Assembly (NCBI GenBank): GCA_022701985.1
Contig: JAKONK010000178.1
Coordinates: forward strand, 1 to 32,525
Reading direction: 5' to 3'
Length of the DNA stretch: 32,525 bases
Source of the DNA: Actinomycetales bacterium
GTDB lineage: Bacteria > Actinomycetota > Actinomycetes > Actinomycetales > Quadrisphaeraceae
The notes beneath the pieces are model-generated. The model had not been told where the DNA came from, did not search any database, and was given only the letters and a program-made list of their open reading frames with translations. The position numbers were made by a program, and so were the translations under genes. Positions 1 to 32,525 of the stretch are shown one piece after another (the stretch's first letter is position 1; each line of letters begins with the position of its first letter).

Positions 1-105
1 CAGGCCCGCCCCGGAGGACACCGCGAACGCCCCCGCCACCCAGGCCGCGCCGGCCACGAGCGCGCCGCGACGGGTGACGGGGGAGGGGGCGCGGTGCCGG
101 CTCAC
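1..105 (-). CDS. N-terminus of an exported protein (partial)
   Basis: Only the first 35 codons lie in the window; the rest is beyond the left edge. Reading from a GTG at 105, the peptide begins MSRHRAPSPVTRRG and continues into a hydrophobic stretch of Ala, Val, Gly and Trp (residues 14-30). This is a classic export signal, with an arginine pair just before the hydrophobic core that resembles a weak Tat motif. A strong GGAGG Shine-Dalgarno sits about 10 nt upstream of the GTG and decides the start. The mature domain is not visible, so no function can be assigned. The gene runs the same way as the tetR gene to its right, about 110 bp away, with a hairpin between them. Confidence 0.55.
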   Translation of the reverse strand, partial: MSRHRAPSPVTRRGALVAGAAWVAGAFAVSSGAGL

Positions 106-186
106 GGTCGGACCCCCTCCGGGACGCATCGGGCGGCCCCCCGGTGCTGGAGCGGCCCCCACGAGGGTAGGTGAGGCGGGCCCGCT

Positions 187-215
187 GCGTCCCCCGCGCG
201 CTCGACGCGGGACGC
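187..215 (-). terminator. Hairpin downstream of tetR
   Basis: GCGTCCC (187-193) pairs with GGGACGC (209-215). An inner GCG/CGC extends the stem across a two-base bulge. It lies directly after the stop of the TetR gene on the minus strand. There is no clear U-tract, as is common in high-GC actinomycetes, so its activity is inferred. Confidence 0.4.
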
Positions 216-217
216 GG

Positions 218-901
218 TCACAGGCCGAGGTCGTCGGCGAGGGCCTCGACGGCCGCCGCCGCGAACGCGTCCGCCGGGTCGAAGGTGTTGGCCAGCTGGC
301 CGAAGAGCTCAGCGCTCACGAGGCCGAGCAGCGCCGTCCAGGCCCGGGCGCCCGCGACCACGACCTCCGGAGACGCCCGCTGCGCCGGGCCGCCGGCTGC
401 GGCGGCCGTGACGCGGGCGGCCTGCTCCGCCAGGACTGCGGGGAGCGCGCTCGCGGGCCCCGGAGCGGCGTCCGCGAGCACGGCCAGGAGCGCCAGCGGC
501 GCCCTGGAGCCCGCCGCCGTGGTGCGCGCGTCACCGCGGTACCCGGGGACGGGGGAGCCGTGGACCAGGGCGTACTCGTGGGGGTGCGCCACGGCCCAGG
601 AGCGCATCGCGGTGCAGCCGGCGGTGAACCGCTCGCGCGTCGAGCGCCCGTCGTCGGTGCTCGCGGTCTCGACGGCAGCGCCGAGGCCGTCGTACGCCTC
701 CACGATGAGCGCGGTGAGCAGGGCGTCGCGCGTGGCGAAGTAGCGGTACACGGCGGACGAGGCCAGGCCCAGCTCGCGGGCGACGGCGCGCACGGACAGG
801 GCTGCGGCCCCGACGTCGGTGAGCTGGTGGCGGGCGGCGCCGAGGATCTCGGCCGTGAGCTCCCGGCGGGCGCGCTCACGGGCGGTCAGGGCTGCGCTCA
901 C
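218..901 (-). CDS. TetR/AcrR-family transcriptional regulator
   Basis: A one-component repressor of 227 residues. The N-terminal TetR DNA-binding domain covers about residues 8-60: helix 1 around ELTAEILGAARHQL, then the helix-turn-helix with VRAVARELGLASSAVYRYFATRDALL. The C-terminal ligand domain contains MRSWAVAHPHEYALVHGSPVPGY, the W..AHP..Y.L..GsPvPGY pattern of the TetR C-terminal WHG-type subfamily. I chose the GTG at 901; the frame stays open to 1189, but that extension runs into the divergent gene's promoter. The gene diverges from a deazaflavin-type oxidoreductase at 990, and the 88-bp gap holds phased AGAGC/GCTCT half-sites. It probably represses that neighbour and itself. The ligand is unknown. 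Confidence 0.85.
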   Translation of the reverse strand: MSAALTARERARRELTAEILGAARHQLTDVGAAALSVRAVARELGLASSAVYRYFATRDALLTALIVEAYDGLGAAVETASTDDGRSTRERFTAGCTAMRSWAVAHPHEYALVHGSPVPGYRGDARTTAAGSRAPLALLAVLADAAPGPASALPAVLAEQAARVTAAAAGGPAQRASPEVVVAGARAWTALLGLVSAELFGQLANTFDPADAFAAAAVEALADDLGL

Positions 902-918
902 CGCTCCATGGTGCCACG

Positions 919-954
919 AGAGCGATCGCTGCTCTTTTTGGAGAGCACCGCTCT
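919..954. promoter_or_regulatory. Probable TetR operator pair
   Basis: Two inverted repeats share the half-site AGAGC/GCTCT: 919-923 with 931-935 (7-nt spacer), and 942-946 with 950-954 (3-nt spacer). Their centres are 21 bp apart, two helical turns. Further GCTCT half-sites at 1004-1008 and 1023-1027 fall just inside the downstream gene. Location between divergent tetR and its partner supports an operator role; binding itself is inferred. Confidence 0.55.
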
Positions 955-989
955 TGTACCCGGGGCGGCGCGGTGGCAGGCTGTGACCC

Positions 990-1484
990 ATGAGGAGATC
1001 AGTGCTCTCGAACGAGTCCGGTGCTCTTGCGGTCCCGTCGTCGCGGTACCTCGCCCCGGGGTGGCTCACCCGCCGCGTGATGAACCCCGCTGTCGCCCGG
1101 CTGACCGCGTGGGGCCTGCCGCTGGCCGGGTCGCGGGTGCTCGCGGTGCGCGGTCGCGCCAGCGGCGAGTGGCGCACCACCCCGGTCAACCCGCTCGACC
1201 TGGAGGGCGGGCGCTACCTGGTGGCGCCTCGCGGGCACACCCAGTGGGTGCGCAACCTGCGCGCCGCGCGCTCGGGCGAGCTCAGGTCCGGGCGGCGCGC
1301 GGAGGGCTTCGACGCCGTCGAGCTGGAGGACGCCGAGAAGCTGCCCGTGCTGCGCGAGTACCTGCGCCGCTGGGCGTGGGAGGTGGGTGCCTTCTTCGAC
1401 GGCGTCGGCGCCGACGCCTCCGACGAGCAGCTCCTCGCGGCCGCACCGAAGCACCCGGTGTTCCGCCTGGCGCCCCGCGCGTGA
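990..1484 (+). CDS. Deazaflavin (F420)-dependent nitroreductase-family protein (DDN-like)
   Basis: A 164-residue split-barrel protein. The family hallmark runs through residues 50-105: VLAVRGRASGEWRTTPVN, then GRYLVAPRGHTQWVRNLRAA, matching the DDN/Rv3547-type family that binds F420 or a related deazaflavin and reduces quinones or nitro compounds. The ATG at 990 has no good Shine-Dalgarno, but CAGGCT ends 7 nt upstream, so the message may be leaderless. An in-frame GTG four codons in is an alternative start. It diverges from a TetR gene and probably belongs to its regulon. Cofactor preference and substrate cannot be read from sequence. Confidence 0.82.
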   Translation: MRRSVLSNESGALAVPSSRYLAPGWLTRRVMNPAVARLTAWGLPLAGSRVLAVRGRASGEWRTTPVNPLDLEGGRYLVAPRGHTQWVRNLRAARSGELRSGRRAEGFDAVELEDAEKLPVLREYLRRWAWEVGAFFDGVGADASDEQLLAAAPKHPVFRLAPRA

Positions 1485-1500
1485 GCACCGCGGCCTGACG

Positions 1501-1547
1501 ACGCAGAAGACCCGCACCCGGAGCTCCGGGGTGCGGGTCTTCTGCGT
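1501..1547. terminator. Bidirectional terminator hairpin
   Basis: A perfect 19-bp inverted repeat: arm 1501-1519 (ACGCAGAAGACCCGCACCC) and its reverse complement at 1529-1547, with a 9-nt loop. It lies between the convergent DDN-like (ends 1484) and YceI (ends 1579) genes, so it can serve both. Confidence 0.85.
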
Positions 1548-1578
1548 GCGCGGCGCGCCGGCACGTGCCGGCGGCGGG

Positions 1579-2130
1579 TCAGGCCTGCTTGATGGCGGAG
1601 ATGTCCAGCGCAATCTTGATCTTCTCGCTGACGAGCACGCCGCCGGTCTCGAGGGCCGCGTTCCAGGTCAGCCCGAAGTCCTTGCGGTTGATCTCGGTCT
1701 CGGCGGAGAAGCCGGCGCGCGAGTTGCCGAACGGGTCGGTGGCCACGCCCTCGGCGGTGACGTCCATGGTGACCGGCTTGGTCACGCCGTGCAGGGACAG
1801 CTCGCCGTCGACGGTCCAGCCGTCACCGGTCGGGGCGACCGAGGTGGAGCGGAAGGTCATGGTGGGGAACTGCTCGACGTCGAAGAAGTCGGCGCTGCGC
1901 AGGTGGCCGTCGCGGTCGGCGCTGCGGGTGTCGACGCTGGCGACGGCGATCTCGGCCGTCACGGAGATCAGGCTCGCGTCCTCGTCGAGGACGACGGTGC
2001 CGGAGACGTCGGAGAAGCTGCCGCGCACCTTGGTGACCATCGCGTGGCGGGCGGTGAAGCCGACCTCGGAGTGGGAGGGGTCGACGGTGTAGGTGCCGGC
2101 GACGAGACCGGCGGGGAGCGTGGTGGTCAT
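1579..2130 (-). CDS. YceI-family lipocalin-like protein
   Basis: A 183-residue protein spanning the whole YceI beta-barrel: opening GTYTVDPSHSEVGFTARHAMVTKVRGSF, middle SADFFDVEQFPTMTFRST, then LSLHGVTKPV and the C-terminal EINRKDFGLTWN. YceI proteins bind polyisoprenoid-type lipids, and many actinobacterial copies are linked to stress. There is no signal peptide, so it is predicted to be cytosolic, unlike the periplasmic E. coli protein. The ATG at 2130 is chosen because TGGAGG precedes it by a few nt; the frame continues upstream but into the promoter. It diverges from a MarR gene with TTCAACATT repeats in the gap, so MarR control is likely. Confidence 0.9.
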   Translation of the reverse strand: MTTTLPAGLVAGTYTVDPSHSEVGFTARHAMVTKVRGSFSDVSGTVVLDEDASLISVTAEIAVASVDTRSADRDGHLRSADFFDVEQFPTMTFRSTSVAPTGDGWTVDGELSLHGVTKPVTMDVTAEGVATDPFGNSRAGFSAETEINRKDFGLTWNAALETGGVLVSEKIKIALDISAIKQA

Positions 2131-2176
2131 GGTTCCTCCAGGGTGGTGCGGGGTGCGGTGCGCACCCACTGTGACG

Positions 2177-2214
2177 CATAATGGTTCAACATTCAACATT
2201 GTTCCCCCGAGGAG
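2177..2214 (+). promoter_or_regulatory. marR promoter, operator and ribosome binding site
   Basis: CATAAT (2177-2182) is a good -10 hexamer for the rightward gene. It is followed by TTCAACATT/CAACATT direct repeats (2185-2200) that end in the quasi-palindrome AACATTGTT. This AT-rich patch stands out against the background and resembles MarR-family sites. GAGGAG (2209-2214) lies 8 nt before the GTG at 2223. Confidence 0.55.
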
Positions 2215-2222
2215 TGGTCACC

Positions 2223-2699
2223 GTGCCCGCAGCCGAGCCCGCGCCCCCCGCCACGCGCTGGCTGGACGCCGACGAGCAGCGCGTCTGGCGCCTGTACCTC
2301 GAGGCCACGCAGCTGCTGGTCCGGCGACTGGGCAGCGAGCTCGACGAGTCCGAGCACGACCTGTCGATGGCCGAGTACGAGCTGCTGGTCCGCCTCTCCG
2401 AGGCCCCCGACTGGTCGCTGCGCATGTCCGACCTCGCCGACGACCTGGTGCACTCCCGCAGCCGGCTCACCCACGCCATCTCGCGGCTGGAGCAGCGGGC
2501 CCTGGTGCAGCGGCGCTCCTGCCCGGAGGACCGGCGCGGCGTGCTCGCGGTGATGACGCGGGCGGGCTTCGACGCGCTCGCCGCGGCGGCCCCCCTTCAC
2601 GTGACCGGGGTGCGGGAGCACCTGTTCGACCAGCTGTCCGCCGAGGACGTCGCGGCGCTCGGACGCATCTGCGGCCACCTGGCCGAGCACCTGCGCTGA
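2223..2699 (+). CDS. MarR-family transcriptional regulator
   Basis: A 158-residue winged-helix regulator. The core shows helix packing (LSMAEYELLVRLSEAPDWSLRMSDLADDLVHSRSRLTHAISRLEQRALVQRR as separate helices and wing) and the conserved wing motif CPEDRRGVLAVMT. The GTG at 2223 is preferred because GAGGAG is correctly spaced; an in-frame ATG at 2181 would overlap the -10 hexamer and operator. The gene diverges from yceI and probably regulates both itself and yceI, a common arrangement in actinobacteria. Helix-rich termini form the dimer interface. The ligand is unknown. It converges with the VIT1-type gene, leaving only 16 nt and no clear hairpin. Confidence 0.88.
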   Translation: MPAAEPAPPATRWLDADEQRVWRLYLEATQLLVRRLGSELDESEHDLSMAEYELLVRLSEAPDWSLRMSDLADDLVHSRSRLTHAISRLEQRALVQRRSCPEDRRGVLAVMTRAGFDALAAAAPLHVTGVREHLFDQLSAEDVAALGRICGHLAEHLR

Positions 2700-2715
2700 G
2701 GCGCGCCCCGGGCGG

Positions 2716-3825
2716 TCAGCCGACCGTCGTCCCGAACAGCAGGCCCAGCAGGTAGGTGGCCGCCGCGGCGCCGAGGCCGATGGCCAGCTGGCGCAGGGCC
2801 CGGGGGAGCAGCGGCGCCCCCGACAGCACGCCCACCACGGCCCCGGTGGCCAGCAGCGCCAGCGAGACGAGCACCAGGGCCACGCCCAGCGCGGCCCACC
2901 CGGTGAGCCCCAGCAGGAACGGCAGCACCGGCACGAGCGCTCCGCTGGCGAAGAAGCAGAACGACGACGACGCCGCCGACCACGCGCTGCCGACCACGTC
3001 CTCGCCGTCGTCGTCCGCGGCGCTCCCGCCGGTGGCGTCGACCCGGCCGGCGTCCGCCCCGGGGAGCCCCGCCAGCTGCTCCGCGGCGTGCCGCTCGGCC
3101 TCCTCGGGGGCCATGCCCCGAGCGCGGTAGACCAGCGCCAGCTCGTTCGCGTCGACGTCGAGCGCGCGGACCACCGCGGGGGCGTGCGCCGCCGGCGCCG
3201 AGGCCGCGATCAGCTCGCGCTGGGAGCGGACCGAGACGTACTCCCCGGCGCCCATCGACAGCGCTCCGGCGAGGAGGCCCGACACCCCCGTCAGCAGGAC
3301 GGCGCCGCTGCCGACCCCGGCGCCGGCGACCCCCAGGACGAGCGCCAGGTTGGACACGAGGCCGTCGTTGGCCCCGAACACGGCGGCGCGGAAGGTGCCC
3401 GACACGCGCGCGCGGCCCCGGGCGGCCAGCCCGCGGACCACCTCGCCGTGCACCGCTTCGTCGGCGGCCATGGCCTTGGTGGCGTCGGGCTCGCGGCCGT
3501 AGCTCGAGCGCGCCTCGGCCTGCTGGGCGAGGGCCAGGACGAAGACCGAGCCGATCCGCAGGGCCAGGAGCGCCAGGAGCCGCAGCCCGAGCCCGGGACG
3601 GCTGGGCCGCGCGGGAGCCCCCGTGCGCTCCTGGAGCAGCACCGCCCAGTGCGCGGCGTGGCGGCCCTCCGCCTCGGCCAGCGCGAGCAGCACCTCGCGC
3701 TCCTCCCCGGAGCGCCGCGCGGCGAGCCGGCGGTAGACGCGGGCCTCGTAGAGCTCGTCGGCGAGGTGCCGCCGCCAGCGCCGCACCTGCGCGGAGGTGG
3801 CGGGCGGGTGGGGCTCGTCGGCCAC
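2716..3825 (-). CDS. Ferritin-like/VIT1 fusion membrane protein (MbfA-like iron or manganese transporter)
   Basis: A 369-residue fusion. The N-terminal third is a helical rubrerythrin/ferritin-like domain: ELYEARVYRRLAAR, then EAEGRHAAHWAVLL, supplying Glu and His of a di-iron type. The rest is a VIT1/CCC1 transporter: FRAAVFGANDGLVSNLALVLGVAGAG, LAGALSMGAGEYVSVRSQRE and two C-terminal membrane helices. Proteins of this layout (MbfA in rhizobia) export iron and protect against oxidative stress; VIT1 relatives also move manganese. The start at GTG 3825 follows GGAGG; a GTG at 3861 is in frame but poorly served by its Shine-Dalgarno. It diverges from the chemoreceptor gene. Direction of transport and metal are inferred from family. 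Confidence 0.85.
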   Translation of the reverse strand: MADEPHPPATSAQVRRWRRHLADELYEARVYRRLAARRSGEEREVLLALAEAEGRHAAHWAVLLQERTGAPARPSRPGLGLRLLALLALRIGSVFVLALAQQAEARSSYGREPDATKAMAADEAVHGEVVRGLAARGRARVSGTFRAAVFGANDGLVSNLALVLGVAGAGVGSGAVLLTGVSGLLAGALSMGAGEYVSVRSQRELIAASAPAAHAPAVVRALDVDANELALVYRARGMAPEEAERHAAEQLAGLPGADAGRVDATGGSAADDDGEDVVGSAWSAASSSFCFFASGALVPVLPFLLGLTGWAALGVALVLVSLALLATGAVVGVLSGAPLLPRALRQLAIGLGAAAATYLLGLLFGTTVG

Positions 3826-3906
3826 GGGTCCTCCGGGGTGGTGCTCAGCAGGCGGGGTCACAGTACGGCCGTCCGTGACGCCTCCTCGGGGAGGCCGGGA
3901 GATCGG

Positions 3907-3932
3907 CTCAAGTGGTGGCCCGGCGAGCCGAT
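3907..3932 (+). promoter_or_regulatory. Flagellar sigma (FliA/sigma-28)-type promoter
   Basis: CTCA (3907-3910), a 16-nt spacer, then GCCGAT (3927-3932). It also reads as TCAAGTGG-N11-GCCGATGT, close to the enterobacterial FliA consensus TAAAGTTT-N11-GCCGATAA. From memory, motile actinomycetes use CTCA-N15-17-GCCGAA. It lies about 70 nt before the chemoreceptor start, the kind of gene FliA transcribes. Confidence 0.6.
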
Positions 3933-4003
3933 GTCATGGGCAACGGAAGTAGATCGCTCGCGACCGGTCGCCTCGGTGGACCGTCGCCCCACCAGGAGGA
4001 CCC

Positions 4004-5569
4004 ATGGCGCTCCGCCGCCCCCGCGCCACCGCCACCGCCGACGCGTCGGAGGTCCAGCAGGCGCGCGCCGACGTGGCCGCCGTCACCGCGGTGGTCCAGG
4101 CGCTGTCCCGCGCCACGTCGGTGACCGCGGCGGTCGACACCGCGCTCGCCGTCGTGCGCGACCGCTTCGGGTGGGCCTACGGCTCCTACTGGCGCGTCGA
4201 CACCAGCGGCCGCGAGCCGGTGCTGCGCTTCGCCCAGGAGTCGGGCGCCGTGGGCGAGGAGTTCCGCACGGTGAGCGGTGGGGCCAGCTTCGCCCGGGGC
4301 ACCGGGCTGTGCGGCCGCGCCTGGGCCGGCGAGGACGTCGTGTTCGTCCCCGACCTCGGCGAGGTCACCGACTGCGTCCGGGCCCCCGTGGCTCAGCGCG
4401 CCGGGGTCCGCTCCGCCACGTGCCTGCCCGTGAAGGTCGGTGACCGCGTCATCGGGACCATGGACTTCTTCACCACCGACCTCCTGGTCATGACGCCCCA
4501 CCGCCTCGACGCCCTCCGCGCCGTCTCCACGCTGGTCTCGCAGACCGTCGAGCGGCTCGCCGTGCTCGACGACGTCGCCGAGACGGCCAAGGACGTCGCG
4601 GCCTCCAGCGCCGTCCTGCGCGCCATGAGCGGCGCCAGCACCGTCGAGCAGGTGCTCAGCCGGGTGCTGGACACCATCCGGGAGGGGTTCGGCTGGAGCT
4701 ACGGCTCGTACTGGCAGGTCGACCGGACCGCTCCGCGCCCCGTGCTGCGCTTCGCCCAGGAGTCGGGCCACGCCGGCGAGGAGTTCCGCCGCGTCACCGC
4801 CAGCGCCACGTTCACCGAGGGCACGGGCCTGGCCGGCCGGGCGTGGGCCGCGCGCGATCTGGTCTTCGTGCCCGACCTGGCCCAGGTCACCGACTGCGTC
4901 CGCGCCCCCGCCGCCGCGCGCGCCGGCGTCAGGGCGGGCGTCTGCCTGCCCGTGGTCGTCGGCCAGGAGGTGGTGGGCACCCTCGACTTCTTCACCACCT
5001 CCGACCGCGCCCTGAGCGACGGCCGGCGCGAGGCGCTGCGCAACGCGGCGTTCCTCCTGGCGCAGGGCCTGGAGCGGATCGCCGCGGCCGACCGCCTCGC
5101 CGAGGCCGGCCGCGACCTCGGCATCTCCATCGAGGAGGTCGAGCGCAACGTCGTCGCCGCCACGGGCGTGGCCCAGCGCGGTGCCGCCGTGGCCGCCGCC
5201 GCCGACGAGCACGCGGCCGGGCTGGCGCAGTCCTCGGAGGCCATCTCCAAGGTGGTGGCCCTGATCTCCGGCATCGCCTCGCAGACCAACCTGCTGGCGC
5301 TGAACGCGACCATCGAGGCCGCCCGCGCCGGCGAGGCGGGCCGCGGCTTCGCCGTCGTCGCCCACGAGGTCAAGGAGCTCGCCAGCGAGACCGCCCGCGC
5401 CACCGCCGACGTGGACGCCCAGGTGGGCGCCATCCAGGCCCAGGTGGACGCCGTGACGACGGCGCTGGGCGAGATCACGCGCGCCGTCGAGGAGATCAAC
5501 GAGACCCAGCACGTGATCGGCGGGGTGCTCACCGAGCAGGCGGCGGTGACGCGTTCGATCCTCGGCTGA
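4004..5569 (+). CDS. Soluble methyl-accepting chemotaxis protein with tandem GAF domains
   Basis: A 521-residue cytoplasmic receptor with no membrane segment. Two GAF domains (about 35-185 and 205-360) are obvious duplicates: both contain [44 protein letters not shown] and CLPV..G, and G T.DFFTT. Each keeps a Cys pair with identical spacing (C124/C140 and C298/C314). The C-terminal chemoreceptor hairpin has its tip near residues 422-455: [20 protein letters not shown], then GRGFAVVA and EVKELA. It should signal to CheA/CheW from the cytoplasm in response to a small ligand or redox state. AGGAGG stands 4 nt before the ATG. A flagellar-type promoter precedes it. No che genes are in the window. 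Confidence 0.92.
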
Positions 5570-5572
5570 CGC

Positions 5573-5608
5573 CGGCCCGGGCCGCCCCCGACGGGGTGGC
5601 CCGGGCCG
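5573..5608. terminator. Bidirectional terminator hairpin
   Basis: A 16-bp stem (5573-5588 with 5593-5608, one G-U pair) closes on the tetraloop CGAC. It lies 4 nt after the chemoreceptor stop and just before the end of the convergent MFS gene. Confidence 0.85.
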
Positions 5609-5613
5609 CTGCG

Positions 5614-7161
5614 TCAGTGACCGGCGCCGCTGAGGCGGGCGGGGATCATGCGCCACGCCAGCACGGCGGCCACGGCCGTCAGCGCCGCGGCGCTCAGCGA
5701 GGTCACCTGCATCGCGTGGACGAAGGCCTCGCGGGCCGCCTCGAACGCCGCGCCGTCAGCCCCGGCCGCGTGCGCGCCGGCGAGGGAGTCACCGGCGGCG
5801 GAGGCCACCGCCGGGTCGGTGCCGGCCGGCAGGTCCAGACCACCGCGGTAGACCAGGCCGAGCAGCGAGCCGAGCAGCGCGATGCCCAGGGCGGTGGCCA
5901 GCTCGTAGGCGGTCTCCGAGATCGACGACGCTGCACCGGCGCGCTCGGACGGCACCGCGCTGACCACGGCGTCGACGGCCACGGTCTGGCTCAGACCGAC
6001 GCCGAGGCCGATCGGCACGAGGGTGAGCGCGAGCCACAGGTAGCTCGAGGCCCCCTCGGCCACCGCGAGCAGCACGAGCCCGGCGGCCGCCGCACCCAGC
6101 CCGACTGCGGCGGTGCGCCCGGCGCCCAGGCGCGGCAGCACCAGGCCGATGACGGCGATCGCGGCGATGGCCGCGAGCATCAGGGGCGTCTCGCGCAGTC
6201 CGGCCTCGAGGGGGCTGAAGCCGCGGGCCAGCTGCAGGTACTGCGAGAAGAAGAACAGCAGGCCCGCCAGCGGGAACACGGAGGCGAAGTTGACCGCCAC
6301 CGCGCCCGAGAAGGCCGGGCGGCGGAACAGCTCGACGTCGATCAGCGGGTGCTCCAGGCGGCGCTGGCGGCGGACGAACGCCACCAGGCCGACGGCGCCC
6401 ACCGCGGCGCTCAGCACGGTCATCGCGTCCAGGCCCACGTGGGCCAGGTGCTTGACGGCGTACACGGCGGAGACCAGGCCGACGAGGGAGAGCACCACCG
6501 AGCGCAGGTCGATCGGGCCGGGCGCGGGGTTCCTGGACTCCGGCAGCAGCAGCGCGCCGCCGACCAGCAGCACCGCCACGACGGGCAGGTTGATCAGGAA
6601 GACCGAGCCCCACCAGAAGTGCTCCAGCAGCGCCCCGCCGACCAGGGGCCCGAGGGCGGCGCCGCCGGAGGCACCCGCCGACCAGATGGCGATGGCGAGG
6701 GTCCGCTGGCGAGGCAGCCCGAAGATGCTGCGGATCAGCGACAGCGTCGACGGCATGAGCGTGGCGCCGGCCACGCCGAGCAGCAGCCGGGCGGCGACGA
6801 GCGCCTCGGGCGTCGTCGCCAGCGCCGCGAGCAGCGACGCGCCCCCGAAGGCCGCAGCGCCCATGAGCAGCAGCTTCTTGCGGCCGATGCGGTCGGCGAC
6901 GTTGCCCATGGTGACCAGGAGCCCGGCCAGGGCGAGGGAGTAGATGTCACCGATCCACAGGACCTGGGAGGACGTGGCCCCCAGGTCCGCCGTGAGGGCG
7001 GGGACGGCGAGCGCCAGGACGGTGGCATCGACCGCGAGCAGGACGACGGCGAGGACGAGCACGCCCAGGCCCGCCCACTCCTTCCAGCCGGCGGCTCGCT
7101 GCCGGTCGTCGGTTCGGGGGCTCTGCGGTGCCTGCTGCGCGTCGAGGCCCGGCGTGGCCAT
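5614..7161 (-). CDS. DHA2-family MFS drug efflux transporter (14 TM)
   Basis: A 515-residue exporter driven by the proton gradient. DHA2 signatures are visible: motif D1-like LAVDATVLALAVPAL in TM1, motif A GNVADRIGRKKLLLMG between TM2 and TM3, and motif C region GVAGATLMPSTLSLIRSIF with WSAGASGGAALGPLVGGALLEHFWWGSVFLINLP. Alternating hydrophobic stretches fit 14 helices, as in LfrA and QacA, which expel lipophilic cations, dyes and fluoroquinolones. The ATG at 7161 has GGAGG six nt upstream, better than the ATG two codons earlier, which abuts it. It diverges from a TetR gene across a 30-bp palindrome, the normal layout for a drug-inducible pump. The substrate is not predictable. Confidence 0.92.
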   Translation of the reverse strand: MATPGLDAQQAPQSPRTDDRQRAAGWKEWAGLGVLVLAVVLLAVDATVLALAVPALTADLGATSSQVLWIGDIYSLALAGLLVTMGNVADRIGRKKLLLMGAAAFGGASLLAALATTPEALVAARLLLGVAGATLMPSTLSLIRSIFGLPRQRTLAIAIWSAGASGGAALGPLVGGALLEHFWWGSVFLINLPVVAVLLVGGALLLPESRNPAPGPIDLRSVVLSLVGLVSAVYAVKHLAHVGLDAMTVLSAAVGAVGLVAFVRRQRRLEHPLIDVELFRRPAFSGAVAVNFASVFPLAGLLFFFSQYLQLARGFSPLEAGLRETPLMLAAIAAIAVIGLVLPRLGAGRTAAVGLGAAAAGLVLLAVAEGASSYLWLALTLVPIGLGVGLSQTVAVDAVVSAVPSERAGAASSISETAYELATALGIALLGSLLGLVYRGGLDLPAGTDPAVASAAGDSLAGAHAAGADGAAFEAAREAFVHAMQVTSLSAAALTAVAAVLAWRMIPARLSGAGH

Positions 7162-7177
7162 CGTCATCCTCCGTCTA

Positions 7178-7207
7178 GTTACTGCACTGACCGGTCAGTA
7201 CAGTAAC
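7178..7207. promoter_or_regulatory. TetR operator (30-bp near-perfect palindrome)
   Basis: The half-site GTTACTGCACTGACC (7178-7192) is followed directly by its reverse complement with one mismatch (7193-7207). The inner core ACTGACCGGTCAGT is perfect. It lies 17 nt before the MFS start and 52 nt before the TetR start, so it can repress both. It is far more AT-rich than its surroundings. Confidence 0.85.
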
Positions 7208-7258
7208 GGCGGGTGGCACGATGTCAACCCGACCCGACGAGAGGACGACGACGAGCAC

Positions 7259-7834
7259 ATGGGGCGCACCACCGGCAGGACCGCCGCCGAGACCCGGCAG
7301 CAGGTCCTGCGCGCCGCCGCGGAGGTCGTCGCGGAGCGCGGCGGCAGCGCGGGCCTGGAGGAGATCGCGTCCCGCGCCCAGGTCACCAAGGGCGGGCTGC
7401 TGTACCACTTCGGCAGCAAGGAGGCGCTGATGCGCGCCGTCGCGCAGCGCCTGCTCGACGAGTTCGAGGACGACGTCACCGCAGCCCTCACCCACGAGGG
7501 CGACGCCGGGGAGAGCGGGACCCCGGCACCCGGGCGCCTCACCCGCGCCTACGCCCGGGCGACCCTCGACTCAGCGGCCGACGCCGAGCGGACCCGTCGG
7601 GCCACCACGCTGCTGGTGCACCTGCAGACCGACCCCGCCGTCGCGGCGATGATGCAGGCCGACGCCGAGCGCTGGCGGGAGCGGCTCCTGGCCGACGGCC
7701 TCGACCCCCTCGTCGCGACCCTGGCCATCGCCGCCGCCGACGGCATCTGCATGGCCCCCCTCTACGGCGACGCCCCGCTCGTCGAGGACCGCGAGCGCGT
7801 CCTCGAGGCGGTCCTGGCCCTCACCCGCCGCTGA
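7259..7834 (+). CDS. TetR-family repressor of the adjacent MFS pump
   Basis: A 191-residue regulator. The DNA-binding domain (about 7-55) contains TRQQVLRAAAEVVAERGGSAGLEEIASRAQVTKGGLLYHF and GSKEALMRAV, the standard TetR helix-turn-helix with recognition helix KGGLLYHFGSKE. The remainder is a helical ligand and dimer domain, with TLLVHLQTDPAVAAMMQADAERW typical of small TetR regulators of efflux pumps. I chose the ATG at 7259; the frame is open upstream but crosses the operator. Only a weak AGAGG lies upstream. The 30-bp palindrome at 7178-7207 is the likely target, giving autoregulation and inducible control of the exporter. Confidence 0.9.
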   Translation: MGRTTGRTAAETRQQVLRAAAEVVAERGGSAGLEEIASRAQVTKGGLLYHFGSKEALMRAVAQRLLDEFEDDVTAALTHEGDAGESGTPAPGRLTRAYARATLDSAADAERTRRATTLLVHLQTDPAVAAMMQADAERWRERLLADGLDPLVATLAIAAADGICMAPLYGDAPLVEDRERVLEAVLALTRR

Positions 7835-7848
7835 CGGTCCCCATCCCT

Positions 7849-7918
7849 CCCTCGACGGTCAGGGGGCTCCGCACCACCTGGGGGCGGAGCCGTGTCGCAG
7901 GTCCTCGACCGTCGAGGG
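7849..7918. terminator. Nested double-stem terminator element
   Basis: The outer 12-bp stem CCCTCGACGGTC (7849-7860) with GACCGTCGAGGG (7907-7918) encloses an 8-bp stem GGCTCCGC (7865-7872) with GCGGAGCC (7884-7891). It separates the convergent TetR and PNPOx-fold genes. It resembles the element at 13571-13630 in flanks (CCCTCCCTC before, GTGTC after) and loop (CCACCT). Confidence 0.7.
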
Positions 7919-7943
7919 TGGGGAGGTCATCGCGGGAGAGGGG

Positions 7944-8447
7944 TCAGGGGAGGTCGACCTTCTCGTTCTCCCCGCCCGAGTAGGGCTTGCCGGTGACCTT
8001 GGCCTTGGCGAAGCTCAGCACCGACGCGACGCGACCGCCGGGGGTGTCCCAGTACTCCGCCGACTCGCCGTCGACCTTCAGCAGGGCGATGGCGGGGTCG
8101 TCCTTGCCGTCGGGGAACCACGCCTCCACCACGGTGTTCCACAGCTCGCGCTTCTTGGCGTCGTCGGCGACGACCGAGGCGCGGCCGGTGAGCGACACCC
8201 AGCTGTCGGACGACGCGAACGTCACGTTCACCTGCGGGTGGGTGGTGAGGTGCTGCACCTTGCGCGAGCCGCGCTCGGCGAAGAACCACAGGTCACCGCC
8301 GAAGTCGGCGGCCTGCACCGCCATCGGGCGGCTCATCAGCGTGCCGTCGGGGGAGGTGGTGGTGAGCATCGCCTGGCGCTCGTCGGCGATGAGCTCGGAC
8401 ACCTTCGCGACGTGGTCGGAGGAGCTGCGGGTGCTGTCGTCTGCCAT
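7944..8447 (-). CDS. Pyridoxamine 5'-phosphate oxidase-fold general stress protein
   Basis: A 167-residue FMN-type split barrel of the general stress protein 26 family. Visible blocks: RQAMLTTTSPDGTLMSRPMAVQ, DLWFFAERGSRKVQHL, PQVNVTFASSDSWVSLTGRASVV, and a C-terminal WFPDG...DPAIALLKVDGESAEYWDTPGG, where the W and D residues are family-typical. Such proteins bind flavin and are induced by salt, heat or oxidative stress, but no reaction is proven. The ATG at 8447 is the only plausible start; its Shine-Dalgarno (GGTAGGG) is weak. It stands alone between two terminator or regulatory regions and converges with the TetR gene. Confidence 0.88.
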   Translation of the reverse strand: MADDSTRSSSDHVAKVSELIADERQAMLTTTSPDGTLMSRPMAVQAADFGGDLWFFAERGSRKVQHLTTHPQVNVTFASSDSWVSLTGRASVVADDAKKRELWNTVVEAWFPDGKDDPAIALLKVDGESAEYWDTPGGRVASVLSFAKAKVTGKPYSGGENEKVDLP

Positions 8448-8539
8448 GTCTGCGCCCTACCCGCCCCGGCCCCGCTGACACACCGCCCGCGGCCCCTGCG
8501 ACCGCTCACCGGACCCCCCGTCGGGGCGACGCGCCGCGC

Positions 8540-8583
8540 CGTGTCCCCCTCGTGTCCCAACCGTGTCTGAACCGTGCCCGAGC
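8540..8583 (+). repeat. Four tandem 11-bp repeats (possible response-regulator box)
   Basis: Units CGTGTCCCCCT, CGTGTCCCAAC, CGTGTCTGAAC and CGTGCCCGAGC start at 8540, 8551, 8562 and 8573, exactly 11 bp apart. Such helical-phase direct repeats are typical of OmpR/PhoB-family binding sites. The array ends 38 bp upstream of the -10 hexamer of the small gene at 8634, a position suited to activation. Confidence 0.55.
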
Positions 8584-8621
8584 ACGGAGCGCAACCGCCC
8601 CCACGGACGGGCGGGGCGCCC

Positions 8622-8627
8622 TAGCGT
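8622..8627 (+). promoter_or_regulatory. Leaderless -10 element TAGCGT
   Basis: TAGCGT ends 6 nt before the GTG at 8634. With no Shine-Dalgarno present, transcription would begin at or next to the start codon. Confidence 0.55.
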
Positions 8628-8633
8628 GATCGG

Positions 8634-8822
8634 GTGTTCGGCATCGACGGCTTCGAGGGCGTCTTCACCGTCGTCCCCCTGCTCTTCTGGGCGGCGGTCG
8701 TGGTGGCGCTCGGCTGGGTCGTCCGCCGGGTCGTGCGCCAGGGGCGCCCCCGCAGCGAGGCGCACCACCAGTGCCCCGCGGAGGCGGAGACCGCACGCGC
8801 GCCCACGTCCTGGCGGCGCTGA
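8634..8822 (+). CDS. Small single-pass membrane protein
   Basis: A 62-residue protein: a short N-terminus (MFGIDGFEG), one strong membrane helix (residues 10-30, TVVPLLFWAAVVVALGWVV), then an Arg-rich cytoplasmic tail (RRVVRQGRPRSE) and a polar end. Positive-inside charge places the C-terminus in the cytoplasm. I do not recognise a named family. Support for its being real: the leaderless promoter arrangement at the GTG, the upstream 11-bp repeat array, and a similar layout in the small protein at 14491. It is transcribed toward padR, 52 nt away. Confidence 0.6.
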   Translation: MFGIDGFEGVFTVVPLLFWAAVVVALGWVVRRVVRQGRPRSEAHHQCPAEAETARAPTSWRR

Positions 8823-8846
8823 CACCCCCGTTCCGCCTCTGGCCCA

Positions 8847-8880
8847 TGCCATGCCTGCCGATGCATCGTCAGGCATGGCA
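8847..8880. promoter_or_regulatory. PadR operator overlapping the padR start codon
   Basis: A 34-bp inverted repeat, half-site TGCCATGCCTGCCGATG (8847-8863), its complement following at 8864-8880 with one mismatch. The padR ATG (8875) lies inside the right arm, so bound repressor would cover the promoter and start codon of a leaderless message. Confidence 0.75.
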
Positions 8881-9195
8881 CTGACCGAGCCCGCCGTGCT
8901 GGTCCTGACGGCCCTGGTGGGAGAGACCCGCCACGGGTACGCGCTCATCGCCGGGGTCGAGGAGCTCTCCGAGGGCCGCACCCGGCTGTCGGTGGGCACC
9001 CTCTACGGCCTGCTCGACCGCCTCAGCTCCGAGGGGCTCATCGCCCTCGACCGCGAGGAGCGCCACCAGGGGCGCACCCGCCGCTACTACCGCCTCACCG
9101 ACGACGGCGCCGCCGCCCTCGAAGCCGAGGCCCAGCGCCTGGCGCACCTCGCCCGCGCGGCCAGCGCGCGGCTCCGCACCGCCAGGGCGGTGTGA
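8875..9195 (+). CDS. PadR-family transcriptional regulator
   Basis: A 106-residue PadR-type winged helix (short subfamily). Helices and wing are clear: EPAVLVLTALVGETRHGYALIAGVEELSEGR, then the recognition helix segment VGTLYGLLDRLSSEGLI and the wing R.GRTRRYYRLTDDGAAALEAEAQ. These regulators usually repress themselves and the next gene and respond to small molecules or envelope stress. The ATG at 8875 is fixed by homology (MALTEPAVLVLTAL) and lies inside a 34-bp palindrome; there is no Shine-Dalgarno, so the message is probably leaderless. The next gene starts 1 nt after its stop, forming an operon of two. Confidence 0.9.
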   Translation: MALTEPAVLVLTALVGETRHGYALIAGVEELSEGRTRLSVGTLYGLLDRLSSEGLIALDREERHQGRTRRYYRLTDDGAAALEAEAQRLAHLARAASARLRTARAV

Positions 9196-9196
9196 C

Positions 9197-10279
9197 GTGG
9201 AGGCCTCGACGTCAAGGCTCGAGCGCGACTACCGCCGGGTGCTGCGCCTGCTGCCCGCCGGGTACCGCCGGCAGTGGGGAGACGACATGGTCGGCGCGCT
9301 GCTCGACGCCGAGCAGTCCGCCGCGGCGGCCTCAGCCGCTGACGAGGGGCCCGAGCGCCAGGCCGAGGAGCGCGACATCGCCCTCCTGCAGCGCCCGCCG
9401 CTGCGCGAGGTCGCCGGCGTGGCAGCCCTCGCCGTCCGCCTGCACCTCGCCTCCCCCAGCACCGCCGGAGCCACGGCGGCCGCGCGCCTGCGGGGCGACG
9501 CCGTGCGCCGCGTCGCCCTCGTCGGCCTGCTCGCCGCCGCGGGCCCGGCGCTGCTCAGCGCCGTCACGGGCCTGTACTGGCCGGTCCCACCGGAGCTCGA
9601 GGCCCTGGGGCACACCCGCGTCGACGCGCTCGCCTCCGCGCTGCTGGCCCTGGTGGCGGTGGCGGCCTTCGCCCTCTTCGTCACCGGGCGGCACCGCACC
9701 GCGTCCGTGCTCGCGGTCTTCGCCGTCGTTCCCGACCTCCGCCACCCGCTCGAGACCCTCGCGAGCGCCTGGCGGGTCTCCCCCGGCACGCTCCTCGGGG
9801 CCGCCTGCTGGCTGCTCGTGCTCCTCGCGCCGCTCGTGGCGCTGCTGGCCTGGCGGTCCGACGCGCCGCGCCCGAGCCGCCGGTGGCTGCTCGCCCTGCC
9901 CGTCGTCGCCGCCCTCGGGTGGGTCCCCTGGCTGCTCTGGCGGGCGACGGGAGCGCTGGTGGCCCCCGACGCCGCGGGGTCGCTGGCCCTGGGGGCGGCC
10001 GCGTGCGCCGTCGTCGCCCTGCGCCGCAGCGACGCCTCGTGGATGCGCACCGCCGCGGTGCTGGCGGCGGTCGGTGGACTCGGAAGCCTGGGGCAGCTGT
10101 CGCTGCTCGGCTACCCGCCGGGCCTCGAGCGCGACCTCGGCTGGACCGCCCTCGGGACGGTGCTGCTGGCCGCCGCCGTCGGGGTCGTCGCCGGGGTCAC
10201 CGGGAGGCGCTGGTCGGCGCAGGCGGCGCCGACGGCGGTGACGGCACCGGACAGGTCGGCGAGCGACGCGTCGGCGTAG
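9197..10279 (+). CDS. Integral membrane protein in a padR operon
   Basis: A 360-residue protein. The N-terminal 60 residues are soluble and charged (SRLERDYRRVLRLLPAGYRRQWGDDMVGALLDAE, like the cytoplasmic prefix of many PadR-linked membrane proteins). Then come about seven to eight hydrophobic segments, for example VALVGLLAAAGPALLSAVTG, ALASALLALVAVAAFALFV, LGAACWLLVLLAPLVALLAW and TALGTVLLAAAVGVVAGV. No enzyme motif is seen. The GTG at 9197 is 1 nt after the padR stop, so translation is probably coupled. Its last 169 bp overlap the convergent MocR-type gene; the final membrane helix ends near 10195, leaving a polar tail in the overlap. Function unknown; envelope homeostasis is a guess from PadR context. 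Confidence 0.75.
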   Translation: MEASTSRLERDYRRVLRLLPAGYRRQWGDDMVGALLDAEQSAAAASAADEGPERQAEERDIALLQRPPLREVAGVAALAVRLHLASPSTAGATAAARLRGDAVRRVALVGLLAAAGPALLSAVTGLYWPVPPELEALGHTRVDALASALLALVAVAAFALFVTGRHRTASVLAVFAVVPDLRHPLETLASAWRVSPGTLLGAACWLLVLLAPLVALLAWRSDAPRPSRRWLLALPVVAALGWVPWLLWRATGALVAPDAAGSLALGAAACAVVALRRSDASWMRTAAVLAAVGGLGSLGQLSLLGYPPGLERDLGWTALGTVLLAAAVGVVAGVTGRRWSAQAAPTAVTAPDRSASDASA

Positions 10280-11628
10280 CCCAGCACCACCGCCGGCGGC
10301 AGGTCGCGGCGCTCGACGGCGTAGTCGGCGAGGGCGGCCAGCAGGTACCCGCGCTCCGCGACGCGGCGCACCACGTCCGCCGCGTCGGTCCCCTCCGGCA
10401 GGACGACGACGCTGTGCAGGCCCGCGCTCGTCTCCGCGGCCCGCAGGTGGGGCTGGGACGCCAGGGACGCCAGGAGGTGGGCGCGCCGGTGGGCGCAGTC
10501 GCGCCGGGCGCGCGCCACGTGCCGGCGCAGCGAGCCGCCGGCGAGGTAGGTGGCGAGCGCCTGCTGCTGCACGCCCGAGACCGGGGTGCCGAGGTCGTGG
10601 CGGACCGCGGCGAACGCCTCCCGCAGTCGCGGCGGCACCAGCAGGTAGCCGGTGCGCAGCCACGGGGTGAGCACCTTCGACAGCGTGCCGAGGTGCACCA
10701 CGCTGTCGCCGTCGAGTCCCGCGAGCGCCGGCAGGGGGGCCGCGCCGTAGCGGAACTCGCTGTCGTAGTCGTCCTCGACGACGACGGCGCCGCGGGCGCG
10801 CGCCCAGGCGAGCAGCTCGAGCCGCCGGGCCAGCGGCAGCACGCCACCGAGGGGGTACTGGTGGCTGGGCGTGACCAGGACCGCGCCGGCACCGGCACCC
10901 CCGGCGCGCGGCTCGGGCAGCGCGTCCACCACGAGCCCGTGCTCGTCGACGGGGACCGGGTGCAGGGCCACCCCGAGGCGGCGCAGCGCGCGTCGGGCGC
11001 TGGGGTAGCCCGGGTCCTCGACCACGACGTCGCGCAGCTCCAGGGCGTGGGCGACGAGCGCGAGGCCCTCGTCGGCGCCCGCCGTGATGACGACGTCCTC
11101 GGCGCGCGCCGGCACCCCGCGGGCGACCCGCAGGTGCGCCGCGACCTGCTCGCGCAGCGCGGGCAGGCCCAGCGGCGGCGGCTCCCAGGAGGGGACCTGC
11201 GACGACGCGCTCCGCCAGGCGGCGCGCCAGGCCGGGTCGACCAGGCGGCGGGTGTCGGGGCGCCCGGGGCGCAGGTCGACCGCGCGGGTCCCCGAGCCGG
11301 TGGCTGCGGCGCCGTCGTCCTGCGGTGCGCGTCGGGGTGGGGCCGGCGCGGTGCTGTCGGCGCCGAGGTGGTGGCTGACGAAGGTGCCGGCTCCGTGGCG
11401 GGACTCCAGGTAGCCCTCGCCGGTGAGCTGCTCGTAGGCGGCGAGGACGGTGGCGCTCGCCAGCCCCACCTCGGTCGCGGCCCGGCGCGTCGAGGGCAGG
11501 CGCGCTCCGGCGGGGAGGTGCCCGTCGAGGACCGCCCGGCGCAGCGCCCCGGCGAGCTGGGCGTGCAGCGGGGTCGCTGCCGCGCGGTCGAGGGCGAGGG
11601 GCAGGTCGAGCTGGGGCGCGGGTCGCAC
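10111..11628 (-). CDS. MocR/PdxR-type regulator (GntR helix-turn-helix fused to aminotransferase fold)
   Basis: A 505-residue fusion. The N-terminal winged helix (about 10-75) shows PLHAQLAGALRRAVLDGHLPAGARLPSTRRAA and VLAAYEQLTGEGYLESRHGAGTFV. The rest is a class I aminotransferase domain: ADEGLALVAHAL, VVVEDPGYPSARRAL, VEDDYDSEFRY, and the pyridoxal phosphate lysine in LGTLSKVLTPWLRTGY. Such proteins sense PLP and often control vitamin B6 genes or their neighbour. AGGAGG lies 6 nt before the GTG at 11628, which fixes the start; an upstream in-frame ATG (11715) would lie in the operator. It diverges from an FMN-binding PNPOx-like gene, presumably its target. The last 30 or so residues look like an unconserved tail. 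Confidence 0.92.
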   Translation of the reverse strand: MRPAPQLDLPLALDRAAATPLHAQLAGALRRAVLDGHLPAGARLPSTRRAATEVGLASATVLAAYEQLTGEGYLESRHGAGTFVSHHLGADSTAPAPPRRAPQDDGAAATGSGTRAVDLRPGRPDTRRLVDPAWRAAWRSASSQVPSWEPPPLGLPALREQVAAHLRVARGVPARAEDVVITAGADEGLALVAHALELRDVVVEDPGYPSARRALRRLGVALHPVPVDEHGLVVDALPEPRAGGAGAGAVLVTPSHQYPLGGVLPLARRLELLAWARARGAVVVEDDYDSEFRYGAAPLPALAGLDGDSVVHLGTLSKVLTPWLRTGYLLVPPRLREAFAAVRHDLGTPVSGVQQQALATYLAGGSLRRHVARARRDCAHRRAHLLASLASQPHLRAAETSAGLHSVVVLPEGTDAADVVRRVAERGYLLAALADYAVERRDLPPAVVLGYADASLADLSGAVTAVGAACADQRLPVTPATTPTAAASSTVPRAVQPRSRSRPGG

Positions 11629-11662
11629 CGGTGGCCTCCTCGGTCGGGACGGGTCGGCACAC

Positions 11663-11720
11663 GTCCGGAGTGGTCTGCCCCGGACGGTCCGGAGTGGACT
11701 GATCTTCCAGTCCACTCCGG
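11663..11720. promoter_or_regulatory. MocR-type operator: direct plus inverted repeats
   Basis: GTCCGGAGTGG occurs at 11663 and again at 11687 (24 bp apart). The second forms a perfect 13-bp inverted repeat: CCGGAGTGGACTG (11689-11701), spacer ATCTTC, CAGTCCACTCCGG (11708-11720). Mixed direct and inverted sites between divergent genes match known MocR/PdxR operators. Confidence 0.75.
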
Positions 11721-11723
11721 CCC

Positions 11724-11729
11724 CATCGT
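11724..11729 (+). promoter_or_regulatory. Leaderless -10 element CATCGT
   Basis: CATCGT ends 6 nt before the GTG at 11736 and directly abuts the MocR operator. No Shine-Dalgarno is present. Confidence 0.5.
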
Positions 11730-11735
11730 CGAGGT

Positions 11736-12419
11736 GTGGACACCCTGCCCGTCACCGACCGGACCCGCGTCAGCCGCATGCCCCAGCGCCAGGTCACCGA
11801 CCGCGCCGCGCTGCACGCCGTGCTCGACGCCGGTTTGGTCGCCCACGTCGCCGTCGTCCGCGGCGGCGTCCCCGTGGTGCTGCCGGTGGGATGCGCCCGC
11901 GACGGCGACGCGCTGCTGCTGCACGGCTCCACCGGCGGTGGGCTCTTCCGCGAGGCGGCCGCCGGTGAGCACGTGACCGCGACGGTCACCCTCGTCGACG
12001 GGCTGGTCTACGCCCGCTCCACGTCGGACAGCTCCATGAACTACCGCTGCGCGATGGTCACGGGGGTCGCGGTGCCCGTCACGGACCCGGGCGAGAAGGA
12101 GGCGGCGCTGGCGAGGATCACCGAGCACCTCATGCCGGGGCGGTGGGACGAGGTGCGCCCCAGCACGAAGCGCGAGCTGGCGGCGGTGCTGGTGCTGCGG
12201 CTCCCGCTCGACGAGGCCAGCGTGAAGATCCGGGCGCTCCCCGCGAGCTCCGAGCCCGACGACGGCGAGTCGCGCGAGGTGTGGGCCGGCGTCCTGCCGC
12301 TGGTGACCACCGCGCTGGCCCCGGTGCCCAACGACGACGTGCCGCCCGGCACGCCCCTGCCGGTGAGCCTGGACCTGGCCGTGGCGCAGCTGGAGCGGTC
12401 GGCGCCGCTCGTCCGGTGA
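11736..12419 (+). CDS. PNPOx-like FMN-binding split-barrel protein (Nim-like)
   Basis: A 227-residue protein of the pyridoxamine 5'-phosphate oxidase 2 (NimA-like) family. Recognisable parts: LHAVLDAGLVAHVAVVRGGVPVVLPVG, LLLHGSTGGGLFREAAAGEHVTATVTLVDGLVYARS, and the diagnostic SSMNYRCAMVTG, followed by the ITEHLMPGRWDEVRPSTKRELA helix. Family members bind FMN or PLP analogues; Nim proteins reduce nitroimidazoles, but most relatives are uncharacterised. It diverges from the MocR-type regulator, and the pairing of a PLP-sensing regulator with a PNPOx-fold gene argues for a role in B6 or flavin metabolism. The GTG at 11736 appears leaderless. Confidence 0.87.
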   Translation: MDTLPVTDRTRVSRMPQRQVTDRAALHAVLDAGLVAHVAVVRGGVPVVLPVGCARDGDALLLHGSTGGGLFREAAAGEHVTATVTLVDGLVYARSTSDSSMNYRCAMVTGVAVPVTDPGEKEAALARITEHLMPGRWDEVRPSTKRELAAVLVLRLPLDEASVKIRALPASSEPDDGESREVWAGVLPLVTTALAPVPNDDVPPGTPLPVSLDLAVAQLERSAPLVR

Positions 12420-12499
12420 CGCACGGTGACGCCGGTCACATCCGCACCAGATCGTTGAAACCTGGAACACATGGCGCCGGTGCCCGGTTGCCGCCTCCC

Positions 12500-13570
12500 G
12501 TGGACCTCTTCACCCCCGCCGACCTCGGCGCCCTGCACCTGGCCAACCGCGTCACGATGGCGCCGCTGACGCGCCTGCGCTCCGGCGAGCGCGGCGTCCC
12601 CGGCGACCTCGTCGCCGAGATGTACGCCCAGCGCGCCAGCGCCGGCCTCCTCGTCACCGAGGGCACCTGGCCCGTCCAGGAGAGCCGCGGCTGGGTCGGG
12701 CAGCCCGGCATCACCACCGACGAGCAGCAGGCCGCCTGGGGCCGCGTCGCCGACGCCGTACACGCCGAGGGCGGCACCATCGTCATGCAGGTCATGCACG
12801 CCGGGCGCGTCACCCACCCCGCCGTCACCGGCAGCCGCGTGGTCGCCCCCAGCGCCGTCGCCATCGACGGCGAGGTGCGCACCCCCGCCGGCAAGGATGC
12901 CTACCCGGTCCCCCACGCCCTGACCCTCGACGAGCTCGCCGAGGTCCGCGACCAGTTCGTCGCCGGCGCCCGCCGCGCCCGCGCCGCCGGCATCGACGGC
13001 GTGGAGGTGCACGGGGCCAACGGGTACCTGCTGCACGAGTTCCTCTCCCCCGCCTCCAACACCCGCACCGACGCCTACGGCGGCTCGCCCGAGAACCGCG
13101 CGCGCTTCGTGGTCGAGGTCGTGCGCGCCGTCGCCGAGGAGATCGGCGCCGACCGCACCGCCCTGCGCATCAGCCCGATGCACAACATCCAGGACGCCTT
13201 CGAGCGCGACGAGGACGACGTGGTCGCCACCTACGGGGCGCTGGCCGACGGGCTGGCGGGGCTCGGGCTGGCCTACGTCTCCGTGCTGCACGCCCACCCC
13301 GCGGGCGAGCTCGTGCAGGGGCTGCGCAAGCGCTTCGGCGCCCCGCTGGTCGCCAACACGGGCTTCGCCGAGCCGACCACGCGCGAGAGGGCCGCGGAGC
13401 TGCTGGCCAGCGGCGCCGCCGACGCCGTGGCCGTGGGCCGTCCGCTCATCGCCAACCCCGACCTGGTCGAGCGCTGGCGCACCGGTGCCCCCGAGAACGA
13501 GCCCGACGGCTCGACCTTCTACTCGGACGGCGCCGCCGGCTACACCGACTACCCGCGCCTGGGCGCCTGA
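12500..13570 (+). CDS. Old yellow enzyme-family NADH:flavin oxidoreductase
   Basis: A 356-residue FMN TIM-barrel ene-reductase (NemA/XenB-like), full length. Motifs: DLFTPADLGALHLANRVTMAPLTR at the start, GLLVTEGT, IVMQVMHAGR, the substrate-binding VEVHGANGYLLHEFLSP (His near residue 170 and Asn three on), NTRTDAYGGSPENRARF, LRISPMHN, and the phosphate-binding LVANTGF and AVAVGRPLIANPDL. It reduces activated C=C bonds or nitro compounds with NAD(P)H. The GTG at 12500 matches family N-termini but has no Shine-Dalgarno. An upstream stretch (TTGAAACCTGGAAC) is a possible regulatory site. It ends at a strong hairpin. Confidence 0.93.
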   Translation: MDLFTPADLGALHLANRVTMAPLTRLRSGERGVPGDLVAEMYAQRASAGLLVTEGTWPVQESRGWVGQPGITTDEQQAAWGRVADAVHAEGGTIVMQVMHAGRVTHPAVTGSRVVAPSAVAIDGEVRTPAGKDAYPVPHALTLDELAEVRDQFVAGARRARAAGIDGVEVHGANGYLLHEFLSPASNTRTDAYGGSPENRARFVVEVVRAVAEEIGADRTALRISPMHNIQDAFERDEDDVVATYGALADGLAGLGLAYVSVLHAHPAGELVQGLRKRFGAPLVANTGFAEPTTRERAAELLASGAADAVAVGRPLIANPDLVERWRTGAPENEPDGSTFYSDGAAGYTDYPRLGA

Positions 13571-13590
13571 CCCCTCCCTCCGCGACGACC

Positions 13591-13630
13591 GGGGAGCTCA
13601 GCGCCACCTCAGGGCCGCGCTGAGCTCCCC
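13591..13630 (+). terminator. Terminator hairpin after the old yellow enzyme gene
   Basis: A perfect 14-bp stem GGGGAGCTCAGCGC (13591-13604) with its complement at 13617-13630 and a 12-nt loop. CGACGAC (13583-13589) and GTCGTCG (13660-13666) could add an outer stem, echoing the nested element at 7849. Confidence 0.8.
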
Positions 13631-13679
13631 GTGTCTCGATCCGCCTCGATGCGTCCCGAGTCGTCGGAACCCTGCTGCC

Positions 13680-13712
13680 AGGTGTCGGAACCGGTTCTCC
13701 GTTCCGACACCT
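13680..13712. terminator. Second hairpin in the 13571-13775 gap
   Basis: AGGTGTCGGAAC (13680-13691) pairs perfectly with GTTCCGACACCT (13701-13712) around a 9-nt loop. GTCGGAACC also occurs just upstream (13663-13671). It could terminate the leftward kinase gene or be a dispersed repeat. Otherwise this 205-bp gap shows nothing gene-like. Confidence 0.5.
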
Positions 13713-13775
13713 CGCGCCGGGGTTCCGGCCGGTGGCGCCTGCTGACAGCACTCCCGCCCTCGACGGCCTCGGTCG

Positions 13776-14336
13776 TCACGGAGGGGACCAGCCGGCGGCC
13801 GTGAGGACGGCGCGCGCGACCGCGAGCCGGTCGAGCCCCTCGACGTCGACCACCGCGTCATCCGCGCCCGCCCCCTCGAGGACGGCGTGCAGCTCGCCGC
13901 AGCGCTCGAGGTGCCATGCGAGGGACGCCCCGCCGTCGCTGTCGTGGGCGTGCCTGCCGCAGAGCCGCTCCTGGAGACGGGCGGGGTCGGCGCGGAGCCT
14001 GACCAGCACCACCGGAAGGCCCAGGGCCTCCTCGAGGCGAGCGCGCTCCTCGGCGGTCTCGACCACCCCCGCCAGCACCAGGCGCTGCGCGCCGGCCGCG
14101 CGGTAGGTGGCTCCGACCGCGGTGAGGTTCGCCAGCGCCACCTTCTCCGAGAACCGGTCACCGGGCGGCGAGGGCCAGATCCGGCGCAGCTCGTCGACGT
14201 CGATGACGGCGTGCGGCACCCCCTGTTCGCGCAGGAGAGCCCCGAGCTCGTCGGCCGTCGTGGTCTTGCCCACCCCGACCGTCCCGTTGAGGAGCACCGC
14301 AGCGGGTGCGACCGCGCCGTGCGCAGGACCGGACAC
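13776..14336 (-). CDS. P-loop nucleotide kinase-like protein (AAA_33/APS kinase-like)
   Basis: A 186-residue P-loop protein. Walker A is GTVGVGKTTTADEL (residues 18 on), followed by VIDVDELRRIWPSPPGD, a pattern shared with small gluconate, adenylylsulfate and shikimate-type kinases, where the Asp-Glu-Leu segment receives the acceptor. RLVLAGVVETAEERARLEEALG and VVLVRLRADPARLQERLCGR give the core strand and the Arg-rich lid. The acceptor is not predictable. The start GTG at 14336 has TAGCGT ending 7 nt upstream and no Shine-Dalgarno, so it should be leaderless. It is a single gene convergent with the old yellow enzyme, with two hairpins between. Confidence 0.8.
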   Translation of the reverse strand: MSGPAHGAVAPAAVLLNGTVGVGKTTTADELGALLREQGVPHAVIDVDELRRIWPSPPGDRFSEKVALANLTAVGATYRAAGAQRLVLAGVVETAEERARLEEALGLPVVLVRLRADPARLQERLCGRHAHDSDGGASLAWHLERCGELHAVLEGAGADDAVVDVEGLDRLAVARAVLTAAGWSPP

Positions 14337-14343
14337 GCCACGG

Positions 14344-14349
14344 ACGCTA
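14344..14349 (-). promoter_or_regulatory. Leaderless -10 element TAGCGT for the kinase
   Basis: On the minus strand TAGCGT is followed by 7 nt and the GTG at 14336. The same hexamer serves the small gene at 8634. Confidence 0.55.
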
Positions 14350-14490
14350 GCGGCGACGCAGCGCTTGCCACCGGCCCTGCGGCGACCAGGTGCTGAACCC
14401 GGACGGCACGGGGTGCGCGATCACCGCCGCCTGGGCCCGCACGGCGCGGCGGCCTTCCGCGTCCCGCTGCGGCGGTCCTGACCTGCGCCG
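14350..14490. other. Intergenic stretch without a supported gene
   Basis: This 141-bp region between the kinase and the small membrane protein has open frames on both strands, but none with a convincing start, Shine-Dalgarno or recognisable protein. I see no strong hairpin. Confidence 0.4.
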
Positions 14491-14673
14491 GTGTTCGCGC
14501 TCGCCGACAACCCGGTGCTCCTGGTGGTCGCCCTCGGCATCCCGGTGCTGGTCGGTGCTCTGGTGCTGTTCGCGCTGTACTGGGTGGTCCGGCTGGCGGT
14601 GCGCCACGGCACCACCGACGCGAGCCGCCGCGCTCGGCGGACCAGCGCGCTCCCGGGACCGCCGACCACCTGA
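14491..14673 (+). CDS. Small single-pass membrane protein
   Basis: A 60-residue protein: N-terminus MFALADNP, one strong membrane helix (about 8-31, VLLVVALGIPVLVGALVLFALYWVV), then RLAVRHGTTDASRRARRTSALP, a basic cytoplasmic tail. Length, layout and charge resemble the product at 8634, although the sequences are only loosely alike. There is no obvious Shine-Dalgarno; the GTG at 14491 is the only sensible start. It is followed 51 nt later by another small membrane protein and then the molybdopterin oxidoreductase. Whether these associate is unknown. Confidence 0.55.
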   Translation: MFALADNPVLLVVALGIPVLVGALVLFALYWVVRLAVRHGTTDASRRARRTSALPGPPTT

Positions 14674-14712
14674 CCGCCCGAGCGCCCGGTCGACCCGGCG
14701 GCGCTCGTCCGC

Positions 14713-14718
14713 GACCAT
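14713..14718 (+). promoter_or_regulatory. Leaderless -10 element GACCAT
   Basis: GACCAT ends 6 nt before the GTG at 14725; no Shine-Dalgarno is present. It is a weaker match than the other leaderless hexamers. Confidence 0.4.
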
Positions 14719-14724
14719 GGACGG

Positions 14725-14934
14725 GTGATGCCGATGCCCGAGGGCGTGCCCGCGTGGCTGGTCGCCGTCGTCCCCGTCGCCGTCCTCGCCGTCCTGGTGG
14801 TCAACCTGGTGGTGCGCAGCCGGCGCGGGGAGTTCGGGCGTGACGCCGGCGGTCGGCGCCGCGCGCCGTGGCTCTGGCCGGTGCTCATCGCGGTCGGGGC
14901 GTTCGCCGTCCTGTCGCTCCTGACCCGCGGCTGA
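14725..14934 (+). CDS. Small two-helix membrane protein
   Basis: A 69-residue protein starting at GTG 14725 (or the ATG that follows it directly). It has two hydrophobic helices: residues 10-29 (AWLVAVVPVAVLAVLVVNLVV) and about 49-66 (LWPVLIAVGAFAVLSLL). Between them is a basic loop SRRGEFGRDAGGRRRAPW, which places that loop in the cytoplasm and both ends outside. No family is recognised. It ends 74 nt before the molybdopterin oxidoreductase on the same strand. That gene has its own leaderless promoter, so common transcription is possible but not required. Confidence 0.55.
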   Translation: MMPMPEGVPAWLVAVVPVAVLAVLVVNLVVRSRRGEFGRDAGGRRRAPWLWPVLIAVGAFAVLSLLTRG

Positions 14935-14996
14935 CGCACACCTCCGCCCGGGGCGCGCGAGGGGGTGAGCGGGTGCGGAGCCCGACCCCGTGGACG

Positions 14997-15002
14997 TACT
15001 GT
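14997..15002 (+). promoter_or_regulatory. Leaderless -10 element TACTGT
   Basis: TACTGT is followed by 6 nt and the GTG at 15009, which decides the start of the molybdopterin oxidoreductase. No Shine-Dalgarno is present. Confidence 0.6.
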
Positions 15003-15008
15003 CGACGC

Positions 15009-17435
15009 GTGGCGACGAAGCTCCCCTGGCCGATCCCCGTCCGCACCGGCGCTCCCGTGGACGACGTCGACGACGCGCACCTGAGGGTCACCCCGCCGCA
15101 CCACGCCGCCGCCGGGGCCACCGCGGTCGCCGTCGCCCTGCGCCACGGCGTCGAGCAGATGGGGCCGGTGCGGACCGCCCAGACCCTGCTGAAGCTGAAC
15201 CAGGTCGACGGCTTCGACTGCCAGGGCTGCGCCTGGCCGGACCCCGACCCCGAGCACCGCCACACCGCGGAGTTCTGCGAGAACGGCGCCAAGGCCGTGG
15301 CCGAGGAGGCCACCCGCCGCCGCGTCACCCGCGAGTTCTGGGCCGCGCACTCCCTCACCGAGCTGTCCGGCCGCACCGACTACTGGCTGGGGCAGCAGGG
15401 CCGCCTCACCGAGCCCGTGGTGCGCCGCCCCGGGTCCGACCACTACGAGCCCATCAGCTACGACGAGGCGTTCACCCTCATCGCCGAGCAGCTCCGCTCC
15501 CTGCCGACGGCCGACGCCGCGGCGTTCTACACCTCGGGGCGCACCTCGAACGAGGCGGCGTTCGCCTACCAGCTGTTCGTGCGCGCCTACGGCACCAACA
15601 ACCTGCCCGACTGCTCCAACATGTGCCACGAGTCGACGTCGGTGGCGCTCGCGCAGACGATCGGCATCGGCAAGGGCAGCGTCCACCTCGAGGACTTCTA
15701 CGACACCGACCTGATCATCGTGGCGGGGCAGAACCCCGGCACGAACCACCCGCGGATGCTCTCGGCGCTGGAGACGGCGAAGAAGAACGGCGCGAAGATC
15801 ATCTCGGTCAACCCGCTGCCCGAGGCGGGGCTGATGGGCTTCAAGAACCCGCAGAAGCCCAAGGGCATGCTCATCGGCGAGCGCCTGTCCGACCTGCACC
15901 TTCCGATCCGGTCCAACGGAGACCTGGCCCTGTTCCAGTGGTTCGGGCGCGCCGTCCTCGAGGCCGGCCGCATCGACACGGCCTTCGTCGGCGAGCGCAC
16001 CACCGGGTTCGACGCGTGGGCCGAGCACGTGCGCCGGCTCGACGTCGCCGACGTCATCAGCGCCACCGGACTGACGCGCGAGCAGCTCGACGAGGCCGCG
16101 GCGCTCGTCGTCGCCTCCCCGCGCTTCATCACCTGCTGGGCCATGGGCATCACCCAGCACAAGAACGCCGTCGGCACCATCAAGGAGATCACCAACCTCC
16201 ACCTGGCCACCGGTGCCATCGGCGTCCCCGGCGCGGGCCTGTGCCCGGTGCGCGGCCACTCCAACGTCCAGGGCGACCGCACCATGGGCATCTGGGAACG
16301 CCCCCCGCAGCACTTCCTCGACCGGCTGCGCGACGAGTTCGGCTTCGAGCCGCCGCGCGAGCACGGCCACGACGTCGTCGACACCATCCGCGGCATGCGC
16401 GACGGGCACGTCCGCTTCTTCATGGGGATGGGCGGCAACTTCCTGCAGGCCGCGCCCGACACCGCCGCCACCGAGCGGGCGCTGGAGAACTGCGCGATGA
16501 CGGTGCAGGTCTCGACCAAGCTCAACCGCTCGCACGCCGTCGCGGGCGAGACCGCGATCGTGCTGCCGACGCTGGGCCGCACCGAGCGCGACTCGCGCGG
16601 CGCCGGCCCGCAGGTCCGGGAGCAGTTCGTCACCGTCGAGGACTCGATGTCGATGGTGCACGCCAGCCGCGGCCGGCTCGCACCGCCGGCGCCCGGGGTG
16701 CTCTCGGAGGTCTCGATCATCTCCGGCATCGCCGCCGCGACCCTCCACGGCCGCTCCGACGCCACCGGTGAGATCGACTGGGCCGGCTTCGCCCAGGACT
16801 ACTCCACGATCCGGAACCGCATCGCGACGGTGGTGGCGGGCTGCGACGACTACGACGCCAAGGTCCGCCGCCCCGGCGGCTTCCAGCTGCCGCACCCCCC
16901 GCGCGACTCCCGCACCTTCGACCTGCCGGACGGCCGCGCGGTCTTCACGGCGGTGCCGCTGGAGGTGCTGACCGTCGGCGACGACGAGCTGGTGCTGCAG
17001 ACGCTGCGCAGCCACGACCAGTACAACACCACGATCTACGGCCTGGACGACCGCTACCGCGGCATCCACCAGGGCCGTCGCGTGGTGTTCGTGAACGCCG
17101 ACGACGCCCGCGACCGCGAGCTCGCCGACGGTGACCTGGTCGACCTCGTGGGTGTCTGGGAGGACGACGCCGAGCGCGTCGCCCCCGCCTTCCGGGTGGT
17201 CGTCTACGACACCCCCCGCGGGTGCGCCGCGGCCTACTACCCCGAGACCAACGCCCTGGTGCCGCTGGACTCCCAGGCGGACCACAGCGGGACGCCGACG
17301 TCGAAGGGCGTGGTCATCACGCTCCGCCGGGCCCTCCCGGCCGGAGCCGGGGCCGCGTCCGGGGCCAGCGCGGCCTCGAGCAGCGACGCGGGCGACCACC
17401 CTAAGGACCCGGTGCAGCCCCATCACCTGAGCTGA
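15009..17435 (+). CDS. FdhF/YdeP-family molybdopterin oxidoreductase
   Basis: An 808-residue molybdopterin enzyme related to formate dehydrogenase alpha subunits, closest in layout to E. coli YdeP. Near the N-terminus FDCQGCAWPDP (C71, C74) and EFCENGAKA (C90) replace the usual four-cysteine 4Fe-4S motif. LPDCSNMCHEST holds the likely molybdenum-ligand Cys. Further blocks: LIIVAGQNPGTNHPRML, ISVNPLPEAGL, WAMGITQHKNAV, GHSNVQGDRTMGIWE, FFMGMGGNFLQAAPD, NRSHAVAGETAIVLPTLGRTERD. The C-terminal domain contains LRSHDQYNTTIYGLDDRYRG. YdeP affects acid resistance in E. coli; its substrate is unknown. No electron-transfer subunit is adjacent. The cytochrome bd genes lie just beyond, convergent, with a 12-nt gap. 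Confidence 0.93.
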   Translation: MATKLPWPIPVRTGAPVDDVDDAHLRVTPPHHAAAGATAVAVALRHGVEQMGPVRTAQTLLKLNQVDGFDCQGCAWPDPDPEHRHTAEFCENGAKAVAEEATRRRVTREFWAAHSLTELSGRTDYWLGQQGRLTEPVVRRPGSDHYEPISYDEAFTLIAEQLRSLPTADAAAFYTSGRTSNEAAFAYQLFVRAYGTNNLPDCSNMCHESTSVALAQTIGIGKGSVHLEDFYDTDLIIVAGQNPGTNHPRMLSALETAKKNGAKIISVNPLPEAGLMGFKNPQKPKGMLIGERLSDLHLPIRSNGDLALFQWFGRAVLEAGRIDTAFVGERTTGFDAWAEHVRRLDVADVISATGLTREQLDEAAALVVASPRFITCWAMGITQHKNAVGTIKEITNLHLATGAIGVPGAGLCPVRGHSNVQGDRTMGIWERPPQHFLDRLRDEFGFEPPREHGHDVVDTIRGMRDGHVRFFMGMGGNFLQAAPDTAATERALENCAMTVQVSTKLNRSHAVAGETAIVLPTLGRTERDSRGAGPQVREQFVTVEDSMSMVHASRGRLAPPAPGVLSEVSIISGIAAATLHGRSDATGEIDWAGFAQDYSTIRNRIATVVAGCDDYDAKVRRPGGFQLPHPPRDSRTFDLPDGRAVFTAVPLEVLTVGDDELVLQTLRSHDQYNTTIYGLDDRYRGIHQGRRVVFVNADDARDRELADGDLVDLVGVWEDDAERVAPAFRVVVYDTPRGCAAAYYPETNALVPLDSQADHSGTPTSKGVVITLRRALPAGAGAASGASAASSSDAGDHPKDPVQPHHLS

Positions 17436-17447
17436 GCTCCACCGCGG

Positions 17448-20400
17448 TCACTGCCGGGGAGCGAGGGCCCCACCGAGGTCGATGACGGCGTCGCACCGGT
17501 CGACGCCCTCGAGCCGGTGGGTCAGGAGCAGGACGCCGGGGCGGTGCCCGCGGTCGTCCTGCCCCAGCAGGTCCGCGACCAGGGCCTCGGCCGTCGGCCC
17601 GTCAAGACCCTCGGTGGGCTCGTCGAGCACGAGGACGTCGGGTCGGGGCAGCAGCGCGCGGGCCGCCGCGAGCCGGCGCCGCTCTCCGCCGCTGACGGTG
17701 GAGCCGCCGTCGCCGAGCCACGTGTCGAGGCCGTCGGGCAGGCGGTCCAGCCAGTCACCCAGGCGGACGCGGTGGAGCACCGCGACCAGGTCGGCGTCAC
17801 CCGCCTCCGGGGACGCCAGCAGCAGGTTGGCGCGCAGCGTGGTCGCGAAGAGGTGCTCGGTGGCCTCGCTGACCAGACCGACCCGGCGGCGCACGGCGGC
17901 GGGGTCGAGCTCGCGCACGTCCACCCCACCGAGGGCCACCGTGCCGGCGCGGGGGTCGAGCAGGCGCGCGACCACGGCACCGAGGGTCGACTTGCCCGAG
18001 CCCGACGGTCCCATGACCGCCACCCGCTCGCCGGGGGCGAGGTCGAGGTCGAGCCCGTCGAGGGCGGGCGGGCGCAGCGGGTCCCAGCCGGCGACCAGAC
18101 CGCGCACGGTGAGCGCAGCGCCCACGGGCACCTCGCCGCTGCGGCTCGGAGGCTGCTCGTCGACCGACGGCGGCTGCTGCGCCACCGCGGCCAGGCGGCG
18201 CACCGCGGCGCGCGAGCGCTCGCGCGCCACCGCGGCGTCCACCAGCCCGAGCACCGGCTCCCCCAGGGCCAGCACCACCAGGACGGCGACGGCCGCTCCC
18301 TCGGCGCCCAGGCGGCCCGCGGTGACGGCCACCAGCGCGCCGACGGCAGCACCGACCACTGCGAGGCCGGCTCCCAGGTGCGCCACCGCGGTGGCCGTCC
18401 CCGCGCCCCCGGCAGCGCGGACCTCCGCGGCGGCGAGGTCGCGGCCGCGGGCGCGGGGCACCGCGAGCGCGGTCCGGGCGCCCGCGGCGCCGGCGCGGGC
18501 GGCGAGCTCGTCGACGGCGTCGACCGTCTCGACCGCGGCGTCCGCGAGCGCGGCGCGCTCGGTGGCCAGTCCCTCGTCGGTGCGGCGGGCGCTGCGGGCT
18601 GCCAGTGCGGGTGCGACGAGCACGGCCAGCACCAGGCCGACCACCGCCCCCAGCGCAGCCAGCGGGTCGACGACCGCCACGACGCCCGCGACCACCACGA
18701 CGGCGGCCAGCGCCGCAGCCGCGGGCAGCCGCCCGCGCAGCAGCCCGTCGAGGCGGGCGTCGACGTCGCCGACGAGCCGAGTGAGCAGGTCGCCGCGGCG
18801 CAGCAGCCCGGGCCCCGGCACGCGGGGCACGAGGTCGGCGAGCACCTGCGAGCGCCAGCCGGCGAGGCGGCGCAGCGCGACCTCGTGGGAGGCGAGGCGC
18901 TCGAGGTAGCGCAGGAGCGGCCGGGCGACGGCGCTCCCCCGGACGGTGACGACGGCGGCCGACAGCGTCAGCACAGGCGGCAGGTTCGAGGCGCGCACCA
19001 GGAGCCAGGTGGCGGCGGTGGTCAGCGCTGCGCCGGCGACCCACGAGGCCGCGCCGAGGACGACGGCGGTGCCGGGGCGGCGCCCCAGACCCCAGAACCA
19101 CCCCACCTCCCGTCCGTGATCATGGACTCCACGCACAGGTTCCTCGTGATCATGGACGCTGCGCACGCCGCTGTGCACGAAGTCCATGATCACGGGCGGG
19201 GAGGGGGCCGCGGGGGGCGTCACCGCGACGGTCCTGTCGACGGCCGCCAGCAGGGCCGGCCGGTGCGCCGCCACGAGGACCGCGCTCCCGGCGTCGGCGG
19301 CTGACCGCAGCGCAGCCACCACCCGGGACTCTGCGGCGGTGTCGAGGTGCGCGGTCGGCTCGTCGAGCAGCAGCACCACCGGCCGCCTCCGCGCCGCCCG
19401 CAGCACCCGCGCCAGGGCCAGGCGCTGGCGCTGGCCGGTCGAGAGGCCCGCGGCGCGCTCCCCCACCGGGGTGCCCAGCCCCGCCGGCAGCGCCTCCACC
19501 TCGGCGCGCAGCCCGACCAGCTCCAGGGCGCTCAGCAGCTCGGCCTCGGCGGGGCCGGTGCCGGTGCCGGCGGGCACGCCGTCGTCGTCCTGCGGCAGCT
19601 CGCTGTCGAGCAGGAGCGCGTCGCGGACGGTGCGGGCGTGCGGCAGCAGCGGGTCCTGGGTGAGCAGCAGCACCTCGCCGGTCGAGCCCACCGAGCCGGC
19701 GGCCAGGGGCTGCACCCCGGCGAGGGCGCGGAGCAGCGTCGTCTTGCCCGCACCCGACGGTCCCTGGAGCGCGACGACCTCACCGCCGCGCACGTCCACG
19801 GCGTCGAGGGCGAGGGCGTCGACGGAGCGCCCGGCGTGCCGCACGCGCAGCCCACTGCCGCTCACGGACGGTGCAGCCTCGGTGACTCCACGGGCCGGAG
19901 TCCCATGATCACGGTCGGGGGCGGGAGGGAGGGGGGAGGTGAGGACGGCGTCGACCTCGGCCACCACGGCAGCGGCGTCGGCGGAGGCGTGGAAGCGCGC
20001 CCCCACCTCCCGCAGCGGCCGGTACGCCTCGGGCGCGAGCAGGATCACGAGCAGCGCGGTGGCCAGCGGCATCGTGCCCGCTGCCACGCGCAGCCCCGTC
20101 TCGACGGCGACCAGCCCCACCGACAGCGTGCCGACGAGGTCCAGCGCCGTCGACGACAGGAACGCCACCCGCAGCACGCGCAGGGTCGCCTCGCGGTGCC
20201 GCTCGGTGGTGGCGGCCACCTCGCCGACCTGCCGCTGCGCGCGCCCGTGCACCCGCAGCAGCGCCAGCCCGCGCACGACGTCGAGGAAGTGACCGGCGAG
20301 CCGGGCACCCTCGAGCACGCGGTCGGCGGCCCGGCGCTGGGTGGCCCACCCGATGAGGACCGCGAAGACCGGCACCAGCGGGAGCGTGACGAGCACCAGC

Positions 20401-21026
20401 AGCGCCGAGCGCCAGTCGACGGCGAGCAGCACCAGCACCACCACCGGCGGCATGAGCACGCCGACCACGAGGGAGGGCAGGTAGCCGGAGAACCAGGGCC
20501 GCAGCGCGTCGAGCCCGGCGCTTCCCCCGCCGGCGCTGCCCCCGGGGCCGCTCGTCGCCGCCACCAGGGCGCGCAGCCGGCCCGCGCCGTGCGCGGCGAC
20601 CCACGCCGGGCCGCGCCGCAGCGCGGCCTCGAGCACCGCCGTGCGCAGCTCCTCCACGGCGAGCGACCCGGCGCGCGCCGACAGCACGGACTCCGTCCGC
20701 GCCAGCAGCGCCCGCGCGGCGAACGCCACCGCGAGGACGCCCAGCGGCAGCCCCACCCCACCGGCCACCCCACCGACCACCCCACCGGCCCAGGCGGGCA
20801 GGCCGTACCCGGCGGGTGACGGCGAGGCCCCGTCGCGCGCAGCCACCACGAGCCCGACGACCACCCCGGTCACCGCAGCGGCGACGAGCAGCGTGACGAG
20901 CACCTGCGCGGCCCCCACGAGCACCAGGCCCGCCACGGGACGCCGGGCGGCGCGGGCGTGGCGCAGCAGCCGCGGGTCGACGGGGCCGCGGGCGGTGGAG
21001 CGGGGGCGGTCAGCGCCCATGGTCAC
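17448..21026 (-). CDS. cydDC: Fused CydD-CydC thiol reductant ABC exporter
   Basis: A 1192-residue fusion of both halves of the heterodimeric exporter of cysteine and glutathione-type thiols needed for cytochrome bd assembly. CydD half: membrane domain (about 30-345), Walker A GPSGAGKTT (about 423), signature LSTGQRQRLALARV, Walker B VVLLLDEPTAHLD. CydC half: membrane domain (about 650-900), Walker A GPSGSGKSTL (about 1008), signature VSGGERRRLAAARAL, Walker B VLVLDEPTEGLDG. Fusion is normal in actinobacteria. Unusual: dispersed-repeat DNA is translated in frame at the CydD TMD-NBD linker (PDRDHG, about 369-376) and at the CydD/CydC junction (about 609-641, with two VHDH copies). It is last in the cydA-cydB-cydDC operon, starting 21 nt after cydB. 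GTG 21026 or ATG 21020 may start it. Confidence 0.93.
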   Translation of the reverse strand: MTMGADRPRSTARGPVDPRLLRHARAARRPVAGLVLVGAAQVLVTLLVAAAVTGVVVGLVVAARDGASPSPAGYGLPAWAGGVVGGVAGGVGLPLGVLAVAFAARALLARTESVLSARAGSLAVEELRTAVLEAALRRGPAWVAAHGAGRLRALVAATSGPGGSAGGGSAGLDALRPWFSGYLPSLVVGVLMPPVVVLVLLAVDWRSALLVLVTLPLVPVFAVLIGWATQRRAADRVLEGARLAGHFLDVVRGLALLRVHGRAQRQVGEVAATTERHREATLRVLRVAFLSSTALDLVGTLSVGLVAVETGLRVAAGTMPLATALLVILLAPEAYRPLREVGARFHASADAAAVVAEVDAVLTSPLPPAPDRDHGTPARGVTEAAPSVSGSGLRVRHAGRSVDALALDAVDVRGGEVVALQGPSGAGKTTLLRALAGVQPLAAGSVGSTGEVLLLTQDPLLPHARTVRDALLLDSELPQDDDGVPAGTGTGPAEAELLSALELVGLRAEVEALPAGLGTPVGERAAGLSTGQRQRLALARVLRAARRRPVVLLLDEPTAHLDTAAESRVVAALRSAADAGSAVLVAAHRPALLAAVDRTVAVTPPAAPSPPVIMDFVHSGVRSVHDHEEPVRGVHDHGREVGWFWGLGRRPGTAVVLGAASWVAGAALTTAATWLLVRASNLPPVLTLSAAVVTVRGSAVARPLLRYLERLASHEVALRRLAGWRSQVLADLVPRVPGPGLLRRGDLLTRLVGDVDARLDGLLRGRLPAAAALAAVVVVAGVVAVVDPLAALGAVVGLVLAVLVAPALAARSARRTDEGLATERAALADAAVETVDAVDELAARAGAAGARTALAVPRARGRDLAAAEVRAAGGAGTATAVAHLGAGLAVVGAAVGALVAVTAGRLGAEGAAVAVLVVLALGEPVLGLVDAAVARERSRAAVRRLAAVAQQPPSVDEQPPSRSGEVPVGAALTVRGLVAGWDPLRPPALDGLDLDLAPGERVAVMGPSGSGKSTLGAVVARLLDPRAGTVALGGVDVRELDPAAVRRRVGLVSEATEHLFATTLRANLLLASPEAGDADLVAVLHRVRLGDWLDRLPDGLDTWLGDGGSTVSGGERRRLAAARALLPRPDVLVLDEPTEGLDGPTAEALVADLLGQDDRGHRPGVLLLTHRLEGVDRCDAVIDLGGALAPRQ
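19114..19194. repeat. Dispersed CGTGATCATGGA repeat, triple copy inside cydDC
   Basis: Three copies of the core: CCGTGATCATGGACTCC (19114-19130), CGTGATCATGGAC (19145-19157) and its inverse GTCCATGATCACG (19182-19194). The last two form a perfect 13-bp inverted repeat with a 24-nt spacer rich in GTGCAC/GCGCAC. Related copies are at 19884, 29750 and 32031. It is AT-rich compared with its surroundings. Confidence 0.85.
19884..19930. repeat. Dispersed repeat copy in the CydD linker
   Basis: CCCATGATCACGGTCGGGGGCGGG (in two parts: CCCATGATCACGG at 19902-19914, then TCGGGGGCGGG) matches the copy at 29782-29800. A 6-bp hairpin GACTCC/GGAGTC (19884-19889, 19897-19902) precedes it. On the coding strand it reads PDRDHG, like the copy at 32031. 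Confidence 0.75.
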
Positions 21027-21047
21027 GGAGGCGGAGCTCGGCGGGCA

Positions 21048-22082
21048 TCACGAGGTGGCGACGCGCTCGCTGGTGACGCGACGGCGGAAGACCCAGTACG
21101 ACCACACCTGGTAGACCACCACACCCGGCACGGCGACCGCCCCGAAGGCGGTGATCAGCTGCAGCGCGGCGGGGGTCGCGGCGGCGCCCTCGCGGGTGAG
21201 CGACGCGGCCGGGTCGAGGGTGCTGGGCAGCACCACGTCACCGTTCGCGAGCAGCACGGCGACGACCACACCCGCCACCAGCAGCGACGCGACGGTGAAG
21301 GCCGAGCCCTCACGGCCCAGCCGCACCGCCAGGGCGACGACGACGGCGGCGCCGGCCACCAGCGCCCCGAGTGCGACGAGGCTCACGGACACCGCGTCAG
21401 CACCGGTCAGGCCGACCACCGCGACGACGGCACCGAGCCCGACGACGGCGGCCGAGGCCCCGGCGGCGACGCGGTGCGCGCGGACGCGGACCGGACCGGT
21501 GGTGCGCAGCGCCAGGAACGCGGCGCCCAGCAGCACCGACAGCACGAGCCCCGCGACAGCGCCGAACGCGGCCTCGGGGGTCAGCAGGGGCGCGACGGTC
21601 CGCGACAGCCCGGACGCGAGGCCGGGCTGCGCGACCACCTCGCCGTCGGCGCCCAGGGCCAGCCCGCGGACGAAGACCGACAGCAGGGCGCCCCAGAGCG
21701 CGACGACGCCGGCCGAGCACACCGCCAGCACCACCTCGCAGCGTCGCCGCCACACCGGGTCGGAGTGCTTGGCGCGGAACTCCAGCGCCACGCCGCGCCC
21801 GGCGAGGAGCAGCAGCACCCCGACCATCGGCAGGTACGTGCCGCTCAGCAGCGCGGCGTACCAGGCGGGGAAGGCGGCGTAGGTGACGCCGACGGCGGCC
21901 ACCAACCAGACCTCGTTGCCGTCCCAGAACGGGCCGATGGTCTTCAGGGCGGCGCCGCGCTCGTGCTCGTCGCGCCCGATGAGGGGGGTGAGCACACCGA
22001 CGCCGAAGTCGAAGCCCTCGAGGGTGAAGAACAGCACCCAGCACAGGACGACGAGGGCGAACCAGACGGTGACGAGGTCCAC
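21048..22082 (-). CDS. cydB: Cytochrome bd oxidase subunit II
   Basis: A 344-residue membrane protein of full family length. The start MDLVTVWFALVVLCWVLFFTLEGFDFGVG is the CydB signature (the FxLEGFDFGVG block). Next come GPFWDGNEVWLVAAVGVTYAAFPAWYA and LEFRAKHSD, both highly conserved. About nine hydrophobic segments follow, ending VYQVWSYWVFRRRV. It pairs with CydA to form the quinol oxidase that reduces oxygen to water with high affinity and no proton pumping. The GTG at 22082 begins the conserved N-terminus. It lies 32 nt after cydA, so the genes are co-transcribed. Confidence 0.96.
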   Translation of the reverse strand: MDLVTVWFALVVLCWVLFFTLEGFDFGVGVLTPLIGRDEHERGAALKTIGPFWDGNEVWLVAAVGVTYAAFPAWYAALLSGTYLPMVGVLLLLAGRGVALEFRAKHSDPVWRRRCEVVLAVCSAGVVALWGALLSVFVRGLALGADGEVVAQPGLASGLSRTVAPLLTPEAAFGAVAGLVLSVLLGAAFLALRTTGPVRVRAHRVAAGASAAVVGLGAVVAVVGLTGADAVSVSLVALGALVAGAAVVVALAVRLGREGSAFTVASLLVAGVVVAVLLANGDVVLPSTLDPAASLTREGAAATPAALQLITAFGAVAVPGVVVYQVWSYWVFRRRVTSERVATS

Positions 22083-22114
22083 GGTCTCTGCTCTCCAGTC
22101 AGCCGGTCAGGGGG

Positions 22115-23671
22115 TCAGTAGCTGGGCACGACGGCGCGCGGCGCAGCCGGGGAGGTCTCGGACGCACCCTCCCCGTCGCCCCCCGCAGAGGCCGGCGGGG
22201 CGGACCGCACCGGCGGGTCGGCGAGGTCCTGCGCCACGAGGTGCTTCACCAGCCGCAGCCACACCACGGCGAGCACGCCGTACACGGCGGTGAACGCGGC
22301 GAGGCTCAGCCACGCCTCCCCCGCCGTCAGGCCGGGCGAGACGCCGTCCTTCGTGAGCGTCAGGCCGAACGCGAGCCACGGCTGGCGGGCGGTCTCGGTG
22401 AAGACCCACCCGGCGGTGCCGGCCGCGGCGGGCAGCAGCGGGAGCGTCGGCAGCATCCGCAGCGAGAGCTGCACGAGCGGGCGGGGGAAGAGGCGCTGGC
22501 TCATGAACGGGAGGGCGCTGGCCCTCGGCTCGCGCGGGTCGAGGCCGGAGCGGGTGAGCCACAGGTACACGCCGGCGACGAGGGCGGCGAGCAGCCCGAT
22601 GGTGATCATGGCGCGGAACGACCAGTAGGCCAGCGGGATCACCGGCACGTAGTCGCCCGGGCCGTAGGTGGCCGTGTACTGGGCCTGCAGGTCGTCGATG
22701 CCCTGGACGGTGGAGCCGAAGTCGCCGGTGGCCAGGAACGAGAGCAGGTACGGCAGCTCGACGCTGAAGACCGGGCGGGAGCCGTCGAGGCTGCCGATGG
22801 TCAGCAGGCTGAAGGGGGCGCCGGTCGTCGTCGTGTAGAGCGCCTCGGCGGCGGCCATCTTCATGGGCTGCACCGACGTCATGACCTTGCCGAGGACGTC
22901 GCCGGTGAGGGCGGTGGCCAGGCCGCCGGCCACGGTCGTCCAGGCACCGAGGCGGGCGAGGCCGGCGAAGGCGCGCTGGTCGGGGTCGACGGCACGGGCC
23001 TGCGGCGACCCGGCCGCCCCGGCCGGCGCAGGACCGATCCAGCGGCGCCAGGAGCCGATGGAGAGCAGCAGCGCGCCGCCGAGCATCGCGGCACCGGCGA
23101 TGGTGTGCGGGAACGTCGCGAAGAGCACGGGGTTGGTCATCAGCTCGGCGAAGCTCGTGAGCTGGGCGCGGCCGGTGACCGGGTCGAGCCCGTAGGCGAC
23201 CGGGTGCTGCATGAAGGAGTTGGCGCCGAGGATGACGTAGGCGCTGATCAGGGTGCCGACCGCCACCACCCAGATGGTGGCGAGGTGCACCAGGCGCGGC
23301 AGGCGGTCCCAGCCGAAGAACCACAGGCCCAGGAAGGTCGCCTCGAGGAAGAAGGCGAGCATGCCCTCGATGGCGAGGGTGGGGCCGAAGACGTCGCCGT
23401 AGAACCGCGCGAAGGCGCTCCAGCCCATGCCGAACTGGAACTCCTGCACGAGGCCGGTGACGACGCCGACGGCGAAGGTCACCAGCAGCAGCTTGCCCAC
23501 CAGCAGGGTGGAGCGGCGCAGGCGCTGGGCGCGGGCCGGGTCGCGGGTGAGCACGGACGCCGTCTGCAGCCCGGCCGTCAGCGACGCGAGGCTGATGGAC
23601 AGGGGCACGAAGAGGTAGTGGTAGATCGTCACGACGGCGAACTGGAGGCGGGTCACGTCCACGACGTCCAT
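22115..23671 (-). CDS. cydA: Cytochrome bd oxidase subunit I
   Basis: A 518-residue subunit carrying the hemes and quinol site. Features: DVTRLQFAVVTIYHYLFVPLSI with the axial His18 (E. coli His19), GLVQEFQFGMGWSAFARFYGDVFG, EGMLAFFLEATFLGLWFFGWDRLP, the FPHTIAGAAMLGG histidine (b558 ligand), QPMKMAAAEALY, and GWVFTETARQPW. The quinol loop between is short, as in Gram-positive enzymes. The C-terminal tail (about 485-518) is Ala/Pro/Ser-rich and unconserved. I chose the ATG at 23671 (MDVVDVTRL); the frame continues 10 codons upstream into the operator region. BlaI-like sites lie immediately upstream, so expression may depend on the divergent BlaI protein. Confidence 0.96.
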   Translation of the reverse strand: MDVVDVTRLQFAVVTIYHYLFVPLSISLASLTAGLQTASVLTRDPARAQRLRRSTLLVGKLLLVTFAVGVVTGLVQEFQFGMGWSAFARFYGDVFGPTLAIEGMLAFFLEATFLGLWFFGWDRLPRLVHLATIWVVAVGTLISAYVILGANSFMQHPVAYGLDPVTGRAQLTSFAELMTNPVLFATFPHTIAGAAMLGGALLLSIGSWRRWIGPAPAGAAGSPQARAVDPDQRAFAGLARLGAWTTVAGGLATALTGDVLGKVMTSVQPMKMAAAEALYTTTTGAPFSLLTIGSLDGSRPVFSVELPYLLSFLATGDFGSTVQGIDDLQAQYTATYGPGDYVPVIPLAYWSFRAMITIGLLAALVAGVYLWLTRSGLDPREPRASALPFMSQRLFPRPLVQLSLRMLPTLPLLPAAAGTAGWVFTETARQPWLAFGLTLTKDGVSPGLTAGEAWLSLAAFTAVYGVLAVVWLRLVKHLVAQDLADPPVRSAPPASAGGDGEGASETSPAAPRAVVPSY

Positions 23672-23680
23672 GCCCTGAAC

Positions 23681-23713
23681 ACTACGCCGTGTAGTACTCA
23701 ACGCGTAGTACGC
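23681..23713. promoter_or_regulatory. BlaI-type operators between cydA and blaI
   Basis: ACTAC (23681-23685) and GTAGT (23691-23695) form one dyad with a 5-nt spacer. GCGTAGTACGC (23703-23713) is a near-palindrome with the same GTAGTA core. BlaI/MecI proteins bind TACTACA/TGTAGTA-type dyads. The sites are 10-42 nt from the cydA start and 41-73 nt from the blaI start. Confidence 0.6.
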
Positions 23714-23741
23714 GGACTGTCGTACTGGTCACACCGCGGGG

Positions 23742-23747
23742 TACCGT
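23742..23747 (+). promoter_or_regulatory. Leaderless -10 element TACCGT
   Basis: TACCGT is followed by 6 nt and the blaI ATG at 23754. There is no Shine-Dalgarno. Confidence 0.6.
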
Positions 23748-23753
23748 GGGGCC

Positions 23754-24137
23754 ATGGCTGCTGGTGGCGCGTCGCTCGGGACGCTGGAGCGCGACGTGAT
23801 GGCCCACCTGTGGGACGCCGGCTCGGCGCAGACGGTGCGGCAGGTCCACGAGGCTCTCTCCGGGCCCCCCCTGCAGAAGGGCCTCGCCTACACGACGGTC
23901 ATGACCGTGCTCGACCGCCTCGCCAAGAAGGGCGTGGTGCGCCAGGAGCGCGCCGGCCGCGCCTTCGAGTACTCCCCGGTGCAGACCCGTGAGGAGATGA
24001 CGGCCGCGGTGATGCTCGAGGCGCTCGGCGCCACCACCGACCCCTCCGCGCGCGACGCGGCGCTGGTGCACTTCGTGGGGCGGGTCGGCCCCCAGGGCGT
24101 GGCCGCGCTGCGCGCCGCCCTCGACGCCGCCGGCTGA
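23754..24137 (+). CDS. BlaI/MecI/CopY-family repressor
   Basis: A 127-residue winged-helix repressor. The family pattern is complete: LGTLERDVMAHLWDAG, TVRQVHEALS, GLAYTTVMTVLDRLAKKGVVRQERAGRAFEYSPVQTREEMTAAVM, then a helical dimer domain. In BlaR/BlaI-type systems a membrane metalloprotease cleaves the repressor after sensing a signal. Here the M56 peptidase follows 45 nt downstream, forming that pair. It diverges from cydABDC, and operator-like sites lie in the 82-bp gap, so it may control both itself and cytochrome bd. No beta-lactamase gene is present. The message appears leaderless. Confidence 0.93.
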   Translation: MAAGGASLGTLERDVMAHLWDAGSAQTVRQVHEALSGPPLQKGLAYTTVMTVLDRLAKKGVVRQERAGRAFEYSPVQTREEMTAAVMLEALGATTDPSARDAALVHFVGRVGPQGVAALRAALDAAG

Positions 24138-24182
24138 CGGCCGGCAGACCGTCACCAGAGCCCGCCCGAGCCACCGCCAGCG

Positions 24183-25142
24183 GTGACCGCCTTCGCGCTC
24201 GGCCTGCTGGGCCTGGTGCTCTCCCTCGTCGTGCCCGCAGCCCTCGCGCGGGCGCGCTGGACGGCCGCCACCCCCGCCGCCGCGGTGGTGCTGTGGCAGG
24301 CGGTGGTGCTCGCCTCGGTGCTCTCCGCCGTCGGCGTCGTGCTCATCGCGCCCGAGGAGCTGACCAGCGCGCTGCGCGCCGGTCCCGACGTCCAGGCCTG
24401 GGGGCTGGTGGGAGCGCTGGCGGTCGCGCTGCTCATCGTGGCGCGGCTGGTCGTGAGCTTCGTCGGGGTGCTGCGCCGCTCGGCCGCGCGCCGCGAGCGC
24501 CACCGCGAGCTGGTCGACCTGCTCGACGACGTCGAGCGCCGCTCCGACCTCGGTGCGGCGTCAGCGGCGGGTGAGGGGCTGCGGGTGCTCGACGCCCCGC
24601 TCCCCCTGGCCTACGGCCTGCCCGGGCGCAGCCCGCGCGTGGTGGTGAGCGACGGCGCGCTGCGCCTCCTCGACGACGCCCAGCTGCGCGCCGTGCTCGC
24701 CCACGAGCAGGCGCACCTCGACGCCCGGCACGACGTGGTGCTGGAGTCGTTCGCGGCGTTCCACCGCGCCGTCCCCCGGCCGCTGCGCAACGAGCGGGCC
24801 CTGGGCGCCGTCGAGCTGCTGCTGGAGGCGGCCGCCGACGACGCCGCCAGCCGGCGCTGCGGCCGGGCGCCCGTCGCGGCGGCGCTGGAGCGGCTGGGCG
24901 GCGCGCTCGACCCCGGCGTGGGGTCGCTGGCGGCCGCCGACGCCGAGGCCCACCGCTCCCCGGACGCCGCGACGGCCACCGACCAGCGGCACCGCCGGCT
25001 GGAGCGCCTCGGCGCACCGGCCGGAGGGCGCCTGCGGGCGGCCGCCGTCGTCCTGCTCGCCGGGCTGGTGCTGGTGCTGCCGCCCGCGGTGCTCGTGGCG
25101 CCCTGGCTCGCCGGGGCGCTGGACTCGGCCCCGCTCCCCTGA
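24183..25142 (+). CDS. M56-family (BlaR1-type) membrane metallopeptidase
   Basis: A 319-residue membrane peptidase. Helices near 3-20, 33-55 and 72-98 are followed by the catalytic domain, with the zinc motif LAHEQAHLDARHD (HExxH at 174-178), preceded by the typical PLAYGLPGRSPRVVVSDGAL strand and followed by ELLLEAAADDAASR, whose Glu or Asp is the likely third ligand. A last helix lies near 283-308. It lacks the penicillin-binding sensor domain of BlaR1, so the signal is something else. It probably cleaves or inactivates the upstream BlaI protein. GTG 24183 starts it. It converges with the amidase gene, 7 nt apart. Confidence 0.9.
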   Translation: MTAFALGLLGLVLSLVVPAALARARWTAATPAAAVVLWQAVVLASVLSAVGVVLIAPEELTSALRAGPDVQAWGLVGALAVALLIVARLVVSFVGVLRRSAARRERHRELVDLLDDVERRSDLGAASAAGEGLRVLDAPLPLAYGLPGRSPRVVVSDGALRLLDDAQLRAVLAHEQAHLDARHDVVLESFAAFHRAVPRPLRNERALGAVELLLEAAADDAASRRCGRAPVAAALERLGGALDPGVGSLAAADAEAHRSPDAATATDQRHRRLERLGAPAGGRLRAAAVVLLAGLVLVLPPAVLVAPWLAGALDSAPLP

Positions 25143-25149
25143 CCGCGCG

Positions 25150-26568
25150 TCAGGAGAAGTGCGCCTTGGGGATGACGCCGTGCACGCCGACCGTCCGGTC
25201 GACCAGCTGCGACACCACGAAGCTCGCCGCCGCCGACAGGTAGGCGTACGCCACGGGCCGCTCCACGCCCAGCTCCTCCACGAGGAAGTCGAGGGCGTTG
25301 ACCACGGCCCGGCGGGCCGCCACGTCGAGGTCGGTGCCCTGGGTGCCGTCGGCGATCCCGTCGGGGTCGGACAGCCCGATGGGGACCCAGGCCTCGTCGG
25401 TCTCGCCGAACGGGTAGCGGTGGGCGATCGCCGGCGCGTCACCGGAGCCGGCCTTGCAGACGGTGAGCCGGAACGTGGTGCGCAGCGACCCCTCGAGGGC
25501 GGTGAGCGCGGCCTCGCCGTCGCCCATCGCGAAGTGCGGGTCGCCGGTGTGGAACAGGGCGCCCTCGGCCGCCACCGGCAGGTAGAAGGTCGAGCCGGGG
25601 CCGAGCAGCCCCACGTCGATGTTGCCGCCGCCCAGCGTCGGGGGCACCGAGTCGAGCGTCGGGTCGACCAGACCGCCCGCGGCCGGAGCGGGGAAGCGCG
25701 CGACGCCCATCATCCCCATGAAGGGGTCGAGCGGGAACGCGATCCGGCCCCCGGAGCGGCCCATCGTGCCCACGGCGGAGCCACCCGGACCGGGCTCGGC
25801 GGGGGTGAAGACCGAGACGTTGCCGTACTGCTGCGGGTCTCCCGTGCTGCGGCCGTCGGTAGCGACCGGCGGCATGACCTCGTCGAGCGTGATGCCGGCG
25901 GGAGCGCCGCCGTCGCGGGTGCGGGCCAGCGCCCCCTTGCCGTGCCGGCTGGAGACGACGCCGTAGGGCACGCGCAGCAGCGCGCTCACCGTCTCGACCT
26001 TGAGCACGTCACCGGGCTGCGCGCCCTCGACGAAGACCGGCCCGGTGACCACGTGCGGGCCGTCGACGTCGAAGCGCCGCTCGTGGCGCGCGTAGCCGGC
26101 GGCGATGGCGACGGCGTCCTCCAGCACCCCGGACGCGGGGACGCCGTGCTCGCCGAACCACGCCACCGGGTCGCGCCCCTGGTCCTCGAGGATGCCCTCG
26201 TGGCTGACCGTGTCGACGGTGACGGTGGCCCCGCTGGGCACCTGCAGCACCGCCTCGGCACCGACGGCGGGCAGGTAGCCCCAGCGGACGGCGTCGGGCT
26301 CCGACGGCAGGTAGAAGTCGCCGTCGATGCGCCCGGCCCCGGGCTGCAGCGGGGAGCTCGGCACCTCGACCTTCGCGCCACCGCCGGGGCGGCCCGGGCC
26401 GCCGGCCGCACCCCCGCCCGAGCCACCCGTCGCGAGGGCGGGGCCGGCGGTGCCCAGCAGCCCCGCACCGCCGCCGAGCGCCGCGGCCGCGGCGAGGAGC
26501 CCGCGGCGGCCCAGGCCGCGGTGGAGCAGGTGGGCGGTCTGCGGAGCGTCGAGCGCGTCGTGGTTCAC
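25150..26568 (-). CDS. Tat-exported acetamidase/formamidase-family protein
   Basis: A 472-residue protein. The N-terminus HRGLGRRGLLAAAAALGGGAGLLG is a twin-arginine signal ending near ALATGG (about 50), with a Gly/Pro-rich spacer after it. The catalytic domain follows the acetamidase/formamidase fold: SGATVTVDTVSHEG, FVEGAQPGDVLKVET, GTMGRSGGRIAFPLDPFMGMMGV, PPTLGGGNIDVGLLGPGSTFYLPV, and ALFHTGDPHFAMGDGEAALTALE. These enzymes hydrolyse formamide or acetamide to ammonia and an acid; secretion is unusual for that role, so the substrate may differ. GTG 26568 is chosen: it begins just before the signal, and CAGGGT ends 7 nt upstream. The frame is open to 27036, but that part is antisense to the next gene. 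Confidence 0.9.
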   Translation of the reverse strand: MNHDALDAPQTAHLLHRGLGRRGLLAAAAALGGGAGLLGTAGPALATGGSGGGAAGGPGRPGGGAKVEVPSSPLQPGAGRIDGDFYLPSEPDAVRWGYLPAVGAEAVLQVPSGATVTVDTVSHEGILEDQGRDPVAWFGEHGVPASGVLEDAVAIAAGYARHERRFDVDGPHVVTGPVFVEGAQPGDVLKVETVSALLRVPYGVVSSRHGKGALARTRDGGAPAGITLDEVMPPVATDGRSTGDPQQYGNVSVFTPAEPGPGGSAVGTMGRSGGRIAFPLDPFMGMMGVARFPAPAAGGLVDPTLDSVPPTLGGGNIDVGLLGPGSTFYLPVAAEGALFHTGDPHFAMGDGEAALTALEGSLRTTFRLTVCKAGSGDAPAIAHRYPFGETDEAWVPIGLSDPDGIADGTQGTDLDVAARRAVVNALDFLVEELGVERPVAYAYLSAAASFVVSQLVDRTVGVHGVIPKAHFS

Positions 26569-26592
26569 ACCTGCGACCCTGCTGGGGAGTCC

Positions 26593-26618
26593 GTTTCGTC
26601 CGGGTTTCAGCGGGTTTC
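26593..26618 (-). repeat. Three phased GAAAC repeats upstream of the amidase
   Basis: On the plus strand GTTTC occurs at 26593, 26604 and 26614 (spacings 11 and 10), the last two as CGGGTTTC. They lie 25-50 nt upstream of the amidase GTG, where an activator could bind. Confidence 0.4.
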
Positions 26619-26733
26619 CCCCTCGTGAAGTTCGCCGGGCCGGCGGTCCGCGCGCCTGCGCGCCGCGGGCACCGCGTCCGTGCGAGCCTGGGAGCGCGCA
26701 CCTGCGCCCCCACTGCTGAGAGGGGCGGACCCC

Positions 26734-27165
26734 GTGGCCGCCGACCCACCGACCCACCCCGACCGCGCCGGCCTCGACGAGCAGCGCCGGCTCCACGACG
26801 CCACCGTCGACCAGCGCGCCCGGGAGGCGGCGCTGCGGCGCCAGGCGGCCGTCGGCGACCGCCGCCGCCAGCAGGACGACGACGACCGCCGCCGCCACCT
26901 CGCCGAGCAGCAGCGGGCGGCGGAGCGCCGCGTGCGCGACGAGCAGGTGCGGCTGCGCCACCTCGCCGAGGACGAGGAGCGCCGGCGGCGCCAGGCCTAC
27001 GACGCCGCGCTGCGCCGCGAGCGCGTGGTGACCCACCTGGCGCGCACCGACCCGGCGCGCAGCGGGGAGCTGCTGCGCGCCCAGCAGGACGTCACCCGCA
27101 CCGAGGCGCAGTGGCGCGAGGCCGACGAGGTCCGCCGGAGGTGGCCCTCCCGCTGGCCCTGGTGA
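26734..27165 (+). CDS. Highly charged coiled-coil protein of unknown function
   Basis: A 143-residue protein made almost wholly of Arg, Glu, Asp, Gln and Ala in long helical heptads, for example LDEQRRLHDATVDQRAREAALRRQAA, DDDRRRHLAEQQRAAERRVRDEQVRLRHLAEDEERRRRQAYDAALRRERVV, with no membrane segment or Cys. This should form an extended coiled coil. The GTG at 26734 is preceded by GAGAGGGG at useful spacing. No family is recognised. Opposite-strand frames are open across this segment too, as is common at this GC level, so the call rests on the start signal, helix pattern and clean gene spacing. Confidence 0.6.
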   Translation: MAADPPTHPDRAGLDEQRRLHDATVDQRAREAALRRQAAVGDRRRQQDDDDRRRHLAEQQRAAERRVRDEQVRLRHLAEDEERRRRQAYDAALRRERVVTHLARTDPARSGELLRAQQDVTRTEAQWREADEVRRRWPSRWPW

Positions 27166-27187
27166 CCCGCACCCGGCGAGCGGTCGG

Positions 27188-28201
27188 CTAGACGGCTCGG
27201 GCCCACCCCGCGGGGTCGTCGGGGCCCGGCACCGCCACGACGGCGTTCCACAGCAGCAGGACGTCGAGCCACGACCGCTCGGCCGCGCTCAGCCGCCGCA
27301 CGGACTCGTACCCCTCGACCAGCACCGCCCTCGCGGCGGGCGGGGTCGGCCCCCACCCGGTGAAGCGGGTGGCGAGGTAGGTGCAGGCCTGCGCCAGGTC
27401 GGCGACGCGGTGGCGGAGCGCCACCTCGTCGAGGTCGAGGACGGCCGCCACCTCGGTGCCGCGCACCAGGACGTTGGCGGCGCGGAAGTCCCCGTGGACC
27501 AGCTGCGGGGCGTCGTCGAGCACCGGCGCCGCCTCCAGCAGCGAGGCGAGCCGGCGTGACGCCTCCGGGACGTGGCCCGGGTCGTGGCCGGCCAGCCAGC
27601 CCGCCACCTGCGCACGGGGCTCGGTGGCCGCGGTCGCGCCAGCGAGCCCGGGTGGTGCCACCGCGAGGGCGGCCACCAGCTCGGTCGGCGCCTGTGCGAG
27701 CGCCGCGTGCACCCGGGCCAGGCACGCACCCGCGGAGCGCACAGCGGCGGGGTCCGCCACGTCGAGCCAGTCACCGGCCACCTCCGGCAGCACGCACAGC
27801 GACAGCGGCCCGGCGGGCCCGGGGAGGACGACGCGCACCCGCCCGTCAGCGGACACCAGAGGAGCGGCGACCGGGACGCCGTGCTCGGCGAGCAGCACCA
27901 CCAGCTGCGTGGAGGCTGCCAGCCGCTCGAAGCGCTCCTGCGCGCACGACAGCTTGACGACGACGGCGCGCGAGCCGGCCCCGGCCCAGACGACGGCGTT
28001 GCGGTCGCTGATGACCGCCCTGCTCACGGCCGGGGCACCGCTGGCGGGGAGCCCCCAGGTGGAGGCCAGCGCCGCCGTCGTCCAGCGGCCGAGGCCGTCG
28101 AGGTCGTCGAAGCCGAAGCGGCGCGAGAGCGCCGCGGCGGGGTCGGTGGGCTCCCACAGCATGGAGAGCCCGGCGGGCAGCGGGTCGGATGCGTCGCCCA
28201 C
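27188..28201 (-). CDS. Aminoglycoside phosphotransferase-family kinase
   Basis: A 337-residue protein-kinase-fold phosphotransferase. Key parts: AVVVKLSCAQERFERLA with the ATP-binding Lys83, an adjacent LVVLLAEHGVPVAAPLV strand, the catalytic loop LVHGDFRAANVLV (H236, D238, N243), and the metal-binding VLDLDEVALRHRVADLAQ (D256/D258). A hydrophobic WLDVLLLWNAVV helix lies near the end. Families with this core phosphorylate antibiotics, choline, homoserine or sugars; resistance is not implied. GTG 28201 is chosen, 5 nt after the upstream VOC stop; the ATG at 28162 is an alternative. No Shine-Dalgarno is seen, so translation probably depends on coupling to the small VOC gene. Confidence 0.85.
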   Translation of the reverse strand: MGDASDPLPAGLSMLWEPTDPAAALSRRFGFDDLDGLGRWTTAALASTWGLPASGAPAVSRAVISDRNAVVWAGAGSRAVVVKLSCAQERFERLAASTQLVVLLAEHGVPVAAPLVSADGRVRVVLPGPAGPLSLCVLPEVAGDWLDVADPAAVRSAGACLARVHAALAQAPTELVAALAVAPPGLAGATAATEPRAQVAGWLAGHDPGHVPEASRRLASLLEAAPVLDDAPQLVHGDFRAANVLVRGTEVAAVLDLDEVALRHRVADLAQACTYLATRFTGWGPTPPAARAVLVEGYESVRRLSAAERSWLDVLLLWNAVVAVPGPDDPAGWARAV

Positions 28202-28206
28202 GGCGG

Positions 28207-28443
28207 TCAGCGGGGCGGGCCGTGCAGGTCGGGGTCGTGCGCGACCTCCCGGGCGTGGCCGTCCGGGTCGAGGAAGCACCCGTCGAGGTCGTCGAAGAAG
28301 GGGCTGCGCTCGGCGGGCTCGCTGGCCACCGCGTCCGCCGCCTCCGGACGCCGCTGCCAGCCGAGCGCCTCGTAGGAGGCGGTGGCTCGGCCGAGGTCGG
28401 CCACCCCCGGCGTGACGATCGAGATCCGTGACGGGACGGTCAT
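28207..28443 (-). CDS. Shortened VOC/glyoxalase-family protein
   Basis: Only 78 residues, versus about 130 in VOC proteins. The first half is intact: RISIVTPGVADLGRATASYEALGWQRRP. The last part is the normal C-terminus FLDPDGHAREVAHDPDL, with the metal-type Glu. The middle strands are missing: residues 30-50 jump from GWQRRPEAADAV to FFDDLDGCFLDPDGH. This looks like an in-frame internal deletion of about 60 residues with both ends kept in frame. It may be a pseudogene remnant or a miniature protein. It is upstream of the phosphotransferase in the same operon. The ATG at 28443 has CACGGT ending 7 nt upstream. Confidence 0.65.
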   Translation of the reverse strand: MTVPSRISIVTPGVADLGRATASYEALGWQRRPEAADAVASEPAERSPFFDDLDGCFLDPDGHAREVAHDPDLHGPPR

Positions 28444-28509
28444 GCTCCCGACCGTGCCACGCGGGTCGGACGGCGTCGAGGTCGCCGCGCGGCTGTCGGT
28501 GGCGGCGCC

Positions 28510-28515
28510 GATGCT
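28510..28515 (+). promoter_or_regulatory. Leaderless -10 element GATGCT
   Basis: GATGCT is followed by GGAGGG (6 nt) and the GTG at 28522. The GGAGGG could be read as a Shine-Dalgarno, but it touches the start codon, so it more likely fills the leaderless spacing. Confidence 0.5.
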
Positions 28516-28521
28516 GGAGGG

Positions 28522-28620
28522 GTGTTCCTCTTCTTCAGCAACCGGGCCGGCTGCCTGGGCTCCCTGGTGGTCTCGGTCGTCGTGACGCTGGTGCTGGTCG
28601 CCGTCTTCACCGCGCTGTGA
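28522..28620 (+). CDS. 32-residue single-pass membrane peptide
   Basis: A tiny gene too short for most gene finders: MFLFFSNRAGCLGSLVV, then a hydrophobic helix SVVVTLVLVAVFTAL to the end. The FSNRxGCLGSLxVSVVVTLVL pattern is one I recognise as recurring in actinobacterial small hypothetical proteins, which supports it being real. The only charged residue is one Arg, before the helix, placing the N-terminus in the cytoplasm. Its stop TGA overlaps the GTG of the radical SAM gene (GTGA at 28617-28620), so the two are translationally coupled. A leaderless promoter element precedes it. Function unknown. Confidence 0.7.
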   Translation: MFLFFSNRAGCLGSLVVSVVVTLVLVAVFTAL

Positions 28621-29702
28621 CGGCCCCTGCGCCGCCCGCCCGCCCGCGACGGCTGCTCGACGTCCGCACCGTCTACGCCGAGCCGGCGGCGCTGGCGCTG
28701 CCCCGGGGGCAGCAGGTTGTGCAGCGCTGGCCCGACGCCGAGGTGGTCGAGGTCCCTTCGGCGCTGCGCATCCCGCAGGTGCACGGCGACGACGCCAGCG
28801 TCGAGCGCTGGGTGCGCACCAAGACCGAGGTGCTGGCGCTCGGCGTGCGCAAGTCCCTCACCGCCCGCAAGAACGAGCGGAGCGCCAACTGGATCGCGCC
28901 GTCGCTGTCCAACGGCTGCGCCATGGCCTGCGCCTACTGCTACGTGCCGCGGCACAAGGGGTACGCCAACCCCATCACCGTCTACGCGAACAGCGACGAC
29001 GTGGTCGGCTACCTGCAGCGCCACGTGGGCCGGCAGGGCGTGAAGCCCGGTCCGGACCAGTGCGACCCGGCGGCGTGGGTCTACGACATCGGTGAGAACT
29101 CCGACGCCTCCGTCGACGCGGTCGTGTCCGACAACGTGCGCGACCTCGTGGCCGCCTTCGCCGCGATGCCGACGGCCAAGGCGAGCTTCGCCACCAAGCA
29201 CGTGAACCGCGACCTGCTCACCTACGACCCCCGGGGCCGGACGCGGGTGCGCTTCTCGGTGATGCCGGAGCGGATGGCGAAGCTCGTCGACGTCCGCACC
29301 GACCCGGTGCGCGAGCGGATCGCCGCCGTCGACGACTTCGTGGACGCCGGGTACGAGGTGCACCTCAACCTCTCACCGGTGATCGTCCACGAGGGGTGGC
29401 TCGAGGAGTGGGCGGAGCTGCTGGCCCAGCTCGACGACGCGCTGTCGCCGCGGTCCAAGGCGCAGTGCGCTGCGGAGGTCATCTTCCTCACCCACAACGC
29501 CGGGCTGCACGAGGTGAACCTGGGCTGGCACCCGAAGGGCGAGGAGGCGCTGTGGCGCCCCGACGTGCAGGAGGCCAAGCGCTCCCACAACGGGATGGAG
29601 AACGTCCGCTACCGGGCGCGGTGGAAGGCGGTGTGGGTGCAGCGGCTGCTCGACCTCGTCGCCGACCGCACGCCGTGGCTGACCGTCCGCTACGCCTTCT
29701 GA
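28617..29702 (+). CDS. Spore photoproduct lyase-family radical SAM protein
   Basis: A 361-residue radical SAM enzyme of the SPL family. The cluster motif is CAMACAYCYVPRHKGYANPITVYAN (CxxxCxxC near residues 100-107). Other blocks: AAWVYDIGENSDASVDAVVSDNVRDLV, ASFATKHVNRDLLTYDPRGRTRVRFSVMPERMAKLVDVRTDPVRERI, GYEVHLNLSPVIVHEGWLEEWAELL, and VNLGWHPKGEEALWRPDVQE. Bacillus SplB repairs UV-induced spore photoproduct; homologues in non-sporulating actinobacteria are little studied and may act on other DNA lesions. The GTG at 28617 overlaps the stop of the 32-residue gene. It ends 115 nt before the oxidoreductase, with a repeat in the gap. Confidence 0.9.
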   Translation: MTAPAPPARPRRLLDVRTVYAEPAALALPRGQQVVQRWPDAEVVEVPSALRIPQVHGDDASVERWVRTKTEVLALGVRKSLTARKNERSANWIAPSLSNGCAMACAYCYVPRHKGYANPITVYANSDDVVGYLQRHVGRQGVKPGPDQCDPAAWVYDIGENSDASVDAVVSDNVRDLVAAFAAMPTAKASFATKHVNRDLLTYDPRGRTRVRFSVMPERMAKLVDVRTDPVRERIAAVDDFVDAGYEVHLNLSPVIVHEGWLEEWAELLAQLDDALSPRSKAQCAAEVIFLTHNAGLHEVNLGWHPKGEEALWRPDVQEAKRSHNGMENVRYRARWKAVWVQRLLDLVADRTPWLTVRYAF

Positions 29703-29749
29703 CCGCCCCCGCGGGCCGCGGGGCACCGGGCGCGGCGGGGCGGCCGGAC

Positions 29750-29793
29750 TCCATGATCACGCGTGATCCTGCGCACAGCGTCCATGATCACGG
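29750..29793. repeat. Dispersed CGTGATCATGGA repeat, intergenic copy
   Basis: TCCATGATCACG (29750-29761), then CGTGATC (29762-29768), and TCCATGATCACGG (29781-29793). The first two make a perfect 14-bp palindrome GATCACGCGTGATC. CTGCGCACAGCG between matches the spacer of the copy in cydDC. It ends 12 nt before the -10 hexamer of the next gene. Confidence 0.8.
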
Positions 29794-29804
29794 TCGGGGG
29801 TGGG

Positions 29805-29810
29805 GAGAAT
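29805..29810 (+). promoter_or_regulatory. Leaderless -10 element GAGAAT
   Basis: GAGAAT is followed by 7 nt and the GTG at 29818. The dispersed repeat lies just upstream, over the usual -35 position. Confidence 0.5.
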
Positions 29811-29817
29811 GGGTGCC

Positions 29818-32525
29818 GTGACGGCTCAGCTCGACCGGCCCGCGGGCACCCCGCCCCAGCTGGCGACCCCCGACCTGCTGCGCGCCCTGCGCTCCGCCCT
29901 CGGCGTCCGCGAGGGCACGACCGAGGCGCAGCGCGTGGTCGACGCCTCCACCCGCCGCCGCGCCGAGTACACCTCCGACGCCTCCAACTACCGCGTGGTG
30001 CCGCAGGTCGTCGTCTTCCCGCGCACCGCTGAGGAGCTCGGCGCCGTCGTCGACGTCTCCCGCGCCCAGTCGGTGCCGCTGACCCTGCGCGGCGCCGGCA
30101 CGTCGGTGGCGGGCAACGCGTGCGGGCCGGGCATCGTCGTCGACACCTCGGTGCACCTGAACCGCGTCCTCGAGCTCGACCCGACGAGCCAGACCGCCGT
30201 GGTCGAGCCCGGCATCGTGCTCGACGCGCTGCAGGCGCGGGCGCGGGAGCACGGCCTGCGCTTCGGGCCCGACCCGAGCACCCACGCCCGCTGCACCGTC
30301 GGCGGGATGATCGGCAACGACGCCTGCGGCTCGCACGCCCTCGCGTACGGCCGCACCAGCGCCAACGTCCTGGAGCTCGACGTGGTCGACGGGCTCGGGC
30401 GCCGCTGGTCGACGACGGCGCCGCCGCCGGAGCTCGTCACCGCGCTCCGCGGCGTGGCCGACGGCCACCTCGCGACCCTGCGCACGAGGTTCGCCACCTT
30501 CGGCCGCCAGGTCTCCGGCTACGCCCTGGAGACGCTGCTGCCCGAGCACGGCGGGCCCGCCGGCGACGGCGGCCGCGGTGACGCCCCGGGGTCCAACCTG
30601 GCGCGCCTCCTGTCGGGCTCCGAGGGCACCCTGGCGGTGCTGACGAGCGCGAGGGTCCGGCTGGTGCGCGAGTCGCCGGCCACGGCGTTCGTCGTCCTCG
30701 GCTACCCCGACATGGCCACCGCCGCCGACCACACCCCCGCCCTGCTGGAGCACGGCCCCCTCGCCGTCGAGGGGCTCGACCGCCGCCTCGTGGAGGTCGT
30801 GCGCGCCCGCGGCGGCGACGTCGACGGGCTGCCCGGCGGCAACGGCTGGCTCTTCGTGGAGGCCGGCGGCGAGACCGGGGCCGAGGCGCTCGCCGCGGCG
30901 AAGGCCCTGGTCGCGGCGTCGGGCACCCGCGAGCACGTCATCATCCCGACCCGCGCGCAGGCGAAGGCGCTGTGGCGGATCCGCGAGGACGGCGCCGGCT
31001 ACGCCGGCCGCTCCCCCTCGGGCACCCCCGCCTGGCCGGGCTGGGAGGACGCGGCGGTGCCGCCGGCCCGCCTGGGCACCTACCTGCGCGACCTGGCCGC
31101 GCTCATGAGCAGCCACGGCGTCGACGGCCACGCCTACGGCCACTTCGGCGACGGCTGCATCCACATGCGCCTCGACCTGCCGCTGTCCGAGCCGGGCGGG
31201 GTGGACAGGTCCGGGGAGTTCCTGCGCGCTGCCGCGCGCCTGGTCGCCGCGCACGGCGGGTCGCTGTCCGGTGAGCACGGCGACGGCCGCGCCCGGTCGG
31301 CCCTGCTCCCCCTCATGTACGACGACGACGCGCTGCGCGCCTTCGAGGAGGTCAAGGCCGCGTTCGACCCCGCCGAGCTGCTGAACCCCGGCGTGCTGGT
31401 CAAGCCGGCTCCGCTGGAGGCGGACCTGCGCGTCCCGACGGCGCGCGTCGCCGTCGAGATCTCCCCGACCCGGCCGCTGTCGCTGAGCTACCCGGCGGAC
31501 GGCGGCGACCTCACCGCGGCGGTGCACCGGTGCGTGGGCGTCGGGAAGTGCCGCGCGGAGCCGGCCAGCGGCTCGGGCGGCGTGATGTGCCCGAGCTACA
31601 TCGCCACCCGCGACGAGAAGGACTCCACCCGCGGCCGCGCACGGCTGCTGCAGGAGATGGCCAACGGCACGCTCGTCACCGACGGCTGGCGCTCGGAGGA
31701 GGTCCGGGAGTCGCTCGACCTGTGCCTGTCGTGCAAGGGCTGCTCCGTGGACTGCCCTGCCGGTGTGGACATGGCCACGTACAAGGCGGAGTTCCTCGAC
31801 CACCACTACCGCGGCCGGCGCCGCCCGCTCAACCACTACGCGCTCGGGTGGCTGCCCCGGTGGACGCGCCTCGTGGCCCTCGGGCAGCCGGTCCTCCCCG
31901 CGCTGGTGAATGTCGCGGCGAAGGTCGCCCCGCTGCGCAGGGCCGGCATGAGGGCGGTCGGGATCGACCCGGCGATGGCCGTCCCGACCTTCGCCCGCCA
32001 GACCCTCCGCTCCTGGTTCACCCGCCGCCCCGACCGTGATCACGGGATCCGTGCACAGCCGGACCTGACCGACGTCGTCCTCTGGGTCGACACCTTCACC
32101 GACGGCTTCGACCCGCAGGTCGGTGTCGCCGCGGTGAAGCTGCTCGAACACCTCGGCTTCCGGGTGCACCTGCCGAGCGCCAAGGTCTGCTGCGGCCTGA
32201 CCTGGGTCTCCACCGGCCAGCTCGACGGCGCCAAGCGCCAGCTCGCGGCCACCCTCGACGCCCTCGACGGCGAGCTGGCCGGCATGCCCGTCGTCGGCCT
32301 GGAGCCCAGCTGCACCGCGCTGCTGCGCGAGGACGCCTCCCGGCTGCTCCCCGACGACCCCCGCGCCGCCGCCCTGCACTCCCGGGTGCGGACGGTGGCC
32401 GAGCTCATCGCGGAGCACCGCCCCGACTGGACGCCGCCGCAGCTGAGGACGGCCGCCGTCGTCCAGCCGCACTGCCACCAGCACGCCGTGATGGGCTTCG
32501 GCGCGGACGCGGCGCTGCTCGCCCG
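29818..32525 (+). CDS. FAD-linked oxidase/4Fe-4S/CCG oxidoreductase (D-lactate dehydrogenase-like), partial at right edge
   Basis: At least 902 residues, open at the window end. An FAD-binding PCMH domain comes first (VPQVVVFPRTAEELGAVVDVSRAQ, LRGAGTSVAGNACGPGIVVDTS near residue 91, TVGGMIGNDACGSHALAYGRTSANV), then the FAD-oxidase C-terminal domain (HAYGHFGDGCIHMRLD, GSLSGEHGDGRARSALL, FDPAELLNPGVLV). Two 4Fe-4S motifs follow: CVGVGKC...MCPSY (about 572) and CLSCKGCSVDCP (about 636). A CCG domain starts near 745 (VCCGLTW at about 791, then HCHQHA). This fits flavin-dependent 2-hydroxyacid dehydrogenases feeding electrons to quinone. A dispersed repeat is translated as PDRDHG (738-743) in the linker before the CCG domain. 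The GTG at 29818 appears leaderless. Confidence 0.93.
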   Translation, partial: MTAQLDRPAGTPPQLATPDLLRALRSALGVREGTTEAQRVVDASTRRRAEYTSDASNYRVVPQVVVFPRTAEELGAVVDVSRAQSVPLTLRGAGTSVAGNACGPGIVVDTSVHLNRVLELDPTSQTAVVEPGIVLDALQARAREHGLRFGPDPSTHARCTVGGMIGNDACGSHALAYGRTSANVLELDVVDGLGRRWSTTAPPPELVTALRGVADGHLATLRTRFATFGRQVSGYALETLLPEHGGPAGDGGRGDAPGSNLARLLSGSEGTLAVLTSARVRLVRESPATAFVVLGYPDMATAADHTPALLEHGPLAVEGLDRRLVEVVRARGGDVDGLPGGNGWLFVEAGGETGAEALAAAKALVAASGTREHVIIPTRAQAKALWRIREDGAGYAGRSPSGTPAWPGWEDAAVPPARLGTYLRDLAALMSSHGVDGHAYGHFGDGCIHMRLDLPLSEPGGVDRSGEFLRAAARLVAAHGGSLSGEHGDGRARSALLPLMYDDDALRAFEEVKAAFDPAELLNPGVLVKPAPLEADLRVPTARVAVEISPTRPLSLSYPADGGDLTAAVHRCVGVGKCRAEPASGSGGVMCPSYIATRDEKDSTRGRARLLQEMANGTLVTDGWRSEEVRESLDLCLSCKGCSVDCPAGVDMATYKAEFLDHHYRGRRRPLNHYALGWLPRWTRLVALGQPVLPALVNVAAKVAPLRRAGMRAVGIDPAMAVPTFARQTLRSWFTRRPDRDHGIRAQPDLTDVVLWVDTFTDGFDPQVGVAAVKLLEHLGFRVHLPSAKVCCGLTWVSTGQLDGAKRQLAATLDALDGELAGMPVVGLEPSCTALLREDASRLLPDDPRAAALHSRVRTVAELIAEHRPDWTPPQLRTAAVVQPHCHQHAVMGFGADAALLA
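32031..32064. repeat. Dispersed repeat copy in the oxidoreductase linker
   Basis: CGACCGTGATCACGGGATCC (32031-32050), then GTGCACAGCCGGAC. It matches the reverse complement of the copy at 29750-29800 (CCCCGACCGTGATCATGGAC then GTGCGCAG) with a few changes. It encodes PDRDHGIRAQPD between two domains. Confidence 0.65.

Follow-up and report, generated by a model that had tools for sequence, protein, structure and literature searches.

A four-unit, 11-bp phased CGTGTCC array upstream of a small membrane protein gene in Quadrisphaera, a candidate operator for an OmpR/PhoB-family response regulator

In the window, by which we mean the whole 32,525-nucleotide stretch of DNA analysed, an array of four head-to-tail CGTGTCC-like units at 11-bp steps lies between a divergent pyridoxamine-oxidase-like gene and a gene for a 62-residue membrane protein. 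The array is genuine, is conserved in the closest relative and is probably functional. With moderate confidence we read it as the operator of a response regulator in the OmpR/PhoB family, MtrA being the likeliest candidate. The kind of box is already known (OmpR/PhoB-family, MtrA-like) and this array is a further example of it. Taken singly it is one candidate operator for a small membrane protein of uncharacterised role. It led, however, to a set of CGTG(A/T)CC-N4 boxes, genome-wide and so far unmapped, both in Quadrisphaera and in its order. This set is a candidate MtrA regulon predicted from sequence alone; among its putative targets are the transport of phosphate, sugars and amino acids, hpf, rsiG, cytochrome oxidase and rRNA promoters.

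Structure and conservation of the array

The preliminary description spoke of four exact 11-bp tandem repeats. The unit starts read from the window sequence (8540, 8551, 8562 and 8573), the 11-bp step and the exact hexamer CGTGTC in the first three units all hold, but the unit at 8573 reads CGTGCC, with C for T, and the 11-bp units (CGTGTCCCCCT, CGTGTCCCAAC, CGTGTCTGAAC and CGTGCCCGAGC) are not identical, their spacers being unrelated to one another. The search unit suggested there, CGTGTCNNAAC, fits just two of the four. The open reading frame given as the presumed target does exist, and the placing of its -10-like hexamer, 6 nt before the GTG start codon, belongs to a spacing kept in the genus. 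Features are listed in Table 1.

Table 1. Features in and around the array (window coordinates)
Feature	Position	Strand	Basis or remark
Divergent gene, pyridoxamine 5'-phosphate oxidase-like protein	7944..8447	-	PF16242, E 7e-55
Unit 1, CGTGTCC	8540..8546	+	Sequence; best window match of model R1 is 8534-8558
Unit 2, CGTGTCC	8551..8557	+	Sequence; same in Quadrisphaera sp. INWT6
Unit 3, CGTGTCT	8562..8568	+	Sequence; same in Quadrisphaera sp. INWT6
Unit 4, degenerate, CGTGCCC	8573..8579	+	Sequence; low unit-matrix score
Inverted repeat CCGTGC-CCGA-GCACGG, overlapping unit 4	8572..8587		Read from sequence; kept in INWT6
-10-like hexamer TAGCGT	8622..8627	+	Within conserved core CCTA[GC]CGTGATCR
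Leaderless gene, 62-residue membrane protein (presumed target)	8634..8822	+	Orthologues in congeners

The array is beyond chance expectation. It matches itself at 22 of 28 positions at a lag of 11; third-order Markov simulations of the window predict 0.05 exact period-11 triplets per window, and none of 40 such simulations gave a triplet together with a near-matching fourth unit. The exact CGTGTC triplet occurs once in the genome. The unit matrix scores the pair formed by units 3 and 4 at 10.2, against 18.8 for units 1 and 2. Because it has no T-run, the inverted repeat that overlaps unit 4 is not a terminator.

For conservation we compared the window genome with five Quadrisphaera congeners, the closest being Quadrisphaera sp. 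INWT6. Block 8524-8583 is 95-100% identical to INWT6, with identical repeat units and a single changed spacer base inside the array, as against 10-60% for the preceding 60 bp (8464-8523) and 82% for third codon positions in the adjoining gene. Downstream of the array, up to the start codon, identity is at least 90%, while the stretch towards the divergent gene is not conserved; since conservation is confined to the side of the small gene, the array is tied to that gene. Control of the pyridoxamine-oxidase-like gene instead, which might be considered given that the two genes share one intergenic region, is improbable to us in view of this one-sided conservation and of the orientation of the boxes, which as in most of the class point to the small gene.

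In the other four congeners no such array was found at the small gene, so that two of the six species carry it. This narrow distribution, together with the fact that only three of four units are exact, would suit a product of chance or slippage devoid of regulatory function, an explanation to which we attach very little probability: the units are identical in two diverged species whose upstream flanks are not, and a model blind to this array recognises it (see below). The unrelated spacers also disfavour recent slippage.

Orthologues of the 62-residue protein, which matches no Pfam family above the cut-off, are present in all five congeners at 43-63% identity. The core promoter CCTA[GC]CGTGATCR is kept in all six genomes, the window included, and the -10-like hexamer stands 6-7 nt from the start codon throughout the genus, a distance so short that the small gene looks leaderless genus-wide. 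Four of the congeners have a GTTCC element about 18 bp upstream of the -10, whereas the window and INWT6 are C-rich at this position, with no recognisable -35, and the array sits further upstream. This contrast, read off the sequences, is only suggestive. It could mean that the promoter was rewired within the genus, the window/INWT6 clade having a four-unit CGTGTCC array upstream where the GTTCC -35-like element is absent, and that an uncharacterised membrane microprotein thereby came under the control of a global response regulator, whose affinity or output may be specific to CGTGTCC. We regard this scenario as speculative.

Two palindromes occur elsewhere in the window. A 34-bp near-perfect palindrome at 8847-8880 (TGCCATGCCTGCCGATG/CATCGTCAGGCATGGCA) overlaps the start of a PadR-family gene (8875-9195; PF03551) and is probably that gene's own operator. 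The other, a near-perfect 30-bp palindrome at 7179-7208 (GTTACTGCACTGACC/GGTCAGTACAGTAAC), lies between an MFS transporter gene (5614-7167, minus strand; PF07690) and a divergent TetR-like gene (plus strand), and is probably a TetR operator.

Genome-wide distribution of CGTG(A/T)CC-N4 boxes

Genome counts were obtained by pattern searches in which the reversed pattern served as control. Triplets of CGTGWC at 11-bp steps, with up to 2 mismatches, numbered 20 in this genome against 0 for the reversed control and 15 against 1 in INWT6; three other congeners gave 9 against 2, 11 against 1 and 10 against 5, and the sixth genome showed no excess (10 against 9). Pairs of the form CGTGACC-N4-CGTGACC, with at most 1 mismatch, were found 35 times in this genome (reversed control, 0), and most of the 59 genomes examined from the order show an excess of them. 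When the contigs of all genomes were scanned for four CGTG-units spaced 11 bp apart, the hits were mostly unrelated repeats in Bacteroidales and Lentisphaeria. Model R1, a sequence-only model trained on 18 other arrays with this one left out, gives the array 12.2 bits, the highest score in the window; the runner-up reaches 6.6.

Congeners share many of the arrays. Some stand 5' of a gene for a fasciclin lipoprotein, between the genes for a sugar-binding protein and a ROK regulator, and between mutY and another binding-protein gene. Further shared arrays lie near UDP-glucose dehydrogenase, thiL, rsiG, hpf, pstS and an apparent rRNA operon; some of the gene names at shared arrays are presumptive, assigned by recognising the sequence and not by family search. 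Fifty of the 66 sites examined fall outside called genes. Where a site has a single downstream gene, 22 sites face that gene and 4 do not, a count that relies on a rough gene caller and includes orthologous sites that are not independent. The class thus recurs at many promoters with a preferred orientation, and the array itself consists of head-to-tail units 6-7 bp long that follow one another at roughly one helical turn (10-11 bp), 5' of a promoter, both as expected of OmpR/PhoB operators.

Within the class, CGTGTCC occurs in phase with CGTGACC in the arrays at the ROK/sugar-transport locus, at the UDP-glucose dehydrogenase locus and at others, and is therefore most readily understood as another form of the same box. 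We also considered that CGTGTCC arrays form a separate class of sites, whose members would be this array and the latter half of the ROK array, bound by a regulator other than the reader of CGTGACC. Exact CGTGTCC-N4-CGTGTCC is indeed confined to these two arrays in the genome, and no unit here has A at position 5; the mixing of both forms within single conserved arrays is, however, what one protein reading both would be expected to leave, and we consider a separate class unlikely.

Other arrays deserve mention. Seven CGTGACC-N4 units stand 5' of an rsiG-like gene (PF22802; L187 about 2982-3053, G000:C61 about 13281-13352), and 11-bp repeats of the CGTGTC/CGTGTG type are found 5' of apparent rRNA operons (L162 about 2390-2420; L195 and L204 about 2990-3020). 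An array of CATGACCGGGT units lies between a MerR-type gene and a bifunctional-nuclease-like gene (L258 about 2508-2560; G002:C134). Arrays of CGTGCCC only (G001 C1:583742 and G000 C252), which resemble simple tandem duplications, were excluded from the class; the former (L160 about 2742-2800) is made of perfect tandem CGTGCCCTGGT copies and probably arose by simple duplication, not as a regulator array.

Candidate regulators

The preliminary description had assigned the 11-bp phasing to OmpR/PhoB-type sites, with Streptomyces PhoP as its example, and had made the proposal depend on conservation in close relatives and on further arrays in the genome. The family-level assignment is supported, the 11-bp direct repeats and the 7-bp unit matching the published MtrA box; the array is kept in INWT6, though not in the four other congeners, and many more arrays appear in this genome and in relatives once position 5 may be A or T. 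PhoP, on the other hand, was the wrong member of the family.

At pstS, GTTCACC boxes stand separately, as GTTCACC-N4-GTTCACC in sister genera and as GTTCGCC-N4-GTTCACC in Quadrisphaera, there next to a separate CGTGACC pair, while the array units are CGTGTCC-like; the unit matrix gives GTTCACC -3.2 and CGTGACC 12.1. A Streptomyces-type PhoP was accordingly rejected as binder, and so was GlnR. The actinomycete GlnR box reads GTnAC-n6-GaAAC (PMC10704036); no GAAAC element is present in the array, and amtB carries a different box, its promoters in Quadrisphaera having GAAAC, GTAAC and GGAAC elements and not CGTG(A/T)CC. As the PhoP and GlnR boxes are separate motifs in these genomes, neither accounts for the class. 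Among the pstS promoters collected (L293-L298), those of Quadrisphaera have the CGTGACC pair upstream of the PhoP-type box, and the sister genera examined have the PhoP-type box only.

In M. tuberculosis the MtrA motif is a direct repeat of c-G-T/A-n-A-C/T-c with four-base spacing (PMC6265350), and in Streptomyces it is G/T-T-G/A-A-C-C-N5-G-T-G/T-A-C (PMC5650626). The class consensus, CGTGACC-N4-CGTGACC, fits both. This array has T or C at position 5 in all four units where the MtrA consensus has A; other arrays of the class contain the A-to-T form in phase. The genome contains mtrA, with mtrB and lpqB in its neighbourhood, and we take the recognition helix of its MtrA to resemble that of M. 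tuberculosis MtrA.

MtrA is the best single candidate, though short of proof. The boxes, this array included, might instead be bound by another OmpR-family response regulator, for example one like M. tuberculosis PhoP or AfsQ1, through the same head-to-tail mechanism. The genome has 14 Trans_reg_C matches, some of them proteins that we presume to be like M. tuberculosis PhoP, and GTnAC-type boxes are common to several actinobacterial regulators. For the most part, too, the targets seen are not cell-wall hydrolases but nutrient transport genes, sugar regulators, hpf, rsiG and genes for cytochrome oxidase and fasciclins; the classic MtrA targets elsewhere are rpf and nlpC/P60 genes. In Quadrisphaera the rpf genes, most of the nlpC/P60 genes that were examined and the mtrA promoter lacked strict boxes, any matches there being weak, and at none of the genome's response-regulator genes did the promoter carry such boxes. 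Against this, other genera of the order do have boxes 5' of rpf genes and of an rpfB-like gene, the conserved CC after GTGA and the preceding C fit the MtrA consensus, and enrichment throughout the order calls for a widely kept regulator such as MtrA. What we take to be the M. tuberculosis PhoP box, moreover, does not fit the conserved C-GTGA-CC. On balance we see a different family member as a possible but rather unlikely reader. A literature search found no response-regulator work on Quadrisphaera.

If MtrA or a relative of it is the regulator, each 7-bp unit (CGTG[A/T]CC) would accommodate a single winged-helix DNA-binding domain, and the 4-bp spacers would set the units about one helical turn apart, so that two head-to-tail dimers could lie on the same face of the helix. 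A phosphorylated regulator of this family would in this way cover units 1 to 4 as two dimers. Counted from the predicted start site, the units, oriented to the leaderless gene, begin at about 94, 83, 72 and 61 bp upstream. Such a placement would plausibly serve activation, the bound protein aiding RNA polymerase where the promoter has a good -10 and no recognisable -35; repression may be an alternative.

Comparison with known systems

Three known boxes invite comparison. The Streptomyces PhoP box shares with the array its 11-bp direct repeats and OmpR-family architecture, but differs in its unit, GTTCACC. The GlnR box has the 11-bp period and a GTnAC half-site in common with it and differs in the GAAAC element. 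Closest are the MtrA boxes of M. tuberculosis and Streptomyces, which have the same head-to-tail arrangement, 4-nt spacer and 11-bp period and a 7-bp unit, cGTnACc, from which the units here depart at position 5 by T or C; the published sites are usually described as two units, whereas four are stacked here.
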